Positions 1 to 64,000 of a stretch of 64,000 nt of DNA are shown in pieces. A program made the translations under genes and the position numbers. Under the pieces are notes generated by a model. It searched no databases and was not told where the DNA came from. It worked only from the letters and a program-made list of their open reading frames with translations. The first letter of the stretch is position 1; the number at the start of each line of letters is the position of its first letter. Origin of the DNA: Erythrobacter sp. (lineage in GTDB: Bacteria; Pseudomonadota; Alphaproteobacteria; Sphingomonadales; Sphingomonadaceae); NCBI GenBank assembly GCA_027311945.1, contig DAICXZ010000030.1:248001-312000 (forward strand). The letters run 5' to 3'.

Positions 1-2949
1 ATGAGCTTTCTTTCGCGCAGCGTTCGCGCTCTCGCCCCCTTCGCCTTTCTCGCTCCGCTGCTCGCTCCGGTGGCGGCGCAAGCTCAGGGCATGGCCACCT
101 GCACGATTCAGGCGATCCCCGGCGAGGATGTGCCCAAATATGCGCGGCCCGACGATCCGTGGATCTTCCGCGGCACCGATATTCCCATCGACGATGAATG
201 GCTGATGGGTGAGCTGCCCAACGGCGTGCGCTATGCCGTGCGCGAGAACGGCGTGCCACCGTGCCAGGCGAGCTTCCGCGTGGCCATCGATGCGGGTTCG
301 CTCAATGAAGAGGACAGCGAGCGCGGCTTTGCCCACCTGCTCGAACACATGACCTTCCGCCAGTCGCGCGACTTCGGATCTGGCGAGGCGATTCCCTATT
401 TCCAGCGGCTAGGCGCAAGCCTCGGGGCCGATACCAATGCCTCGACCGGCCCGACGCAGACGGTCTATAAGCTCGACCTGCCAAATGCCGACCGCGCCAA
501 GCTCTCGGACAGTGTGCGCCTGTTTGCCGGTATGATCGAGGCTCCGACGCTCAGTAGCGACAACCTTGCCGCCGACCTGCCGATTGTGCTTGCAGAAATG
601 CGCGACGGCGCGGGTGCGAACCGCCGCATCGGCGAGGTTACGCAGAGCACCTTCTTTGCCGGGCAGCGCCTGTCGCAGCGCAACCCGATCGGCACCCTCG
701 AATCCTTGCAGGGCGCGACGCAGGAAAGCGTGCGCGCCTTTCACCAGCGCTGGTATCGCCCGGAAAATGCGGTGGTAGTGTTGGTGGCAGATGCGGATCC
801 GCAGGTGCTCGCCGCGCTGATCGAGCGTGAGTTCAGCGACTGGAAGGTACCCGGAAAGCCTGCCGAAGCTCCCGACTTCGGCGATCCGGTCGCACCCGCC
901 AATGCCCTGCCGGGAGCCGACGGTGTGCCGGTGGGCGAGGCCGCCGTGATCGTCGAGCCGGGACAGGCAAGGGCGGTCAACTATGCGATCATGCGCCCCT
1001 GGGTGCAGGTGACCGACAACATCGAATACAACCGCGGCGTGCTGCTCAAGCAGCTGGCCGCAGGCATCGTGAACCGGCGGTTGGAAAACCGCGCGCGGGC
1101 GGGCGGACAGTTCCTCTATGCGCAGGTCTCGCGCCAGAAGGTCGCTCGCTCGGTCGACGGAACCTATGTTTCGCTGGCTCCGCTTGACGAGGACTGGGAG
1201 ACCGCGCTGGCCGACGTGCGCAGCGTGATTGCCGATGCGCTGGCCGAACCGCCGAGCCAGGCCGAAATCGACCGCGTGGTTGCCGATTTCGACATTTCGT
1301 TCGTCAACGGCGTCGAGCAGGCGCGTATTCAGGCCGGCAGTCAGCTTGCCGATACGCTGGTGGGCGCGGTGGAGATTCGCGAGGCGGTTGCTTCTCCGCA
1401 GACCTTCCTCGACGTGTTCCGCTCGATGCAGGACCGCTTCACGCCCGACCAGCTGCTGCAAGCCACTCGCAGCCTGTTCGAAGGCGACGTGGTGCGCGCG
1501 GTCATGCTCACACCGCAGGCGGGCGAGGCCACCGCCGAACAGTTGCGTGAGGCGCTTGCCGCTCCGGTTGCGGCCAGCGATGTGGCGCGTGACGATGGCT
1601 CGACCATAGATTTTGCCGACCTGCCCGCCATCGGCGAACCTGCCCCGCCGGTGCAGCGGGCAGAGCTTGGCGTGTTCGATACCGAGGCGCTGGCCTTCGA
1701 AAACGGTGTGCGCGCAATGCTGTTCTCGCGCGATAACGAGCCGGGCCGGGTGACGGTGCGCGTGCGTTTCGGAGCGGGCTGGCGCGGCTTCAATGACGAC
1801 GAGGCCGCCTATGCCCAGCTTGGCCAGATGGCGCTGATCAATTCTGGCATCGGCCCGCTCGGGCAGAACGATCTCGACAAGCTGGCCTCGGGCCGCAAGC
1901 TCGGCTTCCAGTTCCGCATCGACGACGGCACCTTCGTGTTCGAGGGCGCGACCCGGCAGGAAGACCTTGCCGATCAGCTCTATCTGTTTGCGGCCAAGCT
2001 CGCGATGCCGAGCTGGGACGAGGCACCGCTCGCCCGTGCCAGGGCCAGCATGCGGCTCGCCTACGACAGCTATGCGGCCGATCCTTCGGGAGTGCTCAAC
2101 CGCGATCTCGATTGGCTGCTGCGCGACCGTGATCCGCGCTTCGCTACCGCCGACGCGGATGAAATTGCGGCTGTCACACCCGAGCAGTTCCGCGCAGTGT
2201 GGGAGCGCCTGCTTGCACAAGGCCCGGTCGAGGTTGACGTGTTCGGCGATATCGACCGCGAGGCGACTGTCGCTGCGCTGTCGCGCACCTTCGGTGCCTT
2301 GGCACCGCGTCCGGCTCTTGCCGCGGAGGTGGCCAATCGTCCGGTGAGCTTCCCCGAAGCCAATGCCGAGCCTCTCGAGCTCACCCATGGCGGCGACGCC
2401 GATCAGGCCGCGGCAGTGATCGCATGGCCCACCGGCGGCGGCTCGGCGGGGCTGCCCGAGAGCCGCAAGCTCGACCTGCTTGGCCGGATTTACTCGATCC
2501 GCCTGCTCGACAACCTGCGCGAGCGGATGGGCGCGGCCTATTCGCCGATCGTCAACTCGACCTGGCCCAAGGATGTGGACTCGGGCGGCATGATCTTCGC
2601 GCTGGTGCAGATCGAGCCGGGACAGGTGCCAGGATTCTTCGAGGAAGCTGAAGCCATCGCCCGCGATCTCGCCGCCAATGGCCCGACCGCCGACGAACTG
2701 GCCCGCGTGGTCGAACCGGTGAAGCAATATATCAGCCGTGCCCAGACCGGGCACACGTTCTGGCTCAACCAGCTGGAAGGCGCGACCTTCGATCCGCAAC
2801 GGCTCCTGGCGCTCAACAGCCTGTGGAGCGACTATGCCGAAGCGACGCCCGAGGAAATCCGCGCACTGGCGGAGCGTTATCTGGTCAGCCATGGCGGGTT
2901 CAAGGTGGCGGTCATGCCTGCCACCACCGCCGCGACTGCAGGCCGCTGA
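1..2949 (+). CDS. Secreted M16 family zinc metallopeptidase (insulinase/pitrilysin type)
   Basis: The protein has 982 residues. The inverted zinc motif HLLEH is at residues 112-116 and a likely third ligand is Glu199 (LAEMRDG). A hydrophobic N-terminus with an AQAQG-type cleavage site near residue 29 predicts a signal peptide and periplasmic location. The length fits a full two-repeat M16 protein: an active M16 domain followed by inactive M16_C-like halves, with a second M16-like half at about residues 560-980. The family degrades peptides inside a closed clamshell. The start codon is the first base of the window, but the intact signal peptide argues that the gene is complete. An upstream start cannot be excluded, and nothing can be said about upstream neighbours. 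Confidence 0.93.
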   Translation: MSFLSRSVRALAPFAFLAPLLAPVAAQAQGMATCTIQAIPGEDVPKYARPDDPWIFRGTDIPIDDEWLMGELPNGVRYAVRENGVPPCQASFRVAIDAGSLNEEDSERGFAHLLEHMTFRQSRDFGSGEAIPYFQRLGASLGADTNASTGPTQTVYKLDLPNADRAKLSDSVRLFAGMIEAPTLSSDNLAADLPIVLAEMRDGAGANRRIGEVTQSTFFAGQRLSQRNPIGTLESLQGATQESVRAFHQRWYRPENAVVVLVADADPQVLAALIEREFSDWKVPGKPAEAPDFGDPVAPANALPGADGVPVGEAAVIVEPGQARAVNYAIMRPWVQVTDNIEYNRGVLLKQLAAGIVNRRLENRARAGGQFLYAQVSRQKVARSVDGTYVSLAPLDEDWETALADVRSVIADALAEPPSQAEIDRVVADFDISFVNGVEQARIQAGSQLADTLVGAVEIREAVASPQTFLDVFRSMQDRFTPDQLLQATRSLFEGDVVRAVMLTPQAGEATAEQLREALAAPVAASDVARDDGSTIDFADLPAIGEPAPPVQRAELGVFDTEALAFENGVRAMLFSRDNEPGRVTVRVRFGAGWRGFNDDEAAYAQLGQMALINSGIGPLGQNDLDKLASGRKLGFQFRIDDGTFVFEGATRQEDLADQLYLFAAKLAMPSWDEAPLARARASMRLAYDSYAADPSGVLNRDLDWLLRDRDPRFATADADEIAAVTPEQFRAVWERLLAQGPVEVDVFGDIDREATVAALSRTFGALAPRPALAAEVANRPVSFPEANAEPLELTHGGDADQAAAVIAWPTGGGSAGLPESRKLDLLGRIYSIRLLDNLRERMGAAYSPIVNSTWPKDVDSGGMIFALVQIEPGQVPGFFEEAEAIARDLAANGPTADELARVVEPVKQYISRAQTGHTFWLNQLEGATFDPQRLLALNSLWSDYAEATPEEIRALAERYLVSHGGFKVAVMPATTAATAGR

Positions 2950-2966
2950 GGGCAGGGCACAAACGA

Positions 2967-3012
2967 ACGGGCCGCTTACAGTCATCGCATATTTGCAGCG
3001 TCAGCGGCCCGT
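2967..3012. repeat. Perfect 10-bp inverted repeat with 26-nt loop
   Basis: ACGGGCCGCT (2967-2976) and AGCGGCCCGT (3003-3012) are exact inverted copies 18 bp after the M16 stop. There is no following T-run and the loop is long, so it is not a classic Rho-independent terminator. It may still form a transcript-end or attenuator structure. Confidence 0.45.
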
Positions 3013-3133
3013 CGTATCGCATGTAACCTTTGCCACCGCGCGCTGGCGGGCCTATGGCGGACACTTCCTCGCACAATTTGCTTGAATTGTTGGCGCATGC
3101 CGGGCGCGAGGACGGCAATGGCAGGAAAGACAC

Positions 3134-4513
3134 GTGGCACACAACTGGACCCCCGAGAGCTGGCGCGGTGATCGCTTCACAGCGAAGCATATCCCGCATT
3201 ACGAGGATCAGGCGGCATTGACCGCTGCCGAGCAGACTCTGGCCGGATATCCCCCGTTGGTCTTTGCGGGCGAAGCGCGCGCGCTGAAGGCTGAGCTGGG
3301 CAAGGCGGCGGCAGGCGAAGCCTTCCTGCTGCAGGGCGGCGACTGTGCCGAGAGCTTTGCCGAGTTCAGCCCCAACAACATCCGCGACACCTTCCGCGTG
3401 ATCCTGCAGATGGCGGCGGTGCTGACCTTCGCCAGCAAGATGCCGGTGGTGAAGGTGGGCCGCATGGCCGGGCAGTTCGCCAAGCCGCGCAGTGCGCCGA
3501 CCGAAACGCAGGGCGACATTACCGCGCCGAGCTACTTCGGCGACATCATCAACGGGATCGACTTCGGCGTGGAAAGCCGCGCCAACGATCCCGAGCGCAT
3601 GATCCGCGCCTACAGCCAGTCGGCGGCGACGCTGAACCTGCTGCGCGCCTTCGCAGGCGGCGGCTATGCCAACCTGCGCCAGGTGCATCGCTGGACGCTC
3701 GACTTCATGGACCGCAGCCCCTGGGCCGAGCAGTACCAGTCGATCGCAGACCGGATCGGCGAGGCGCTCGACTTCATGGAAGCCTGCGGAATCGACACCG
3801 AGAACGAGCCCGCGCTCAAGGCCGCCAGCTTCTACACCAGCCACGAGGCGCTGCTGCTTCCTTACGAGCAGGCGTTGACCCGGCAGGATTCTCTGACCGG
3901 CGAGTGGTTTGACTGCTCGGCGCATATGCTGTGGATCGGCGACCGCACACGCTTCATAGATTCGGCCCATGTCGAGTTCCTGCGCGGTGTGAACAACCCG
4001 ATCGGCGTGAAGTGCGGTCCGAGCCTTGCTCCGGACGATCTGCTGGCCATGCTCGACACGCTGAACCCCGGCCGCGAAGCCGGGCGCATCACGCTGATCA
4101 GCCGCTTCGGCCACGAGAAGGTCGAAGCCGGGTTGCCCCCGCTGGTCCGCGCCGTGGCGCGCGAAGGCCATCCGGTGGTGTGGAGCTGCGACCCTATGCA
4201 CGGCAACGTCGTGAAGTCCGATTCGGGCTACAAGACGCGTCCGTTCGAGCGCATTCTCTCCGAGGTGAAGGGCTTCTTCGCCGTCCACCGCGCCGAGGGC
4301 ACGCACGCTGGCGGCATCCATGTCGAGATGACCGGGCAGGACGTGACCGAATGTACCGGCGGTGCCGTGGCGATCACCGATGAGGGGCTGGCCGATCGCT
4401 ATCACACCCATTGCGACCCGCGTCTCAACGCCGCGCAGTCGCTCGAGCTGGCCTTTACGCTGGCCGAAATGCTCAACCTCGAGCTTACCGAGCGCCAGCG
4501 CGACGCGGCCTGA
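3134..4513 (+). CDS. Class II 3-deoxy-7-phosphoheptulonate (DAHP) synthase
   Basis: This enzyme condenses phosphoenolpyruvate and erythrose-4-phosphate, the first step of the shikimate pathway, in the cytoplasm. The 459-residue product has the class II hallmarks: [14 protein letters not shown] (Cys71), [25 protein letters not shown] (His356), [15 protein letters not shown] (Glu398) and HTHCDPRLN (Asp428). These four residues correspond to the known Cys/His/Glu/Asp metal ligands of the family. The start is GTG (product [10 protein letters not shown]), chosen because homologues begin with this W-x-P-x-S-W-R segment. It appears monocistronic, with a strong terminator just downstream. No N-terminal regulatory extension like that of the mycobacterial enzyme is seen. 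Confidence 0.96.
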
Positions 4514-4540
4514 CATAGAGCCGTAAACATAGACACTTAG

Positions 4541-4574
4541 AAGGGCTGGCGAGGAAACTCGCTGGCCCTTTTTT
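4541..4574 (+). terminator. Rho-independent terminator after DAHP synthase
   Basis: The arms AAGGGCTGGCGAG and CTCGCTGGCCCTT pair except for two central bases, around a GAAA tetraloop, and are followed by six Ts. It begins 27 bp after the stop codon. Confidence 0.85.
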
Positions 4575-4579
4575 GTTAA

Positions 4580-4596
4580 CTTTTGCGGAACAAAAG
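4580..4596. promoter_or_regulatory. 17-bp palindrome upstream of egtB
   Basis: CTTTTG-CGGAA-CAAAAG has perfect 6-bp arms around a 5-bp centre. It lies about 85 bp before the egtB start and just after the preceding terminator, which is where an egtBD operator or promoter element would be expected. The regulator is unknown. Confidence 0.35.
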
Positions 4597-4680
4597 CGGC
4601 ACTGGTGGTTTTCTCCCGGTGGAAACTTTCGGCCAGCCGGGCCGTGGGGGCCATCACAGCGACACCACGAGGAGAGGGTC

Positions 4681-5946
4681 TTGGCCACTGCCACCCCCCG
4701 TCCCCTTTTTGCACCCGACAGCACGCTGGCAGAGCGTTATCGCGCCACGCGCGCGCTAACCGAAGCTCTGCTTGACCCGCTGAGCGAGGCCGACGCCACG
4801 ATCCAGTCGATGCCCGACGCCTCGCCCGCCAAGTGGCACGCCGCGCATGTGACGTGGTTCTGGGAGACCTTTCTCCTGCGCGATCATCTGGCCGGATACG
4901 AGCTGTTCAACGAGCGTTGGCCGTTCCTGTTCAATTCCTATTACGAGGCCGAGGGCGAACGGCTGCTGCGCAAGCGGCGCGGAATGCTGTCGCGCCCGAC
5001 GCTGGCTGAGATTCTCGAGTGGCGCACCGATGTCGATGCCACGATGGAAGGTCTGTTCGACCGGCCCGAATGCGCCGACCTTATCGAACTGGGCCTTTCG
5101 CACGAGCAGCAGCACATCGAACTGCTGCTGACCGACATCAAGCACGCGCTGTTCTGCAATCCGCTCGGTCCGGCGATGTGGGGCATCGCAGCGCAGCAGA
5201 CCGAGGTCGTGCAGGAGGATGGCTGGCTCGCTCATCCCGGCGGGATCGCCCGCGTCGGTCATCAGGACGAAGGCTTTGCTTTCGACAACGAGGGCCCAGC
5301 GCATCGCGTGATGCTGGAGCCTTTCGCACTCTCGCAGCGGCTGGTGACCAATGGCGAATGGCAGGCCTTCATCGAGGATGGCGGCTATCGCACGGCTTCG
5401 CTGTGGCTATCGGACGGCTGGGCTTGGCTCCAGCGCAAGGGCATTGCCGCGCCGCTCTATTGGCGGGGCGACGAGCACTTCACCCACTCTGGCTGGCAAG
5501 AACGCGATCCGCACGCGCCCGTCACGCATATCTCCTATTATGAGGCCGATGCTTTCGCGAGCTGGGTAGGCGCGCGTCTGCCGACCGAGTTCGAATGGGA
5601 AGCCATCGCGCGCGGGCAGGATACCAGCGGCGACAACCGTTGCGGGTTCTCGGCCAGCGCGGGCAACCAGCTCGATGGCGCTGCGCCGCCGATGACGCAG
5701 GGCACGGGCGAGTTGTTCGGCGATGTCTGGCAGTTCACCCGCTCAGGCTATCTGCCCTATCCGCGCTTTCAGCCTGCCGAGGGCGCGGTGGGCGAATACA
5801 ATGGCAAGTTCATGGCCGGGCAATGGGTGCTCAAGGGCGCTAGCTGCGCCACTGTGCGCGGCCACTCGCGCGCATCTTACCGCAATTTCTTCTATCCGCA
5901 GCAGCGCTGGCAATTCACCGGCCTGCGTCTGGCAAAGGACCAATAA
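4681..5946 (+). CDS. egtB: Ergothioneine biosynthesis protein EgtB (iron-dependent sulfoxide synthase)
   Basis: EgtB couples hercynine to a thiol donor and oxygen to give the sulfoxide precursor of ergothioneine. An N-terminal DinB-like helical domain carries His53/His56 (KWHAAH) and the HX3HXE iron motif His141, His145, Glu147 (SHEQQHIE). A C-terminal formylglycine-generating-enzyme-like (FGE-sulfatase) domain covers about residues 185-420, ending with RNFFYPQQRWQFTGLRLA. I chose the TTG at 4681 (product MATATPRPLF, 421 aa) because GGAG lies 7 bp upstream. A longer reading frame from a TTG at 4573 would start inside the terminator T-run. The gene overlaps egtD by one base (TAATG), so translation is coupled. 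The egtA, egtC and egtE genes are not in the window. Confidence 0.95.
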   Translation: MATATPRPLFAPDSTLAERYRATRALTEALLDPLSEADATIQSMPDASPAKWHAAHVTWFWETFLLRDHLAGYELFNERWPFLFNSYYEAEGERLLRKRRGMLSRPTLAEILEWRTDVDATMEGLFDRPECADLIELGLSHEQQHIELLLTDIKHALFCNPLGPAMWGIAAQQTEVVQEDGWLAHPGGIARVGHQDEGFAFDNEGPAHRVMLEPFALSQRLVTNGEWQAFIEDGGYRTASLWLSDGWAWLQRKGIAAPLYWRGDEHFTHSGWQERDPHAPVTHISYYEADAFASWVGARLPTEFEWEAIARGQDTSGDNRCGFSASAGNQLDGAAPPMTQGTGELFGDVWQFTRSGYLPYPRFQPAEGAVGEYNGKFMAGQWVLKGASCATVRGHSRASYRNFFYPQQRWQFTGLRLAKDQ

Positions 5947-6932
5947 TGGCTACGCAGACCGATATAAGGCTGGTCGATCTCGACGATCACGGCGTTGATC
6001 GCGCCTTCCGCGCTGACGTGCTCGAAGGGCTCGGCGCGCCGCAGAAGGCCATTCCCGCGCGGTGGTTCTACGACGACGAAGGCTCGCGCCTGTTCGAGGA
6101 GATCACCCGGCTGCCCGAATACTATCCCACTCGTGCCGAAACCGAGATCCTGCGCAATCGCGCCGGTAACCTCGCGAGCCTGATCGGGCCGGGGCGGGCC
6201 GTGGTTGAGTTCGGCTCGGGTTCCTCGCTCAAGACGCCGCTGCTGCTCGATGCGGTCGACCCTGGCGCCTATGTGCCAATCGACATCGCGGGCGACTTCC
6301 TGCGCGAATCCTCCGCCGCACTGGCGAAGAAGTTTCCCGGCCTGCCCGTTCATCCGGTGGAGGCCGATTTCACCTCGGCTGTCACGCTTCCGCCTGACTT
6401 GCAGGGCATGGCCAAGCTCGGCTTCTTTCCCGGCTCGACCATCGGCAACATGGTTCCGCGCTCGTCGGTCGACCTGCTGCGCACCATGCGCAAGACCCTG
6501 GACGGCGATGCCCTGCTGCTGATCGGTATGGATCTCATCAAGGATATCGACGTGCTTACCGCGGCTTACGACGATGCCGCCGGTGTCACTGCCGCGTTCA
6601 ACCGCAACCTCCTGAAGCGCATCAACCGTGAACTGGGCGGCGACATACCGATCGCCGCCTTCGCCCACCGCGCGCGCTGGAACGACACCTATGGCCGCAT
6701 CGAGATGCACCTCGAAGCGCGCGCCGAGATTGCCTTCACGGTTGCGGGACGCTCTTTCACCATGCGCGCTGGCGAGACGATCCACACCGAGAACAGCCAC
6801 AAGTTCGACCTGCGCAGCGCCAATACGCTGCTGCTGGCCGGACACTGGACCCCTGTCGAGCGCTGGACCGACAGCGAGGACCGTTTCTCGCTGATCCTTG
6901 CGCGCGCCAGCGTGCGGCGAAAGGCACCCTGA
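5946..6932 (+). CDS. egtD: L-histidine N-alpha-methyltransferase EgtD
   Basis: EgtD trimethylates histidine to hercynine with S-adenosylmethionine, the first committed step of ergothioneine synthesis. The 328-residue product begins with the family pattern (F-R-x-D-V-L-E-G-L), has PKAIPARWFYDDEGSRLFE-type substrate-pocket sequence, and the SAM-binding VEFGSGSSLKT near residues 87-97. Its length matches characterised EgtD (about 320 aa). The start codon overlaps the egtB stop, giving an egtB-egtD operon. Known family biochemistry plus this pairing make the assignment firm. Confidence 0.96.
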   Translation: MATQTDIRLVDLDDHGVDRAFRADVLEGLGAPQKAIPARWFYDDEGSRLFEEITRLPEYYPTRAETEILRNRAGNLASLIGPGRAVVEFGSGSSLKTPLLLDAVDPGAYVPIDIAGDFLRESSAALAKKFPGLPVHPVEADFTSAVTLPPDLQGMAKLGFFPGSTIGNMVPRSSVDLLRTMRKTLDGDALLLIGMDLIKDIDVLTAAYDDAAGVTAAFNRNLLKRINRELGGDIPIAAFAHRARWNDTYGRIEMHLEARAEIAFTVAGRSFTMRAGETIHTENSHKFDLRSANTLLLAGHWTPVERWTDSEDRFSLILARASVRRKAP

Positions 6933-6978
6933 TTACCAAGCCAGCTACCCGACAGTCGTAATTCAGCAAGTCGGCGCT

Positions 6979-6993
6979 ATATCTTCAAGATAT
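6979..6993. promoter_or_regulatory. 15-bp perfect palindrome overlapping the start of the protease gene
   Basis: ATATCTT-C-AAGATAT is exactly symmetrical. Its last two bases are the A and T of the ATG at 6992. No Shine-Dalgarno sequence precedes that ATG, so the site may control a leaderless or near-leaderless transcript. It could also be chance. Confidence 0.35.
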
Positions 6994-7657
6994 GGACTGG
7001 TCCGCCCTTTCCGAGCAGATCGCGCATTCGGTGCGCGAATTGCCCCGCTCGGGGCTGCTGATGGTGGCCGTCTGCGCGATGGCGCTGGGCATCGCCGGTT
7101 CGCTGATCGGCCGCCGTCTGCCTGCCGCCGCGCGCCTGCTGCGCACGGTCAGCACGCTTGGCCTGATGGGCGTGCTGGTGCTGGTGGTGGTCCAGCTATC
7201 GCGGCTTGATCCCCGTTTCTCGATGGCGGTGCCCGAGATCGGCCTGCCCGAACAAGTGGTGGAGGGCGGGGAGACCCGTGTGCCGCTGGCGCCGGACGGG
7301 CACTATTGGCTGCGAGCGCAAGTCAACGGCCATGAGGCCAGTTTCCTGGTGGACACCGGGGCCACGCTGACCGCGATTTCGGAGGAAACGGCGAGGCAGG
7401 CAGGGCTCTCCCCGCGCGAGGGTGCGCTGCCGATCCGGATGCAGACCGCCAATGGCGCAGTCGCCGCGCAGATCACCTCGATTGGCGAACTGCGCTTCGG
7501 CAATGTGGCTGCGCGCGGCCTCGATGCGATCATCGCGCCGGGGCTGGGCGAGACCAACGTGATCGGCATGAACCTGCTCTCGCGGCTCGCCTCGGTGCGG
7601 ATCGAGCAGGGCGAACTGGTGCTGGTCCCCAACAATCCGCAGCCTCCGCTGGAATAG
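6992..7657 (+). CDS. Membrane-anchored retropepsin-like aspartic protease (clan AA, TIGR02281-like)
   Basis: The 221-residue protein has two hydrophobic segments at about residues 22-42 and 48-68, then a soluble domain facing the periplasm. That domain has one catalytic motif, VDTGAT (Asp121-Thr-Gly), and a later hydrophobic-hydrophobic-Gly segment (NVIGMNLLSRL), as in single-lobe retropepsin-like bacterial proteases. These act as dimers because each chain supplies one Asp. Substrates of the family are poorly known. There is no clear operon partner. A 15-bp palindrome touches the start codon and no ribosome-binding site is visible, so an internal start cannot be excluded. Confidence 0.88.
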   Translation: MDWSALSEQIAHSVRELPRSGLLMVAVCAMALGIAGSLIGRRLPAAARLLRTVSTLGLMGVLVLVVVQLSRLDPRFSMAVPEIGLPEQVVEGGETRVPLAPDGHYWLRAQVNGHEASFLVDTGATLTAISEETARQAGLSPREGALPIRMQTANGAVAAQITSIGELRFGNVAARGLDAIIAPGLGETNVIGMNLLSRLASVRIEQGELVLVPNNPQPPLE

Positions 7658-7723
7658 CTCGTTGACGATGTCCGTCGGCAAGGCCACTCTGCCCGCTTCA
7701 ACAAAAGTCCACGGGAGAGGGCT

Positions 7724-9109
7724 ATGGCGGCGGACAATGCCACCGGAGAGAAATTCGACGTAGCGAAGTTCATCGACGAACGACCGGTGGGTGCGCGGGA
7801 GTACTTCCTGCTCGCCATTGTCTCGGTGATCCTGTTCCTCGACGGGTTCGACATGTATTTCCTCGGCAAGATCCTCCCCGCGATTGCCGAGGGGCTTGGC
7901 GGGACGCCGGTCGATATGCAGCCGGTGGTGAACTACCAGCAGATCGGCATGGCCATCGGGGCCTTCATCATGCCGCCGCTGGCCGACCGCATCGGGCGCA
8001 AGCCGGTACTAGCGTTGTGCCTTGTCGGTTTCGGATCGCTGTCGCTGTGGGCGGCTTTCTCCGACGGGTTCACGATGCTGGCGGTGCTGCGGGGCATTTC
8101 GGGCATCTTCTTTTCCGCAATGCTTCCGGTAGGCCTCGCTTTCCTCTCCGAAGCGACCCCCAAGGCGCGCCGGGCGCTGTTCATGTCTATTGCGCTGGTG
8201 TGCTTTTCCGGCGGCAATCTCGGCTCTGGCGTAATGGTGGCCTGGTTCCTCGAAGACCTTGGCTGGGAAGGGTTCTTCATTGTTGGCGGCATCGTACCGC
8301 TGCTGGCGCTGCTCCTGCTGTTGCTGGTGCGCGAGAGCCTCGCCTTCCGCGTCAATCGCAACCCGGCCGATCCGCGCATCCCGGCGCAGATACAGGCGCT
8401 TGATCCGCAGACGCCGATTCCCGCTGGTGCGGTGTTCCATATGGGCGATCAGGACGAGGTCAGCCCGCTTGGCCCGCTGGCGATGTTCGGCAAGCGCTAT
8501 CTGGTGCAGACCGTGCTGCTGTTTTCGCTGTGCTTCTTCTCGCTCGGCAATATCGCGCTGCTGGCTAACTGGATGGCCACCTTCATGCAGGAGCTGGCCG
8601 GCCTCCCGATCGAGACCTTCGCTTTCTATATGATCATCGGCTATTTCGGCGGCGCGACCGGCACGCTGGTGATGGGCTGGCTGATGGACCGGGTGAACCC
8701 ATACTGGCTCATCACGGGCTATTTCCTGGTCGATGCCGTGGCGATCTTCATGATCGGGCAGATTCCCCCACAAGCCGCTGTGGCCTTTGTAACCGCGCTG
8801 ATCGTGTGGAACTTCTGTCAGGTCGGCGGGCAGACCGGAATCAACAACATGGCGACGATGGCCTATCCGCCCGAGATGCGCAGTTCGGGCATCGGCTGGG
8901 CGGGCGGCTTCGGGCGACTTGGCGGGATCGTGTTCCCGGCGCTTGGCGGGCAGGCGCTGGCGCTGGGACTGAGCTTGCCGCTGATCATGACGGTCACTGC
9001 GGTGCCCGCTCTGGTGATCGCGGCGCTGGTCTTCGTGCTCGGCGTAGTAAATGGCGGCAAGATCGGCGGGCGGTCGAAGATCGCGAAGCCGGCAAGCCAA
9101 GTTTGCTAG
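7724..9109 (+). CDS. MFS transporter, AAHS/metabolite:H+ symporter-like
   Basis: The 461-residue protein has the usual 12 hydrophobic helices and an extended hydrophilic loop between the two halves (about residues 205-245). The TM1 motif FLDGFDMYFLG resembles the DGFD signature of aromatic-acid/H+ symporters. Motif A is LADRIGRK (86-93). A GGGAGAGG ribosome-binding site precedes the ATG. It should sit in the inner membrane and import an organic acid or related metabolite. The substrate cannot be read from sequence. The gene ends tail-to-tail with the VOC gene, the two stop codons overlapping. Confidence 0.88.
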   Translation: MAADNATGEKFDVAKFIDERPVGAREYFLLAIVSVILFLDGFDMYFLGKILPAIAEGLGGTPVDMQPVVNYQQIGMAIGAFIMPPLADRIGRKPVLALCLVGFGSLSLWAAFSDGFTMLAVLRGISGIFFSAMLPVGLAFLSEATPKARRALFMSIALVCFSGGNLGSGVMVAWFLEDLGWEGFFIVGGIVPLLALLLLLLVRESLAFRVNRNPADPRIPAQIQALDPQTPIPAGAVFHMGDQDEVSPLGPLAMFGKRYLVQTVLLFSLCFFSLGNIALLANWMATFMQELAGLPIETFAFYMIIGYFGGATGTLVMGWLMDRVNPYWLITGYFLVDAVAIFMIGQIPPQAAVAFVTALIVWNFCQVGGQTGINNMATMAYPPEMRSSGIGWAGGFGRLGGIVFPALGGQALALGLSLPLIMTVTAVPALVIAALVFVLGVVNGGKIGGRSKIAKPASQVC

Positions 9110-9495
9110 GTGAGGATCTGCACCAGCTCGATCTGGTGTCCCTGCGGCGAGGCCAGCATGGCGACGATCACCCCGCCGACATCGGTGGGGGCCATCAGCA
9201 CGATCGCCCCTTCGGCCTGCGCATGGGCGAAGCTGGCTGCGATATCGGGGCAGATGAACCCGAGGGGGCCATGGCCCGGCCCTATGCTGACGTCGCCGGC
9301 TGGTTTGGTCTGCACCAGCATCAGCTGCGGGGCACCCTCCTCGCCGGGAATGGCCAAGATGTCCTCGGCGAAGTCGGGCAGGTCATAGCCGCCCACCAGT
9401 GCAAAGCCGAAGGCGCGCTCCCAGAATGCCCGTGCAGCGGCGAGGTCGGGCACGTTGAGCTTGAAGAAGGCGAGTTTGGCAACAGGTGGCGTCAT
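9106..9495 (-). CDS. VOC (glyoxalase/bleomycin-resistance/dioxygenase fold) protein
   Basis: The product is a 129-residue single-domain protein. The N-terminal half (KLAFFKLNVPDLAAARAFWE) and the C-terminal half (GFICPDIAASFAHAQ, then SPQGHQIELVQ) are the two beta-alpha-beta-beta-beta units of the VOC fold. The C-terminal Glu in G-x-x-I-E-L-V is the conserved metal-ligand position. The reaction is unknown: members include lyases, isomerases and resistance proteins. It is convergent with the MFS gene and transcribed alone. Confidence 0.85.
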   Translation of the reverse strand: MTPPVAKLAFFKLNVPDLAAARAFWERAFGFALVGGYDLPDFAEDILAIPGEEGAPQLMLVQTKPAGDVSIGPGHGPLGFICPDIAASFAHAQAEGAIVLMAPTDVGGVIVAMLASPQGHQIELVQILT

Positions 9496-9604
9496 GGTCG
9501 AACTCCATACCGGGAAAGATTGCCGAGGTGGTGGCGACCTTCAGGGTCGGTTAGCTTGGTCGCTATACCTGCTGTCGGCGCAATCTGCACACGATGCCTT
9601 TCCA

Positions 9605-9703
9605 TGACACGCCCCCCCAAGCTCGATTTGAGTCTGGCCCTGCGAGATGGACGGACTGATGAAGGGAATGAGGTTTTCAAAAGAGCAGATTATTGCCGAA
9701 CTG
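9605..9703 (+). mobile_element. Remnant of an IS3-family insertion sequence (left end plus OrfA N-terminus)
   Basis: A short frame from 9659 reads MKGMRFSKEQIIAEL, closely resembling the first residues of IS3-family OrfA proteins (M-K-x-x-R-F-S/T-x-E-Q-I-I-x-x-L). After that the similarity stops and no helix-turn-helix, OrfB or DDE part follows. The TGACACGCCCCCCC at 9605 could be the terminal repeat, because IS3 ends begin with TG. The call relies on a short match. Apart from this fragment I see no gene between 9496 and 9763. Confidence 0.5.
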
Positions 9704-9763
9704 TTCGTCCCGCGTGGACCACCGGATTCGGGTCATCTTCGGTTCTGTCGCCGCCGCGAGGCG

Positions 9764-11635
9764 CTAATCCTGTTCCAGCGCTTCGAGCTGTTCGCCCAGG
9801 GACAGCCATTCGGCTTCGGCCTTCTCCAACTTGTCGCTGACCTTGGCGCGCTGAGAGAGAAGGTCGCTCATCGTGCGGTCGGCCAGGTGCGGCGCGGCGT
9901 TGGCCGGTTCGTACATCGCCTGATCGAGCTCGCTCAGGCTGGCTTGGAGCTTCGCCATCGCTTTTTCAGCCGTCGCCAGCTCGGACTTGATGAAGCGGGC
10001 CTTGGCGCGCGACTTGGCCGAATTGCCTGAGGATGCCTTGGCCTGGCCGGGCTTGGCCTCCTTCTTCGGCTGGTTGCGACCCAGCACGAAGTCGATGTAG
10101 TCGTCCATCGAGCCCGCATAGTCCTTCGCGGTGCCGCCATCGACCAGCACCAGACGATCCGCCGTCAGCTCGACCATGTGCCGGTCGTGGCTGATCAGGA
10201 TCACGGCGCCCGAGTACTCATTCAGCGCCTGCACCAGCGCCTCGCGCGCGTCGACGTCGAGGTGGTTGGTCGGCTCGTCGAGGATCAGCAGGTGCGGTGC
10301 GTCACGCGTGATCAGCGCCAGCGCGAGCCGGGCGCGTTCACCGCCCGAAAGTTGCTCCACATTGGTGGTCGCACGCGGGCCGGAGAAGCCGAACCGACCG
10401 AGCTGCGCGCGCACCGCGCCGGGGGTCTTGCCATCCATCGCCCGCGTCATCAGCTCGACCGGTGTGGCATCGCTGGCCAGCTCTTCCACCTGATACTGCG
10501 TGAAATAACCGACCTTGAGCTTGCCGGGTGCAGCCATGTCTCCTTCGGCGGGCTGGAGCTGGGCGGCCAGCAGGCGCGCCAGGGTGGTCTTGCCGTTGCC
10601 GTTGCGGCCGAACAGCGCGAGCCGGTCGTCAGCATCGATACGCAGGTTAAGCCGCTGGAGGATCGGCGGGGCCTCGCCATAGCCGACGGCCGCGCCATCG
10701 AGCGTGATCATCGGTGAACGCAGTTCCTCGGGTGAGGGGAACTCGAAGGTCAGCGACGGATCTTCCATCAGTGCGGCGATGGGCTGCATCTTGGCCAGCA
10801 TCTTGGCACGGGCCTGCGCCTGCTTGGCAGTCGAGGCGCGGGCGCTGTTGCGCGCGACATAGTCTTGCAGCCTTGCGCGCTGAGCATCCTGCGCTGCCTT
10901 TGCCGAGGCAAGCTGTGCGGCCCGCTCGGCGCGCTGCTTTTCGAAGGCGTCGTAGCCACCCGAATAGAGCGCGAGCTTGCCGCCCTGCAAGTGCAGGATA
11001 TGATCGACCACATTGTTCAGCAGATCGCGCTCGTGGCTGATTACCAGCAGCGTCGCCGGATAGGACTTGAGGAAGTTCTCCAGCCACAAGGTCGCTTCGA
11101 GATCGAGGTGGTTCGAAGGCTCGTCGAGCAGCAGCACGTCAGGTTCGGAGAACAGCAGCGCGCCCAGCGCCACACGCATCTTCCACCCGCCGGAGAAACT
11201 GTCGAGCGGGCGGCGCTGCATCTCTTCGTCGAAGCCGAGGCCGACGAGGATTTTCGCCGCGCGGGCAGGGGCGCTGTAAGCGTCGATGGCGAGCAGCCGC
11301 TCATGCACTTCGCCGAGCCGGTCGACATCGGTGCAGGTCTCGGCCTCTTCGAGCAGGCTGGCGCGTTCGACATCGGCGGCGAGCACGGCCTCCTCGGGCG
11401 TGGTCAGCCCGCTGGGCGCTTCCTGAGCGATATAGCCCAGGCGCGCACGCGTGGGCTTGCCGATCTGGCCTTCGTCAGGGTCGATCTCGCCGATCAGCGC
11501 CTTCATCAGCGTGGACTTGCCCGCGCCGTTGCGGCCGATCAGGCCGACCCGCGCACCTTGCGGAATTGTCGCGCTGGCGCGTTCGAGGATGGGCCGGCCG
11601 CCAAGCCGGACGGTGATGCCGTCAATGGTAAGCAT
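9764..11635 (-). CDS. ABC-F family ATP-binding protein (duplicated ATPase, translation-factor type)
   Basis: Two ATPase domains lie in one soluble chain without membrane helices. Domain 1 has Walker A GRNGAGKST, signature FSGGWKMRVAL and Walker B VLLLDEPSNHLDL. Domain 2 has GRNGNGKTT, LSGGERARLAL and LLILDEPTNHLDVD. A charged inter-domain linker and a C-terminal coiled-coil tail (about residues 545-620) match Uup/EttA-like ABC-F proteins, which act on the ribosome rather than as transporters. I chose the ATG at 11635 (MLTIDGITVRLGG, 623 aa). The frame is open to 11701, but homologues start at the beta-strand and the upstream residues are not conserved-looking. It is divergent from the small gene at 11707. 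Confidence 0.93.
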   Translation of the reverse strand: MLTIDGITVRLGGRPILERASATIPQGARVGLIGRNGAGKSTLMKALIGEIDPDEGQIGKPTRARLGYIAQEAPSGLTTPEEAVLAADVERASLLEEAETCTDVDRLGEVHERLLAIDAYSAPARAAKILVGLGFDEEMQRRPLDSFSGGWKMRVALGALLFSEPDVLLLDEPSNHLDLEATLWLENFLKSYPATLLVISHERDLLNNVVDHILHLQGGKLALYSGGYDAFEKQRAERAAQLASAKAAQDAQRARLQDYVARNSARASTAKQAQARAKMLAKMQPIAALMEDPSLTFEFPSPEELRSPMITLDGAAVGYGEAPPILQRLNLRIDADDRLALFGRNGNGKTTLARLLAAQLQPAEGDMAAPGKLKVGYFTQYQVEELASDATPVELMTRAMDGKTPGAVRAQLGRFGFSGPRATTNVEQLSGGERARLALALITRDAPHLLILDEPTNHLDVDAREALVQALNEYSGAVILISHDRHMVELTADRLVLVDGGTAKDYAGSMDDYIDFVLGRNQPKKEAKPGQAKASSGNSAKSRAKARFIKSELATAEKAMAKLQASLSELDQAMYEPANAAPHLADRTMSDLLSQRAKVSDKLEKAEAEWLSLGEQLEALEQD

Positions 11636-11706
11636 GGCGGGGCCCATAGCAGCACTGTGCGCGAGGCCCAATGGCCAGAATGCGCGAACCGCGCTAAACA
11701 CCGCGC

Positions 11707-11979
11707 ATGGACATGAACGACCTGCTGCACCGCTATTTCGGCACCTTCGATCTGGCCGAGGTTGACCCGCGCTCGATTGATGCGGGGGTGGACCGGATGC
11801 TGGTCGATCTCGGGCTTGAGCAGGACCGCGGCAGGCGCTTTGCCTTGTGGTCGATGCTCTTCATGCTGGGGGCCGCGCCCGATCTCGATGTCGCGTTTGA
11901 GGACGAGGCCGACCGCGAGGCGGCGCGCAACCTGATGGACCTGATGGCGGCCTCAGGCGAGCAGCGACCTGATAGCTAA
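11707..11979 (+). CDS. Small conserved hypothetical protein (90 aa)
   Basis: This is a soluble, acidic, mostly helical 90-residue protein beginning MDMNDLLHRYFGTFDL. It has no signal peptide or recognisable catalytic motif. The short divergent spacing to the ABC-F gene, regular codon use and the coherent helical pattern suggest a real gene. No function can be assigned. Confidence 0.7.
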   Translation: MDMNDLLHRYFGTFDLAEVDPRSIDAGVDRMLVDLGLEQDRGRRFALWSMLFMLGAAPDLDVAFEDEADREAARNLMDLMAASGEQRPDS

Positions 11980-11984
11980 ACGAA

Positions 11985-12017
11985 GGTGGCCTTGCGGGGG
12001 TTGGCCGGGAGGCCACC
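11985..12017 (+). terminator. Candidate stem-loop after the small gene
   Basis: GGTGGCCT (11985-11992) and AGGCCACC (12010-12017) are exact inverted copies with a 17-nt loop, 6 bp after the stop codon. There is no strong T-run, so termination is only possible. Confidence 0.35.
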
Positions 12018-12083
12018 GGGACACACTTTGCTGCAATGCGTCGATGCGTCGGCAAGCCCGACCGGTTGCGGCGTGCTCCCGGG

Positions 12084-12119
12084 TAGGTTCTTACCTAAGT
12101 TGCCTGGTATAGGTTCTTA
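12084..12119. promoter_or_regulatory. Direct repeat TAGGTTCTTA x2 before the GGDEF gene
   Basis: TAGGTTCTTA occurs at 12084-12093 and 12110-12119, 26 bp apart. The first copy also forms an inverted pair TAGGT-TCTT-ACCTA (12084-12097). The pair ends 24 bp before the start codon of the diguanylate cyclase, a good place for an operator. Confidence 0.35.
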
Positions 12120-12143
12120 AACCGTCGCCGATAGGCCGGTGAG

Positions 12144-13454
12144 ATGGCGCCCTCCCATCCAGACGATCTGCAAATCGGTATGGAGCAAGGCTGCGTTCTC
12201 GAAGAGGATGCGCCATATTCCAGCTGGTCTGGCACCGTTCAAAGATTGTGGCTGATAACCCATTGTCGGCGCATCACGCGCGAACTCAGGTTCTGCCACC
12301 TTGTTGGCCTAGTTCTGTGCGTGGCCTGCATTCCGTTGGATGCGGTGGCAGGTGTCCTCATAATTGGCGCTGCGCTGCGATTGGGCGTGGTGGTACCCTT
12401 GTACCTTATCGGTATCTGGCTCGTCCGATCAGAACACACTCTTCCAAGACTGGTGGGGGCCGTCGCGCCCGTTGCCGGGTTCGCGGGTGTCGTTTCATTC
12501 ATCGGAACGCAGACAATCGCCGAATTATCGGACAGGTATCTGATGGCTGCCACGATGCTGGTAGCGATCGCGGTTCTGCTCGTTCCGCTCCGCATCGGCC
12601 CTTCATTCTGGCTCTCTTTTTCAGGCTTCCTGGCCATTGCCCTGCCGTTCGTGCTGGCCGGTGCCGTTGACGCAGACATTGCAGATCTGCTGCTCTATTC
12701 CTTGGTCTGCTGCGCTTTCCCTCTCCTGTTCAAGCGCCGAAGCGACCGGCTCAGGGATCAGAATTTCATTCTGTCCCTCAAGAGTCGCCAGGCTCAGTCA
12801 GAATTGCTGAAGATCAACAAGGAGCTCGAAAACCTGGCGCAGATGGATCCGCTTACGGGGCTGCTCAATCGGCGGGGCTTCGAAAAGCGGTTTTCTGCGA
12901 CCTTCGATGCCGCGCTGGCGTCGGGAGAACCCTTGGCGGTCGTCCTGCTCGATGTCGATCATTTCAAGCATTTCAACGACACCTACGGTCATCAGCTCGG
13001 GGACGAATGTCTGTCAAAGATCGGCGACCTGCTCAACACCGAGATACAACGGCACAAGGGCATTGCTGCTCGCTATGGCGGAGAAGAATTCATCGCCGCC
13101 TTGACCGGTAGCGAAAGCGCCAATGCGGTAGGAATCGCCGAGCGCCTGCGCAAGAAGATCGCGGATCTGGAAATCCTCGACACTTGCGGGGCCAGGATAA
13201 GGATTACCGCCAGCTTCGGAGCCCGGATTGCCAGGGCGGCAAAGCTCCGACAGCAGGAATTCATCCGTGACGCTGATGGGGCGCTCTATGCTGCCAAGGC
13301 CAATGGACGAAACCGGGTCGCGCTTTATCAGGGTGGAGACAAATTGCCCGCTGAAAGAAAGATGGAAGGCGGATGCGAGAGTAAGCGATGCGATGCGAGG
13401 GTTTCTCCGCCCCAGTCGGAACTTACCTCATATCGACGTAACCGCGGAGCCTAG
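12144..13454 (+). CDS. Membrane-bound GGDEF diguanylate cyclase
   Basis: This protein should make cyclic di-GMP from two GTP at the inner membrane. Five to six hydrophobic segments lie at about residues 45-200, followed by a short coiled linker (residues 205-232). The GGDEF domain starts at DPLTGLLNRRGF (Asp235), with LDVDHFKHFNDTYGHQLGD and the active site GGEEF at 312-316. The inhibitory I-site should read RxxD at 303-306 but reads RHKG, so product feedback at that site is probably absent. Another start (ATG at 12180) is possible. No phosphodiesterase domain or partner gene is nearby. Confidence 0.93.
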   Translation: MAPSHPDDLQIGMEQGCVLEEDAPYSSWSGTVQRLWLITHCRRITRELRFCHLVGLVLCVACIPLDAVAGVLIIGAALRLGVVVPLYLIGIWLVRSEHTLPRLVGAVAPVAGFAGVVSFIGTQTIAELSDRYLMAATMLVAIAVLLVPLRIGPSFWLSFSGFLAIALPFVLAGAVDADIADLLLYSLVCCAFPLLFKRRSDRLRDQNFILSLKSRQAQSELLKINKELENLAQMDPLTGLLNRRGFEKRFSATFDAALASGEPLAVVLLDVDHFKHFNDTYGHQLGDECLSKIGDLLNTEIQRHKGIAARYGGEEFIAALTGSESANAVGIAERLRKKIADLEILDTCGARIRITASFGARIARAAKLRQQEFIRDADGALYAAKANGRNRVALYQGGDKLPAERKMEGGCESKRCDARVSPPQSELTSYRRNRGA

Positions 13455-13633
13455 GGTACACTGAGGTGATCCCGCGTTCTTGGACAGTTTCGCGGCAGCG
13501 CGTGTTCAATGAGTTCCTTTAGAGATACCGCAATACGGCGAAAAATTGTCGCCAGCCGTGTCAGATTTTCCCGCGCCCCTCGTCAAGGGGAGTGAGGCCG
13601 CAGGGATCATGGCCTTTCGCAACGAGGGACATG

Positions 13634-14614
13634 ATGACACAGCTTCAGCGGTTTTTCGCGCGCATTTCGTGCGCCTGCACTCGCACGCCTGCGATTCTCG
13701 CGCTCATGCTTGCTGTGGCGCTGGCGGCATGCGTGCAACCAGCTCCCGAGTTGGCATCGGCTTCCTTGCGCACCGCCGAGCTTGAGCGTCGCCTTGCCGG
13801 GCCGGATGGCTCGGTGATGGTGGTGGCGCATCGGGGCTGCTGGCGCGAGACTTCCGAAAACAGTCTCGACGCGATCGAGGCCTGTATCGCCGCCGGGGTC
13901 GACATGGTCGAACTCGACGTGCGGGCGACGCGCGACGGGCAGTTGGTCTTGCTGCACGATGCGACGCTTGATCGCACCACCGATGGCTCCGGTCCGCTCG
14001 ACCAGATGGACTGGGCCGAGGTGAGCAAGCTCCATCTGCGCGAAGGGCAGGGACGGGGAGCGCCACTGACCGATCGCCGTGTTCCAACGCTGGAGCAGAC
14101 GCTTGCGACCGCCAAGGGGCGTATTCTCATCAATCTCGACGCCAAGGTCGACCTGACCGATCAGGTGCTCGCCTTGATCGCGGAGCATGGCGACATGGAC
14201 CAGATCCTGTTCAAGGCGGAGGCCCCGCTCGGCGAAGTGCTGCAATATGCGCCGTGGGTGGGCGAGGTGAACTTCCAGCCGATCCTGCGCGAGCCTTATC
14301 TCGCCAGCGATCCGCAAGGCTACATCGCGTCCTACGATCCGATCCGCCCGGTCAGCTATGAAATCGACGTCAAGACGCGCGCCTTCACGCCGGTCGTCGC
14401 GCCGCTGATCCGTGAGCGTTGTGCGCGCTTCTGGGTGAACAGCCTCTCTGGCCGGATATACGACGATGAAGAGGCGCTGACAGACCCCGGGCACGTTTGG
14501 GGCGCGCTGGTCGAGCAAGGCGTCGACGCCATCCAGACCGACTACCCGCTCCTGCTGCGCGCCTATCTCGACAAGGTGCAGCCAACCACTTTGCGCTGCC
14601 CACCGGGCCGCTGA
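13634..14614 (+). CDS. Lipoprotein glycerophosphodiester phosphodiesterase (GDPD)
   Basis: GDPD enzymes hydrolyse glycerophosphodiesters to glycerol-3-phosphate and an alcohol. The catalytic pattern is visible: HRGCWRETSENS (general acid/base His), ELDVRATRDG (metal-binding Glu/Asp) and LLHDATLDRTTDG (second His). The N-terminus has a hydrophobic stretch ending LALMLAVALAAC, a lipobox, so the enzyme is predicted to be a lipoprotein facing the periplasm. I chose the ATG at 13634 because GAGGG lies 5 bp upstream; ATG 13631 and GTG 13592 are alternatives. It directly precedes a TonB-dependent receptor and a second GDPD, suggesting a scavenging locus. Confidence 0.92.
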   Translation: MTQLQRFFARISCACTRTPAILALMLAVALAACVQPAPELASASLRTAELERRLAGPDGSVMVVAHRGCWRETSENSLDAIEACIAAGVDMVELDVRATRDGQLVLLHDATLDRTTDGSGPLDQMDWAEVSKLHLREGQGRGAPLTDRRVPTLEQTLATAKGRILINLDAKVDLTDQVLALIAEHGDMDQILFKAEAPLGEVLQYAPWVGEVNFQPILREPYLASDPQGYIASYDPIRPVSYEIDVKTRAFTPVVAPLIRERCARFWVNSLSGRIYDDEEALTDPGHVWGALVEQGVDAIQTDYPLLLRAYLDKVQPTTLRCPPGR

Positions 14615-14692
14615 ACCTGCGGCCTTTCGTGGCCGCCAACCCATCAAAAATCGCCGACTTCGAATGATCTCAAGCAACAGGACTTGTTACCC

Positions 14693-17413
14693 ATGAAACG
14701 CATCTCCCGCCTTTCCTGCGCCGTCACCACTTCGGTGCTCGCGCTTGCCCTCGGCCACACCGCAGCCATGGCGCAGAGCGCTGAAACACAATCCGATAAC
14801 GAGCAGGACGAAGATCGCAGCGTTCTGGTCGTGCAGGGCTACCGCCTCTCGAACGTCGCCGCCGTGGAAGCCAAGCGCGAAGCTACCGGCATCACCGATT
14901 CCATCGCGCAGGATCAGGCCGGCCTGCTGCCCGATCTCACCATCGCGCAGGTCGCCCAGCGCATCCCTGGGGTCGCGTTGGTGCCCGATTTCGGCACCGC
15001 CGACGACCGTTCGCCCGAACTTGCCGAAAGCGTGATGATCCGCGGCATCGGCTCGGCCTACAACCAGGTGACGATCGACGGCATGCCGCTCGCCACCACG
15101 TCCAACTCCAGCCGCGGAGCGCGCATTGAACTGCTGCCGCCCTCGTTCGTAAGCAGGATCGACGCGATCAAGACGATCACCGCCAACCTCGATCCGCACG
15201 CGCTGAGCGGCCAGCTTGACCTCGTTACCGCCAGCGCCTTTGACACCAACCGTACCTCGCTGGCGGTCCGCGCCTCGATTGGCGACAACTCCACCGCTGG
15301 CGCCGCCGATATGGATCAGGGCCAGAACGTGCGCGCCGATGCCACCTTCTCGAGCCCCTTGGGCACCAACCGCGACTGGGGCCTGGTGGTCTCGGGTTCG
15401 TTCGCCCGTTACTATTCGAGCAACTACGACCAGAAACCGGGCGCGGTCGACAGCAGCTACCGCATCTATCGCACCGGCTCGAACGATCAGGTCGACTATG
15501 CAAACATCACCGATACCAACGGCTACTCGGCGGCCTCGCGCAACCAGATCTTCGTCTATGACGACAAGGTCACCCGCGCGTCGGGCGTGATGAAGCTGGA
15601 ATACGAACCGTCCGACAGCACCTATGCCTCGATCTACAGCGGCTATTTCTATCAGGAAGAAGACGAGATCCGGAACGAGTACCTCGCTACGGCCAACGTC
15701 AACACCGCACCTGCCAACCAAACCGAGACCTATGGCGAATGGGCGCAAGGCCGCACCTCGCTGGGCTATTCGCACCAGCCGCAAAAGCGCGAAACCTTCG
15801 TGGTGTCGGGGCTCGTCGACCAGACGCTTAACGATGCGCTGAGCCTCGAACTGCGCGGAAGCCACTCGCGCGCGCGCCTCAACACCATTCGTGATCGTTC
15901 AAAGTTCAGCACGGCCAACAACCTATCCCAAAGCGCCTTCTCCTACGATCTGGGTGCCGGCTTCCCGGTGCTGGATTTCTACGATCCCGACTTCGTCAAC
16001 AATCCCGCGAACTACAAAGAAGACTATATCCAGCACATCACTCAGCGCGCGGCGCAGAACCTCTCCTTCGGTTCGGCTGACCTTTCGTACAACTTCGACA
16101 AGGACGACCGCGGCCTCGGCTTCAACGCGGGTGTGAGTTACTCCAACACCGATCAATTGTTCGACGAGAACCGACTTGCAGGCCTCCTCAACGCGGGTGA
16201 CCGGGCGACGATGGAGAACTTCGTCCGCAGCGTGCGCCTGCCGACGACCGACAGCGATGTCGATTTTGTGTTCATCGACGACAATGCCTATCGCGCCGCA
16301 TGGCAGGCGGCTGGCACCCCGCTCACTTCGGACGACAGCGACTACGACATCTCGAGCGACTACGAGATCAACGAGCAGATCTTCGCAGCCTATGCCGAGG
16401 CGAACTTCCGCACCGATGCTTTCAATCTGCGCGCGGGCCTGCGCTATGACCAGACGGTCAACAACGTAGACCTGTGGTTGCAGGACGAGAACCTGCCGAA
16501 GGTGCCCAACGATGCGGGCCAGTACGTGCGCAGCCATCGCCGCGCGACCTACGATTACTTCCTGCCCTCGGTCATCGCCAGCTACCAGTTCGGTGAAGGG
16601 TTCATCCTGCGCGCCGGGTACTCGAAGACCATTGGCCGGCCCGACTTCAATTACTACGCCATCGGCGAGAGTATCGGTCTGCCCGAGGACAGCGAGGACA
16701 ACGTCATCTCGATCACCCGCGGCAATCCCGACCTCAAGCCGCGCACCTCGAACAACTTCGACCTGTCGCTGGAATGGTATGCGGGGCGGGGCAGCCTGCT
16801 GTCGGTCGCGGCCTTCTACAAGGACATCAAGGATCTGATCTTCACTCAGAACATAACGCTCGATAACTTTGAATATGAAGGGGAAATCTACACCGCGCGC
16901 GTGACGACGCCAATGAACTCGCAGGCGGCCAAGCTGAAGGGCCTCGAACTTTCGGCGCGGCAGGATTTCCAGGACTATACCGACAGCTTCCTCGGCAACT
17001 TCGTGCTGTCGGCCAATGCCACCTTCATCGATGGCGAGCAGACCGTGGTGCAGGCCGATGAAACTCTGCGTGACGTAAACGGGCTGGAAGGCCAGCCGAA
17101 GTTCCTCGCCAACGCGACGCTGTCATACGAGACCGACCGCTTCGGGGCCTCGGTGGCCTACAATCATGTTGGCAACTATCTGAAGTCGATCAACGAGGAT
17201 GCCGAGGTGTTCGACATCTTCAGCCGCCGTCGCGGCGAGGTCTCGGCGCAGGTGCGTTATAGCGTGAGCGACAATTTCACGCTGATCGTTGAGGGCCAGA
17301 ACCTCACCAAGTCCCAGATCGAATACTATCGCGAAATGCCGACCGGCCAATTGGTGGCTGAGCGCAGCCAGAAGGGCCGCGTGCTCTGGCTCGGCGTTTC
17401 GGGTCGGTTCTGA
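14693..17413 (+). CDS. TonB-dependent receptor, TonB-Xanth-Caul (TIGR01782)-like
   Basis: This is a 906-residue outer-membrane active transporter. The signal peptide ends AAMAQS near residue 28, and the plug domain runs to about residue 185 (LAQRIPGV, VMIRGIGSAYNQVTIDGM). A 22-strand barrel ends in the C-terminal aromatic SGRF. ATG 14693 is chosen over a TTG at 14684 because AGGA is at proper spacing. A TBDR between two secreted GDPDs most simply imports glycerophosphodiesters or the organophosphate product. That is inference; the family itself ranges over glycans, siderophores and vitamins. Confidence 0.93.
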   Translation: MKRISRLSCAVTTSVLALALGHTAAMAQSAETQSDNEQDEDRSVLVVQGYRLSNVAAVEAKREATGITDSIAQDQAGLLPDLTIAQVAQRIPGVALVPDFGTADDRSPELAESVMIRGIGSAYNQVTIDGMPLATTSNSSRGARIELLPPSFVSRIDAIKTITANLDPHALSGQLDLVTASAFDTNRTSLAVRASIGDNSTAGAADMDQGQNVRADATFSSPLGTNRDWGLVVSGSFARYYSSNYDQKPGAVDSSYRIYRTGSNDQVDYANITDTNGYSAASRNQIFVYDDKVTRASGVMKLEYEPSDSTYASIYSGYFYQEEDEIRNEYLATANVNTAPANQTETYGEWAQGRTSLGYSHQPQKRETFVVSGLVDQTLNDALSLELRGSHSRARLNTIRDRSKFSTANNLSQSAFSYDLGAGFPVLDFYDPDFVNNPANYKEDYIQHITQRAAQNLSFGSADLSYNFDKDDRGLGFNAGVSYSNTDQLFDENRLAGLLNAGDRATMENFVRSVRLPTTDSDVDFVFIDDNAYRAAWQAAGTPLTSDDSDYDISSDYEINEQIFAAYAEANFRTDAFNLRAGLRYDQTVNNVDLWLQDENLPKVPNDAGQYVRSHRRATYDYFLPSVIASYQFGEGFILRAGYSKTIGRPDFNYYAIGESIGLPEDSEDNVISITRGNPDLKPRTSNNFDLSLEWYAGRGSLLSVAAFYKDIKDLIFTQNITLDNFEYEGEIYTARVTTPMNSQAAKLKGLELSARQDFQDYTDSFLGNFVLSANATFIDGEQTVVQADETLRDVNGLEGQPKFLANATLSYETDRFGASVAYNHVGNYLKSINEDAEVFDIFSRRRGEVSAQVRYSVSDNFTLIVEGQNLTKSQIEYYREMPTGQLVAERSQKGRVLWLGVSGRF

Positions 17414-17427
17414 TCGGGCACTAGCGA

Positions 17428-17462
17428 CAGGAGGCGGGCGCAGGCTGTGTGTCCGCCTCCTG
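17428..17462 (+). terminator. GC-rich intercistronic stem-loop after TBDR
   Basis: CAGGAGGCGG (17428-17437) and CCGCCTCCTG (17453-17462) pair perfectly over 10 bp with a 15-nt loop. It lies between the TBDR stop and the downstream GDPD ribosome-binding site and lacks a long T-run, so partial termination or mRNA end-protection is likely. Confidence 0.6.
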
Positions 17463-17485
17463 ACCTATTTGAGAAGGATGCCGAC

Positions 17486-18370
17486 ATGATCAAGACCACA
17501 CTGACCTTTGCCGCCACGATGCTGCTTACGCTTACAGCCGTTCCCGCGCTGGCTAGCACTGTTTGCGGCGACACCGCGCGCATGGCGCAGCTTCAGGCAG
17601 AGTTGCACGACCCCACCGGCCCGGTGCTGATCGCTTCTCATCGCGGGGGCCATCTGAATGCGCCGGAAAACTCGCTCGCTGCTGTCGATGAGGCGGTGGC
17701 GAACGGTGCCTACGTCCTCGAAATCGATGTCCGTGTCTCGCGCGACGGGGTGCCCTTCATCATGCACGACAGCACCGTGGATCGCACAACCGATGGCGAG
17801 GGCGTGGCCGAAGATATGACCTATGCCGAACTGCGCGCGCTGCGGCTTGCGGGCGGTGATACGCCGCCGCCGAGCTTGCTGGAGATGCTGCGACACAGCT
17901 GCGGCCGGATTCTCGTCGATCTCGATATGAAGACCGACCGGGTCGCCCCGGTGATGGCCGTGGTCGAGGGGTTGGGCATGGTCGATCAGGTCATCGTGTT
18001 CGACAGTGACAGCGATACCTTGCGGCAGGCCCGCTCGTTGCTGCCGACTATCGCAGTGATGACCCGGCTGCGGCCCGAGGCCACGCTTGCGGAGAAGAAC
18101 CGGGGGCTGTTCCCTGTGGCGATTGTGCACGGCGATACCGAGACGCTCGACAGTGATGCCAGCGCGGCCATCGCCGCGATCCCGGCGCGCATATGGGCCA
18201 ATGCGCTGGGCGATATCGACAGGCTCCTGCCCGATGCCTGGGCGGCCTGTCCGGCGCTTGATGATCTTGCGCAGCGTGGAGTTTCGGTGATCCAGACCGA
18301 CTACCCGCGGCTGCTTCGCGCGCGTCTTGCCATCTGCCGCGCAAGATCCGGTGAGGGCGGCGCCAACTGA
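17486..18370 (+). CDS. Secreted glycerophosphodiester phosphodiesterase (GDPD)
   Basis: This is a second GDPD of 294 residues. A cleavable signal peptide ends VPALAST (about residue 23). Catalytic segments are SHRGGHLNAPENS, EIDVRVSRDG and IMHDSTVDRTTDG. It is related in architecture to the GDPD at 13634 but appears soluble periplasmic rather than lipidated. The ATG at 17486 has GAGAAGG at good spacing. It sits downstream of the TBDR across a stem-loop and probably belongs to the same operon, followed by the sigma-factor set. Confidence 0.92.
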   Translation: MIKTTLTFAATMLLTLTAVPALASTVCGDTARMAQLQAELHDPTGPVLIASHRGGHLNAPENSLAAVDEAVANGAYVLEIDVRVSRDGVPFIMHDSTVDRTTDGEGVAEDMTYAELRALRLAGGDTPPPSLLEMLRHSCGRILVDLDMKTDRVAPVMAVVEGLGMVDQVIVFDSDSDTLRQARSLLPTIAVMTRLRPEATLAEKNRGLFPVAIVHGDTETLDSDASAAIAAIPARIWANALGDIDRLLPDAWAACPALDDLAQRGVSVIQTDYPRLLRARLAICRARSGEGGAN

Positions 18371-18471
18371 TGCGAAAACCTCCGAAAACCGCCAGTTTCC
18401 GCGCTTTCAGCAATGAAGCTGTCACTAACCGCACCTAGGCACGCCCCGCTTGCAAAGAAGAGGGGCGCACC

Positions 18472-18981
18472 ATGGAACTGGACGAATCGGCATACCGCTT
18501 GTTTCGCGGTGATGTCTATCGGCTGGCCTACCGCAAGCTGGGCGATCATTCGGCGAGCGAAGACATCGTCCAGGACAGTTTCCTGCGCTTTGCCCAATAT
18601 CGAAAGGAGGCTGTGGGCAACGTCGGCGGGATGCTGCACCGCATTGCGAACAACCTCATCATCGACCGTGCGCGGGGCAATCGTCGACGGGGCGAAGATG
18701 CTCTGCCGGAAGATTGCGCCGAAATTGCCGGTGAGGAACCCTCGCAGGAACAGGCACTGATCGACAGGGAACGCATGGAACAGGCTTCACGAATACTTGA
18801 GGAAATGCCGCCTATGCGTCGCCAGGTCTTTATTATGCGCCGTTTGCATGGCATGTCGTCTAAAGAGGTGGGGGCAGCAATGTCGATCAGCCCGGCAGCG
18901 GTCGATGCCCATGTCGCCCGTGCCGTGTTGGCTCTTCACCGGGGTTTTGCTGCAGTGGAAGAGCAATCGATTTCTCAATGA
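18472..18981 (+). CDS. ECF sigma factor, FecI-like
   Basis: The 169-residue protein has sigma-70 region 2 (VYRLAYRKLGDHSASEDIVQDSFLRF) and region 4 (MRRLHGMSSKEVGAAMSISPAAVDAH). The ATG has a GAAGAGGGG element upstream. It overlaps the FecR gene by ATGA and precedes an STN-domain receptor. That is the standard cell-surface-signalling order: the receptor senses a ligand, FecR relays the signal, and the sigma factor activates the receptor gene. Its target promoters cannot be read with confidence. Confidence 0.92.
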   Translation: MELDESAYRLFRGDVYRLAYRKLGDHSASEDIVQDSFLRFAQYRKEAVGNVGGMLHRIANNLIIDRARGNRRRGEDALPEDCAEIAGEEPSQEQALIDRERMEQASRILEEMPPMRRQVFIMRRLHGMSSKEVGAAMSISPAAVDAHVARAVLALHRGFAAVEEQSISQ

Positions 18982-19952
18982 ACGACAAGATTACCGAACA
19001 AGACGAAGAGGAGGCGGCCCTCTGGGTTTCCCGGCATTTGGGCGGCCCGGTCGATGTGATGGCCTTCGCGCAGTGGATGGGCGACAAGCCCGGGCGGCGC
19101 GAGCTGTTCGATGCCATGTGGGGCAACTGCATGGACGACAGCGTCACTGCCTCCTTGCAAGAGCATAGTGCGGAGCAGATTACTGCGGCGGACGCGGCAA
19201 ACGATGATGCGCCCACCGCCGGTCCGGCGCGGAGGCTGATGGTTCTGGGAGCCGTGGCCGCCGTACTGATGGTCGTTGCCGCCGTCGTCTGGCTTCCCAT
19301 GAGCCAGGTGCAGGCGACGAGCGAGAGTCACCAGACGGCGATAGGTGAAGTGCGCGAGGTCGCGCTGGCAGACGGAAGCACCGTGCTCCTCAACGGAGCG
19401 AGCGCAATCGACGTGCAAATCGGCGAAGATGGGCGCCATGTGACCTTGACCGAAGGCGAAGCGCTGTTCGATGTTGCCCACGATGCCGATCGGCCTTTTA
19501 CCGTGGCGGCTGGCGCGGGGGAGGTCACAGTGCTGGGCACCCGCTTCGACATCGCTCTCAATGACGACCAGGTCGAGCTGGAAGTCTCGCGCGGGCTGGT
19601 GCGCTTCGCTGCGGCAGACGCTGAGGACTCGGCGGTGCTGGTGCGGCGTGCGCAGCGCTCGACGCTGGCAGACGGCGCTCCGACGGCACCCGCATCCTAC
19701 GCCCCTCGCAGCGAACCCGACTGGCGCAGCGGCTGGCTGGAAGTATCCGACATGCCGCTGTCGCAGTTGATACCGCGGCTTGAACGATGGAGTGCCAAAA
19801 CCATCGAGCTGGAAGACCCCGCTCTGCTCGACCGGCGCGTGGCAGGGCGCTTTCTGCTGACGGAAACGGGCGCGGTTCTGTCCGGCCTTGGCACGATGCA
19901 GGGCTTTTCGGTCCACGAGACCGAGACTTCTTTCGTGATCCGCAGGCCTTGA
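18978..19952 (+). CDS. FecR family anti-sigma factor / sigma regulator
   Basis: The 324-residue product has an N-terminal cytoplasmic sigma-binding region of DUF4880 type (EEEAALWVSRHLGGPVD...FAQWMGD), and one transmembrane helix near residues 78-98 (LMVLGAVAAVLMVVAAVVW). A periplasmic FecR domain (VREVALADGSTVLLNGAS, VLGTRFDI) and a C-terminal region that contacts the receptor STN domain follow. Its start overlaps the sigma gene and its stop is 15 bp before the receptor. It should hold the sigma factor until the ligand-loaded receptor signals. Confidence 0.93.
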   Translation: MNDKITEQDEEEAALWVSRHLGGPVDVMAFAQWMGDKPGRRELFDAMWGNCMDDSVTASLQEHSAEQITAADAANDDAPTAGPARRLMVLGAVAAVLMVVAAVVWLPMSQVQATSESHQTAIGEVREVALADGSTVLLNGASAIDVQIGEDGRHVTLTEGEALFDVAHDADRPFTVAAGAGEVTVLGTRFDIALNDDQVELEVSRGLVRFAAADAEDSAVLVRRAQRSTLADGAPTAPASYAPRSEPDWRSGWLEVSDMPLSQLIPRLERWSAKTIELEDPALLDRRVAGRFLLTETGAVLSGLGTMQGFSVHETETSFVIRRP

Positions 19953-19967
19953 TCCGGGATTTGTCAG

Positions 19968-22900
19968 ATGGCTTTGCGAAGGCGCGCAACCCGCATGTCG
20001 GAGCGGAGCCTGAGCCTGGCTCTCCGGCGCCTTAGGCCGGTTAGTATCGACCCCGCCCGCGCTGTTGCCCTGCTGGTTGCCGGGACCCTTGCCCTGTCAG
20101 CAGCCTCGCCAGCGCAAGCGCGTGATGTTTCGTTTTCGGTTCCCGCCGGGCCACTGTCGGCAGCGATCCCGGCCTTCTCGCGCGATAGCGGCGTGCAGAT
20201 CATCGCCCGGCCCGAGGTGCTGCGCGGCAAGCGCACCCGCGGCCTCGCCGGGCGCATGACGGTAGAGCGGGCGCTGCGACTTCTGCTGCGCGGCACCGGG
20301 CTGGAAAGCCGCCAGCGTGGCGGCGTGATTCTGATCGTCGAAGCCCGCCGCCCAACTCGCCAGACCCAACGGCCCGCCCAGCCTGCCGCAGCGCCTGAGG
20401 TGCAGGTCAGGGACACCCGCCCGCTGATCGTGACCGGCCAGCGTGTTGCCGATCGCTTTTCGATCGAAACCAAGGTCGCCGCCATCGGCATTGTCGATGC
20501 GGTCAGCAGCGACGATATGCGGCGCCTGCCCGATAGCACGGTGGTCGATGCGCTGCGCCGTGTTCCGGGCGTATCGGTCGTGGCGATTGCCGACAACGAG
20601 CATCCGCGCGACGTGCCCATTGCGCCGGTGGTGCGGGGGCTGACGCAGGCGTATAACAACATCACGCTGAACGGGCTGCCGATTGCCTCGATCGGGGTGC
20701 CCGATGCCGTTTCGAACAGTGGCAGCCGGGGCGGGCGGATGGACCTGCTGCCAGCTTCGGCGATTTCGCGGCTCACGGTGATCAAGACCTTTACGCCGGA
20801 CCTCGACGCGAATGCCATTGGCGGGGCAATCGATATGGAGACGCTGATGCCGTTCTCCGGCAGCAACGACACCTTCATGGTTGCGGAGGCCGGGCTGTCC
20901 GAGGTCAGTCAGCGCAGCGTTGTTCGCCCGCAACCTCGGCTCGGCGGCAACGCCTCGGTCACCGCAGGGCATGTGTTCGGGCCAGACCGGAAGGTTGGCG
21001 TACTGATCGCCGCCGACTTTCAGAAGTTCGACAACAGCAGTGACGTGCACGGCAATGCCGACGGCAACTTCTTCAATTCCTATAACAAATCGGGCCAGCG
21101 CGTCAGCGATATCGCGCTTTCCAACGGGATACTCGTGCCGCGCCAGGACAAGTACTGGTACAACGAAAGCGCGCGCTGGCGCTGGGGCCTGCGGGCGGCC
21201 GTGGAGGCGCGGCCTTCCGATGTCCTGAACCTCTCGGCCATGGCAGGGCTTTACCGTTTCCACGATGGCTTCACGCGCAACGAAACCATCATCAGTGCTG
21301 ACGATGCGGCGGTGGTGGATCAGACTGCGACCTCGGGCCGGTTCGAGCGTGGCTCGGTGCAGGTCGGCTATCGCGACGGCGTGACCCGCAGCGCTGTGCG
21401 GTTGTTGCAGCTGAAGGCGCAGTGGCAGCCATCGCCGGGTGACCAGATCAGCCTTGCCAGCAGCCTGTCTCAGGCCAGCCTTGATGAGGTTTACCGGATG
21501 GCGAAGTTCACCGCCGGAACCGATGAGAAGGGCAGGGTGGTGGGATCTTCGTCACTGGGCATCCGCTATGACACCAGTGGCTTTCACCACAGCTTCGGCC
21601 TTTCGCCCGATGCTTACACCGACCTTGCTGCCTATGCGCCGACCTACTGGCGTGACCGTGCGCGTAAGGCACGCTCTATTGCCGATGCGTTCCGTGCCGA
21701 CTGGCGTCACGATATGGCGAGCGAGGAGGTCACCCTGGAGCTGGCTGCGGGGCTTGCCTGGAAGGCCACGCGCTACTCCTATTCCTATACCAACGACGAA
21801 TATCGCCTGTTCGATACGACCTTGTCGCTGAAGGATGCAGGTTCTGTGCTTGGCGTGCCGCTGAGCTGGAACCAGAGCGGCCTTGCGCAGATCGTGATCG
21901 ACCCGGATGCCGCCTGGCGCATGCTCTACGATAACATCGGCAGTGCGATCCGGAAGGATTCCATTGGCGATAACCTCAGAGACAATTTCATCCATCGCGA
22001 GCGCATCGCCGCCGCCTATGCCATGGCGCGCTACGAGCGAAATGGGCTTGAGCTGGTGGCGGGGCTGCGGGCGGAGCAGACATGGACGCAAACGGCGGCC
22101 AACCGCGAGGTGGACGATCTGTGGGAAGCGGTTACCGAGCGTTCTGACTATCTGGAGGTGCTGCCCTCGCTGCTAGCCAGCTACCGGATTGCCGAAGGGC
22201 TCAAGCTGCGCGCAGCCTATAGCAAGACCATGGGGCGGCCGGGGTTCGAGGCCTATGCCCCGCGCCAGTCGATCAGCTTTTCCGCTGACGAGGAAAGGGG
22301 TGATCCCGAGGCGCTGGGCGTCACGGTCAACCTTGGGAATGCGGATATCAGGCCGCGCATTTCGGATAATTTCGATCTCTCGCTGGAGTGGGAACTGCCC
22401 TTCGATTTTGGCGGGCTGGTTTCGTTGGCGCTGTTTCGCAAGACCATTACCGATGAAATCTTTGATCTCGTGACGAGCGGCTATGCCTTTGACGGGGTCT
22501 ACTATCGCAATGCCACCGTCACCCAGCCATTCAATGCCAGCAAGGCCCATGTCTCCGGCCTCGAACTGGGCGCGACCATCGCCTCGTTCGGAGGGCTGGC
22601 CGAGCCGCTAGAGCCGCTGGGGCTGAGCGCCAACTGGTCCGTGCTGCGCGGGGGGCTGGAGGTTCCGGCAGCAGAAAGCCCCGCACGCGAGATTGATCGG
22701 CTGGTTGGCCAGCCTTCGCAAATTGGCAATCTTTCGGTCTACTATACCCGTGGCGGGCTGGAACTGCGCGCGGCGTTTAACTGGACGGGGCTGGCCTTGC
22801 GCAACCTGCAGGCGGACGATGCACTGCAGGATGTCTATTGGGCCCCGCGCCGACAGATCGACCTGCAAGCCCGCTATCGTTTGGCCGAGGGGGTCAGTAT

Positions 22901-23030
22901 CATTTTCGAAGTGGCGAACCTGACCGAAGAGCGGCTGGTCAGCGTGACCGGCCCGGATCAGGCTTGGCTGAAGGACAGCTATTCGGTGCCGCGCGCACTG
23001 CGCCTCAGCCTGAGCGCACGGATCGGCTGA
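19968..23030 (+). CDS. TonB-dependent transducer with STN signalling domain
   Basis: The 1020-residue receptor has an STN (secretin/TonB N-terminal) domain after the signal peptide (VSFSVPAGPLSAAIPAFSRD, about residues 52-125), the feature that contacts FecR. A plug follows (LRRVPGVSVVAIAD...VVRGLTQAYNNITLNGLP), then a long barrel ending LRLSLSARIG. The start is ATG 19968, or ATG 19995 nine codons later. Gene order sigma-FecR-receptor is a complete signalling trio. The TIGR01782-like plug resembles glycan or complex-substrate receptors more than FecA itself. The ligand is unknown. The neighbouring GDPD locus is a possible but unproved link. Confidence 0.93.
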   Translation: MALRRRATRMSERSLSLALRRLRPVSIDPARAVALLVAGTLALSAASPAQARDVSFSVPAGPLSAAIPAFSRDSGVQIIARPEVLRGKRTRGLAGRMTVERALRLLLRGTGLESRQRGGVILIVEARRPTRQTQRPAQPAAAPEVQVRDTRPLIVTGQRVADRFSIETKVAAIGIVDAVSSDDMRRLPDSTVVDALRRVPGVSVVAIADNEHPRDVPIAPVVRGLTQAYNNITLNGLPIASIGVPDAVSNSGSRGGRMDLLPASAISRLTVIKTFTPDLDANAIGGAIDMETLMPFSGSNDTFMVAEAGLSEVSQRSVVRPQPRLGGNASVTAGHVFGPDRKVGVLIAADFQKFDNSSDVHGNADGNFFNSYNKSGQRVSDIALSNGILVPRQDKYWYNESARWRWGLRAAVEARPSDVLNLSAMAGLYRFHDGFTRNETIISADDAAVVDQTATSGRFERGSVQVGYRDGVTRSAVRLLQLKAQWQPSPGDQISLASSLSQASLDEVYRMAKFTAGTDEKGRVVGSSSLGIRYDTSGFHHSFGLSPDAYTDLAAYAPTYWRDRARKARSIADAFRADWRHDMASEEVTLELAAGLAWKATRYSYSYTNDEYRLFDTTLSLKDAGSVLGVPLSWNQSGLAQIVIDPDAAWRMLYDNIGSAIRKDSIGDNLRDNFIHRERIAAAYAMARYERNGLELVAGLRAEQTWTQTAANREVDDLWEAVTERSDYLEVLPSLLASYRIAEGLKLRAAYSKTMGRPGFEAYAPRQSISFSADEERGDPEALGVTVNLGNADIRPRISDNFDLSLEWELPFDFGGLVSLALFRKTITDEIFDLVTSGYAFDGVYYRNATVTQPFNASKAHVSGLELGATIASFGGLAEPLEPLGLSANWSVLRGGLEVPAAESPAREIDRLVGQPSQIGNLSVYYTRGGLELRAAFNWTGLALRNLQADDALQDVYWAPRRQIDLQARYRLAEGVSIIFEVANLTEERLVSVTGPDQAWLKDSYSVPRALRLSLSARIG

Positions 23031-23041
23031 GCAGCGGGATA

Positions 23042-23057
23042 GCGGCTCGGCAGCCGC
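23042..23057. terminator. Short hairpin between convergent genes
   Basis: GCGGCT-CGGC-AGCCGC folds perfectly and lies in the 58-bp gap between the converging TBDR and PepSY genes. No T-run is present. Confidence 0.35.
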
Positions 23058-23088
23058 GCATCGCGCCCGCTTGGAAATCCCGGGCCGG

Positions 23089-24204
23089 TCAAATTCGCCG
23101 GGTGCGCCGACGGCGCCTCCACCACAGGCGATAGCCGGAGATGCCGAGATAGGCTGTCACCAGCCCCGCGATCGTCACCAGAACCCGGCCCCAGAAGCCC
23201 AGCGCATGGCCCGAATGCAGCGCATATTGCCAGACGAAGAATGTGTCGCCCGCGCTTTCGCCGGCATCGTGACGCTGGGCGGCGATCGCACCGGTTTCCA
23301 TGTCGACGTAATTCCAGAGTCGCCCCTGGTCATCGACATCGCGCGGATCGAAGGTGCGCACGGCATAGTATCCGACTTCAGGATGCGGCCGGACGCTGTG
23401 CACGGTTGATCGGTCCGAGGTCACGCTGGCAATGGCCGCGTCGACCCCGATCGGATTGGCGGGCGGCCCGCGCTCTTCCATGTCGTAATGCAGGCGCTCG
23501 TTGATCGGAGAGACTGTTCCGACCACCGCGCGGCTTTCCATCGGGAACGACAGCGTCACGCCGGTCAGCGCCAGCATCCCCGTAACCGGCCAGAGCCACA
23601 GGCCGCTCGCGCGGTGGCGGTCCCACAGCCTGCGCAAAGAGCCGGGGCCACCGGCGACGCGAAAGGCGGCGAGCGCACCGCGCAGGCGGGGAAAGGCAAG
23701 CGGCAGCGCGAGGAAGTGATCGATCAGCCAGGCCAGCGAGATAAGCCCGACGAAGACGATGCCGACCTCGCCGAGCAGCAGGTCGGTGTGGAGGCTATAG
23801 ATGATATCAGGCAGATAATGCCGATGCAGGCTGATGGCGCCGCTTTCCCGCCAGCCTGCAAACTCGGCCGTGACCGGATCGACGAAGACCTGCACCGGGC
23901 GGACAGAACCATCGGCAAGCGTCTGCCTGCCGAGCAACCAATGGGTCCAGCCCGGCTTGTGCGCGATCAGGATATTGCCCGGCTCGAACCCCGGCAGCGC
24001 CTGCTTGGCGCTGGCCACCACGGCATCGATCGGAGCTACCGGACCCGCCACCACCTGAGCGCGGCGCAGATCCGGATTTAGCAGCCCGTCCAGCTCGTTG
24101 TACCAAGCAATGGCGCAGCCTGTAATCGCCAGCAGCACGAGCCACGCCCCGCCGAGTATCCCGAACCAGCGGTGCCAGAAGCGGAAGGCGGGGCGTGCGC
24201 GCAT
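23089..24204 (-). CDS. PepSY-associated transmembrane protein (PiuB-like)
   Basis: The 371-residue inner-membrane protein begins FRFWHRWFGILGGAWLVLLAITG, the typical first helix of PepSY-TM proteins. It has about four helices separated by two periplasmic PepSY-like regions, and ends with a helix and a very basic tail (WWRRRRRTRR). Such proteins accompany siderophore receptors and are thought to help reduce or process the imported iron complex in the periplasm. Its ATG overlaps the stop of the upstream TBDR (TGATG), so the two are translationally coupled. Confidence 0.88.
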   Translation of the reverse strand: MRARPAFRFWHRWFGILGGAWLVLLAITGCAIAWYNELDGLLNPDLRRAQVVAGPVAPIDAVVASAKQALPGFEPGNILIAHKPGWTHWLLGRQTLADGSVRPVQVFVDPVTAEFAGWRESGAISLHRHYLPDIIYSLHTDLLLGEVGIVFVGLISLAWLIDHFLALPLAFPRLRGALAAFRVAGGPGSLRRLWDRHRASGLWLWPVTGMLALTGVTLSFPMESRAVVGTVSPINERLHYDMEERGPPANPIGVDAAIASVTSDRSTVHSVRPHPEVGYYAVRTFDPRDVDDQGRLWNYVDMETGAIAAQRHDAGESAGDTFFVWQYALHSGHALGFWGRVLVTIAGLVTAYLGISGYRLWWRRRRRTRRI

Positions 24205-26291
24205 CAGAACCGCAGCGATGCGCCAAGGCGGATGTTGCGGCCGGGTTCGTTCACGCCGCGCACGATTCCGTAGTCGGGAATCGCGGTGTAGTCGCCGACG
24301 CTCGCGTGCGAGAGGTAGGTTTCGTCGAAGAGGTTGTAGACCGCTGCCATCAGTTCGAACCGCTCGTTGCCGAGCGGCTGCCAGCGGGCGAACAGATCGA
24401 CAGTGGTGTAGCCCGGCTTGTCGATGAATTGCGTGGCCGGGACATAGCCCAACTCGACATCGCGGAACAGCACCTCAAGGTTCTCGACCCGCTCGAACCG
24501 CGTCAGGCTCGCCTCGAAACCGAGGTCGGGGGAGGGATCGAAGGTGGCGCTGATGTTCCACTGGTCACCCAGCGTGTTGCCCAGGGCCAGATGTTCGTAG
24601 CCGTTGATCGGGCGGTCGTTCAGCTCGGGATTGTAGTGGTTGTAGAACCCGTTGAGGCCGAACGCGCCAAGCTGATAACCGGCACGCAGTTCGAAGCCTT
24701 CAGAACGGAACTCGCCAACGTTCTCGTAAAAGGTGCTGTTCTGTGGCGGAGTGGCCGCCGAATCGCGATAGAGCTGATCGAGCACGACATCCTCGATCTC
24801 CATCCGGTAGTAGGCGGCCGAGGCGTAGAAACCGTTGCGGTCATAGGCGAGACCAGCCTCGACGTTGTTGACCTTCTCCGGGCTCAGGCCGGGCTGGAGG
24901 ATCGCCCAGGCGGCGTTGTGTTCGAGCGTGAACGCGTCGCCGATCTCCTTGCCGCGGAAGGCCTCGGCATAGCCGACGTTCGCCGTCAGGCCGGGGACGA
25001 TCTCGTAGTCCGCGCCGATGTTGAAAGAGAGGCCATCGCTATCGGTCCCGCCGCCATAGGTGACGAGGTCGTGGGTGTAATTGTCGTAGCGTGCGCCGAA
25101 GCTGACCAGCACCTGGTCCAGCACCTGCCACCGATCCTGCACGTAAAGGCCGAAAAGCTCGCCCTTCTCGGCAAAGCGCCCGATTGCCGGATCCCAGGCC
25201 CAGGGTTGCCACGAAGCTGCGTCGCCAAGATAGGCGCTGGTGACATGGTCGTTGCGGTATTCGATCCCGCCGGTGACGTTGTGCGCGCCTGCCGTGACGG
25301 TCAGCCGCAGGTCGCCGCCCCAGTTCTCGATCGCGGCCCCGTAAAGCCCCCAGCGATCCGAGCGGTCGAGCTCGAACTCGGCCTTCGACCAGTATCCGGT
25401 CAGTTCGATGCCGAGCGGGCCGCCGTTGTCGAAGCGATAGTTCGCAATCGCGGTGCGGCGCTTCGCTTCGGCGGGATAGAGCTCATCGTCTTCGCGCACC
25501 GGCCAGTTGGGGCGGGCGCCGAACTCGCCTTCCTCGTTGCGCTGTTCGTAGCTCACGGAGAAATCGTGGCTCATGCCGACATTGCCGCCGATCTTGACGA
25601 AAGCGACGTTCTGCTGCGCGCTGCTGCCGCGAACGGTGTTGCCATCGCCATCGCGATAGGGATCGCGGTCCTGATGCACATAGGAGGCGATGATGCCCAC
25701 ATCGCCCGCGATCCGGCCAAAGGCCGTGCCCGAAAACTTGTAGCCATCGTTGGAGAACCAGCCAGCGCGGGCGATACCGCCAATGTCGCGGCCCGGCTCG
25801 AGCAGGTCCACCGCGTCGCGGGTGCGGAACCGGATTGCGCCGCCAATCGCGCCGAAGCCCGAGGTCGCTTCGCCGGCGCCCGTCTGCACGTCAACGCTTT
25901 CGAGCAGTTCCGGCTCAATCGAGACGCGTCCGACATGGTGGAACAGCGTGCCCTGGACCTGCGCCCCGTCGATCGAGATATTGAGCTGCGAGTCTTCGAG
26001 GCCGCGCACGTAAATCTTTTCGGCAATGCCGATGGCCCCGCCGACTGAAACAGATGGAGTGCGGCGGAACAGATCGCCCAGATCGTTCGCCTGGGTGATC
26101 TCGATGTCCTCGCGGCTAATCGCCGAATCGGTGAGTTTGCCCACAACGACAATGGTCTCGCCGTCGGAATCGCGGCTCGCCTGTTCGTTCTCTGGCAGGT
26201 CGGCCGCGTTCGTGGCCGACGATTGCGCCAGAGCCAGCGATGGCCAGAAAAGCGCTGCGGCGGCCAGAAGACCGGGCGCGTAGTTCCTCAT
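24204..26291 (-). CDS. TonB-dependent receptor, iron-complex/siderophore type
   Basis: The 695-residue receptor is much shorter than the other seven, as usual for siderophore or haem receptors. The signal peptide ends ALAQS. The TonB box region is about residues 45-52 (ETIVVVGKL) and the plug has FRRTPSVSVGG, KIYVRGLEDSQLNISIDGA and SGFGAIGGAIRFRT. The barrel ends NIRLGASLRF. Coupling to a PepSY membrane protein supports iron uptake. The divergent promoter region carries two symmetrical sites. The exact ligand is unknown. Confidence 0.92.
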   Translation of the reverse strand: MRNYAPGLLAAAALFWPSLALAQSSATNAADLPENEQASRDSDGETIVVVGKLTDSAISREDIEITQANDLGDLFRRTPSVSVGGAIGIAEKIYVRGLEDSQLNISIDGAQVQGTLFHHVGRVSIEPELLESVDVQTGAGEATSGFGAIGGAIRFRTRDAVDLLEPGRDIGGIARAGWFSNDGYKFSGTAFGRIAGDVGIIASYVHQDRDPYRDGDGNTVRGSSAQQNVAFVKIGGNVGMSHDFSVSYEQRNEEGEFGARPNWPVREDDELYPAEAKRRTAIANYRFDNGGPLGIELTGYWSKAEFELDRSDRWGLYGAAIENWGGDLRLTVTAGAHNVTGGIEYRNDHVTSAYLGDAASWQPWAWDPAIGRFAEKGELFGLYVQDRWQVLDQVLVSFGARYDNYTHDLVTYGGGTDSDGLSFNIGADYEIVPGLTANVGYAEAFRGKEIGDAFTLEHNAAWAILQPGLSPEKVNNVEAGLAYDRNGFYASAAYYRMEIEDVVLDQLYRDSAATPPQNSTFYENVGEFRSEGFELRAGYQLGAFGLNGFYNHYNPELNDRPINGYEHLALGNTLGDQWNISATFDPSPDLGFEASLTRFERVENLEVLFRDVELGYVPATQFIDKPGYTTVDLFARWQPLGNERFELMAAVYNLFDETYLSHASVGDYTAIPDYGIVRGVNEPGRNIRLGASLRF

Positions 26292-26371
26292 GAATTTCCC
26301 CCTCTATTGTGGACCGGCGGGCCGATTGGGAGCCGGTTCATCATGCAGTGTGATGGTTCGGCGTGCGCGCT

Positions 26372-26391
26372 AATGCGACTAAGGCGCAATT
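26372..26391. promoter_or_regulatory. Imperfect Fur-like inverted repeat
   Basis: The arms AATGCG and CGCAATT, in a 20-bp site between the divergent TBDR and sigma genes, are almost inverted copies (one extra base). The position suits iron-responsive control of the TBDR-PepSY operon. The match to any Fur consensus is weak. Confidence 0.25.
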
Positions 26392-26408
26392 GCAAGGCAA
26401 GCCGTCTA

Positions 26409-26422
26409 AGGTTTGCAAACCT
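26409..26422. promoter_or_regulatory. 14-bp perfect palindrome in divergent promoter region
   Basis: AGGTTTGCAAACCT is fully symmetrical. It lies 118 bp from the TBDR start and 98 bp from the sigma start, so it could serve either direction. The binding protein is unknown. Confidence 0.45.
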
Positions 26423-26519
26423 GTCGGGGAATGGAGGCGGACAGGCTGGTTTCGGATAGCCGCTTTCCAACCTCTCCGAATGCACCTACACAACGGCGCA
26501 CGATGTCGCGCACGTGGTC

Positions 26520-27050
26520 ATGACAGTTCAGGCATCCTCTTCCGGACTCGAAGCGGCGTTCCTCGAAAACAGGGAGCGTCTGCTGCGATTCCTCGTTGCG
26601 CGCGGGGCGGGGGAAGAGGCGGAGGATGTGCTGCAGGAGATCTGGCTGAAGATATCGGAACGGCGAACCGGACCGGTGGCCTCGCCGCTATCCTACCTTT
26701 TCCGCACCGCCGACCTCCTGCTGATCGACCGCTATCGCGCCCGGCGCCAGGCCGAGCGGCGCGATAGGGCGTGGAGCGAGGTGAATTCCGGTGCTACTCT
26801 TGGCGTCTCCGATGCGCCTTTGGCCGACCGCCAGCTCGCATCGCGCCAGCTCGCGCTGCTGGTGAAGAAGTTGCTCGACGATCTGGAGCCGCCGCGCGTT
26901 GGCGAAATCTTCCGTCGCCACCGGATCGATGGGCTGACCCAGCGCCAGATTGCGGCGGAATTCGGTGTCAGCCTCAGCACGGTGGAGAGCGACTTGCGCC
27001 GCGCTTACAAGGCCCTGGCCGACTTGCGGGAGCAGCTCGATGAGGTGTGA
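26520..27050 (+). CDS. ECF sigma factor, FecI-like (second set)
   Basis: The 176-residue protein has region 2 (LLRFLVARGAGEEAEDVLQEIWLKI) and region 4 (IFRRHRIDGLTQRQIAAEFGVSLSTVESDL). The start could be ATG 26520 or GTG 26514; neither has a strong ribosome-binding site. It is followed by a FecR gene and an STN-type receptor, the second complete surface-signalling trio in the window. It is divergent from the TBDR-PepSY pair, with a shared 228-bp control region. Confidence 0.91.
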   Translation: MTVQASSSGLEAAFLENRERLLRFLVARGAGEEAEDVLQEIWLKISERRTGPVASPLSYLFRTADLLLIDRYRARRQAERRDRAWSEVNSGATLGVSDAPLADRQLASRQLALLVKKLLDDLEPPRVGEIFRRHRIDGLTQRQIAAEFGVSLSTVESDLRRAYKALADLREQLDEV

Positions 27051-27088
27051 GGCAACCGACTCCGTCTTCGTGTCAGGAGGACTGCACC

Positions 27089-28012
27089 ATGCAGCATGAC
27101 GATCCAATCCGCGAACAGGCTGCCCAGTGGGCGGTGCGCACGGGCGACCCCGGCTTTGCCGATTGGGATGCCTTCACCGACTGGCTCGAACAGGACCCGG
27201 CCCATGCCGAGGCCTATGACCGGGTTGCAGCCGCCGTCGCCGATGCGGCGGATGCGGAGCGCGATGTCGTGCTGCCCGCGAATGACGCAGGGCCCGCTGC
27301 ACGGCCGTTGGTGCGTCGCTGGATACCCACGGCGGTGGCGGCAGTGCTGCTGATCGTGGTCACGTTTGGCCTCTGGTGGGGCCAGGGCGGTGTGCAGACA
27401 TACGAGACCGCTCCCGGCGAAACCCGCCTGATCGCGCTTGAAGACGGCAGTACGATCGATCTCGCCGCCGACAGCCGCATCGCTCTGGACCCTGACAAGC
27501 CGCGTCTGGCCAAGCTTGAACACGGGCGGGCTCTGTTCACGATTGTGCACGACGAGGGCGATCCCTTTGTGCTTGATGTGGGCGCGGATCGGGTGGTGGA
27601 CGCGGGCACCGTGTTCGAAGTGCGCCTCGGCGCGGAAGAGCTTGCGGTCGGCGTTTCGGAGGGGCTGGTGATCTTTAATCCGGCGGGGCAGAACGTGCGG
27701 GTTCAGCCAGGACAATTGCTCGAAAGCCCGCTCGGTTCTAAGAACGTCACGATGCATGACATCCCGCTCGAGCAGGTAGGTGAATGGCGCGAGGGGCGGA
27801 TCACGTTCGAGCGCGCTTCCATTGCCGAGCTGGCTGCCGAACTCACCAGCATGTCGGGCGTCACGTTCCGCGCCGCTCCCGCCAGCGGGCGCAACGAGGT
27901 TTCGGGCAGCGTGCTGATCGATCCGATCCGGGCCGACCCTGCCTCGCTCGGGCCGCTGCTGGGCGTAAGCGTGCGCAAGGCGGGCGATGGCTGGCTGATC
28001 GAGGCGCGTTGA
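27089..28012 (+). CDS. FecR family sigma regulator (second set)
   Basis: The 307-residue product has a DUF4880-like N-terminus (REQAAQWAVRTGDPGFADWDAFTDWLEQDPAHAEAYDR), one membrane helix near residues 79-97 (WIPTAVAAVLLIVVTFGLWW), a FecR domain (ETRLIALEDGSTIDLAADSR, VDAGTVFEVRL) and a receptor-contact C-terminus. ATG 27089 is fixed by a perfect AGGAGG 8 bp upstream; an earlier GTG at 27047 has none. It ends 2 bp before the next gene. Confidence 0.93.
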   Translation: MQHDDPIREQAAQWAVRTGDPGFADWDAFTDWLEQDPAHAEAYDRVAAAVADAADAERDVVLPANDAGPAARPLVRRWIPTAVAAVLLIVVTFGLWWGQGGVQTYETAPGETRLIALEDGSTIDLAADSRIALDPDKPRLAKLEHGRALFTIVHDEGDPFVLDVGADRVVDAGTVFEVRLGAEELAVGVSEGLVIFNPAGQNVRVQPGQLLESPLGSKNVTMHDIPLEQVGEWREGRITFERASIAELAAELTSMSGVTFRAAPASGRNEVSGSVLIDPIRADPASLGPLLGVSVRKAGDGWLIEAR

Positions 28013-28014
28013 TC

Positions 28015-30447
28015 ATGCGCCTTCTGACTTGGAGCGCTGCCCTTGTGGGTTTGTCTGTGGCCGGGCCGCTGCTGGCGCGTCCGGTGATGGTCGACAGCGC
28101 GGCAGGTACGGCTGGCCGCGCTGCGATCGCGATTGCGCGTCAGACCGGGACCAGCATCGTAATTGCCGATGCGCCCATAGCCAGCCGAAGGGTGCCGCCG
28201 ATCAGAGGCCAGATGGAGGCCGAGGAGGCCGCACGGCGGTTGGCGCAGGCGGCAGGAGGGCGCGCGGTGAGGGCGGGGTCTGCCGGTTGGCGCATTGTAT
28301 CTATACCAAAGCCTCCGCAGAACAGGAACGAGCCCCGCAGACGCCAACATCCTGCCGCGGTTTCCGCACCGCCGCCGGCGCCGGTCCAGCCGCTCGAACC
28401 GGCGGAAATCGTCGTATCGGCCAGCAAGCAGGACGCGATGCTGAGCCAATTTGCCGGCCAGGTTTCCGTCATCGAAGGCGAGGATCTTTCGCGCGGCGGC
28501 ATCGGCGGGACCGAACGCATTTCCGAGCGGATCGCCACCGTCTCATCGACTCATCTGGGCAGCGGGCGCAACAAGCTGTTCATTCGCGGCATCGCCGATT
28601 CCAGCTTCACCGGCCCGACGCAGGCGACCGTGGGGCAATACCTTGGCGATCTGCGTCTGAGCTACAACGCGCCCGATCCCGACCTGCGCTTGTCCGATCT
28701 GGAGCGGGTCGAGGTGCTCGAGGGCCCGCAGGGCACGCTGTATGGCGCGGGTTCGCTCGGCGGGATCATCCGGCTGGTGCCCAACGCGCCCGAACTGGGC
28801 GTGGTGGCGGGGGCGGCGCAGATCGGTGGCTCGCTCACCCAGCATGGGGCAGGGGGTGTGGATGCAACCGCGATGACAAACCTGCCGCTGCTGGGCGACA
28901 GCACGGCGCTGCGGATGACGCTCGATGCTGCCACGCAGGGGGGGTATATCGACAAGCCCCTACTCGGCATGGAGAACGTCAACCGAACCGAAATTCTCGG
29001 CGGCCGCGCTGCCGTCCGCGTTGAACTTGCGCCCGACTGGACAGTCGACCTGATCGGTGTGGCGCAGACCATCGAGGCCGATGACAGCCAGTATGCCGAC
29101 CGCGATGGTAGATCGCTGGTCAGCTCTTCACCGGTGGTGGAAGGCTCGAAGGCAGATTATCTGCACGGGCAGTTCGTTGTCTCTGGCTGGATTGGCGACA
29201 TCAGGCTGCGTTCGACCACCGGCATCGCCTCGCAGGATCTGCGCGAGCGGTATGATGCGACGCTGGCGGAAGGCGAGCCGCGGCTGTTCGTGCAAACCAA
29301 CAATACCGAGATGTTCGCCAACGAGACACGCATCTGGCAGCCGCTGACCGGCCGCATCGGCTGGCTGGCGGGCATCTCCTATACGCACAACGTGACACGG
29401 CTTTCTCGCTCGTTGGAAGACGAGGTGGCGATCCAGCCCACCCCGGGCGTCACCAACCCGGTCGATGAGGGGGCGCTCTATGGCGAGGTGCGGTTGGTTT
29501 TGCGCAAAGACCTCATTGCGAGCGCGGGTGGGCGGCTGAGCCATTCGGTGCTCGGCGGGGTGGACCGGGCCTATCTGATAACCGCCAGCGGCAATTACGA
29601 CGAGCAATGGTGGGGCAGCCGCAGTACAACGGCCTTTCTGCCCTCGGCGTCGCTGCTGGCACGGCTGGGTGAGAAAGACAGCTTCTATGTCCGCTATCAG
29701 GAAAGTTTTCGACCCGGCGGGCGGGCGATTTTCGGCCCATTCGTGCAACGGTTTTTCGATGATCACACCGCGACCTTCGAACTGGGGGCGCGGCATGGGC
29801 AGAGCGGTAGCGACACGTTCGACCTTGCTGCCAGCATCTCTTACACGCGCTGGACGGATATTCAGGCGGATTTCATCGATAGCGACGGCTTTCCCAGCAC
29901 GGCCAATGTCGGTGACGGGCATGTCTGGTCGGCGAGCCTGTCGGGCGGGGTCACGCTCGCCCCCGGACTGCGCGTCGAGGGCGGGGTGGTGTTCAACGAC
30001 AGCAAGATCGACCGATCAGATCTCGCGCGAATTTTGCGGATGGCTGTCCTATATGATCTGTCGACCGATACTATAGAAGCGATTGAGGCGCAGCTTGCGC
30101 TGACCCAGGTGCCGAATATCGCCCGGTTCTCCGGGAGGCTCGGGTTCGACTACCGCCGCCCGCTTGGTTCAAGGCTCGAGCTTAGCGCGCGGGGCTGGGC
30201 CAGCTATGTCGGACGCTCACGACTTGGCGTCGGCGAATATCTGGGCGACTTGCAGGGCGACTATCTCGATAGCGGCGCGACCGTGCGCATTGGCTCTGCA
30301 ACGCAAGGCCTGACCTTGAGCGTGACCAATCTCGCCGATGTAAAAGGCAACCGCTTCGCGCTCGGCACCCCCTTTGCGGTGTCGCGCGAACAGGTGACCC
30401 CGCTGCGGCCGCGCACCATCCGGCTCGGCTTCGACGCCGCTTTCTGA
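28015..30447 (+). CDS. TonB-dependent transducer with STN domain (second set)
   Basis: This 810-residue receptor starts 2 bp after the FecR stop. After the signal peptide (LLARP, about residue 23) an STN-like module runs to about residue 95 (AAIAIARQTGTSIVIADAPI...VPPIRGQMEAEEAARRLA). A plug follows (EIVVSASKQ, LFIRGIADSSF, RVEVLEGPQGTLYGAGSLGG), then a barrel ending TIRLGFDAAF. The plug resembles the subfamily common in sphingomonads for aromatic or vitamin-like substrates. Together with the sigma/FecR genes it should auto-induce on ligand binding. An autotransporter follows at once. Confidence 0.92.
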   Translation: MRLLTWSAALVGLSVAGPLLARPVMVDSAAGTAGRAAIAIARQTGTSIVIADAPIASRRVPPIRGQMEAEEAARRLAQAAGGRAVRAGSAGWRIVSIPKPPQNRNEPRRRQHPAAVSAPPPAPVQPLEPAEIVVSASKQDAMLSQFAGQVSVIEGEDLSRGGIGGTERISERIATVSSTHLGSGRNKLFIRGIADSSFTGPTQATVGQYLGDLRLSYNAPDPDLRLSDLERVEVLEGPQGTLYGAGSLGGIIRLVPNAPELGVVAGAAQIGGSLTQHGAGGVDATAMTNLPLLGDSTALRMTLDAATQGGYIDKPLLGMENVNRTEILGGRAAVRVELAPDWTVDLIGVAQTIEADDSQYADRDGRSLVSSSPVVEGSKADYLHGQFVVSGWIGDIRLRSTTGIASQDLRERYDATLAEGEPRLFVQTNNTEMFANETRIWQPLTGRIGWLAGISYTHNVTRLSRSLEDEVAIQPTPGVTNPVDEGALYGEVRLVLRKDLIASAGGRLSHSVLGGVDRAYLITASGNYDEQWWGSRSTTAFLPSASLLARLGEKDSFYVRYQESFRPGGRAIFGPFVQRFFDDHTATFELGARHGQSGSDTFDLAASISYTRWTDIQADFIDSDGFPSTANVGDGHVWSASLSGGVTLAPGLRVEGGVVFNDSKIDRSDLARILRMAVLYDLSTDTIEAIEAQLALTQVPNIARFSGRLGFDYRRPLGSRLELSARGWASYVGRSRLGVGEYLGDLQGDYLDSGATVRIGSATQGLTLSVTNLADVKGNRFALGTPFAVSREQVTPLRPRTIRLGFDAAF

Positions 30448-30460
30448 ATTTTCTGCAAAA

Positions 30461-30479
30461 CGCGCCAAGGCATGGCGCG
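30461..30479 (+). terminator. Stem-loop between TBDR and autotransporter
   Basis: CGCGCCA-AGGCA-TGGCGCG is a perfect 7-bp stem, 13 bp after the TBDR stop. No T-run follows, so read-through into the autotransporter gene is possible. Confidence 0.45.
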
Positions 30480-30526
30480 GTCGGCTCCGTCTTTCCGGAC
30501 ATATGCACCCGGGAGGATATTCTTAC

Positions 30527-33500
30527 ATGCGCAATTTCCTGTTCGCCTCGACTGCCACTCTGGCGCTGGTGGCGCCGCTCGCCACGCCTGCGCTGGCGGA
30601 AGACATCGGTACGGCGCGGACCACCCCGGCCCGCACCTCGACTATCGCCAATGGCGCGCCCGCTGCGATCACAATCACCGACAAGGGCTCGATCACGCTG
30701 ACCTCCGGCACGGCGGTGACGATGGATAGCAACCACGCCGTCACCAACGCAGGCACGATCAAGATTTCCGATGCCAACGGCGCGGCCGGGATCGTCGCGG
30801 TGGCAGGCACCAATGGTGCGATCGTCAACTCGGGCACGATCACTATCGACGAGCCCTATACCCCAACCGATACCGACAAGGACGGCGACCTCGACGGGCC
30901 CTTCGCGCTGGGCAGCAACCGCTTCGGTATCCGCATCGACGGCGCCCACACCGGGAAGGTGGAAAACAGCGGCACGATCACCGTGGAAGGCAACGATTCC
31001 GCCGGCATCTGGATCGCCGGACCGCTCGACGGTGCCTTCACGCATAATGGTACGACCAAAGTTCTGGGCGATGGCAGCACGGCGATCCGGCTTGATACGA
31101 TCACCGGCGATGTGCGCCTTGCTGGCACCGTCAGCGCGCAGGGTGAGGACGCGGTCGGCGCGCACTTCACGGGCGATGTGACCGGAGCCATGGTTGTGCA
31201 AGGCACCGTCAGTGCGACCGGCTATCGCTACACCACCGCCCCCTCGGACCCTTCGAAGCTCGATGCCGACGATCTTTTGCAAGGTGGCTCCGCGCTGATC
31301 ATCGAGGGCGATGTGACCGGCGGGATCATTCTCGCCCTCAAGCCCAAGGATGCCGCTGCGAGCGAGGGCTCGGCCAATGTCGTCGGCTTCGGCGCTGCTC
31401 CGGCCATGGTGATCGGCGCACAAGGCCGTGATGTGGCGATTGGTCCGGTTGGTTCGACGGCCAGTAAGTTCGGCTTGCAGATCGACGGCGTGGTGCGCGG
31501 GGCAGGCGTTTACGCGGGCGTCGATGCCAACGGATTGCAGATCGGCGGGCGCGGCGGCGCAGTTTCGATTGCCAATGGCGTGGCGGTGGCGGGCAGCGTC
31601 ACGGCGGTCTCGTCTGGCGCGAATGCCACCGCGCTGCGCTTCGGAGACGGGGCGACCACGCCCGAGTTGCAGGTATCGGGCACGGTCCAGGCGACCGGTG
31701 CCAATGCTGCCAATGAATTTGCCACGGCTCTGCGCGTCGATGCGGGCGGCTCGCTTCCCGTGTTTCGCAACAGCGGCACGATCAAGGCGGTGTCGACCGG
31801 CGCCGATGGCAATGCCACGGCCATCTCCGATGCCAGCGGAACGCTTGCGCTGATCGAGAACAGCGGCAAGATCGAAGCCAGTGGTGCCAAGGCGGATTCG
31901 ACGCGCAACATCGCCATCGACCTTCGCGCGAACACCAGCGGGGCGACCGTGCGGCAGACCGTGGTCGGCAACGGCTACAGCGCGCCCGGCATCGTGGGCG
32001 ATATCCGTTTCGGCTCGGGCAATGATGTGCTCGACCTTGCCGACGGAACGATGTCGGGTTCGGTCTATTACGGGGCGGGCACCGCGCAGATGAAGCTGTC
32101 GGGCGATGCCAGCTACAAGGGCAACGCCTATTTCGGCGGCGGCGCCGATGTCTTCGCGCTGTCGGGCACTTCGGTGTTTGACGGGATGGCGGATTTCGGC
32201 GGTGGGGCGGACACCCTGACGCTGGAAGGCACAGCCCGCTTTTCCGGCAAGCTCGCCAATGCGGGCAACCTGGCGGTGACCGTAACGGGCGGCACGCTCG
32301 ATCTCACCGCTCCCGCGTCGATTGCCTCGCTCGATATGGGCAAGGACGGCACGCTGATCGCGACGCTCGACAAGACAGCCGGGCAGGGCTCGCTTTACAA
32401 CATTGCGGGCGCGGCCAGTTTCGCTGACGGGGCCAAGCTCGAACTGCGTCTCGCCAATCTCGATAATGCGGAAGGGCGTTACGAGATACTCAAGGCGGGT
32501 ACGCTTCAGGGCGCGGCTGACCTTGAATTGGGCGACACTCTGATCCCGTTCCTGTTCAAGGCCACGCTCGCCAAAGATGCCGGGGCCAACACCATCGCTG
32601 TCGATGTTGCGCGGCGCAGTGTGGAGGAACTCGGCCTGAACGGCGCCAGGGCCTCGGCCTTCGATGCGGTCTTTGCCGCTATGAGCAAGGACGAGGATAT
32701 CGAAGACTTCTTCATGGGCGTCACCAAAGGCGACACCTTCCGCGCGGCGCTGGGCCAGTTCCTGCCCGAACATAGCGGCGGCGCCTTTGAGGGCATCAGC
32801 ATGGGCACGCGCATCCTCGCGCGGCAGGCGGCCGAGACTGTCGGGCCGACCTATTCGCTGGGCGGGATCGACCTGATCTTCAACGTCGCGGTGTGGACCA
32901 GTTCGAAGGATCAGCTGGACACGGCCTCCTATGATGTCGACGGCATGGCCTATTCGGTCGCTGGCGAGCTCGACACCGAGAAGATGGGCACGCTCGGCGT
33001 TTCGGTCTCCTATCTCTACACCACCTTCGATCAGGGCAGCGATCTCAGCCGGGCGCAGTCCGATACGATCGAACTGGCGGCCTACTGGCGCGGCAAGTGG
33101 GGCGGCTTCAGCGCCTTCGGGCGCGGTTCTTATGGCTTTGCCGATTTCGGCGGCACCCGCACCTTCCAGATTGGCTCGGGAAGCACGACCAAGGAGTTGG
33201 AATCGCGCGGCGACTGGGGCGGCAACGTCATGTCGCTGAGCGGCGGTGCATCCTACGAGACCGGCGGCTGGCTGTTCGTCCGGCCTGCCGTTTGGACCGA
33301 TTTCGTCAAGCTTTCGGAAGACGGCTACACCGAACAGGGCGGCGGCAAGGCGATGGACCTGATCGTCGACGAGCGCGACAGCGATGAGTTCGCCGTCAAC
33401 GGCAGCGTCACTGTCGGTATCGACTTTTACGGCAAGGGCCCGCGCGACAGCAACTGGCTGCGCGTCGAAGGCGAGGGGGGCTGGCGCGAGGTGGTTGGCG

Positions 33501-33703
33501 GCAGCCTCGGCGCCACCACCGCGCGGTTCGAGGGCGGCGAATCCTTCACGATCTCACCCGACGAGCAAACAGGCGGCTGGTTCGCGCGGGCGCGGGCCGT
33601 CGGCGGCAGCGAGGTGTTCGAGTTCGGCGGCGAAGTCGGCGCTGAGGAACGTTTCGACAAGACGGCGTTTTCGCTGAAGGGCACGCTGCGCATCGGGCTG
33701 TAG
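30527..33703 (+). CDS. Autotransporter (type V secretion) with repetitive beta-helix passenger
   Basis: The 1058-residue protein has a signal peptide (MRNFLFASTATLALVAPLATPALA). A passenger of about 730 residues is rich in short N-S-G-T-I-x-I/V units such as ENSGTITVEGNDSAG and NSGTIKAVSTGADGNA, typical of a beta-helix. The C-terminal autotransporter barrel (about 780-1058) ends FSLKGTLRIGL. GGAGG at 30512-30516 supports the ATG at 30527. The barrel would insert in the outer membrane and display or release the passenger. No protease or catalytic triad is evident, so adhesion is a reasonable but unproved role. It probably shares control with the upstream sigma/FecR/TBDR set. Confidence 0.9.
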   Translation: MRNFLFASTATLALVAPLATPALAEDIGTARTTPARTSTIANGAPAAITITDKGSITLTSGTAVTMDSNHAVTNAGTIKISDANGAAGIVAVAGTNGAIVNSGTITIDEPYTPTDTDKDGDLDGPFALGSNRFGIRIDGAHTGKVENSGTITVEGNDSAGIWIAGPLDGAFTHNGTTKVLGDGSTAIRLDTITGDVRLAGTVSAQGEDAVGAHFTGDVTGAMVVQGTVSATGYRYTTAPSDPSKLDADDLLQGGSALIIEGDVTGGIILALKPKDAAASEGSANVVGFGAAPAMVIGAQGRDVAIGPVGSTASKFGLQIDGVVRGAGVYAGVDANGLQIGGRGGAVSIANGVAVAGSVTAVSSGANATALRFGDGATTPELQVSGTVQATGANAANEFATALRVDAGGSLPVFRNSGTIKAVSTGADGNATAISDASGTLALIENSGKIEASGAKADSTRNIAIDLRANTSGATVRQTVVGNGYSAPGIVGDIRFGSGNDVLDLADGTMSGSVYYGAGTAQMKLSGDASYKGNAYFGGGADVFALSGTSVFDGMADFGGGADTLTLEGTARFSGKLANAGNLAVTVTGGTLDLTAPASIASLDMGKDGTLIATLDKTAGQGSLYNIAGAASFADGAKLELRLANLDNAEGRYEILKAGTLQGAADLELGDTLIPFLFKATLAKDAGANTIAVDVARRSVEELGLNGARASAFDAVFAAMSKDEDIEDFFMGVTKGDTFRAALGQFLPEHSGGAFEGISMGTRILARQAAETVGPTYSLGGIDLIFNVAVWTSSKDQLDTASYDVDGMAYSVAGELDTEKMGTLGVSVSYLYTTFDQGSDLSRAQSDTIELAAYWRGKWGGFSAFGRGSYGFADFGGTRTFQIGSGSTTKELESRGDWGGNVMSLSGGASYETGGWLFVRPAVWTDFVKLSEDGYTEQGGGKAMDLIVDERDSDEFAVNGSVTVGIDFYGKGPRDSNWLRVEGEGGWREVVGGSLGATTARFEGGESFTISPDEQTGGWFARARAVGGSEVFEFGGEVGAEERFDKTAFSLKGTLRIGL

Positions 33704-33744
33704 AGATGGCGCTTGCTTTCCAGACCCCACTGGGAAGCGGTGCC

Positions 33745-33783
33745 GCGAGGGTGGGGTGCCTGATCCTGTTGCCTCACCCTCGC
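33745..33783 (+). terminator. Inverted repeat after autotransporter
   Basis: GCGAGGGTG (33745-33753) and CACCCTCGC (33775-33783) are exact inverted copies 41 bp after the stop codon, with a 21-nt loop and no T-run. Confidence 0.35.
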
Positions 33784-33893
33784 AACACCAGCTTTGCGCC
33801 GCTTGTGCTGGCCGCAAAGGCAATGTTCTGACTATAACCGGTCGATCATCGGCCGCCGAGCACGGCTGAACAACACACGAGCTTGGGGGCAGG

Positions 33894-34424
33894 ATGAAGT
33901 TCGACGGCGATCTGGATATGGATAAGTGGGCCACCCGCTTCCACGATCACTACACATCGGGCAGCCGGCTTGAAAAAGAGTTCCTGCTCACCCGCGGGTT
34001 GGTGATCGCAGCCCGGCGCTGGACCAGCTACGTCGACACGCTCATCAAGCAGCGCACCGGAATTTCGCGCGCGCAATGGCAGACGCTGTCGGCGCTGATG
34101 CATTGCGATGGCCCGGTGACCGTTGGCGACCTGTCGCGCAATATGCATGTCAAATGGCCGACGGCGATCAGGGTGCTGAAAGAACTGGAAGCGCTCGAAC
34201 TGATCAGCAGCGAACCGGACCCTAACGACGCGCGTGCCAGACTGATCGCCATCACCAAGGAGGGCGAGCACATCATGGAAGAAGTTCGCGAAGTGCTCGA
34301 TCCCACCCGCGCGAGGATCTTGAGCGCGCTTTCCGATGAGGAACTGGTGGCCGGAACACGCATGCTCGGCGTTCTGATGCGCGAGATAGGAGAGGCGATG
34401 GAGGGCGGCAACGGGGTCGAATGA
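33894..34424 (+). CDS. MarR family transcriptional regulator
   Basis: This is a 176-residue dimeric winged-helix regulator. The DNA-recognition part is at about residues 70-125 (QWQTLSALMHCDGPVTVGDLSRNMHVKWPTAIRVLKELEALELI), and the wing segment ISSEPDPNDARARLIAITKEG is typical of MarR. It lies 70 bp upstream of a dehydratase gene whose promoter region contains a symmetrical site. A related site lies at the FAD-oxidoreductase/TBDR divergent promoter. MarR proteins usually repress nearby catabolic genes and release DNA on binding a small, often aromatic, ligand, so control of this cluster is a reasonable inference. Confidence 0.92.
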   Translation: MKFDGDLDMDKWATRFHDHYTSGSRLEKEFLLTRGLVIAARRWTSYVDTLIKQRTGISRAQWQTLSALMHCDGPVTVGDLSRNMHVKWPTAIRVLKELEALELISSEPDPNDARARLIAITKEGEHIMEEVREVLDPTRARILSALSDEELVAGTRMLGVLMREIGEAMEGGNGVE

Positions 34425-34444
34425 GGCGCGCCTTGCGCCCGATT

Positions 34445-34460
34445 ATGTAGTATGCAACAT
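34445..34460. promoter_or_regulatory. Candidate MarR operator, site 1
   Basis: ATGTAGTATGCAACAT sits between the MarR and dehydratase genes. With flanking bases the arms TTATGT/ACATAA pair over 6 bp. Read on the minus strand it shares CTACATAA and 12 of 16 core positions with the site at 37863-37878. Confidence 0.5.
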
Positions 34461-34494
34461 AACTGCAAAGCCGCCATCTTTGGGAGAAGACGCC

Positions 34495-36150
34495 ATGAAA
34501 TTACGCAGCCTCGAAGCCAATAGCCCCGGTCGCCGTGCCAACTGGAAGGCGCTTGGCCTGTCCAAGGAGGATATGGAAAAGCCCAAGATCGCGGTGGTCA
34601 ATTCCTCCAGCGAGCTGGCGATCTGCTACGCCCATCTCGATGGCATCGCCAAGCTGGTGAAGGAAGCGATCCGCGAGGCGGGCGGGGTGCCGTTCGAAGT
34701 GCGCACCGCCGCACCGAGCGACTTCATCACCGGGGCGGGCAAGTCGGGCAGCTACATTCTTGCCGGGCGCGACATCATCGCCAACGATATCGAGGTGCAG
34801 GTCGAGGCGGCGCTGCTTGACGGCATGATCTGCCTCACCTCCTGCGATAAGACCCCTCCCGGCCACCTCATGGCGGCGGCGCGGCTGAATATCCCTACGA
34901 TCCTCGTCATCGGCGGCTACCAGCAGGCGGGCGAAATCGATGGCGAGCCGGTCGACGTGGAAGACGTGTGGTCGGGCCAGGTCGGGGCGATCTTCGGCAA
35001 GGAGCCGAAGTTCCCGATCCCCGACATGGCCGAAAACGCCATTCGTGGCCCCGGCGTCTGCGCGGGCATGGCGACCGCCAACACCATGCACTGCGTGGTC
35101 GAGGCGCTCGGCATGGCGCTGCCCGGCCATGCGCCGGTTCGCGGCAACTCGCCCAAGATGCAGGCCAATGCGAAGGCGGCGGGCAAGCGCATCGTCGAGA
35201 TGGTGATGGAAGACCTGCGCCCGCGCGACATTCTCACACCTGCCGCGTTCAAGAATGCCGTGGCGACGGTGTTGGCCGTTTCGGGCTCGATCAACGCGAT
35301 CAAGCACCTTCAGGCCACCGCGATCGAGGCCGAGAACGGCGTCGATGTGTTCGCATTGTGGGAGGAGATGAGCGACGTTCCGGTGCTCTCTCCGGTGCGG
35401 CCGACCGGTCATATCCGTATCGAGCAGTTCGAGGATGCTGGCGGCGCGCGCGCCACTCTGAAGCGTCTCTTGCCGATGATTGACGGCGGCGCGTTGACCG
35501 TTTCAGGCAAGACGCTGGCGGAAAACCTCGCCGATTACGAGATCGAGGGGCCGGACGTGATCCAGTCGCTCGACAATCCGGTGGGCAAAGGGCCTGCCAT
35601 CGCGATCCTCAAGGGCAATTTCGCCGATACGGCGGTGGTGCGCCTCGGCGTGCGCGACGGTTCGCGGCCCGAGGAATTTAGCGGCCCGGCACGCGTGTTC
35701 GAGGATACCGCGACCTGCATGGATGCGATCAAGACCGGAGCGGTGAAGCCGGGCGATGTGATCGTCAGCCGCAATCAGGGCCTCAAGGGCGGCCCGGCGA
35801 TGGGTGGGGGAGCGTCGCTGATCCTGTTTGCGCTCGATGCGGCGGGCCTTGCCAAGACCACCGCCTTCGTGACCGATGGGCAGCTTTCGGGGCTATGCCT
35901 CAAGGGCCTGACTGTGGCGGAAGTCTCGCCAGAGGCGGCGACTGACGGGCCTATCGGCAAGGTGCGCGATGGCGATGTGATCACGATTTCGGTTGAGAAC
36001 CGCAGCATTGATGTCGCGCTTACGGCCGACGAGCTTGCCGCGCGCGAGGGCGTTGGGGTGCGGGTGCCGGCCTCGGGCTATCTCGACAACTTCCGCCACG
36101 CGGTTCGCGGCATGGAAACCGGCGGTGTGCTGCTCCCCGAAAAGAGCTAG
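34495..36150 (+). CDS. IlvD/Edd family dehydratase (sugar-acid or dihydroxy-acid dehydratase)
   Basis: The 551-residue enzyme removes water from a 2,3-dihydroxy acid using an iron-sulfur cluster and Mg2+. Three candidate cluster cysteines are visible: Cys44 (AICYAHL), Cys117 (TSCDKTPPG) and Cys189 (GVCAGMATANTMH). The family motif GGPAMGGG follows near residue 436. The pattern resembles the [2Fe-2S] sugar-acid dehydratases at least as much as biosynthetic IlvD. Its location in a MarR-controlled island with an FAD oxidoreductase, a TBDR and a TfdA-like dioxygenase favours a catabolic role over branched-chain amino-acid synthesis. ATG 34495 has GGGAGAAG upstream. Confidence 0.92.
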   Translation: MKLRSLEANSPGRRANWKALGLSKEDMEKPKIAVVNSSSELAICYAHLDGIAKLVKEAIREAGGVPFEVRTAAPSDFITGAGKSGSYILAGRDIIANDIEVQVEAALLDGMICLTSCDKTPPGHLMAAARLNIPTILVIGGYQQAGEIDGEPVDVEDVWSGQVGAIFGKEPKFPIPDMAENAIRGPGVCAGMATANTMHCVVEALGMALPGHAPVRGNSPKMQANAKAAGKRIVEMVMEDLRPRDILTPAAFKNAVATVLAVSGSINAIKHLQATAIEAENGVDVFALWEEMSDVPVLSPVRPTGHIRIEQFEDAGGARATLKRLLPMIDGGALTVSGKTLAENLADYEIEGPDVIQSLDNPVGKGPAIAILKGNFADTAVVRLGVRDGSRPEEFSGPARVFEDTATCMDAIKTGAVKPGDVIVSRNQGLKGGPAMGGGASLILFALDAAGLAKTTAFVTDGQLSGLCLKGLTVAEVSPEAATDGPIGKVRDGDVITISVENRSIDVALTADELAAREGVGVRVPASGYLDNFRHAVRGMETGGVLLPEKS

Positions 36151-36160
36151 GGCCCTTACT

Positions 36161-36243
36161 CCCCTCCCCTTGGGGAGGGGCTGAGGGTGGGGGCTCGACG
36201 CTGGCGTGGAACCCCCATCCCAACCCTTCCCACAGGGGAAGGG
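36161..36243. repeat. GC-rich multi-hairpin intergenic element
   Basis: Between the converging dehydratase and FAD-oxidoreductase genes are three successive inverted pairs. They are CCCCTCCCC-TT-GGGGAGGGG (36161-36180), an imperfect GGGTGGGGG/CCCCCATCC pair (36185-36220) and CCCTTCCC/GGGAAGGG (36224-36243). It can act as a bidirectional terminator and resembles dispersed intergenic repeats of sphingomonad genomes. Confidence 0.6.
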
Positions 36244-36261
36244 CTTTATGAGTCGATGCGA

Positions 36262-37752
36262 TCAGGCGACGGTAGCCGCCTCGTTGCGGGTTTCTTTCAC
36301 CGCCGCATCGTCGTGCAGGTGCGCGCCCTGATCGCGCAGCGTGCGGCGGATTTCGTCAACGTCCACGGCGCGCGGCTCAATCCCCGCATTCGCCGCGAGT
36401 GCCGCGCCGACTCCGGCGGCATGGCCGGTCAGCCAGCACTGCGGAATCTCGCGCATGAAGCCGTGGCTGTTGGCGTCGCAGCTGATGTGCCGCCCGCCCA
36501 CCAGCAAACCATCGAGCACGCGCGGCACGAGGCTGCCATAGGGCACCGACACCACCGGGAACTTGGGGCTGATCGACGGCGACACGCCGACCTCGTCGGC
36601 CACGGGCCTGCCCTTGGGCCAATCGGCGCGTTCGATGCGGCCCAGGCCGCCAAGCCTGCGCGTGTGGCGCACACCCAGCTGGCTCGCGCTTTGCAGCGAG
36701 TAAACGTTCTCGAAGCCGGGGGCATGCTTGCGGAAGAACTGGCAGTGCCCCTCCATCAGCCGGTGGCTGCGGATTTCCACCTCGGTCATATCGTCGACAT
36801 CGAGCGCGCTGAGGCCAGACTGTCTCGGGCCGAGGAACAGCGCGATGTCGGGCCGCCAGCTGACATAGGGCGTCTGGAAAAAGCCCAGTTCCTCGCGGCC
36901 CCGGTTCATCAGTTCGGTCAGTTGCTCGGGATAGAGCACCTTCCAGTTGATCCAGCGGTCCATATTGACCCCGCCGAGCACCCAGCCGGTGTTCATGGAG
37001 TGGTGGACGTCGCCTTCCTCGATATCGGTATCGAATTCGGCCCCGGCGCGGGCGAACATGTCGCCATCGCCGGTGGTGTCGACCACCACCTTGGCCTTGA
37101 TTGCCTGCCGTCCCGCCTTGCTCTCGAAGATCACGCCGCGCGCGGCCCCGTCCTCGATGATCGGGCGCGCGGCCCAGGCGTGGAACACAATCCGCACGCC
37201 AGCTTCGAGCAGCATTTCCTGCGCGTTCAGTTTCATCCGTTCGGGGTCGAGCGTGGGGGCCCATTGCACGATGCCGTGAAAGGCGGTTGTGCGCTGGCTC
37301 CAATAGGCGACCTTGGCTTCCTCGCGCGCGCCCCAATCCTCCATCGGCGGACCGGCGACGCCTTCTTTCGGCATGCGGTCGATAAATTCGCGGGCGAAGC
37401 CCTGAATGACGTGGTTGCCGCTCCAGTCGGTCATGCGGTCGATCCACATGACGAGGCCACCGGTGGAAAGGCCGCCAAGGCAGTTGTAGCGTTCGACCAG
37501 CGTCACATCGGCCCCGGCCTTGGCCGCAGCCCATGCCGCCGCGCAGCCCGCGGGCCCGCCGCCAACCACCACCACGTCTGCCTGGTGATAGACGTCGATG
37601 TCGCGCGCCTCTTCGCGAATCGTGCCGCCGCGCGTCGACGGGGGCAGGTTGCGCTCCTGCGAGCGAAACACATCCGACCCGAGGAAGCGGTCTTCGGAAT
37701 GTCCTTCAACCTTCTGCAATTCGGGAATTTTTGGTGATTCTGGTTTGGTCAC
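36262..37752 (-). CDS. FAD-dependent oxidoreductase (FAD_oxidored family)
   Basis: The N-terminal dinucleotide-binding motif is DVVVVGGGPAGCAAAWAAAKAGADVTLVER-like, with GxGxxG followed by NCLGGLSTGG, typical of the FAD-dependent dehydrogenase family PF12831. The C-terminal motif LLVGGRHISCDANSHG closes the FAD fold. It is soluble, about 496 residues from the GTG at 37752. That GTG is preferred because GGAAGAGG lies upstream. ATG codons at 37836 and 37782 extend the frame but lack ribosome-binding sites, and the first would be at the predicted transcript start. It likely oxidises a cluster intermediate; the substrate is not evident. Confidence 0.88.
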   Translation of the reverse strand: MTKPESPKIPELQKVEGHSEDRFLGSDVFRSQERNLPPSTRGGTIREEARDIDVYHQADVVVVGGGPAGCAAAWAAAKAGADVTLVERYNCLGGLSTGGLVMWIDRMTDWSGNHVIQGFAREFIDRMPKEGVAGPPMEDWGAREEAKVAYWSQRTTAFHGIVQWAPTLDPERMKLNAQEMLLEAGVRIVFHAWAARPIIEDGAARGVIFESKAGRQAIKAKVVVDTTGDGDMFARAGAEFDTDIEEGDVHHSMNTGWVLGGVNMDRWINWKVLYPEQLTELMNRGREELGFFQTPYVSWRPDIALFLGPRQSGLSALDVDDMTEVEIRSHRLMEGHCQFFRKHAPGFENVYSLQSASQLGVRHTRRLGGLGRIERADWPKGRPVADEVGVSPSISPKFPVVSVPYGSLVPRVLDGLLVGGRHISCDANSHGFMREIPQCWLTGHAAGVGAALAANAGIEPRAVDVDEIRRTLRDQGAHLHDDAAVKETRNEAATVA

Positions 37753-37841
37753 GATTCGTCTTGCCTCTTCCTGTCGCCCCATTTGGCTGGAGCTGATCTG
37801 ACCACTCGCCCTGATTGGCGGATGGAATGATTGCATTGCTT

Positions 37842-37871
37842 ACTATTGGTACTTGCACGAGAATGTATCAA
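37842..37871 (-). promoter_or_regulatory. Predicted promoter of the FAD oxidoreductase
   Basis: On the minus strand TTGATA (37871-37866) is an apparent -35 and AATAGT (37847-37842) an apparent -10, 18 bp apart. The -35 lies inside the candidate MarR site at 37863-37878, so a bound repressor would block it. Confidence 0.4.
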
Positions 37872-37878
37872 CCTACAT
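37863..37878. promoter_or_regulatory. Candidate MarR operator, site 2
   Basis: ATGTATCAACCTACAT has perfect 5-bp arms (ATGTA/TACAT) and lies between the divergent FAD oxidoreductase and TBDR genes. It is related to the site at 34445-34460. Confidence 0.5.
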
Positions 37879-37962
37879 AATATCTTCGCTTCTGACCAGC
37901 CGGTCGGAACCATCGAGAACATGGCCCACCGGTTTCGGGAGAGGCCAGCTAGGGAGAGTGAT

Positions 37963-40900
37963 ATGAAAAACGCGCAATTTGCGCGGCGTGCGGCGCTTGC
38001 CTGCTCGTCTGCGATGCTTATTTGCCTGAGCGCGAATGTCCACGCCCAGGACAGTGTTGGAACCACGGCTAGCGCGAGCAGCGACGAGATCGTCGTCACC
38101 GGTTCGCGCATCGCCCGCCGTGATTACGATTCTGAAAGTCCGATCGTCACCGTCGGCTCAGATCTGCTGGAGAACACCTCGGCCGTCTCGCTTGATCAGA
38201 GCCTCAACAAGCTGCCGCAGTTCTCTGGCGGCGCGAACCAGATCACCAGCGCTGATGACGGCCAGACCACGCCCACGAGCAGCCCCGGCATCGCTACCGT
38301 CAACCTGCGCGGCCTCGGATCCAACCGCACGCTGGTGCTGCTGAACGGGCGGCGCACGCAGCCCGCCAATGCCAGTCTCGTGGTCGACCTCAACACGATC
38401 CCCACCGCCGCCTTGCAGGGCGTGGAGATCATCTCCGGCGGTGCCGCCTCGACTTATGGTGCCGATGCCGTGGCAGGCGTGGTCAACTTCCAGCTCAAGC
38501 GCAATTTCAGCGGGGTGGAGATCGACACCCAGTTTGGCCAGTCGTTCCGCAGCGATGCCGAGCAGTACAAGGTTTCGGCGCTGATCGGCTCGGACTTTGC
38601 CGATTCGCGCGGCAACGCCATGATCGGCCTGACCTATCAGAAGCGCGAAGGCGTCCATTTGCGCGATCGGCCCTTCTATGAGGCGGCCTTTACCGATCCC
38701 AACACTCCGGGCCGGAACACCTGGCCGAATTTCGGCGGCTTCAACGGCAGTTCCACGCAAGCGGCCTACGATTCGGTGTTCGTCCCCAAGGGCTATTTGC
38801 CCGGTGACGTGCCAGCAGGCACCCAGCTGTTCTTCAACACTGCGCCGACGGTCGACGGGGCGAGCCTGTTCGCGGTCGCTCCCGGTGCGGTGTCGGGTGA
38901 TGCTGCCCCCGGCTATACCGGCGCGCTCTATCCCGAGAACAAGCTGCTGGCCGACGGCACCTTGTCCCCCAACTCCTTCCCCGGCCTGCTTTCGAGCCCG
39001 ATGGAACGCTATTCGCTGTTTGCGACGGCCTATTACGAGGTCAGCCCGGCGCTGGAATTCTACGTGCAGGGCAATTTCGACCAGAACGAGGTGATGACCG
39101 AATTCATCGGCTACACCCCGGCATTCAACCAGTGGTCGGTGAATATTCCGCGGGACGGCAGCCATTCGATCCCCGACGAACTGGCGACGATCCTCGATGC
39201 GCGCGCCAATCCGGCCGCGCCGTGGACCCTATACAAGCAGCTCGACTATGCCGGTCCGCGTCAGGTCACGACCAACACCTATACATACGAGGTGCTGGTG
39301 GGCGCACGCGGGGATCTGCCGGTCAGCGACTGGACCTACGATGTCTTCGCCTCGCACGGGCGGACGAGCTCGGATGTCGACTATGCCGGGTTCGTCGATC
39401 TGGCTCGCTATCAGGATCTGATCGCGCGCCCGAATTACGGGGCAGGGGCCGAGTTCAACAATGGCCGCACCGGCCTGCTTGCCACATGTACCAGCGGGCT
39501 TAACCCGTTCCTCAACACCGGTGTCTCGCAGGACTGCCTGGATATCATCGCGCCGCAGTACAATTCGGAAACCGAACTGACCCAGGATCAGGTCGAGCTG
39601 AACATTCAGGGCGCGCTGTTCGAACTGCCTGCTGGCGATCTGCGCTTTGCCATTGGCGGCGCCTATCGCGAGAACGATTTTAGCTACAATCCCGATCCCA
39701 ACTTCTCGACTTCGAACACCACCTCGCTGACGATCGGCCTGTTCGATGTGTCACCCACCACGGGTTCGACCAACGTGAAGGAAATCTACGGCGAGGTGCT
39801 GATCCCGGTCCTGACGGACAAGCCGTTCTTCGAGGATCTGAGCCTTAACGCGGGCATCCGCTATTCGGACTACAACACCTCGGGCGGGGTCACGACCTGG
39901 AAGCTGACCGGCGACTGGCGGGTGACCTCGTGGCTGCAACTGCGCGGCGGCTACCAGCGGGCGAACCGCGCGCCGAACGTGGCCGAGCTGTTCCAGCCCG
40001 CTGTGTTCCAGACCGTCGCATGGCCCGATCACGATCCGTGCTCGAAGTTCACCCGCGCCGACTATGGCAACGTGCCGGGCAACCCCAACCGGCAGCAGGT
40101 GCTCGACCTGTGTTCAGCGATGGCCGGCGGTTTCCCCGTCACTGAGGATTTCGTCGGCAACGTGCCGACCTATTTCCCGCTTGGGCGCGATCTGCAACGC
40201 GGCAACCGCGACCTGACCTCGGAGAAGGCCTCCACCTGGACTATCGGCGGGGTGATCTCCTCGCCCAGTGCCAGCCCGCTGCTGCGCGATCTGAGCCTGT
40301 CTGTGGACTACTACAACATCACCATCGACGGCGCGATTGCCCCTGCTTCGACGCAGGTGGTCTATCAGGAGTGTTTCAACGCGCTGGGCAACAACCCGAC
40401 CTACGATCCGAACAATGAGTTCTGCCAGCGCATCAACCGTTCGAGCGTCGACGGGCGTTGGATTTCGACCGTGGCCTCGTTCGAGAACCTTGGCATGCTG
40501 GCGACCTCGGGCTTCGACGTTCAGCTGGATTGGGCGGTCGATGCACCGGGGCTGGGTGGTGACAGCGGGGCGGTCTTTGCCAATGTGCTATTCAACTACC
40601 TCAGCGAATATCTGGTGCAGAACAATCCGGGCGGCCCGGTGTTCGACTATTCGGACACGGTCGGCGCGGAAATCGGCATTCCACCTTACGGGCCGCAGTT
40701 CCGCTGGAAGCTCAACACCACCGTGGGCTACGACTTCGGGCCGGGCATGATTAGTCTCAACTGGCGGCACCTGCCCTCGGCCCGGCATTTTGTGAAGGCG
40801 ACCTCGCCCAATGCCCAGCAGGACGATATCCGCGCCTACGACATATTCGATCTGGCCGCGCGTTATCAGGTCAACGAGCTGTTGCAACTGCGCGGTGGCA

Positions 40901-41040
40901 TCGAAAATCTGTTCGACCGCGATCCCAACATCTATGGCCGGATACCCGGCGTCACTGATGCCGTGGGCGAGCCCGAGCCGGGTGGTGCCTTCGATGTGCT
41001 TGGTCGCCGGTTCTATATCGGTGCGAAGGTTTCGTTCTGA
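37963..41040 (+). CDS. TonB-dependent receptor of the catabolic island
   Basis: The 1025-residue receptor has a signal peptide (ANVHAQDS), TonB-box-like EIVVTGSRIARRDYDSESP and a plug with NLRGLGSNRTLVLLNGRR and GVEIISGGAASTYGADAVAG. The barrel ends FYIGAKVSF. This SRIARRD type is abundant in sphingomonads and Caulobacter and is usually linked to organic-substrate uptake rather than iron. AGGGAG at 37951 supports the ATG at 37963. Divergent from the FAD oxidoreductase with a shared operator-like site, it should import the cluster substrate across the outer membrane. Confidence 0.93.
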   Translation: MKNAQFARRAALACSSAMLICLSANVHAQDSVGTTASASSDEIVVTGSRIARRDYDSESPIVTVGSDLLENTSAVSLDQSLNKLPQFSGGANQITSADDGQTTPTSSPGIATVNLRGLGSNRTLVLLNGRRTQPANASLVVDLNTIPTAALQGVEIISGGAASTYGADAVAGVVNFQLKRNFSGVEIDTQFGQSFRSDAEQYKVSALIGSDFADSRGNAMIGLTYQKREGVHLRDRPFYEAAFTDPNTPGRNTWPNFGGFNGSSTQAAYDSVFVPKGYLPGDVPAGTQLFFNTAPTVDGASLFAVAPGAVSGDAAPGYTGALYPENKLLADGTLSPNSFPGLLSSPMERYSLFATAYYEVSPALEFYVQGNFDQNEVMTEFIGYTPAFNQWSVNIPRDGSHSIPDELATILDARANPAAPWTLYKQLDYAGPRQVTTNTYTYEVLVGARGDLPVSDWTYDVFASHGRTSSDVDYAGFVDLARYQDLIARPNYGAGAEFNNGRTGLLATCTSGLNPFLNTGVSQDCLDIIAPQYNSETELTQDQVELNIQGALFELPAGDLRFAIGGAYRENDFSYNPDPNFSTSNTTSLTIGLFDVSPTTGSTNVKEIYGEVLIPVLTDKPFFEDLSLNAGIRYSDYNTSGGVTTWKLTGDWRVTSWLQLRGGYQRANRAPNVAELFQPAVFQTVAWPDHDPCSKFTRADYGNVPGNPNRQQVLDLCSAMAGGFPVTEDFVGNVPTYFPLGRDLQRGNRDLTSEKASTWTIGGVISSPSASPLLRDLSLSVDYYNITIDGAIAPASTQVVYQECFNALGNNPTYDPNNEFCQRINRSSVDGRWISTVASFENLGMLATSGFDVQLDWAVDAPGLGGDSGAVFANVLFNYLSEYLVQNNPGGPVFDYSDTVGAEIGIPPYGPQFRWKLNTTVGYDFGPGMISLNWRHLPSARHFVKATSPNAQQDDIRAYDIFDLAARYQVNELLQLRGGIENLFDRDPNIYGRIPGVTDAVGEPEPGGAFDVLGRRFYIGAKVSF

Positions 41041-41048
41041 TGCTGGTG

Positions 41049-41078
41049 GGAGGGGCAGGGCACTCGGCTTGCCCCTCC
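41049..41078 (+). terminator. GC-rich intercistronic stem-loop after TBDR
   Basis: GGAGGGGCA (41049-41057) and TGCCCCTCC (41070-41078) pair exactly with a 12-nt loop, between the TBDR stop and the next ribosome-binding site. No T-run is present. Confidence 0.55.
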
Positions 41079-41101
41079 GAGCCAAACGGGAGAAGAATGT
41101 G

Positions 41102-41623
41102 ATGAAGGGTATCGCTGTGATGGCGGGGGCGATCTGCTTGCTGGCGGCTCCTGCTGCCATGGCCCAGCAAGAGCGAGACTGGGGCGGAATCGAACGCTGC
41201 GCCGCTATCGATGAGGCGGGCGAGCGTTATTCCTGCCTTGACCGCGAGCTGGCCGCGCTCGGGCTGCTTGGGCGGGCACCCGTCAGGTCGGGTGCTCCAG
41301 CTTCGGTCGCGCCACCGGTGCAGTCGGCTGACCAGTCTCCACCAATGGCGGCGACCGACGATACGATTGTCTACGAGGAGAGCGAACCGCGCGACCCGGT
41401 AATGTCAGATATGACCAGCAGCGTAGCCACTGCCCGGCTCGACCGCAGGCGCGGGCTGGAAATCGAAGCTGCCAACGGCACGCGTTGGCGTTCCACCTCT
41501 TCGGTGTCATTGCGCCGCGCGCCGCGTGCAGGCGCGCCCTTCGCGGCCGAGCAAGGCGCGCTGGGCAGCTACACCTGCCGCATCGAAAGCAGTACCTATT
41601 TCAAATGTGAACGCCTGTCGTGA
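41102..41623 (+). CDS. Small secreted protein, function unknown
   Basis: The 173-residue product has a clear signal peptide (LAAPAAMAQQ, cleavage near residue 22). The mature start has the pattern C-A-A-I-D-E-A-G-E-R-Y-S-C-L-D, resembling the C-x-x-I-x-x-x-x-x-R-x-x-C-(Y/L)-D motif of several small periplasmic proteins. Two more cysteines lie in the C-terminal YTCRIESSTYFKCERLS. The middle is Pro/Ser-rich and low complexity. GGGAGAAG supports the ATG. Placed between the TBDR and the dioxygenase, it may act with the receptor, but no function can be assigned. Confidence 0.75.
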   Translation: MKGIAVMAGAICLLAAPAAMAQQERDWGGIERCAAIDEAGERYSCLDRELAALGLLGRAPVRSGAPASVAPPVQSADQSPPMAATDDTIVYEESEPRDPVMSDMTSSVATARLDRRRGLEIEAANGTRWRSTSSVSLRRAPRAGAPFAAEQGALGSYTCRIESSTYFKCERLS

Positions 41624-41655
41624 GCGGCAGGGCGCAGCAGAGAGGATAACGAAAC

Positions 41656-42567
41656 ATGATTGAGGCCAAACCCCTTTCCCCACATTTCGGGGCCGAGATC
41701 GTCGGCGTCGACATCAGCAAGCCGCTTGATCCCGCGACAATCAAGGAGATCGTGGCGATGCAGGATAAGTGGGGCGTCACCGTCTGCCGCGACACCGGCC
41801 TCGATGACGAGGGGCAGATCCGGTTCGCCGGGTACTTCGGCTATCTCGAAAGCCTGCCTCCGCGCGATGGCCGTCCGCGCCAGTTCCTGTTCAATGCGGG
41901 CAACCTCGACAAGGACGGCGAGATCAACCGCGCCCCCAGCGCGCTGACCTACCGCAAGGGCGACATGATCTTCCACACCGACAGCTCGTTCATGGACCTG
42001 CGCACCAGCTATTCGATGCTGCGCGCGGTGGAAGTTCCACCCAGCGGCGGGCCGACGTGCTTCGTCGATGCGCGGACCGCCTATGACGACCTGCCCGAAG
42101 ACGTGAAGGCTAAGATCGCCGATCTCGAATGCGAGCACTCCTTGTGGTGGTCGCGCAAGCAGGGCGGGGCCGAGATTACCCGCGAGATGATCGAGGAACG
42201 CCACCGCCCCGTGCACAAGCTGGTCCACACCCACGCCGGCTCGGGCCGCAAGATGGTCTACGCCGGGGCGCATTGCTACCGTGTGGTCGGCTGGGGCTGG
42301 GAGGAGAGCCGCGAGCTGATCGACTATCTCAATGCCCATGCGACGCAGGACCAATATATCATCTCGGTCGACTACGCCGTGGGCGACATGGTGATATGGG
42401 ACAACCTTGCCTGCCTGCACCGCGGCGGCGGGTTCAACTGGGACGAGCGCCGCGACATGCGCCGTGCGACAGTGCGCGAGGCGGCCGGGCCTGAGCAGCC
42501 CGACGACCCGTTCGGTGAGCTGTTCAGCAATGCCCCGCCGATGGCGCGGCTCGACAAGATCAACTGA
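41656..42567 (+). CDS. TauD/TfdA family Fe(II)/2-oxoglutarate dioxygenase
   Basis: The 303-residue enzyme has the facial triad His107-x-Asp109 (IFHTDSSF) and His255 (CLHRGGG), and an Arg near 269-270 (RRDMRRATV) for 2-oxoglutarate binding. The family hydroxylates a C-H bond next to a heteroatom, giving cleavage of substrates such as taurine, alkyl sulfates or 2,4-D. The sequence (DISKPLD, SYSMLRAVEVPPSGGPT) leans toward the TfdA branch. It follows the TBDR and small secreted gene in one orientation. Its substrate is likely what the TBDR imports, but this is inference. Confidence 0.93.
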   Translation: MIEAKPLSPHFGAEIVGVDISKPLDPATIKEIVAMQDKWGVTVCRDTGLDDEGQIRFAGYFGYLESLPPRDGRPRQFLFNAGNLDKDGEINRAPSALTYRKGDMIFHTDSSFMDLRTSYSMLRAVEVPPSGGPTCFVDARTAYDDLPEDVKAKIADLECEHSLWWSRKQGGAEITREMIEERHRPVHKLVHTHAGSGRKMVYAGAHCYRVVGWGWEESRELIDYLNAHATQDQYIISVDYAVGDMVIWDNLACLHRGGGFNWDERRDMRRATVREAAGPEQPDDPFGELFSNAPPMARLDKIN

Positions 42568-42583
42568 TCGGCAAGCTGGGGGC

Positions 42584-43534
42584 TCAGGCTGGCGGTGTCA
42601 TCGTCACGATATTGGCGATCAGCCGGTCGAGCTGCGCACGCAGGCGTTCAAGGTGGATCGGGCGTAGGCCTTCGATCATGCGATCGTTGCGCTGCTCGGA
42701 ATCGGCTTCCATCAGCCGGTAGACGCGCCGGCCCTTGGCGGTCAGGTCCAGCAGGCGCGGTGTACCCGAACCATCCTCGCTGCGAACGATCAGGCCCGAC
42801 TGCTCAAGCGCGTTCAGGGTCCGGCTGAGCTGCCCCTTGTCCACACCGATGTGCTGGACGAGGCCCGCAAAGGGAATGGCGGGCCGATCGGCCATGTTCA
42901 CCAGCACCCGCCACTCGAACTGCGAAACGCCCGCCAGCCGCTTGAAGGCGGCCGTGGCCGTGCGCAGGACGGTGTTGGCCAGATTGTACAGCAGCGGATG
43001 GACGCGGGTCGCAAACTCGGTCTGCGCGGCAGGGAGTTCGGACGGCTCGCCCTCCGCCCGCGCCAGTGCCAGTTCCTCGGTGAGCAGGGCGCTGGCCCGC
43101 GATTGCAGGTGAATGAGCATGGCCACCAGCTCGATGATCTCGCCCGCTTCCAGCCCGCGCAGCAGGCGCGCCTCGCGCTGTTCGGCGATGGCGAACAGCT
43201 GCTTGCCCAGCTTCTCGCCCTCGGGCGTAAGGGTATAGGGATCGCGCTGGCGCCGCGTGTTGACCAGCCCGTCCTTGCGCAGCGAGGTCAGCCCGCGGCT
43301 GACCTGCGCCATGTCGCTACCCAGCGTGTAGGCGAGCTCGAACACGCGGCCTTCGCCGTTGCGATAGAGCGCGAACAGGATGCGCCGGGTGAAGGCGTTG
43401 TCGGGTTCCAGCCCGGCAAAATCGGCGCGCGCGCTCTGGTCGAGCAGCCGCCGCAGGACGAGGATGCGCGGCGAAACCAGGTCGTTCTGGATTCCAGCCA
43501 GCAGCGCATGGTCGCCATGTTGCTCGCCAGCCAT
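42584..43534 (-). CDS. Tandem MarR-type regulator (two winged-helix domains in one chain)
   Basis: This is a 316-residue protein where a normal MarR has about 150. Domain 1 (about 45-115) reads RRILFALYRNGEGRVFELAYTLGSDMAQVSRGLTSLRKDGLV with wing PYTLTPEGEKL. Domain 2 (about 200-275) reads WRVLVNMADRPAIPFAGLVQHIGVDKGQLSRTLNALEQSGLI with wing PRLLDLTAKGRR. Helices rich in Leu/Glu between them should form the dimer-like core. It converges on the dioxygenase gene (stops 17 bp apart) and is upstream-adjacent to the TBDR at 43681-46641. A single-chain pseudo-dimer MarR is unusual. Its DNA target is unknown. Confidence 0.85.
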   Translation of the reverse strand: MAGEQHGDHALLAGIQNDLVSPRILVLRRLLDQSARADFAGLEPDNAFTRRILFALYRNGEGRVFELAYTLGSDMAQVSRGLTSLRKDGLVNTRRQRDPYTLTPEGEKLGKQLFAIAEQREARLLRGLEAGEIIELVAMLIHLQSRASALLTEELALARAEGEPSELPAAQTEFATRVHPLLYNLANTVLRTATAAFKRLAGVSQFEWRVLVNMADRPAIPFAGLVQHIGVDKGQLSRTLNALEQSGLIVRSEDGSGTPRLLDLTAKGRRVYRLMEADSEQRNDRMIEGLRPIHLERLRAQLDRLIANIVTMTPPA

Positions 43535-43614
43535 CCGTTTGTTCCTCCCTTATTGCCCCTTGGGTCTTGCGCAGCTGCGATATTCGCAAATGCCGGAGGG
43601 AGCAAATCGCCAAA

Positions 43615-43654
43615 CCGACGCCGGCAGTCCTCTTTCGAGCACTGCCGGCGTCGG
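43615..43654. terminator. Perfect 14-bp stem-loop downstream of TBDR (minus strand)
   Basis: CCGACGCCGGCAGT (43615-43628) and ACTGCCGGCGTCGG (43641-43654) pair exactly with a 12-nt loop, 26 bp beyond the minus-strand TBDR stop. It should end or attenuate transcription before the tandem-MarR gene. Confidence 0.65.
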
Positions 43655-43680
43655 GCACCGGGGAGGGCGGTGCAATCCGC

Positions 43681-46641
43681 TCAGAACCGGGCGCGGGCTC
43701 CGAAGGTGAAATAGCGGCCGATAGTGTCGAAATAGACCGGGTTGGTCGGGAACTGGAATTCGGGCACGATCGGCGGATCCTTGTCGAGCAGGTTGTTGAT
43801 CCGGAAGAACAGCTGCAGCCCTTCGCCGTCCTCCCATTTGGGGCCGACATTGAAGGTGCCGAACAGGTTCAGGTAGAACTGGCTTGGCACCGAGTTATCG
43901 GATATGCTGTTGGGCTTGGTCGGATCGTAGCCATCCTGACCGGGGCCGGTGTAAAGCGCGTTGAGCACGCCGCTGGCGATGTAGCGCCCCTGCAAGGTGG
44001 CGCTGAAGCGCGGGTTCACCAGCGTGAGGAAGGTGCTCGCGGTCCAGTCAGCCGAGGAGGTGCCTGCTGATCCGCCGGTCTGGCCAGCGCCGTCTATCAA
44101 CTGGCCGAACGACAGTGTCGAAAGCTCGGTCACATGAGTGGCGAGCGCGCGCAAGATCAGCTGGTTTCCTCCGCCCAGATCGGAGCGGTATTCGGCTTCG
44201 AAGTCGAACCCGGTGGTGCGCAGTTCCTCAAGGTTGAGCGAGACGTTGCGGATCTCGGTCAGCGCATCGCCGGTGGTGATGGTACCATCGTTGATCAGCG
44301 CGCAGGCCGCCTCGCGTCCGCCGAAGCATTCGTTCACGATGTTCTGCGCGCCGCCGGGCGGGCTGGAGATATAGTCCTTCACCGTGATGTCGAAATAGTC
44401 GACCGACAGGCGCAGCCCGCTCAGCGCGCCGCCGGGGCTGAGGATCGCGCCCGCGCCCCAGGTGTCGGCCTTCTCCGGGCGCAGGAACGGGCTGCCGCCG
44501 CTAAGCAGCGAGGGGTTGTTGCCCGCGCCGCCCTGGAACGGGTTGGAAATCGTGCTGAAGGCGGAGGCCGAGGACAAGAACAGCTCGGCGAAGTTGGGCG
44601 CGCGGATATCGCGCGAGCGGCTGAGGCGGAAGCGCAGCCAGTCGGTCGGCTCCCAATTGGCGCTGACCTTCCATGCGGTAGCATCAAACGAGTTCGAGGC
44701 ATTGGTGCGCAGGTAGCTGCCGAAGCCATCGATCTTGTAGTGCGTCTGCCGAATGGCGGCGTTGACGGTCAGTGCCTCGGCCATGGGCACATCGGCCAGC
44801 AGTGGCACCTCGACTTCGGCGAAGCCTTCGATCACTTCGGTCTTGCCGTTGTAATCGGCACCGAAGTTCTGGAAATAGGCGTAGAGGTTGGAAAGGTCGT
44901 CATGCTCCACGTCGATCTTGTCGACCCGGTATTCCGCGCCGAAGGCGATGCCCACGCTGCCGCCCGGCGCCTCGAACAGGCTTCCGCTGACACTGGCGGC
45001 CAGCACATGCTGTTGCAGGCGGATGTCCTCGATCAGGTCGCCGTAGATGTAGTCTTTCGCGGCAGGGTCGTAGTTGTTCTCGCCGAACAGGTTGAGCGGC
45101 ACGCAGCCTTGCGCGGCGGTCCTTAGCGCAGGATCGTCGCTCAGCAGGGCGCGGCAGGTCGGCTGGCCGGTTGCTGGATCGACCACCGCATCGGCCGCGA
45201 AGTAGAAATAGGCGTTTGACTGCGCGATGGTGGCCGGATTGGTGACCGGGAACACCGCAGCGCCGACCACGAGGTTGTCTTGCACCACCTGCAGGCGGTC
45301 GGTCCGGCTGTATTGATAGTAGCCGTCCCAGGTCCAGCCGCCGCCGAACTCGCCGTCGAGCCCGGCGGTGATGCGGTATGTGTCGGCATCCGAGGTGCTG
45401 TAGCCGCGCGCGAGGTCGTTAAACAGGCGCGCCATGGTGAAGGCGGCGGTGGCGTTGGCGGGGCGGGTCAGCGAGGCCGGGCCGGTCGGCGGCGTCGGGT
45501 CGCCGAAGTTGTCGCGGATCGCGTCGGGGATGAAGGGATTATCCGCAAAGATCGGGATCGCGGTGTTGAAGAACGAGGTTTGCAACAACTGCCCGTCGAC
45601 ATGGCCATAGGTGCCGTCGATGAAGGCGGTAATCCCTTCGCTCAATTCGTAGTCGAAATGCGCGTTCACCGAATAGCGCTCGACCGGCACGGTGATGTTG
45701 GCGTCGATATAGGCAGGGATAATGTCGCCGCCGATCTGGAACAGCGCGAAGCTGGGGCTGCCGACGTTGAATGGCACGGGATCGCCATTGGCATCGAAGG
45801 TGATGCCGCCAGTGCCAAGCAAACCGGCATAGGGGCCGCGCGTCACCACGCCGCCGCTGTTGAAGTTCAGCCCCGCGTTATCGTTGCTGCGCACGTAGTT
45901 GGGCTGGCCGTTGCCGGCGGCATAGCCGAGGTTGGTGACCACCGCGCCGGGCGTACACCAGTCGCGCTCGAAGCAGTTGCCGATGCCTTCCTGCTTCGAC
46001 CATTCGCCGCCGATCACGAAATGGCCGCGGTCGCCGACGCGGGTGCCGAAGGCCGCGGCAGCGTGATAGCGCTCGCCGTCGCCGCGCTCGGACACACCGA
46101 TGTCTGCCTCCAGTTTCAGCCCTTCCAGGTTTTCATTGAGGATCACGTTGACCACACCGGTGATCGCGTCGGAGCCATAGGCCGCCGAAGCGCCGCCCGA
46201 GACGATTTCGGTCCGCTCGATCAGGATCGAGGGCACGAAGTTGAGGTCGACCGAGCCCTCGCGCGTGGTTGGTGCAAAGCGGCGGCCGTTCACCAGCACG
46301 AGGTTGCGCGTGACGCCAAGCCCGCGCAGGTTCACGATCCGCGCGCCGACGTTGAAGCTGCCAAAGCCCTGTGTTTGCGGGCCGGTCGTGTCGCGGAACG
46401 AGGGCAATTCGGTGATCGCCTCTGCAATGTTGGTGACGCCGCGCCGCTGGAGATCGTCTGCGCCCAGCGTGGTGACGGGGGCGGGGCTGTCGAAGGTGCC
46501 GCGTGCGATGCGCGAGCCGGTGACCACGATGGTGCCGTCCTGCTCGCGGTTCTCGTCCTGCGCGAGGGCAGGGGTGGCCACGCATGCGGCGCAGGCCGCC
46601 ATCAACGCGGCACGGAATTCGGGTGCAGTTCGGCGTGTCAT
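43681..46641 (-). CDS. TonB-dependent receptor
   Basis: The 986-residue receptor is the same subfamily as the one at 37963. It has a signal peptide (ATPALAQDE), TIVVTGSRIARGTFDSPAP, a plug with VNLRGLGVTRNLVLVNGRR and EIVSGGASAAYGSDAITG, and a barrel ending YFTFGARARF. It is followed on the minus strand by a strong stem-loop and the tandem-MarR gene, and is divergent from two small secreted-protein genes. A near-perfect -35 and a symmetric TTGATTCAATCAA lie upstream. The substrate is unknown; neighbourhood suggests an organic carbon source. Confidence 0.93.
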   Translation of the reverse strand: MTRRTAPEFRAALMAACAACVATPALAQDENREQDGTIVVTGSRIARGTFDSPAPVTTLGADDLQRRGVTNIAEAITELPSFRDTTGPQTQGFGSFNVGARIVNLRGLGVTRNLVLVNGRRFAPTTREGSVDLNFVPSILIERTEIVSGGASAAYGSDAITGVVNVILNENLEGLKLEADIGVSERGDGERYHAAAAFGTRVGDRGHFVIGGEWSKQEGIGNCFERDWCTPGAVVTNLGYAAGNGQPNYVRSNDNAGLNFNSGGVVTRGPYAGLLGTGGITFDANGDPVPFNVGSPSFALFQIGGDIIPAYIDANITVPVERYSVNAHFDYELSEGITAFIDGTYGHVDGQLLQTSFFNTAIPIFADNPFIPDAIRDNFGDPTPPTGPASLTRPANATAAFTMARLFNDLARGYSTSDADTYRITAGLDGEFGGGWTWDGYYQYSRTDRLQVVQDNLVVGAAVFPVTNPATIAQSNAYFYFAADAVVDPATGQPTCRALLSDDPALRTAAQGCVPLNLFGENNYDPAAKDYIYGDLIEDIRLQQHVLAASVSGSLFEAPGGSVGIAFGAEYRVDKIDVEHDDLSNLYAYFQNFGADYNGKTEVIEGFAEVEVPLLADVPMAEALTVNAAIRQTHYKIDGFGSYLRTNASNSFDATAWKVSANWEPTDWLRFRLSRSRDIRAPNFAELFLSSASAFSTISNPFQGGAGNNPSLLSGGSPFLRPEKADTWGAGAILSPGGALSGLRLSVDYFDITVKDYISSPPGGAQNIVNECFGGREAACALINDGTITTGDALTEIRNVSLNLEELRTTGFDFEAEYRSDLGGGNQLILRALATHVTELSTLSFGQLIDGAGQTGGSAGTSSADWTASTFLTLVNPRFSATLQGRYIASGVLNALYTGPGQDGYDPTKPNSISDNSVPSQFYLNLFGTFNVGPKWEDGEGLQLFFRINNLLDKDPPIVPEFQFPTNPVYFDTIGRYFTFGARARF

Positions 46642-46822
46642 CTATGTTCCCTCCCAGACCGCGCCGCATGGGCCGGGGAAGGGTGTCGACACACAGGCCA
46701 TGGGCTTGCCCCCGCAGGCCATGCGAGTCGCTCTATCGGGCCTCAGGCCCGTCTCCCCCGTTTTTGACACATGCAAGCGTCATTTTTCTCAAGGACTTGA
46801 GTCCCTGCTAAAGTCATCCAAT

Positions 46823-46841
46823 TTGATTCAATCAATGTCAA
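46823..46841 (-). promoter_or_regulatory. -35 element and overlapping palindromic operator for the TBDR
   Basis: On the minus strand a consensus -35 TTGACA (46841-46836) is followed immediately by the perfect palindrome TTGATT-G-AATCAA (46835-46823), placed in the -35/-10 spacer. A protein bound there would block the promoter. The -10 is weak. Confidence 0.45.
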
Positions 46842-46935
46842 GTGGGCATCGCTTTGCGGGGTAGAACAGTCGGTCAGGGTTGATATGCGCTAAACATCCT
46901 GAATCTCTTGGCAATCCGTTCATATATGAGCGAAT

Positions 46936-46941
46936 TATAAT
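46936..46941 (+). promoter_or_regulatory. TATAAT -10-like hexamer
   Basis: A perfect -10 hexamer lies upstream of the gene at 47072. The nearest -35-like TTGGCA (46909) is 21 bp away, longer than normal, so this promoter call is tentative. The symmetric TCATATATGA (46920-46929) lies in the gap. Confidence 0.3.
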
Positions 46942-46983
46942 GAATGATCTCTGCAAACGCTGCTGTGCGTGAGAGGTTTGAGA

Positions 46984-46996
46984 TTGACTAAATCAA
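46984..46996. promoter_or_regulatory. Second TTGAYTMAATCAA site
   Basis: TTGACTAAATCAA matches the site at 46823-46835 at 11 of 13 positions and lies 76 bp before the gene at 47072. The two copies bracket the divergent promoter region, suggesting one regulator for both directions. Nothing else gene-like is seen in 46642-47071. Confidence 0.4.
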
Positions 46997-47071
46997 CAAA
47001 GAGACTTAGCAGAAGATGTCGAGCGCGGTCTGATTACGGGGCCATGCCAGACACGGGACGAGGGTAGAGAA

Positions 47072-47842
47072 TTGCGCTTTATCAAAGCTTTGAATGTTGC
47101 TGCCTGGTCCGCGCTTATCTGCGCGAGCGGGGCCTCGGCGCAGGATGCTGCGGGGCAGAGCCGCGAATCGGCCTATGCGGCGATTGCCCGTCTGCCTGCC
47201 TTGGAAGGGGTGTGGCAGCCCGACTGGTCCGCCATCACCAAGCTGCGCGCCGCCGAGGGCGAGGCTCCGCTGACCGAGCAGGCACGCGCTGCGATCGACG
47301 CCTTCAACGCGGCCAAGGAAAGCGGCGAAAACCTCCAGACAGAGGGGGCCAATTGTCGGCCCACCGGTATGCCGGGTGTCATGCGCTATCCCTATCCGAT
47401 CGAGTTCATCTACTCGCCGGGTAAAGTGAACATCGTGATCGAGACGCACAGCCAGCTGCGCCAGATCTTCACCGACGGGCGCGCGCTTCCAGCCGACCCC
47501 GACTTTCTGTTCAACGGCAATTCGGTCGGCCACTGGGAGGGCGATGTGCTGGTGGTCGACACCGTCGGCTTTTCGCCGCTGATCTCGCTGATGGCGGGCC
47601 TGCACCCCACGCCGCAGACCAGGATGCGCGAGCGCATCTATCTCGAAAACCCGGAAAAGCTGGTGATCGAAACCACGATCACCGATCCGGCGCTGTTTGC
47701 CGAGCCCTTCACCACCGCCGTCTCTTACCGGCTCGAACCCGATTGGGACCTGCGCGAGTACATTTGCCAGGAAAACAATCGCGACGCGGCCGATGAAGAC
47801 GGGCGTCCCAGCATGAACCTCGGGTTCGACGAACTCGACTAA
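47072..47842 (+). CDS. Secreted protein of unknown function (256 aa)
   Basis: The TTG start has GAGGG upstream and gives a signal peptide (LICASGASAQDA). The mature protein has the repeated pattern found in small TBDR-associated secreted proteins of sphingomonads: LEGVWQPDW, then GANCRPTGMPGVMRYPYPIEF, VGHWEGDVLVVDTVGF and MRERIYLENPEKLVIETTITDP. No catalytic motif is obvious. It is 23 bp upstream of a DUF6152-like gene and the two are likely co-transcribed. The pair is divergent from the TBDR and may bind or process its substrate in the periplasm. Confidence 0.82.
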   Translation: MRFIKALNVAAWSALICASGASAQDAAGQSRESAYAAIARLPALEGVWQPDWSAITKLRAAEGEAPLTEQARAAIDAFNAAKESGENLQTEGANCRPTGMPGVMRYPYPIEFIYSPGKVNIVIETHSQLRQIFTDGRALPADPDFLFNGNSVGHWEGDVLVVDTVGFSPLISLMAGLHPTPQTRMRERIYLENPEKLVIETTITDPALFAEPFTTAVSYRLEPDWDLREYICQENNRDAADEDGRPSMNLGFDELD

Positions 47843-47864
47843 CCGATCAGGTCCAGGAGCCATC

Positions 47865-48248
47865 ATGAAACGTTCAGCTATCGCACTTGCCACGGCCGGG
47901 GTGCTCGCCCTCGGCGCAACCACTTCGTCGGCGCATCACTCCACCGCGATGTTCGAATGGGGCAGCGCCGTCCCGCTCAAGGATGCGACTGTCACCCGCT
48001 GGGAATGGACCAATCCGCACACCTTCCTTTACGTGACCGCCAAGGACAGCAGCGGGCAGACCAAGCGCTGGGCCTTCGAGGGCATGAGCCCGAACCACCT
48101 CAGCCGCGCGGGCTGGTCGCGCCGCACGCTGACGCCTGGCGACAAGATCGACCTTACCTATTACCCGCTGCGCGATGGCCGCAATGGCGGCTTCAACGTG
48201 ACCGTCACCTTTCCCGACGGGCGCACGATGAATCAGCTCGAGTTCTAG
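47865..48248 (+). CDS. DUF6152-like small periplasmic protein
   Basis: The 127-residue protein has a signal peptide (TTSSAHHS), then the family pattern HHSTAMFEW, VTRWEWTNPHTFLYV and a beta-rich domain ending TFPDGRTMNQLEF. Members of this family commonly follow the secreted gene upstream (VGHWEGD type) in catabolic clusters with TBDRs. AGGAG supports the ATG. The two His after the cleavage site could bind metal. Function is unknown. Confidence 0.85.
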   Translation: MKRSAIALATAGVLALGATTSSAHHSTAMFEWGSAVPLKDATVTRWEWTNPHTFLYVTAKDSSGQTKRWAFEGMSPNHLSRAGWSRRTLTPGDKIDLTYYPLRDGRNGGFNVTVTFPDGRTMNQLEF

Positions 48249-48288
48249 CCCGGCAAGCGATGCTAGCGGGTATGAAAGGCTGCTCTGC

Positions 48289-49500
48289 CTAGTCCGCGTC
48301 CGGCGCTTCGGCGTCAGGCTCTGGCGTGGGTGAGGGTGGGTGATCCTGCCAGGCGGCCTGCTGCCCACGTTCGAGGCCGTGGGCGTATAGCCTTCGCATA
48401 TAGGCCTGATCGAACAGATCGTGCTCTGCGTCCTCGTAGTCCTGGCCGATAAAGGTCAGGCGGTACGTCGCGCCGACGGTCTGAGCCCAGACATAGGCCG
48501 AGTTCACGCGGTCTTGCAGGCTGGCAAAAAGCATCACATCGATCGTGCGCGCGGCGATATCGGGAAGCGAGCCATCGATCATCTTGAATTCACCGGCCAT
48601 CTTGCCGTTCACCAGCAGGTAAACTTCGGCTTGCGGTGCGGTCCCCCCTGTCTGCCCATCGGCAATCGAGGGTGCGGCGAGCAAGGTGGCAATGGTGCCG
48701 CCATCGACGTGCAGCTCGCTGATCAAACGGCCTTCAACCTGCGTCTCGATCAACACTGGCGGGAACGCCACCGGCACCGAACTGCTCGCGAGCATGATGC
48801 GGCGGAACAGGTCAAAGCGGTCGGGCGCGGAGCTGGCCGCGATGGCGCCCATGTCCCAGATCGCATTGCCGGGCCGGTCGAGGTTAGCGGTTCCGATAAA
48901 CAGCCGCCGTCCGAGGCGATGCTGCTGGGCCACCGCGTCGATCACGGCATTGGTGGCGAACCGGGCGATCAGCTCTTCGAGCGGGCCGGTGGTCGCGGCG
49001 CTTGAGGAAAACGGGATCACCAGCGGAAATCGCGCTTCGTAGATATTGTCGGGAGTGATCTCGGTATAGGCTGCGGCCAGTTCGTCGTCATAGTCGGGGC
49101 CGAGCAGCGCAAACGGCGCGATCAGCGCACCGGTGCTGACCCCGGTTACGATGGAAAACGGCGGGCGCTCGCCCGACTGGGTCCAGCCGTTGAGAAAGCC
49201 TGCGCCATAGGCGCCCTTGTCACCGCCGCCCGACAGCGCGAGCAAGCGCAGCGGCTCGCCGGCAGGAGGATCGGGAATGGCCATCTGCTCGATGAGATCA
49301 GGCGCGTCGGCCCAATATCGGACCCGCGGCATGTCGGCCGGCTGCGCGGCTTCCAGTTGCGTCGCGGTGAATGGCTCGCGGTCGATACTGGCGCAGCCGC
49401 CAAGCAGCAACGGGAGCACAAGCAGAAGGAGGGCAAGATGATGTCTCAGCCGATCGTGCGAGGCACCTGCGGCAGTCGTCGGGGTGTTGCGCCGTGCCAT
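48289..49500 (-). CDS. Patatin-like phospholipase lipoprotein
   Basis: The 403-residue protein has lipobox LLLGGC (about residues 33-38), so it should be a lipoprotein. The oxyanion-hole sequence LSGGGDKGAYGAGFLNG, nucleophile elbow GVSTG (Ser-Asp dyad) and catalytic Asp in HVDGG identify a patatin-type lipase. The C-terminus is Pro/Asp/Glu-rich. I chose the ATG at 49500 (MARRNTPTTAAG) because AGGCAGGA precedes it and the signal region follows. A frame open to 49836 is upstream noise. It may act on phospholipid or lipid esters in the periplasm or outer membrane. Confidence 0.9.
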   Translation of the reverse strand: MARRNTPTTAAGASHDRLRHHLALLLLVLPLLLGGCASIDREPFTATQLEAAQPADMPRVRYWADAPDLIEQMAIPDPPAGEPLRLLALSGGGDKGAYGAGFLNGWTQSGERPPFSIVTGVSTGALIAPFALLGPDYDDELAAAYTEITPDNIYEARFPLVIPFSSSAATTGPLEELIARFATNAVIDAVAQQHRLGRRLFIGTANLDRPGNAIWDMGAIAASSAPDRFDLFRRIMLASSSVPVAFPPVLIETQVEGRLISELHVDGGTIATLLAAPSIADGQTGGTAPQAEVYLLVNGKMAGEFKMIDGSLPDIAARTIDVMLFASLQDRVNSAYVWAQTVGATYRLTFIGQDYEDAEHDLFDQAYMRRLYAHGLERGQQAAWQDHPPSPTPEPDAEAPDAD

Positions 49501-50022
49501 TCCTGCCTCCGCTATCGCCGCTGACCAGCGGTAATGGCCCTCGAGCTTATCTGCAACACGCGTGCGGGCACCATCTCCGCCCTCAGGCAGGGGAGAGCCG
49601 GTGCGTATGTCGCGCCAAGGGGCTGGGGCCCCGCATTGCCCTGCCGCGCGGCGAGTTCGCAAGGGTGCGAATGACATTTGCATTTTGCATCGAACAAAAC
49701 TAACGAGCGTTACGGTAAGCCGTTTTGTAACGATCGTTATGAAGCGAGAGGTCTTCACAAAGAGCCTCCGCTTCGAGGAGAGGATACTGAAGCCGTGGGC
49801 TATTTTTCCCATCGCAACAGCCGGGTTTGTCTGCAAGCCGCACTGGGTTTCCGCGATAATTCGGCCCAGCGAATCGCGCGCAGGATCGCCTCGCGCACTT
49901 GCCGGACAGATCCCTCTCCACCTCGATGATCATGGATATGGGGCCGATGGCTGACACGCCATTCAACGGCCTTGCGCAAGTTCGGCCGCCTGACGGTCGG
50001 ACGGATGAAGGGAGAAGCTAGC
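49501..50022. other. 522-bp divergent intergenic region
   Basis: This region separates the patatin-like gene (minus) from the TBDR at 50023 (plus). I find no convincing gene in it. Its notable content is the pair of TAACGANCGTTA motifs at 49701-49739. The adjacent 49670-49760 stretch is less GC-rich than its surroundings, as expected of promoter DNA. Confidence 0.6.
49701..49739. promoter_or_regulatory. Twin palindromic operator TAACGANCGTTA
   Basis: TAACGAGCGTTA (49701-49712) is nearly symmetric and TAACGATCGTTA (49728-49739) perfectly so. Their centres are 27 bp apart. The arrangement resembles a tandem TetR-type operator. No TetR gene is in the window. Confidence 0.5.
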
Positions 50023-52404
50023 ATGCTCAAATCTACGACCAGAATTAACGCCGTCTTGGCTGGCGCATCGGTGCTGGCCTTGTGCGCCGCCGCGCCTGCT
50101 CAGGCGCAGGACAGCGACGCTGCGACTGCCCGCGAGGCGAACAACACCATCGTCGTCACCGCCCAGTTCCGCGAGCAGAACGTGCAGGATACGCCGATCG
50201 CGATCACCGCGATGACCGGCGAGATGCTTGAATCGCGCGGCCAGACCACCGTGGCCGATCTCGGCGATTTCGCGCCGAACGTCGCGCTCGAACCGGCCAC
50301 TGGCCTGCAGGGCAACTCGATTGCCGCCTTCATCCGCGGTGTCGGCCAGGCCGATAGCAGCTTCGCGCTTGAGCCGGGCGTCGGCATCTACATCGACGAT
50401 ATCTACTACGGCACCACCTTCGGCGCGGTCATGGACCTTACCGATCTGGACCGTGTCGAAGTGCTGCGCGGCCCGCAGGGAACGCTGGCAGGCAAGAACT
50501 CGGTCGGCGGCGCGGTGAAGCTTTATACCGCCAAGCCCGATGGCACCGGCGGCGGCTTCGTCGAGGCGACCTATGGCAGCTATGATCGGCTCGACCTGCG
50601 CGCCAGCGCCAACTTTGCCATCTCCGAGGAGCTGTTCGCGCGCGTTTCGGTCGTCTCCAAGTCGTCGAACGGCTATTTCAAGCGGCTTGACTATGGCTGC
50701 GTCAATCCCGGTGAGGGCTTTCCCGAGACGGGTGACGGCGGCTCAGATTGCGTGATCGGCACCGAAGGCGGGCGCGACCTGCAGGCCGTGCGGCTGGCGA
50801 TGCGTTACGCCCCCGTCGACGCTCCGTTCGAACTCACGCTGCGCGCCGACTATGCCAACGACAAGTCGGAAATCGCGCCCACCAAGCTGCTCTATGCCGA
50901 CAATCCGAGTGTGCGCAGCTATGTCGAAGGCGACCCTTCGGCGGGCGTCCCGTTCGATGACCGGTTCCTCACCGCGCCCGACAGCTACACCAGCTACGCG
51001 ACCTATTCGAACGGCGGCAACTACACGACCGCCTTCGGCATCGACCGCCAGGTTGCGCCGGGCTCGTTCACGGTCGATCCGCAGGGTTCGGTCGAAAGCT
51101 GGGGCGTGTCGGGCCATCTCGATGTCGATCTTTCCGACAATCTCGTGCTGACGTCGATCACCGGCTATCGCAAGGCCGAGGGCACCAGCGGCATCGACGT
51201 CGATGGATCGCAGCTCGCGATCCTGTTGCAGCAGTTCAACTACAGCCACGAGCAGTTCACGCAGGAATTGCGCCTGTCGGGCCAGTTCGCCGACGGCCTG
51301 ATCGATGCGACTGTCGGCGGGTTCTACTACGATGCGAACGACATTCTCACCGGTCGCAACCAGATCCCGACGCTGCTGTTCGATTTCCTTTCGGACGACC
51401 TGGTGACCAACCGTTCGATCTCCGCCTTCGGCCATGTCGAAGTGCACGTGACCGACAGCATCAACCTGATCGGCGGGCTGCGCTACACCGATGACAAGAA
51501 GGTCTACAACTACAGCCGCCTGAACGTTGATGGCACCGTGCCGAGCGGCGCCTTCTTCACCGAGAACTTCCTGCTTGCGGGTCTCAACGGGGAAAGCGGC
51601 ACGTTCAAGGGCGACAAGGTCGATTACCGCATCGGCTTCAACGTCACCCCGATTGACGATCTGATGCTCTATGCCCAAGTCTCGACCGGCTACAAGGGTG
51701 GCGGCATCAACCCGCGTCCCTCTGCGCCCGATCAGGTGCTGACCTTCGGGCCGGAAAAGCTGACCACCTACGAGGCAGGCTTCAAGTCGCAGCTGGTCGA
51801 CGGGCGCGTGCGCCTCAACGGTGCGGTGTTCCTCAACGACTACACCGATATCCAGCTTGTCCGCTACAATTGCCCGGAAAGCGTCGTGCTGTCGTGCTCG
51901 GTGCCGTCGAACGCGGGCGATGCCGAGGTGCTGGGCTTCGAACTGGAAACCTTCCTCGAGCCGGTGGACAACTTCACCATCGACGGATCGCTCGGCTATC
52001 TCGATTTCGACTACAAGGAGATCAAGAACCCGTCGACGCAGGTCACGCTCGACATGATCGCGCCGTTCATCAGCAAGTGGCAGCTTTCGGCCGGCGCCCA
52101 GTATCGTGCCGAATTGCCGGGCGGTGCCTCGATCACGCCGCGGGTGGACTGGAGCTATCGTTCGGACTTCTGGTATAACTCGATCAACAGCGACTTTAAC
52201 AAGATTGACGGCTACAACCTTGTAAATGGACGCGTTACTTTCGAAAGTGCGGATGGAAACTGGTCGCTGAGCGGCGCGGTTACCAACATTCTCGACAAGT
52301 TCTACTACACCGGCAAGGCCGAGAACATCGGCAGCTTCGGGGTCGTGACCGGCAATCCGGGCCGCCCGCGCGAGTGGTCGGTGACCCTGCGTCGCAACTT
52401 CTGA
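50023..52404 (+). CDS. TonB-dependent receptor
   Basis: The 793-residue receptor has a signal peptide (AAPAQAQDS), TonB-box-like TIVVTAQFREQNVQDTPIAI, a plug with AFIRGVGQADSSF and RVEVLRGPQGTLAGKNSVGGAVKL, and a barrel ending REWSVTLRRNF. This VQDTPIAITAM subclass is the large sphingomonad group used for steroids, aromatics and other hydrophobic or organic compounds. GGGAGAAG supports ATG 50023 over an upstream frame from 49972. It is monocistronic, with a terminator after it and a twin palindrome upstream. The substrate is unknown. Confidence 0.93.
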   Translation: MLKSTTRINAVLAGASVLALCAAAPAQAQDSDAATAREANNTIVVTAQFREQNVQDTPIAITAMTGEMLESRGQTTVADLGDFAPNVALEPATGLQGNSIAAFIRGVGQADSSFALEPGVGIYIDDIYYGTTFGAVMDLTDLDRVEVLRGPQGTLAGKNSVGGAVKLYTAKPDGTGGGFVEATYGSYDRLDLRASANFAISEELFARVSVVSKSSNGYFKRLDYGCVNPGEGFPETGDGGSDCVIGTEGGRDLQAVRLAMRYAPVDAPFELTLRADYANDKSEIAPTKLLYADNPSVRSYVEGDPSAGVPFDDRFLTAPDSYTSYATYSNGGNYTTAFGIDRQVAPGSFTVDPQGSVESWGVSGHLDVDLSDNLVLTSITGYRKAEGTSGIDVDGSQLAILLQQFNYSHEQFTQELRLSGQFADGLIDATVGGFYYDANDILTGRNQIPTLLFDFLSDDLVTNRSISAFGHVEVHVTDSINLIGGLRYTDDKKVYNYSRLNVDGTVPSGAFFTENFLLAGLNGESGTFKGDKVDYRIGFNVTPIDDLMLYAQVSTGYKGGGINPRPSAPDQVLTFGPEKLTTYEAGFKSQLVDGRVRLNGAVFLNDYTDIQLVRYNCPESVVLSCSVPSNAGDAEVLGFELETFLEPVDNFTIDGSLGYLDFDYKEIKNPSTQVTLDMIAPFISKWQLSAGAQYRAELPGGASITPRVDWSYRSDFWYNSINSDFNKIDGYNLVNGRVTFESADGNWSLSGAVTNILDKFYYTGKAENIGSFGVVTGNPGRPREWSVTLRRNF

Positions 52405-52426
52405 TCGTTTAGCGGATCGGGAAAAT

Positions 52427-52464
52427 GGGCCGGGCCAGCGCATCTGCTGGTCCGGCCCTCTTTT
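52427..52464 (+). terminator. Strong Rho-independent terminator
   Basis: A 13-bp stem with one G-U pair (arms 52427-52439 and 52446-52458, GGGCCGG/CCGGCCC outermost) has a 6-nt loop and is followed by TCTTTT. It also has an AT-rich flank on the other side, so it may serve the converging MFS gene. Confidence 0.85.
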
Positions 52465-52484
52465 CATGTAGCGCCTGCCAGTCG

Positions 52485-53741
52485 CTAAATTCCGGTATCT
52501 TGCTCGGTGCCGTCGCTCGTCTCGCTTTCAAGCACCGCAGCCGCAGGGCTGGTGCGCGGCAGGCCGACGAATGCCTGCTGCTCATCGGCTGGCACGGGCG
52601 AGGCAATCGCGCTGCGCCACAGGCCGAACAGCGCAGCCAGCAGCGAGACTGCACCGATCGCCGCGAACAGTCCGGCTGGTCCGAGCGCCGACATCGCGAG
52701 CGAGCCCACCAGCGGCCCTGCTACGGCCCCCGCTGAATAGACCAGCACCAGCCCGCTGCTCGCGCCGATGCGTTCGCTTTCGCTGAGGTGATCGTTCGCG
52801 TGGGCCACGCACAGCGGATAGAGCGCAAAGGCAAAACCGCCGAACAGTGCGCCCGGCACGAACACTGCGAACGGACCATTGGCAAAGACCAGCGCCCCGC
52901 AGACCGCCGCCGTCGCAAGCATCGTGCCGACGATCACACGGCGCCGGTCGAACCGGTCGGAAAGGATACCGAGCGGATATTGCAGCACCACGCCTCCTGC
53001 GATCACGCTGGAGGCAAAGGCTGCCACCAGCGCCAGCGGCAAGCCGATCCGCTGCGCAAAAACCGCGCCGAGGCCATAGAACGCGCCCATCATCACTCCC
53101 GTCGCCAGCACCCCGACGATGCCCAGCGGCGAAGCCGCGTAAAGCCGGCGCAGCGAGAACGGCGAGATTTCCTCCATCACCGGCTGCGCAATGCGCGTCA
53201 GCACCACCGGCAGCAGCGTCAGCGACAGCAGAATGGCCGAAAGCATGAAGGGCAGGGCAGGGGCATTATCCTGCAGGTTAAGCAGGAACTGCCCGAGCGC
53301 CTGCCCCAAATAAAGCGCTATCATATAGGCCGCGAGGATGGCGCTGCGGTTGTTGGGCTGGGCCACGCGGTTGAGCCAGCTTTCGAGGCACACGAACACC
53401 CCGCTCATCACGAATCCGTCTGCAAAGCGCAGCACGATCCAGATCGGCCAGTAGTCGACCAGGGCATAGGTCAGGCTGCTGGCCGAATAGATCGACACGA
53501 AGGCGGCAAAGGCGCGGATATGCCCGACCCGTGCGATCAGCGGCGTCACCCGCAACGCGCCGAACATCAGCCCGGCGAAATAGGCTGTTGCGACCAGGCC
53601 GATCACCAACGATCCTGCGCCAGCCTCCTCAAGGCGGATCGCGATCAGCGTGGCGAGAAACCCGCTGCCGGCCATCAGCATGAAGATCGCCACCAGCAGA
53701 GCGCGCACGGAAAGGAGCGAGGCAAACATGGGGCGGCCCAT
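52485..53741 (-). CDS. MFS transporter, YcaD-like
   Basis: The 418-residue membrane protein has 12 predicted helices. Pattern features include GSGFLATLIAIRLEEAG in TM1, WIVLRFADGFVMSGVFVCLESWLN (the ESWL signature of YcaD-type proteins), and ILSDRFDRRRVI in the second-half motif A. Substrates of the group are undetermined. M1 at 53741 and M5 at 53729 are both possible starts. It converges with the TBDR and is preceded by the hydrolase gene in the same orientation 48 bp away, so read-through from the cluster is possible. Confidence 0.88.
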   Translation of the reverse strand: MGRPMFASLLSVRALLVAIFMLMAGSGFLATLIAIRLEEAGAGSLVIGLVATAYFAGLMFGALRVTPLIARVGHIRAFAAFVSIYSASSLTYALVDYWPIWIVLRFADGFVMSGVFVCLESWLNRVAQPNNRSAILAAYMIALYLGQALGQFLLNLQDNAPALPFMLSAILLSLTLLPVVLTRIAQPVMEEISPFSLRRLYAASPLGIVGVLATGVMMGAFYGLGAVFAQRIGLPLALVAAFASSVIAGGVVLQYPLGILSDRFDRRRVIVGTMLATAAVCGALVFANGPFAVFVPGALFGGFAFALYPLCVAHANDHLSESERIGASSGLVLVYSAGAVAGPLVGSLAMSALGPAGLFAAIGAVSLLAALFGLWRSAIASPVPADEQQAFVGLPRTSPAAAVLESETSDGTEQDTGI

Positions 53742-53789
53742 AGGCCTGCCAGAGGTCTCAGGCTACCCTATGTCAGCTCAACGTCTCGG

Positions 53790-55463
53790 CTAGCGCGGTG
53801 TGAGCAGGTTCGGATCGATGAACTGGCGGACGATGCCAGGCCCCTGGAACCACGCGCCCACCCAGGCCCCGCCGCCGCCGTTGAACCATTCGGCCCGAAA
53901 CGCATGGCGCCCCGCTTCCATTTCGGCGCTGCCCGCCGCCATTACCACGCCGTGGTCGCCATCGTTATCGACCACGGTTCTCCCGTCGATGTAGAGTTTG
54001 CTGCCGTCGTCGGAGGCGAGATAGAAGTCGTACTTGCCGGTGGTGGGGATATCGATGAAGCCATCGAAGGTGACCGCCACCGATTGATCGCGCGGCAGGT
54101 CCAGCCCGGCGAGCGAGACCTCGTGGGTCACGCCGCTCACCGCCGGTTCGAGCCCATCGAAATTCGGCAGGCGGACGGGCTGTTCGGGCAGCAGATAGGC
54201 TTTCCAGCTGAGGCCGCGCGGCTCGGCCGAAGGCTCCAGCACGCGGAAATAGGCGGTGGTGGGCGCGCTCGCCTGCGCGCCGTCGACGAACAGCGCGGTG
54301 CGCACCACGGTGGTTTGTTCGATCGTCACCGGCCCTTGATAGAGCGGCGAAGTGGCGGCGGGGTTCGAGCCGTCGAGCGTGAAGCGCACTTCTCCAATCG
54401 GATTGGGGTTGGCGATGGTCAGCTCGGCCGGGCCATCGGTGAACAGGCCGCCCGCCGGATCGTTGCCTTGGGCCAGCGGCGAAATGACCGGCGCGGCATA
54501 GGCGCTGCTCAGGTGGTAGGTCTGCGCGGGCATCTCCTCGCTTGCCAGCACGGGGCGCACCGGGCGGCCGATCCAGGCATAGGGAATATCAAGGCCGAGC
54601 AGGAAGGCGGCGGTGGCGGGCGTATCGTAAGTATTTACCGGCAGCGTCAGGGTGCGGCCCTCGGCGACGCCTGCGCCCGCAGCGATCCACGGAATTTCCA
54701 GCTCGGCCAGTGAATCGCCGCCATGCCCCTTGCCGACGCCGCCATGGTCGGCGGTCACGATGATCACTGTCTCATCGGCAATCCCCGCATCAATCACCGC
54801 CTGCCGGATCATGCCGATTTCGGCATCGGCGCTTGCCACCGAGGCATAGTATTCGGGGGTGCCATGACCGTAGGTGTGCCCCTCGTGGTCGGGCTGGTCG
54901 AGGTGCATCATCAGGAAGTTGGGGCGCTTGGCCTTGATATAGTCGACCGCCTGCGCGGTGGTCTCGGCATGGCCCGGACGGTTCGCATCGAAGTCGACGA
55001 AGCGGTGATCGTAGAGATTGCCGAAGCCGTCCCAATCGTAGATCGAGCCAACTTCCCATTCGGGGTGCTGCTCGGTCAGGAGCTGGAAGATCGAGGGATA
55101 GAAGTTGCCCGATCCGGTGACCATGGCGGGGAAGTTGAACTCGCCCACGCGCCAGTCGTTGCTGGTGACGCCGTGCTGCTCCGGCCCCGCGCCGGTGAGG
55201 ATCGAGGCCCAGTTGGCTGAGCTGGAGGTGGGCAGCACGCCGCGCGCGTTCATGGTCGAGGTGCCCTTGGCCATCATCTCGTCGATCACCGGGGTATCGG
55301 CATGGCGGATACCGTCCGGGCTCATCGCATCGACCCCGATCACGATCACATGACGCACGACCGGCGCATCGTCACGATCCTGCGCCAAGGCCGTTCCGAC
55401 GAGGCCGAGGTTGGCGGCGGCGCCAAGGAGCGTGGCAATGAGGGCGGTGCGCGGGGAGGGCAT
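53790..55463 (-). CDS. Secreted alkaline-phosphatase-superfamily hydrolase with chitobiase-C and PA14-like modules
   Basis: The 557-residue protein has a signal peptide (GTALAQD, about residue 28). A nucleotide pyrophosphatase/alkaline-phosphatase catalytic domain spans about 36-310: VIGVDAMSPDG (metal Asp), LPTSSSANWASILTG (nucleophile Ser), LDQPDHEGH and TADHGGVGKGHGG (metal Asp/His). A CHB_HEX_C-like stretch follows (about 340-410, FTLDGSNPAATSPLYQGPV), then a PA14-like domain (about 440-555, DLYLASDDGSKLYIDG-like). The superfamily includes phosphodiesterases and the phosphonoacetate hydrolase PhnA. An operator shared with the GntR/phnZ and TBDR genes implies a role in phosphonate or phosphoester release outside the cytoplasm. 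Confidence 0.88.
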   Translation of the reverse strand: MPSPRTALIATLLGAAANLGLVGTALAQDRDDAPVVRHVIVIGVDAMSPDGIRHADTPVIDEMMAKGTSTMNARGVLPTSSSANWASILTGAGPEQHGVTSNDWRVGEFNFPAMVTGSGNFYPSIFQLLTEQHPEWEVGSIYDWDGFGNLYDHRFVDFDANRPGHAETTAQAVDYIKAKRPNFLMMHLDQPDHEGHTYGHGTPEYYASVASADAEIGMIRQAVIDAGIADETVIIVTADHGGVGKGHGGDSLAELEIPWIAAGAGVAEGRTLTLPVNTYDTPATAAFLLGLDIPYAWIGRPVRPVLASEEMPAQTYHLSSAYAAPVISPLAQGNDPAGGLFTDGPAELTIANPNPIGEVRFTLDGSNPAATSPLYQGPVTIEQTTVVRTALFVDGAQASAPTTAYFRVLEPSAEPRGLSWKAYLLPEQPVRLPNFDGLEPAVSGVTHEVSLAGLDLPRDQSVAVTFDGFIDIPTTGKYDFYLASDDGSKLYIDGRTVVDNDGDHGVVMAAGSAEMEAGRHAFRAEWFNGGGGAWVGAWFQGPGIVRQFIDPNLLTPR

Positions 55464-55485
55464 GGGAGAAGTCCTATGTTGGAAA

Positions 55486-55499
55486 TTGGTCTAGACCAA
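55486..55499. promoter_or_regulatory. GntR-type operator upstream of the hydrolase
   Basis: TTGGTCTAGACCAA is a perfect 14-bp palindrome, 22 bp before the start codon. It matches the TGGTCTAGACCA core typical of HutC-subfamily GntR regulators and the copy at 63585-63598. Confidence 0.75.
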
Positions 55500-55537
55500 A
55501 TAGCCGCGCATTCTTACAATTCGGCGACGATGCGGTG

Positions 55538-56473
55538 CTATTGTTCCGCCACGAGGTGGTGCAGCACGCGCTTTTGCAGCACGAGCATGGCGTCAGCGCC
55601 GTTGGTGCGCATCACCAGCCCTTCGGCAAGCGGGGCGGCGGCCTGTTCGCAGGTCCTCGCCATCCCGGTAAAGGCAGGGCGCGCGCGCGGATTGTCGCCG
55701 TGCATGGCGCAGAGCTGCCGCCAGTCGCGCACGAAGTCGCGCAGGTGGCGGGTCAGAGCGGCGACCTGCGGTTCGGCTTCGGCGGAGGCGGGGGCCAGTT
55801 CCGCGATCCAGTCCTCGACAAGCCATTGCACCTCGGCAGGCGGCATGATCGCTGGGCGCAGGCTCGTCTCAGTCAAAAGCTTGGGGCTGGCCTCGGGGCG
55901 GAAGGGCAGAGTGCGCCATTGGCCGCGCGGCGGTGGCGGGGCGCAGGCGAAGTTCCAGAAGGCTGAGGTGCCGGTGGTATCGGCGACGAGGTGGATACGT
56001 TCGGTAGGCGAGGGGTTCTCGACATGGTGGCGGCGCCAGTTGTCGAAGATCCATGCTTCGCCCGCGGCCATGTGGACGCTCTCGCCGTCGCAGTGGAAGC
56101 GCACTTCCTCGCGGGTGACGACGGGCACATGCATGCGCACGCGGGTATGCCAGTGGTAGTTGATGTCGGCGTGTTCGGGCACCTCTGCACCGGGGGCGAG
56201 GCGCATCAGCCGCGACCGGCTCCACACCACGCCGAAGCTCGCCAGCACCTGCCGCGCATAGGGCATCTGCGCCAGCCAGCGGGTGGGGAGCATCTGGCCG
56301 TAGACACCGTCGTTCTCCTCGCCGTGGGCGGTGATCAGGCGGGCGGCGGAATTGCCGGCCACGCGGTCGGGGTGGGGTGCCCATGCTTGCGGAGGGAGCG
56401 CGGCGACTTCCTCCTGCAAACGCGCCGCATCGAACAGGATCGGCAACTGGTAGAAGGGCTGCTCAAGCCGCAT
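55538..56473 (-). CDS. Aspartyl/asparaginyl beta-hydroxylase-like dioxygenase with C-terminal extension
   Basis: The product is 311 residues from the ATG at 56473. A double-stranded beta-helix of the Asp/Asn hydroxylase type is suggested by His101-x-Asp103 (PEHADINYHWH), His149/150 (RRHHVENPS) and an Arg in ERIHLVADT, the Fe(II)/2-oxoglutarate pattern. About 110 extra residues form a helical C-terminal part. The start overlaps the end of the TPR-sulfotransferase gene by 11 bp. This homologue of a protein-modifying enzyme has no visible peptide substrate nearby. The frame opens further upstream but homology begins at MRLEQPFYQ. Confidence 0.88.
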   Translation of the reverse strand: MRLEQPFYQLPILFDAARLQEEVAALPPQAWAPHPDRVAGNSAARLITAHGEENDGVYGQMLPTRWLAQMPYARQVLASFGVVWSRSRLMRLAPGAEVPEHADINYHWHTRVRMHVPVVTREEVRFHCDGESVHMAAGEAWIFDNWRRHHVENPSPTERIHLVADTTGTSAFWNFACAPPPPRGQWRTLPFRPEASPKLLTETSLRPAIMPPAEVQWLVEDWIAELAPASAEAEPQVAALTRHLRDFVRDWRQLCAMHGDNPRARPAFTGMARTCEQAAAPLAEGLVMRTNGADAMLVLQKRVLHHLVAEQ

Positions 56474-58385
56474 TGCGCAAGTCTCGGTGGCGGGTGAGCG
56501 CATCGCCGAGCGCGGCGCGCAAGGGGCCGAGATGGGGCGCATAGTCGTCCACCCGCTCGATTCCCGCCCGGTTGATCGGCTGGCGGACCTGCTCGGCCGA
56601 CGGGGTGCGCACGCTGCGCTCGGTGCGGTGAAAGGCGAGGCAGGCCGGATCGAAGGGCAGGTCGCAATGGGTAAGCAGGCGGCGGACTTCGCCTTCGAGG
56701 TCAGCCACGAGATCCTCGTAATGAACGCGCAGCACGCGGCCCGGCAGCGCCTCGTCCCAGTGCTCCATCATGGCGAGATAGGCGCGGATATGGCCCGCGA
56801 TATGGTCGACGCCATAGGTGAACTCCTGATTGGAGGTGCCGAACAGCTGGCGCAGGTTGGCAAGCGCACAGGAGAGCGGCTCACGCCTTATGTCGATGAT
56901 CGTGGCACGAGGAAGGAGCGTGTGGATCAGGCCCAGGTGCCAGAAATTTTTGGGCATCTTATCGATGAAGAACGGGCGGCCCAGCCGGCGATGGACGCGG
57001 GTTTCGGCCATGTAGCCTTCGCCCAGCTGCGCGGCCTGCGCCCGGCTGAGCGCGGCCAGCGCCTCGGGCGTGCGGGGGAGGCCGCAGGCGGGGTCTTTTC
57101 CGCATAGCTCGGCGGCGATGCGGCCCATGGTGGTCAGTTCATGAGTGCCTTCCACCGCGTGATGCGAGGCGAGGATCTGTTCGACGAGCGTCGAGCCCGA
57201 GCGCGGCAGGCCGACCACGAAGATCGGCGCGCGGTCGCTGTGGCCCCAGCCTTTGCGCCCGGCGAACAGGGCAGGGCCTTGCGCTGCGGCGATGGCGGCG
57301 GCGCGTTCCTGCGCGGTGCGGGGGCAATAGGTGCTGGCCCCGCGGCGCAGGTCGTTACCGCGCTGGAAGTGGTGCCAGGCGCGGGCGAAATCGCGCACGT
57401 CCTCGGCGGCCTTGGCGAGTGCGAAGTCGAGGTAGACGCGGTCCATGTCGGTGGTGTCTTGCGCGCTGTATAGCTGTTCCATCTGCGCGATATCGGCGGG
57501 CGAATAGCGGACTGTCTTGAGGTTGGCGAGGCTGAACCAGGCGACCGCATAGCCGGGCCTTGCCGCCAGCGCGGCGCGGTAGGCTGCCACGGCTTCCTCG
57601 GTTCGTCCCACCGTCTTCAGCGCATTGCCGCGAAACAGGTGCAGTTCGGCGGCCTCCAGCCCCTCGGCGGGGATATCGGCGATCAGTTCGGCATAGAGGT
57701 CGATCACTGCCTCGTGGTCGCCGAGAGCGACCGAGGCGGCGGCATATTGCTTGCGCCAGTTGCGGTTTTCCGGCTGGTGCCGCAGCAGGAATTCGGCGTG
57801 GAGGCGCGCTTCGGCCGGCTCCTGCTGCCGCAGCAACAGCACGGAAAGATCGAACCGCGCTGCGAGGAAAGTGCCATCGCGCGAAATCAGTGCGCGCAGG
57901 ATGCGCTCGGCCTCGGCGTCGTCTTGCCCACTTTCCATAAGTACACGCGCGAGCAGGTGAGCGGCACCGAGATTGCCTTCGTCGCGGGCGAGGTAGTCGC
58001 GAAGGATCGCGGCGGCGCGCGCGTGGTCGCCATCGGTGTGGAGCGCATTGGCCATGACCACCTCGCGCGGCAACTGCGCCAGCTTTTCGGCGCGCTGGCG
58101 AGCCTCGGCGGCCCCGCGCTGATCGCCGGTGCGATGGAGCAATTGCGCCAGCATGTCCCAGCAGGCGGGCAGGGCAGCGTTAAGCCGCAAGGCCTCGTTC
58201 AACGCGGCGATGGCGCCCTGCCCGTCGCCGAGGTGAAGGAGGCAATGGGCGCGCTCCTGATAGAGGCGGCTGAATTGCGGGTGCGCAGAAGCCTGTTGGT
58301 CGAGCAGGCGCAGCGCCTCGGCGAAGCGACCCTCCTTGCGCAGGCCCATCGCCGTGCGCAGAATGTCCTCGCGAGCGGCGCTCAT
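56463..58385 (-). CDS. TPR-repeat sulfotransferase
   Basis: The 640-residue protein has an N-terminal half with repeated TPR helices (about 1-340; GRFAEALRLLDQQASAHPQFSRLYQERAHCLL is unit 1). The sulfotransferase domain has the 5'-phosphosulfate-binding loop FVVGLPRSGSTLVEQIL (about 386-402) and a 3'-phosphate motif REPLSCALANLRQLF. It transfers sulfate from PAPS. Such TPR fusions often act on proteins or large glycans, the TPR part gripping the acceptor. The gene overlaps the upstream oxygenase by ATGA and is overlapped by the downstream one, so all are made together. Confidence 0.92.
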   Translation of the reverse strand: MSAAREDILRTAMGLRKEGRFAEALRLLDQQASAHPQFSRLYQERAHCLLHLGDGQGAIAALNEALRLNAALPACWDMLAQLLHRTGDQRGAAEARQRAEKLAQLPREVVMANALHTDGDHARAAAILRDYLARDEGNLGAAHLLARVLMESGQDDAEAERILRALISRDGTFLAARFDLSVLLLRQQEPAEARLHAEFLLRHQPENRNWRKQYAAASVALGDHEAVIDLYAELIADIPAEGLEAAELHLFRGNALKTVGRTEEAVAAYRAALAARPGYAVAWFSLANLKTVRYSPADIAQMEQLYSAQDTTDMDRVYLDFALAKAAEDVRDFARAWHHFQRGNDLRRGASTYCPRTAQERAAAIAAAQGPALFAGRKGWGHSDRAPIFVVGLPRSGSTLVEQILASHHAVEGTHELTTMGRIAAELCGKDPACGLPRTPEALAALSRAQAAQLGEGYMAETRVHRRLGRPFFIDKMPKNFWHLGLIHTLLPRATIIDIRREPLSCALANLRQLFGTSNQEFTYGVDHIAGHIRAYLAMMEHWDEALPGRVLRVHYEDLVADLEGEVRRLLTHCDLPFDPACLAFHRTERSVRTPSAEQVRQPINRAGIERVDDYAPHLGPLRAALGDALTRHRDLRNAA

Positions 58386-58999
58386 CGGCTGGCCCCGCTA
58401 GTGAGGAAGGGGGCGAGCCAGTCCGGCTCGGGCTGGTCGGCGTCGAAATATTCGAAGATCAGGTGAACCCGCTCGCTCGTGCCCTCGTTGCGGACCCAGT
58501 GCGGGGCGAGGTTGTTCACCTCCACCGCCTCTCCGACCGCGAAGTGATGCTCCGCCCCACCGAAATGCGACACCACCTGTGGGTTGGTGATGAGCGGAAC
58601 GTGGATCTTGTGCGGCCACTTGGCGGCCACCAGCGCATCGACATGTGGCTTGATCACGCCGCCCGCAGGCATCCGCGCCAGCATCACGCGTGGGAACACC
58701 CCGCGCGCATAGCCATAGGGCGCCACCGCCGCCTCCAGCACCGGCTCGAGCAAGCCGCGCCAGTAAGCCCATGCGGGCCGATCGTGCGAGAAACGCCAGT
58801 CGCGCCCGGAATCGACGAAGCGGAACACGATGTGCTGCGTCGCATCGAGCGCTTCGAACCGGTTGGGCTTGGCCGCGTTTTCCGCCACCCAAGCCGCCTC
58901 GGGCACCTGCCGCACGGCGGCCACCAGCCGTTCCACATCGACCGAGCCGAGCAAGCGCACGCCGGTAGTCTTGCGCGGATTGGGGGCGGGCAAGTTCAT
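58382..58999 (-). CDS. Aspartyl/asparaginyl beta-hydroxylase-like dioxygenase
   Basis: The 205-residue protein has His119-x-Asp121 (KPHVDALVAAKWP), distal His167 (LAPHWVRNEG) and an Arg in SERVHLIFEYFD, giving the full Fe(II)/2-oxoglutarate set. It is the minimal single-domain type of this hydroxylase family. It begins four bases inside the upstream sulfotransferase gene (ATGA) and overlaps the next by ATGA. The family is known to hydroxylate Asp/Asn or related substrates; this one's acceptor is unknown. Confidence 0.9.
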   Translation of the reverse strand: MNLPAPNPRKTTGVRLLGSVDVERLVAAVRQVPEAAWVAENAAKPNRFEALDATQHIVFRFVDSGRDWRFSHDRPAWAYWRGLLEPVLEAAVAPYGYARGVFPRVMLARMPAGGVIKPHVDALVAAKWPHKIHVPLITNPQVVSHFGGAEHHFAVGEAVEVNNLAPHWVRNEGTSERVHLIFEYFDADQPEPDWLAPFLTSGASR

Positions 59000-59634
59000 C
59001 GCGAACCGTCGAAAGTGTAACCGAACAGCGCGAGGTCGGCGGCATAGCGCCGCGCCACGGCATCGGCGAGACGCTGGTCGTAATAACGGCGATAGTCGCC
59101 ATGGCGGCTCGTATTCACTCGTTCGAGCGCCTGCGAGGCGATGCCGATCCGCGCGCAGATTGCATCGTAAGAGGCTTGCATGTCCTCCACCCGGCCCACC
59201 TCGTCGGCGAGCAGGCTGTGGCCGTCGTCGTCCACCAAAAGGCTCGCCTGCGGGCGGAAAAGGATGTGGTCGGGGTTCGGATGCTCGAAAGCGAAGCGGT
59301 ACAGCGCCTCGCGCGGGCTTCGCTGAAAAAGGTCGGTCTGGCGCAACATGAACGCGCAGTAGGAGACAAATCGGTCAAACGGATTGCGCACGAAGGCGAA
59401 TTTCACATAGCCTGCAAACGCCTCTTCGCCGAGGAACGGGCGAACCTGCCGCAAGGCGAAATGGCCATGGCCCACCTCTGCCAGCTCGGGCCAGGGAAAC
59501 TTGCGCTGCACGAACAGGCCGACCTGTTCGCAGTCCTCCTCGCCCATATGTTCGCGCAGCGCCCGGCGCACCGCATGGGTGCCGGTTTTCGGCACGGCGG
59601 CGAAAATGAAGCGGTGGCGGTGCGAAATAATCAT
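58996..59634 (-). CDS. Sulfotransferase family 2 (heparan/chondroitin-sulfotransferase-like fold)
   Basis: The 212-residue protein has the 5'-phosphosulfate loop AAVPKTGTHAVRRAL (about 12-26) and the 3'-phosphate segment KFAFVRNPFDRFVSYCAF, typical of Sulfotransfer_2. There is no signal peptide or membrane helix, so it should be cytoplasmic. Members sulfate sugars, lipids or peptides. It starts 77 bp after the TBDR stop and overlaps the next gene by ATGA, starting the four-gene modification block. Confidence 0.9.
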   Translation of the reverse strand: MIISHRHRFIFAAVPKTGTHAVRRALREHMGEEDCEQVGLFVQRKFPWPELAEVGHGHFALRQVRPFLGEEAFAGYVKFAFVRNPFDRFVSYCAFMLRQTDLFQRSPREALYRFAFEHPNPDHILFRPQASLLVDDDGHSLLADEVGRVEDMQASYDAICARIGIASQALERVNTSRHGDYRRYYDQRLADAVARRYAADLALFGYTFDGSR

Positions 59635-59656
59635 CGGTGGCAGTCAAACGAGGTGA

Positions 59657-59688
59657 GCGCGGCCTCGCCGCAGATGGCAAGGCCGCGC
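59657..59688. terminator. Stem-loop between TBDR and modification genes (minus strand)
   Basis: GCGCGGCCT (59657-59665) and AGGCCGCGC (59680-59688) pair exactly with a 14-nt loop, 23 bp after the TBDR stop. No T-run follows, so partial read-through is expected and the downstream genes would be expressed at a lower level than the receptor. Confidence 0.55.
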
Positions 59689-59710
59689 CCGATCACTCAT
59701 CCAGTCGCGA

Positions 59711-62500
59711 TCAGAACTTGTAGTTCACGCCGCCCAGAATGGTCGTACCGCTCTGGTTCTGGTTGTAGAGGTAGCGGTTCTGGCCCCAGAACTGCGTATC
59801 CTTCTCATTGGTCAGATTGATGGCATTCACGTTGATCTGCAAACGCTCGGTCACGTTGAAGAAGGCCGAGGCATCGAAGTAGGTCGATCCCTCGAAGCCG
59901 CGTGTGCTGGCGCTCATCGGATCTTCGTTCTTGCCGGTGTACCAGCGGCTGCGATAGCTGACTGATCCGCGCAGGCCCCAGCGCTCGGTCTCGTAGTAGA
60001 TCGTGCCGTTGGCGCCGGTGTCGGAAAAGCCGGTCAGCTCCTCGTCGGCGTCGATATAGGTGAAGTTGGCGATCACCCCGAACCCGTCAAGCGGGGCGGG
60101 CAGGAACGACAGCTGCGACTGCGCGGCCAGCTCGATCCCGGTCAGCGAGCGGTCGCCATCGATGTTCACGGGCATCGTGAACTCGCTGACGATGGTGTCG
60201 GCGGTGGCACCCGGAATGGTGGTGAAGGGCACGCCGGTTTCGCTGAACGCGATGTTCTCGATCACATCGTTGCTGATGAAGTTGGTGATGATCTTGTGGA
60301 ACGCACCCGCCGACAGCAGCCCGACATCGCCGAAGTAGTATTCGACCGCGAAATCGAAGGTGGTATCGGTGAAGGGCTTGAGGTTCGGGTTGCCCCGGCT
60401 GACGGTGATTTCACCGCTGTCCTCGTTCTGGAAGGCGCTGCCTTCGGCCGCCATCGAGCCGAGGCTCGGACGGTTGAGGTTCTTGGTGGCGGCGAAGCGC
60501 AGCAGCACGTCGTCGGTCACTTCGAGAACGGCGTTCATCGCGGGCAGGACACCCGAATAGCTGCCTTCTACCTCGGAGGTGCCGAGATAGGCATAGCTGT
60601 CGCCCTGGATCCAGCCGACGCTCTTGGTGTCGGTGCTGTAACCGCGCAGGCCCACGTTGCCGCGCAGGCGCATGCCGCCGACTTCGGTGTCCCAGTCAGC
60701 CTGAAGGTAGCCCGAGATCGTGTCTTCGGTGGTTTCGTAGACGTTCTCGATATCCTGCAGCGCGCCGCCGGTGCCATCGGTGTTGGGCTCAAGGCGGTGG
60801 TATTCGTCGTAACGGTCGAAGGCGTCGGCATAGTTGCCGATCAGCCATGAGCCGAACTCGTTGGTGAACACATCGCTCACGCCGCTGACCGAATCGCCAC
60901 GCATCTTATCGGTCGTGCCGTTGACGTTGGAGTCATAGAACAGGTCGATGCCCTGCTGGCGGAACGAGTGGTAGGCACCGCCGAGGCGGATCGTCCACAC
61001 CGGGCTCGCTTCCCAGGCAAGGTTGGCTTCGCCCTCGTAAAGCTCGCTCTCGTTGTTGAACGCGCGATAGTAGAAATTGTCGAGCGCGTAGCTGCCGGGA
61101 TCGGTCGCATCCCAGCCCGCATAGCTGAACGTGGCCGAACGGCCATCGGTGCCGTAGTCGGCGATCATGTCGCCGCGCGCACGCATGTAGAACTTGTCAT
61201 CATACGGCGTGTCGTAGGTCGACTTCTCCCAGCCGACATGGCCGTCGAAGGTCAGCGTGTCGGTGACATTCCACTCGTTGGTAAGTGCGACCTGCCAGAA
61301 GCGGTTTTCGTTGCGCGAGCGGCGATGCTCGGTGCCGAAGCCGACCCCGGAAACATCGGCATAGGTGACGTAGCCGTTATCGTCCCACGCGATGTCGTTG
61401 ACGACAGAGCCGGTCTGGAAGTTGGCGGGCCAGGGGTCCGAAGCCGCGCCGTCGATGATGATCGAGCCGCGCGAGTTGAGCGGGCGGGTGGCGAGGTGCA
61501 GCTCGTTGCGGTCGGTGGTGAACTGGCCATGCAGCACGTCGAGCGTGAACAGCGCATCGTCGCTCGGCTGCCACTGCACCGCGGCGGTGATGCCGAGGCG
61601 TTCCTGTTCTGCGTTCCACGAGGACAGGCGGTTGCCGTCGGCGAAATAGAAGGTGTTGTCCGGGTCAAGCAATTCGGCCTGCTGCGCCGCCGAGAGGTTC
61701 GAGATGTCGACGCCCTTGTCGATCAGCTCCTGCATCTGCGTGCCGTTGACCGTGCTGTAGTTATAGGTGTTGTGGCCTTGCTCGGTGGTTTTGCGCTTGC
61801 TCCAGGCGACCGAGACGGCAATCCCGAAGGTGTCGCCCCAGTTCTGGCTCAGCAGCGCTGCAATGCGCGGCTGGGCATCCTCGGTATAGGTGTTGGTGCC
61901 GAGCTTGAGCGCAATCGCGCCGTTGATCCCGTCGTTGTAGTCAAACGGTTTGGCGGTGAAGAGGCCCACGGTGCCGGCCATGCCGCCTTCCTTCTGCGCC
62001 GCCTGGTAGGTCTTTTCGACCTCGACCCGGCTGAACAGTTCGGAGGCGAAGATATTGAAATCGAAGGCACGGTCGCGCGAGCGCTGGCCGCGGCTATCCT
62101 GCGCCGAATCGACGTTGCCGAGCACTTCCATGCCGTTGAGCTGGACGCGGGCGAAGTCGGGGCCGAGGCCGCGCAGCGAGATGCGCCGGCCTTCGCCGGC
62201 CTCGCGGTTGATCTGTACGCCGGGCAGGCGCTGCAGCGATTCGGCAAGGTTGAGATCGGGGAACTTTGCCATGTCCTCGGCCACGATCACGTCGATGCGG
62301 ATGTTCGAGTCGCGCTTGGCGTCGAGCGCGTCGGAGAGCGACTGGCGGAAGCCGGTGACGACGATGGCGTCATCGGCGCTGGCGGCGCTATCCTGCGCAA
62401 AAGCTGCGGCCGGGCACAGCAGGGCCATGGCCGATGCGGTGGTGAACAGGACATTTCGGTAGCTCGGGCGGGTGGCCCGAGAGGCATTGCAACCGTTCAT
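59711..62500 (-). CDS. TonB-dependent receptor, TonB-Xanth-Caul-like, of the phosphonate regulon
   Basis: The 929-residue receptor has a signal peptide (AAAFAQDS, about residue 36). It carries AIVVTGFRQSLSDALDAKRDSN, LAESLQRLPGVQINREAGEGRRISLRG-type plug and a barrel ending TTILGGVNYKF. This TIGR01782-like subclass normally takes carbohydrate-like or complex ligands. A GntR-type operator lies 24 bp before the start and a strong AGAGGGG ribosome-binding site follows. Downstream lie the sulfotransferase/hydroxylase block and the secreted hydrolase. The likely cargo is a phosphonate or phosphoester glycoconjugate. This rests on the shared operator, not on the receptor sequence. Confidence 0.93.
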   Translation of the reverse strand: MNGCNASRATRPSYRNVLFTTASAMALLCPAAAFAQDSAASADDAIVVTGFRQSLSDALDAKRDSNIRIDVIVAEDMAKFPDLNLAESLQRLPGVQINREAGEGRRISLRGLGPDFARVQLNGMEVLGNVDSAQDSRGQRSRDRAFDFNIFASELFSRVEVEKTYQAAQKEGGMAGTVGLFTAKPFDYNDGINGAIALKLGTNTYTEDAQPRIAALLSQNWGDTFGIAVSVAWSKRKTTEQGHNTYNYSTVNGTQMQELIDKGVDISNLSAAQQAELLDPDNTFYFADGNRLSSWNAEQERLGITAAVQWQPSDDALFTLDVLHGQFTTDRNELHLATRPLNSRGSIIIDGAASDPWPANFQTGSVVNDIAWDDNGYVTYADVSGVGFGTEHRRSRNENRFWQVALTNEWNVTDTLTFDGHVGWEKSTYDTPYDDKFYMRARGDMIADYGTDGRSATFSYAGWDATDPGSYALDNFYYRAFNNESELYEGEANLAWEASPVWTIRLGGAYHSFRQQGIDLFYDSNVNGTTDKMRGDSVSGVSDVFTNEFGSWLIGNYADAFDRYDEYHRLEPNTDGTGGALQDIENVYETTEDTISGYLQADWDTEVGGMRLRGNVGLRGYSTDTKSVGWIQGDSYAYLGTSEVEGSYSGVLPAMNAVLEVTDDVLLRFAATKNLNRPSLGSMAAEGSAFQNEDSGEITVSRGNPNLKPFTDTTFDFAVEYYFGDVGLLSAGAFHKIITNFISNDVIENIAFSETGVPFTTIPGATADTIVSEFTMPVNIDGDRSLTGIELAAQSQLSFLPAPLDGFGVIANFTYIDADEELTGFSDTGANGTIYYETERWGLRGSVSYRSRWYTGKNEDPMSASTRGFEGSTYFDASAFFNVTERLQINVNAINLTNEKDTQFWGQNRYLYNQNQSGTTILGGVNYKF

Positions 62501-62523
62501 GAGAAACCCCTCTTGTTGGCAAA

Positions 62524-62537
62524 CTGGTCTGAACCAG
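62524..62537. promoter_or_regulatory. GntR-type operator upstream of the TBDR
   Basis: CTGGTCTGAACCAG matches TGGTCTAGACCA at 10 of 12 core positions with perfect outer CTGGT/ACCAG arms. It is 24 bp from the TBDR start codon. Confidence 0.65.
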
Positions 62538-62697
62538 ATGCTCGACTAGCGGCGCTTGATAACAGTTGCGTGACAGGATGACGGTCTGATGCTGCGTCGC
62601 AGCGATTTTGTCCAGGTGCGGCGAAATGGCCGCAGTGGCGGCTCCGCGAGATTGCGCGGTTGAACCGATTGTGCGCCCGTTGTGGCGAGCTGAGGGG

Positions 62698-63453
62698 CTA
62701 GCGAACGCGCAGGTCCACGTTGATTTGCACGGCATCGTGGCGCCAGTATTCGTGATCGTATTCGACCACCCGGCCATGACCGTCGTAGCTCACGCGCTGC
62801 AAGGCGAGGCCGGGCAGGCCCGACTTCTGGCGCAGGTCGACCGCCTCGTCACCGGTCAGCGCGCAGGGCTGCATCGAGATCTGGTTGCGCGCGACGGTAA
62901 TGCCGAAATTGCGCTTCAGGATCGCGGTGAGCGAGGTGTTGAGGTCGAACTCTATGAGGCCCGGTGTGATGGCAGCATCGACCACCAGTTTTTCGACCAG
63001 CACCGCCCGCCCGTCGACCGAGCGCAGGCGGCGAATGTGATGCAGCGGGGCGCCGAGCGGGCGCGCGAAAATGTCCGAAAGCAGCGGGTCTGCGGGGATT
63101 GTGGCGGTGCTGATGGTGTGCGTGCTGGGCACGCGGCCCTGCGCCTCGACGTAGGACATGAAGCCTTCCCAGCGCGTCGGATCATAGACCACCGGCGGCG
63201 GCGAGACGTACCATCCGCTGCGATCGCGACGGAAGATCGCGCCCTCGGCTTCGAGCAAGAACAGCGCCTCGCGAATGGTGCCGCGGGCAAGGGCGAATTC
63301 GCCTTGCAGCTGCCGTTCCGAGGGCAACTTGTCACCCGGCTTGAGATCGCCCGCCGCGATGCGCGCGGCAATCCCGTCGCGCAGGCCCAGATACTGGCGG
63401 CTTTCCGCCGTGTCGGCCGGGCTCGCCCCGGTAGTATCCGCCGCTTTTTCCAT
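62698..63453 (-). CDS. GntR family regulator, HutC/UTRA subfamily (PhnF/PhnR-like)
   Basis: The product is 250 residues from the ATG at 63453 (a GTG at 63471 adds six). The winged helix (about 20-90) reads LRDGIAARIAAGDLKPGDKLPSERQLQGEFALARGTIREALFLLE. A UTRA ligand-binding domain (about 95-245) includes PLHHIRRLRSVDGRAVLVEKLVV and ALQRVSYDGHGRVVEYDHEYW. HutC-type regulators bind TGGTCTAGACCA-like palindromes. Three such sites lie in this window: by the hydrolase, the TBDR, and between this gene and phnZ, which implies autoregulation. Adjacency to phnZ favours a phosphonate ligand. Confidence 0.92.
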   Translation of the reverse strand: MEKAADTTGASPADTAESRQYLGLRDGIAARIAAGDLKPGDKLPSERQLQGEFALARGTIREALFLLEAEGAIFRRDRSGWYVSPPPVVYDPTRWEGFMSYVEAQGRVPSTHTISTATIPADPLLSDIFARPLGAPLHHIRRLRSVDGRAVLVEKLVVDAAITPGLIEFDLNTSLTAILKRNFGITVARNQISMQPCALTGDEAVDLRQKSGLPGLALQRVSYDGHGRVVEYDHEYWRHDAVQINVDLRVR

Positions 63454-63584
63454 GCTTCCTGTTAGCCTCACTACCCTGACCCGACAACCGGTGCGGGGCC
63501 TGTCTTTGCAACTTGGAAAGCCGGAATCGCGAGAAAATTGCCGGACTTGGGAAAAATGGATGCGTCACGCCGCATTATCTGCAA

Positions 63585-63598
63585 TTGGTCTAGACCAT
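63585..63598. promoter_or_regulatory. GntR-type operator overlapping the phnZ start
   Basis: TTGGTCTAGACCAT contains the perfect 12-bp palindrome TGGTCTAGACCA (63586-63597), whose last A is the first base of the phnZ ATG. It lies in the divergent GntR/phnZ region and so may control both genes. Confidence 0.72.
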
Positions 63599-64000
63599 GT
63601 TTGCGAAAGAGACAAATTGCTCCACCGCTGCTGCGGAGGCTATCGCCCTGTTCGTGCGTTTGGGCACCCTGCATTATGGCGAAAAGGTCAGCCAGCTCGA
63701 CCACGCGCTGCAATGCGCGCACAATGCGCGGCTCGCGGGTGAGGGAGAGGCGATGATCGCGGCTGCGCTGCTGCATGATATTGGTCACCTGTTGCACCAC
63801 GAGGGTGAGGACGCGGCCACACGCGGGATCGATACCCGCCACGAGATCACCGGCGCGACCTGGCTGCGCGAACGGTTCGGCCCCGAGGTGAGCGAGCCGG
63901 TGCGGCTCCACGTCGATGCCAAGCGCTATCTCGCTCTGCGCCAGCCCGGCTATGTCGGGAGCCTGAGCCCGGCCTCGCTCGAAAGTCTCGCGTTGCAGGG
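63597..64000 (+). CDS. phnZ: PhnZ-like HD-domain phosphonate oxygenase (partial, runs off the window)
   Basis: The frame from ATG 63597 is open to the window end (134 codons). It shows QLDHALQCAHNAR (His36), the HD motif ALLHDIGH (His60, Asp61, His64), RHEITGATWL (His82) and LHVDAKRYLALRQPGYVGSLSPASL (His105, Asp107). This order matches PhnZ, the mixed-valent diiron enzyme that cleaves 2-amino-1-hydroxyethylphosphonate to glycine and phosphate, and TIGR03276-like phosphonate HD proteins. The C-terminus is missing, and a PhnY-type hydroxylase may follow beyond the edge. No ribosome-binding site is visible and the start lies on an operator. Confidence 0.88.
   Translation, partial: MFAKETNCSTAAAEAIALFVRLGTLHYGEKVSQLDHALQCAHNARLAGEGEAMIAAALLHDIGHLLHHEGEDAATRGIDTRHEITGATWLRERFGPEVSEPVRLHVDAKRYLALRQPGYVGSLSPASLESLALQ

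Follow-up and report, generated by a model that had tools for sequence, protein, structure and literature searches.

A predicted PhnR-like regulon for phosphonate scavenging with a receptor-linked modification cassette in an Erythrobacter sp.

A 64,000-nucleotide stretch of Erythrobacter sp. DNA (the window) ends in a block of genes in which a GntR-type regulator and an HD oxygenase are found together with a TBDR, a set of hydroxylases and sulfotransferases, and a phosphoester hydrolase. This arrangement raises the question of whether these genes are regulated as one system and, if so, what the modification enzymes contribute to it. The answer favoured here, to which we assign a probability of about 0.6 on the basis of sequence comparisons, is that a PhnR-like GntR regulator controls the scavenging of ester-bound 2-aminoethylphosphonate-type phosphonates, with a receptor-linked modification module. 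One predicted operator motif precedes the genes for the receptor, the hydrolase (in relatives often a phospholipase C) and the transporter, as well as the regulator/HD promoter. The exported hydrolase would release the phosphonate head group or a fragment, which the TBDR and a DUF5690 MFS transporter would bring into the cell. There, an FAD enzyme would convert AEP or N-methyl-AEP to phosphonoacetaldehyde, PhnX would hydrolyse phosphonoacetaldehyde, and the HD enzyme would cleave 1-hydroxylated phosphonates. Less certainly, two AspH-type hydroxylases followed by two sulfotransferases would act in the cytoplasm on a polypeptide awaiting export, for which the co-encoded TBDR is the most likely candidate. 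With the C-P enzymes sharing their predicted operator with a hydrolase and an outer-membrane receptor, the locus would sketch a whole phosphonate scavenging chain.

Operator sites and the predicted regulon

A preliminary description of this DNA had reported three copies of one palindrome, and a motif scan of the window finds all of them in place, two with a perfect 12-bp core and one degenerate. The first predicted operator (TTGGTCTAGACCAA, 55486..55499; perfect core) lies 22 bp upstream of the hydrolase start. The second (62524..62537; CTGGTCTGAACCAG as read, CTGGTTCAGACCAG on the gene strand) retains 10 of 12 core positions and lies 23 bp upstream of the TBDR start, while the third (TTGGTCTAGACCAT, 63585..63598; perfect core) is placed between the HD gene, whose ATG it overlaps, and the GntR gene, lying 113 bp upstream of the start taken for the latter in this analysis. 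A further predicted operator, with 2 mismatches, precedes the DUF5690 MFS gene, 2.2 kb beyond the window (3606-3619 in the numbering of L016, which runs past the window's end). At up to 3 mismatches in 12, the window holds 32 matches against a shuffle mean of 12, and its only two perfect matches are the sites at 55486-55499 and 63585-63598.

When the own genome (3.04 Mb) was scanned with the 14-mer, the sole places at 0-1 mismatch were the 55486 and 63585 sites, and one of five further matches at exactly 2 mismatches was that upstream of the MFS gene. Of the other four, as judged by eye from the ORFs, three fall within ORFs at unrelated loci and the fourth, in L003, between CobA-like and glycosyltransferase-like genes. 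At up to 3 mismatches there is no enrichment, with 101 matches against 117 for the reversed control. The TBDR site, having 4 mismatches in 14, is invisible to that scan, and its support is therefore comparative.

Among 26 cassette TBDR orthologues tested, the window's included, 20 carry YTGGTYCANACCAR 16-27 bp upstream of the start, five have no site and one (L185) has a distant site only. Sites were also found upstream of 7/12 hydrolase genes, 16/17 phospholipase C copies of the closer type (copies at 38-40% identity being left out) and, under a stricter form of the motif, 16/33 HD genes and 12/28 transporter genes. FAD oxidoreductase genes had a site in 2/29 and TBDRphn genes in 0/4. In all of these counts, overlapping stretches may double some genes, such as phnR of G234. 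None of the four inner cassette genes has an upstream site under YTGGW-N4-WCCAR in this footprinting across two bacterial families. Genes were admitted above an identity floor (TBDR 60%, PLC and PDE 50%, HD 40%, etc.) if the match began no more than 40 residues from the query start and at least 120 bp lay upstream; the 26 TBDRs are part of those fetched, the filters having removed L171, L172, L174, L178, L187, L193 and others. The first run, which provided the PLC, FAD and TBDRphn counts, has duplicate entries for HD and PhnR of the own genome (L016, L017) and for the Caulobacter hydrolase (L113, L199); in the later run, which provided the TBDR, hydrolase, HD and transporter counts, the L113 hydrolase and the L016 copies of HD, PhnR and PhnX were removed.

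The sites persist where the genes are no longer neighbours. In 4/5 same-family cassette genomes the cassette lies apart from phnR (on another contig, 38 kb off, or far away on the same contig) and the TBDR site is kept. In Caulobacter sp. HMWF025, the hydrolase and phnR are on different contigs and CTGGTCTATACCAA lies 67 bp upstream of the hydrolase start; the best two matches in that genome to TTGGTCTATACCAA, a pattern picked after the hydrolase site was known, lie at the phnR locus and upstream of the hydrolase gene itself. The notion that the palindromes are chance occurrences beside unrelated neighbouring operons, which could draw on the motif being no commoner than its reversed control at 3 mismatches in 14, was rejected as highly improbable, given footprints in two families, unlinked loci included, with shuffle means at zero or near zero. 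The earlier proposal of a single GntR regulon that includes the TBDR and a hydrolase is thus supported by conserved sites and by gene content in relatives, as one predicted regulon whose operator recurs at corresponding genes across two bacterial families, also where they are unlinked. With regard to the literature, open-licence PMC text searched for the operator sequence or PhnF gave nothing on topic among the matches listed.

Phosphonate enzymes and the hydrolase

Pfam scanning agrees with the gene order and domains described earlier. The PhnR-like GntR/UTRA regulator (62698..63471, minus strand, 257 aa) has TIGR03337 phnR as its best NCBIfam match of 24 families, at 248.2 bits, below a cut-off (296.75) that is reached in none of the 298 same-family genomes. 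The PhnZ/TmpB-like HD oxygenase gene (63597..64000, plus strand) continues beyond the window (L016 998-1567) and encodes 189 aa in full. This TIGR03276-like protein scores 210.0 bits against that Phn-HD oxygenase model, 4.6 short of the cut-off of 214.6, and matches TmpB (1e-27) and PhnZ (3e-26) in the PDB; its loop reads xYGE in 12/12 aligned proteins, one residue shorter than the YIGE of PhnZ. Just beyond the window lie PhnX (L016 1591-2391, minus strand), at 323.7 bits above the curated TIGR01422 cut-off of 220, and an FAD oxidoreductase (L016 2384-3520, minus strand), at 390.9 bits above the curated cut-off of 285.1 for TIGR03364, a family which we take to be PbfD. The DUF5690 MFS transporter gene follows (L016 3644-4975, plus strand). 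The same-family neighbourhood survey set aside two FAD matches (L082, L089) that span about 40 residues.

The preliminary description had suggested reading past 64000 for a PhnY or aminotransferase gene. Profile scans recognised no PhnY*/TmpA hydroxylase gene among the cluster proteins scanned, and a search of the own genome for PhnW (TIGR02326) gave nothing at E 1e-5, on which ground the classical PhnWX pathway was rejected; the flank holds PhnX, the FAD oxidoreductase and the DUF5690 gene. The earlier idea of C-P cleavage by PhnZ survives insofar as a PhnZ/TmpB-like HD gene is present, albeit below the TIGR03276 cut-off, but not for PhnZ alone: since PhnX and the TIGR03364 FAD enzyme adjoin it, C-P cleavage would rest on more than the HD protein.

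The 557-aa hydrolase (53790..55463, minus strand) belongs to the phosphodiesterase/NPP family, with PF01663, PA14 and CHB_HEX_C_1 domains in Pfam. It scores 111.9 bits against PF01663 (gathering cut-off 23) and 30 bits against the phosphonoacetate hydrolase PhnA (TIGR02335), below the cut-off of 407.55; among solved structures it comes closest to a PA14 protein and to NPPs. Secretion is predicted from a signal-peptide-like start, judged by eye. The 297 other same-family genomes yielded no relative at E 1e-40; there is one at 62% in Caulobacter sp. HMWF025, and of 36 Caulobacteraceae cassette loci, 10 have relatives at 59-71%. A 712-aa gene beside HD in relatives, guessed from its length to be a TBDR, proved by Pfam and NCBIfam to belong to the phosphocholine-specific phospholipase C family, with TIGR03396 above cut-off in the copies scanned. 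The closer type of this phospholipase C occurs in 10 of the same 36 loci, never together with the hydrolase. The PC-PLC of the own genome was excluded from the regulon because it is on a different contig and has no site.

The receptor cassette and its possible target

Five abutting or overlapping genes on the minus strand make up the cassette. The first encodes the TBDR (59711..62500, 929 aa), of the TIGR01782 family (630.8 bits, cut-off 310). It is followed by ST2 (58996..59634, 212 aa; Sulfotransfer_2, PF03567, 44.1 bits, gathering cut-off 22), whose stretches PKTGTH and FVRNPF are invariant in 40 orthologues, and by AspH1 (58382..58999, 205 aa; Asp_Arg_Hydrox, PF05118), whose predicted model (mean pLDDT 69) matches 2OG hydroxylases. 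The TPR-sulfotransferase (56463..58385, 640 aa; PF13469 with N-terminal TPRs, 162.9 bits, gathering cut-off 27) has a GLPRSGSTL stretch invariant in 38 orthologues, and its relatives at E 1e-60 occur in 170/298 same-family genomes. The last gene, which as read from the ORF overlaps it by 80 bp, encodes AspH2 (55538..56542, 334 aa), a PF05118 2OG-Fe(II) oxygenase whose His/Asp motif positions are invariant in 38 orthologues. The two AspH proteins score 54.1 and 43.0 bits against PF05118 (gathering cut-off 22.6). The nearest solved sequence to AspH2 is L-proline cis-4-hydroxylase (E 4e-7).

Of 37 Caulobacteraceae genomes in which ST2 reaches at least 65%, 36 were surveyed for the cassette, HMWF025 being treated apart. 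At 32 of these 36 loci, read whole, the cassette stays with a single TBDR gene. Core phosphonate genes are present at 27 of the 36; the other nine have none nearby, although the hydrolase occurs at one (L182) and four are on stretches shorter than 16 kb. PhnX is found in 24/25 cassette genomes and in 50/174 others (Fisher p 6e-11, a guide only, since the genomes are related; 199 genomes, taken as G298-G496 of 299, with listed matches running G298-G495). Conversely, all four same-family phnR genomes lacking ST2 at E 1e-15 (G008, G164, G182, G234) keep the HD gene, so the cassette is, to judge from gene content, dispensable for C-P catabolism.

The four modification genes seem to form a module that goes with the receptor, unlike extra catabolic steps, because same-family phnR genomes with a different TBDR manage without this set, because relatives of the TPR-sulfotransferase accompany TBDRs (directly downstream of one in 24/25 non-cassette loci), and because AspH1 and ST2 relatives occur together in a lasso-peptide-like cluster (G044, L106). 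AspH relatives are found near sulfotransferases. With regard to AspH1, no TBDR match lies within 1.5 kb of any of 13 distant relatives (L149-L161), and in G057 a relative at 64% has no other query gene within 20 kb. We infer that the cassette would hydroxylate and sulfate a polypeptide, perhaps the receptor. Residues common to TBDRs linked to TPR-sulfotransferases and rare in others amount to five scattered columns in unlike subfamilies, and no modification site is therefore claimed on the TBDR; the likeness of AspH2 to a free-proline hydroxylase makes a small-molecule target possible. Tentatively, dedicated enzymes akin to those of RiPP tailoring may hydroxylate and sulfate the TBDR itself in the cytoplasm, under phosphonate control. 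If so, the many TBDR/TPR-sulfotransferase pairs of sphingomonads would point to post-translational sulfation as a general feature of a class of receptors.

A different and rather unlikely role for the AspH-type oxygenases would be that of the missing HD partner, hydroxylating the imported phosphonate at C1 like PhnY*/TmpA, with the sulfotransferases acting on the phosphonate or its carrier. A passage of one review (PMC10574752) pairs PhnZ/TmpB-kind HD oxygenases with a hydroxylating dioxygenase, and this proposal would fit both the failure to recognise PhnY* among the cluster proteins scanned and the similarity of AspH2 to a small-molecule hydroxylase. It sits poorly with the four phnR genomes that keep HD without ST2, and with G114, where cassette homologues neighbour a TBDR but a search for the phosphonate genes found none. 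Moreover, we know of no role for sulfotransferases in PhnY*/PhnZ-type phosphonate chemistry.

Somewhat less probable still is modification of an envelope lipid by LpxO-like 2-hydroxylation and then sulfation, adapting the membrane to the use of phosphonolipids or to scarce phosphate. AspH2 does match the lipid A hydroxylase LpxO (NF033391; E 2e-4), but at 20.3 bits against a cut-off of 500; moreover, the bond of the cassette to one TBDR gene, the TPR domain and the relatives in RiPP clusters better suit a polypeptide target. The least likely of these alternatives is that the cassette enzymes produce a modified peptide or small metabolite serving as a phosphonate carrier, which the TBDR would import. 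The AspH1 and ST2 relatives in the G044 cluster would favour this, but Pfam recognised no cyclase, PqqD or exporter among the cassette proteins, and five genes that abut or overlap leave scant room for a precursor gene (in an ORF list without very short ORFs).

Modification of a polypeptide, most likely the receptor, thus remains the preferred role. No description of the five-gene cassette with phosphonate genes was found among the matches listed from open-licence PMC text, and its link to phosphonate use extends over two bacterial families. Which phosphonate esters are used, and whether TBDRs already carry chemical modifications when they are exported, become questions that can be tested in culturable Caulobacter relatives.

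Comparison with known systems

Phosphonatase (AEP) clusters with Pbf FAD enzymes share with this locus the combination of PhnX above cut-off, an FAD oxidoreductase, a transporter and a GntR-type regulator. Ancillary Pbf FAD enzymes in such clusters are treated in a research paper (PMC12366243), and a passage of the review cited above (PMC10574752) suggests that a PbfD-type enzyme may stand in for PhnW where phnW is absent. The own genome differs in having no PhnW match, and the locus adds the HD protein, a regulated phosphoester hydrolase, the TBDR and the hydroxylase/sulfotransferase cassette. The PhnY*/PhnZ and TmpA/TmpB pathways have in common with it an HD protein that matches TmpB and PhnZ in the PDB, whereas here the best model, TIGR03276, falls just below cut-off, no PhnY*/TmpA was recognised in the cluster and the xYGE loop is shorter.

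Lasso-peptide-like clusters provide another parallel, as in L106 relatives of AspH1 and ST2 (44% and 36%) have Asn_synthase, PqqD and ABC genes for neighbours. In one table of PMC10040529, clusters of lasso B2, sulfotransferase, aspartyl beta-hydroxylase, PqqD and asparagine synthase have neighbouring numbers. The window cassette, in contrast, has no recognised precursor, cyclase or exporter, in a search that covered all but very short ORFs.

HutC-type regulators of the PhnR/PhnF kind bind TGGT-N4-ACCA operators. The window regulator shares their GntR and UTRA domains, TIGR03337 as best match and the form of the operator, but scores below the phnR cut-off and has a predicted regulon that takes in a receptor, a hydrolase and the cassette. 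Finally, TBDR genes may be adjoined by modification enzymes, such as SapC and tryptophan-halogenase genes, an arrangement of which no description was found in open-licence PMC text. Tailoring enzymes without an evident signal peptide follow the TBDR gene in both cases, whereas here they are hydroxylases and sulfotransferases, and they are linked to a predicted phosphonate regulon.

The phosphonate locus across the window end

The three palindromes of the preliminary description are present in the window (G000:C10:248001-312000, in a 3.04 Mb genome), at 55486-55499 before the NPP-type phosphodiesterase gene (the hydrolase; PF01663, 53790..55463, minus strand), at 62524-62537 before the TBDR gene and at 63585-63598 before the GntR/HD genes. 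The GntR/UTRA regulator (62698..63471, minus strand) has phnR as its top model, at 248.2 bits and thus below the cut-off of 296.75. The HD protein, which starts at 63597 on the plus strand and is completed beyond 64000 as 189 aa in the overlapping stretch L016, likewise scores below the cut-off of its top model, Phn-HD (210.0 against 214.6 bits), and has TmpB and PhnZ as PDB matches. A PhnY or aminotransferase gene had been looked for past 64000, and neither adjoins; instead, L016 carries, on the strand opposite HD, a phosphonatase (PhnX; TIGR01422, 323.7 bits, above the cut-off of 220) and a FAD-dependent oxidoreductase (TIGR03364, 390.9 bits, above 285.1). No PhnW was found in the genome at E 1e-5. 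According to a review, PbfD-type FAD enzymes can convert AEP and N-methyl-AEP to phosphonoacetaldehyde and may substitute for a missing PhnW (PMC10574752; see also PMC12366243).

A DUF5690 transporter gene in L016 is preceded by a fourth site, TTGGTATAGACCAG, 24 bp from its start. Past the transporter (L016:5105-11346) lies another TBDR gene, together with genes for a PhoD-like alkaline phosphatase and a Dpp7-like peptidase that both score below their cut-offs; these genes have no operator in front. With regard to ancestry, three proteins were compared, the regulator and, at L016:998-2391, HD and PhnX. The regulator is 72% identical to Caulobacteraceae copies (L179, L180) versus 58-61% to copies of its own family, HD 60-64% (L176, L179, L188) versus 45-54%, and PhnX 67% over 236 aa (L179) versus 54-60%. 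This proximity to one group of Caulobacteraceae copies suggests that the locus may have come from the Caulobacteraceae side.

Predicted operators in relatives

With up to three mismatches, the 14-mer is no commoner in the genome than its reverse (101 versus 117 places), and places with 0-1 mismatch alone are telling. The proper test of a single regulon is comparative, resting on sites before orthologues in relatives. A stricter scan, within one mismatch of TTGGWMTAKWCCAA (shuffle means 0.0), found upstream sites for 16 of 17 genes of a phosphocholine-specific phospholipase C (PLC), 18/31 phnR, 16/34 HD, 11/28 transporter, 12/26 cassette-TBDR, 3/13 hydrolase and 2/29 FAD genes. None preceded the inner cassette genes (TPR-sulfotransferase, 0/40; AspH1, 0/42; AspH2, 0/39; ST2, 0/42), PhnX (0/26) or other TBDR genes (0/4). 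The looser pattern YTGGW-N4-WCCAR was found before 21 of 26 cassette TBDRs (shuffle mean 0.1) and 7 of 12 hydrolases (shuffle mean 0.05). In 20 of these 26 TBDRs, including that of the window with its weak-looking site CTGGTTCAGACCAG, YTGGTYCANACCAR lies 16-27 bp before the start; five have no site and one (L185) has a distant one only.

Among same-family genomes, 9 of 298, the present one included, carry phnR-like genes at E 1e-40. In the fetched stretches, HD, FAD and transporter genes were found in all eight others, the HD gene of G288 being at the cassette locus rather than at phnR. PhnX is present in six (the exceptions are G008 and G193, whose contig ends there), and a divergent gene of the 712-aa type, assigned to the PLC family (TIGR03396, 723.5 bits, above the cut-off of 580.25), in all but G008. 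A site precedes the PLC or HD gene in 8/8.

The TBDR site is also kept where the cassette is distant from phnR, namely far off on one contig (G069), 38 kb away (G138) or on another contig (G193 and G288); in G288, the neighbour of the cassette TBDR is an HD gene that likewise has a site before it. A scan of the named collection gave a single hydrolase relative (62%), in Caulobacter sp. HMWF025, preceded by CTGGTCTATACCAA 67 bp upstream. The pattern TTGGTCTATACCAA, picked after this site had been seen, occurs in that genome at two places with one mismatch, the hydrolase site and the phnR locus, and at six with two mismatches, of which one again falls in that phnR locus. There, transporter, regulator, HD, PhnX, FAD, AspH2, TPR-sulfotransferase, AspH1, ST2 and TBDR genes stand in one row.

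Association of the cassette with phosphonate genes

ST2 (PF03567) occurs at no less than 65% identity in 37 of 299 Caulobacteraceae genomes, one gene split in two being counted. Of the 36 loci that were read, which do not include HMWF025, 32 have all five cassette genes; each of the remaining four is at a contig end or on a short contig. In 27/36, the fetched stretch includes core phosphonate genes (regulator, HD, PhnX, FAD or transporter). The closer PLC type and the hydrolase are found in ten loci each and never together, as if they could substitute for each other. PhnX is present in 24/25 cassette genomes versus 50/174 others (Fisher p 6e-11, a guide only, since the genomes are related). 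In the window's own family, phnR occurs in 5/6 genomes with ST2 at 62% identity or above, three of the five being one genus, versus 4/292 others.

By contrast, phosphonate genes accompany 2 of 15 TPR-sulfotransferase loci outside the cassette (L078-L092). In these two, L078 (G134) and L079 (G063), HD, FAD, PhnX and transporter genes adjoin another TBDR/TPR-sulfotransferase pair; the operator motif is absent and no phnR-like match was found at E 1e-40.

Putative role of the cassette

Several comparisons point to the cassette belonging with the receptor and not with catabolism. The four same-family phnR genomes without ST2 carry another TBDR and still have genes for HD, FAD and transporter proteins. 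In G114, AspH and ST2 homologues lie near a quite different TBDR and the searched-for phosphonate genes are absent. Furthermore, TPR-sulfotransferase (PF13469) relatives stand directly behind a same-strand TBDR gene in 24/25 non-cassette loci, and a TBDR-like gene is near the TPR-sulfotransferase in 20/20 fetched stretches (2.9 kb between them in L081). Such relatives occur at E 1e-60 in 170 of 298 same-family genomes; in the 24/25 and 20/20 loci where pairing was checked (L042-L092), the TBDRs belong to several subfamilies. Against the receptor link, AspH1 (PF05118) relatives are not TBDR neighbours in 13/13 cases, and G057 has a 64% AspH1 relative that stands by itself. A search for a conserved target residue gave none, which speaks against receptor modification.

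The TPR domain, whose closest solved relatives include O-GlcNAc transferase TPRs, and the more distant AspH1 and ST2 relatives that accompany Asn_synthase, PqqD and another sulfotransferase in a lasso-like cluster of G044 would point to a polypeptide target. Besides AspH, PqqD, Asn_synthase and the two sulfotransferases, this RiPP-type cluster (L106:5055-19501) encodes a nucleotidyltransferase and a family 8 glycosyltransferase, with a candidate precursor at 7955-8098. By pattern, a sulfotransferase-like motif lies near AspH1 relatives in 9/13 neighbourhoods. The catalytic motifs are invariant in all four cassette enzymes across 38-40 orthologues. The resemblance of AspH2 (PF05118) to proline hydroxylase counts against the polypeptide or receptor view; the AspH1 model (mean pLDDT 69) matched proline, prolyl and Asp/Asn hydroxylases alike. 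In G114, a pair of small proteins that are related to each other, start like signal peptides and have the motif CKxxPxTGTRxRTKVCH (L105:1726-2004, L105:2840-3178) is encoded between the TPR-sulfotransferase and AspH2, near the TBDR; they gave no match in a Pfam search and are possible modification substrates.

The regulated phosphoester hydrolase is a phospholipase C at some loci and an NPP-type phosphodiesterase (PA14 + CHB_HEX_C_1) at others, from which we infer that phosphonolipids, phosphonate-bearing glycans or other phosphonate esters might serve as food. On a bolder reading, the receptors may be sulfated. In the open-licence literature, no publication was found on the receptor cassette or its phosphonate link; PhnX, the FAD enzyme, the HD oxygenase and GntR control are already-known elements.
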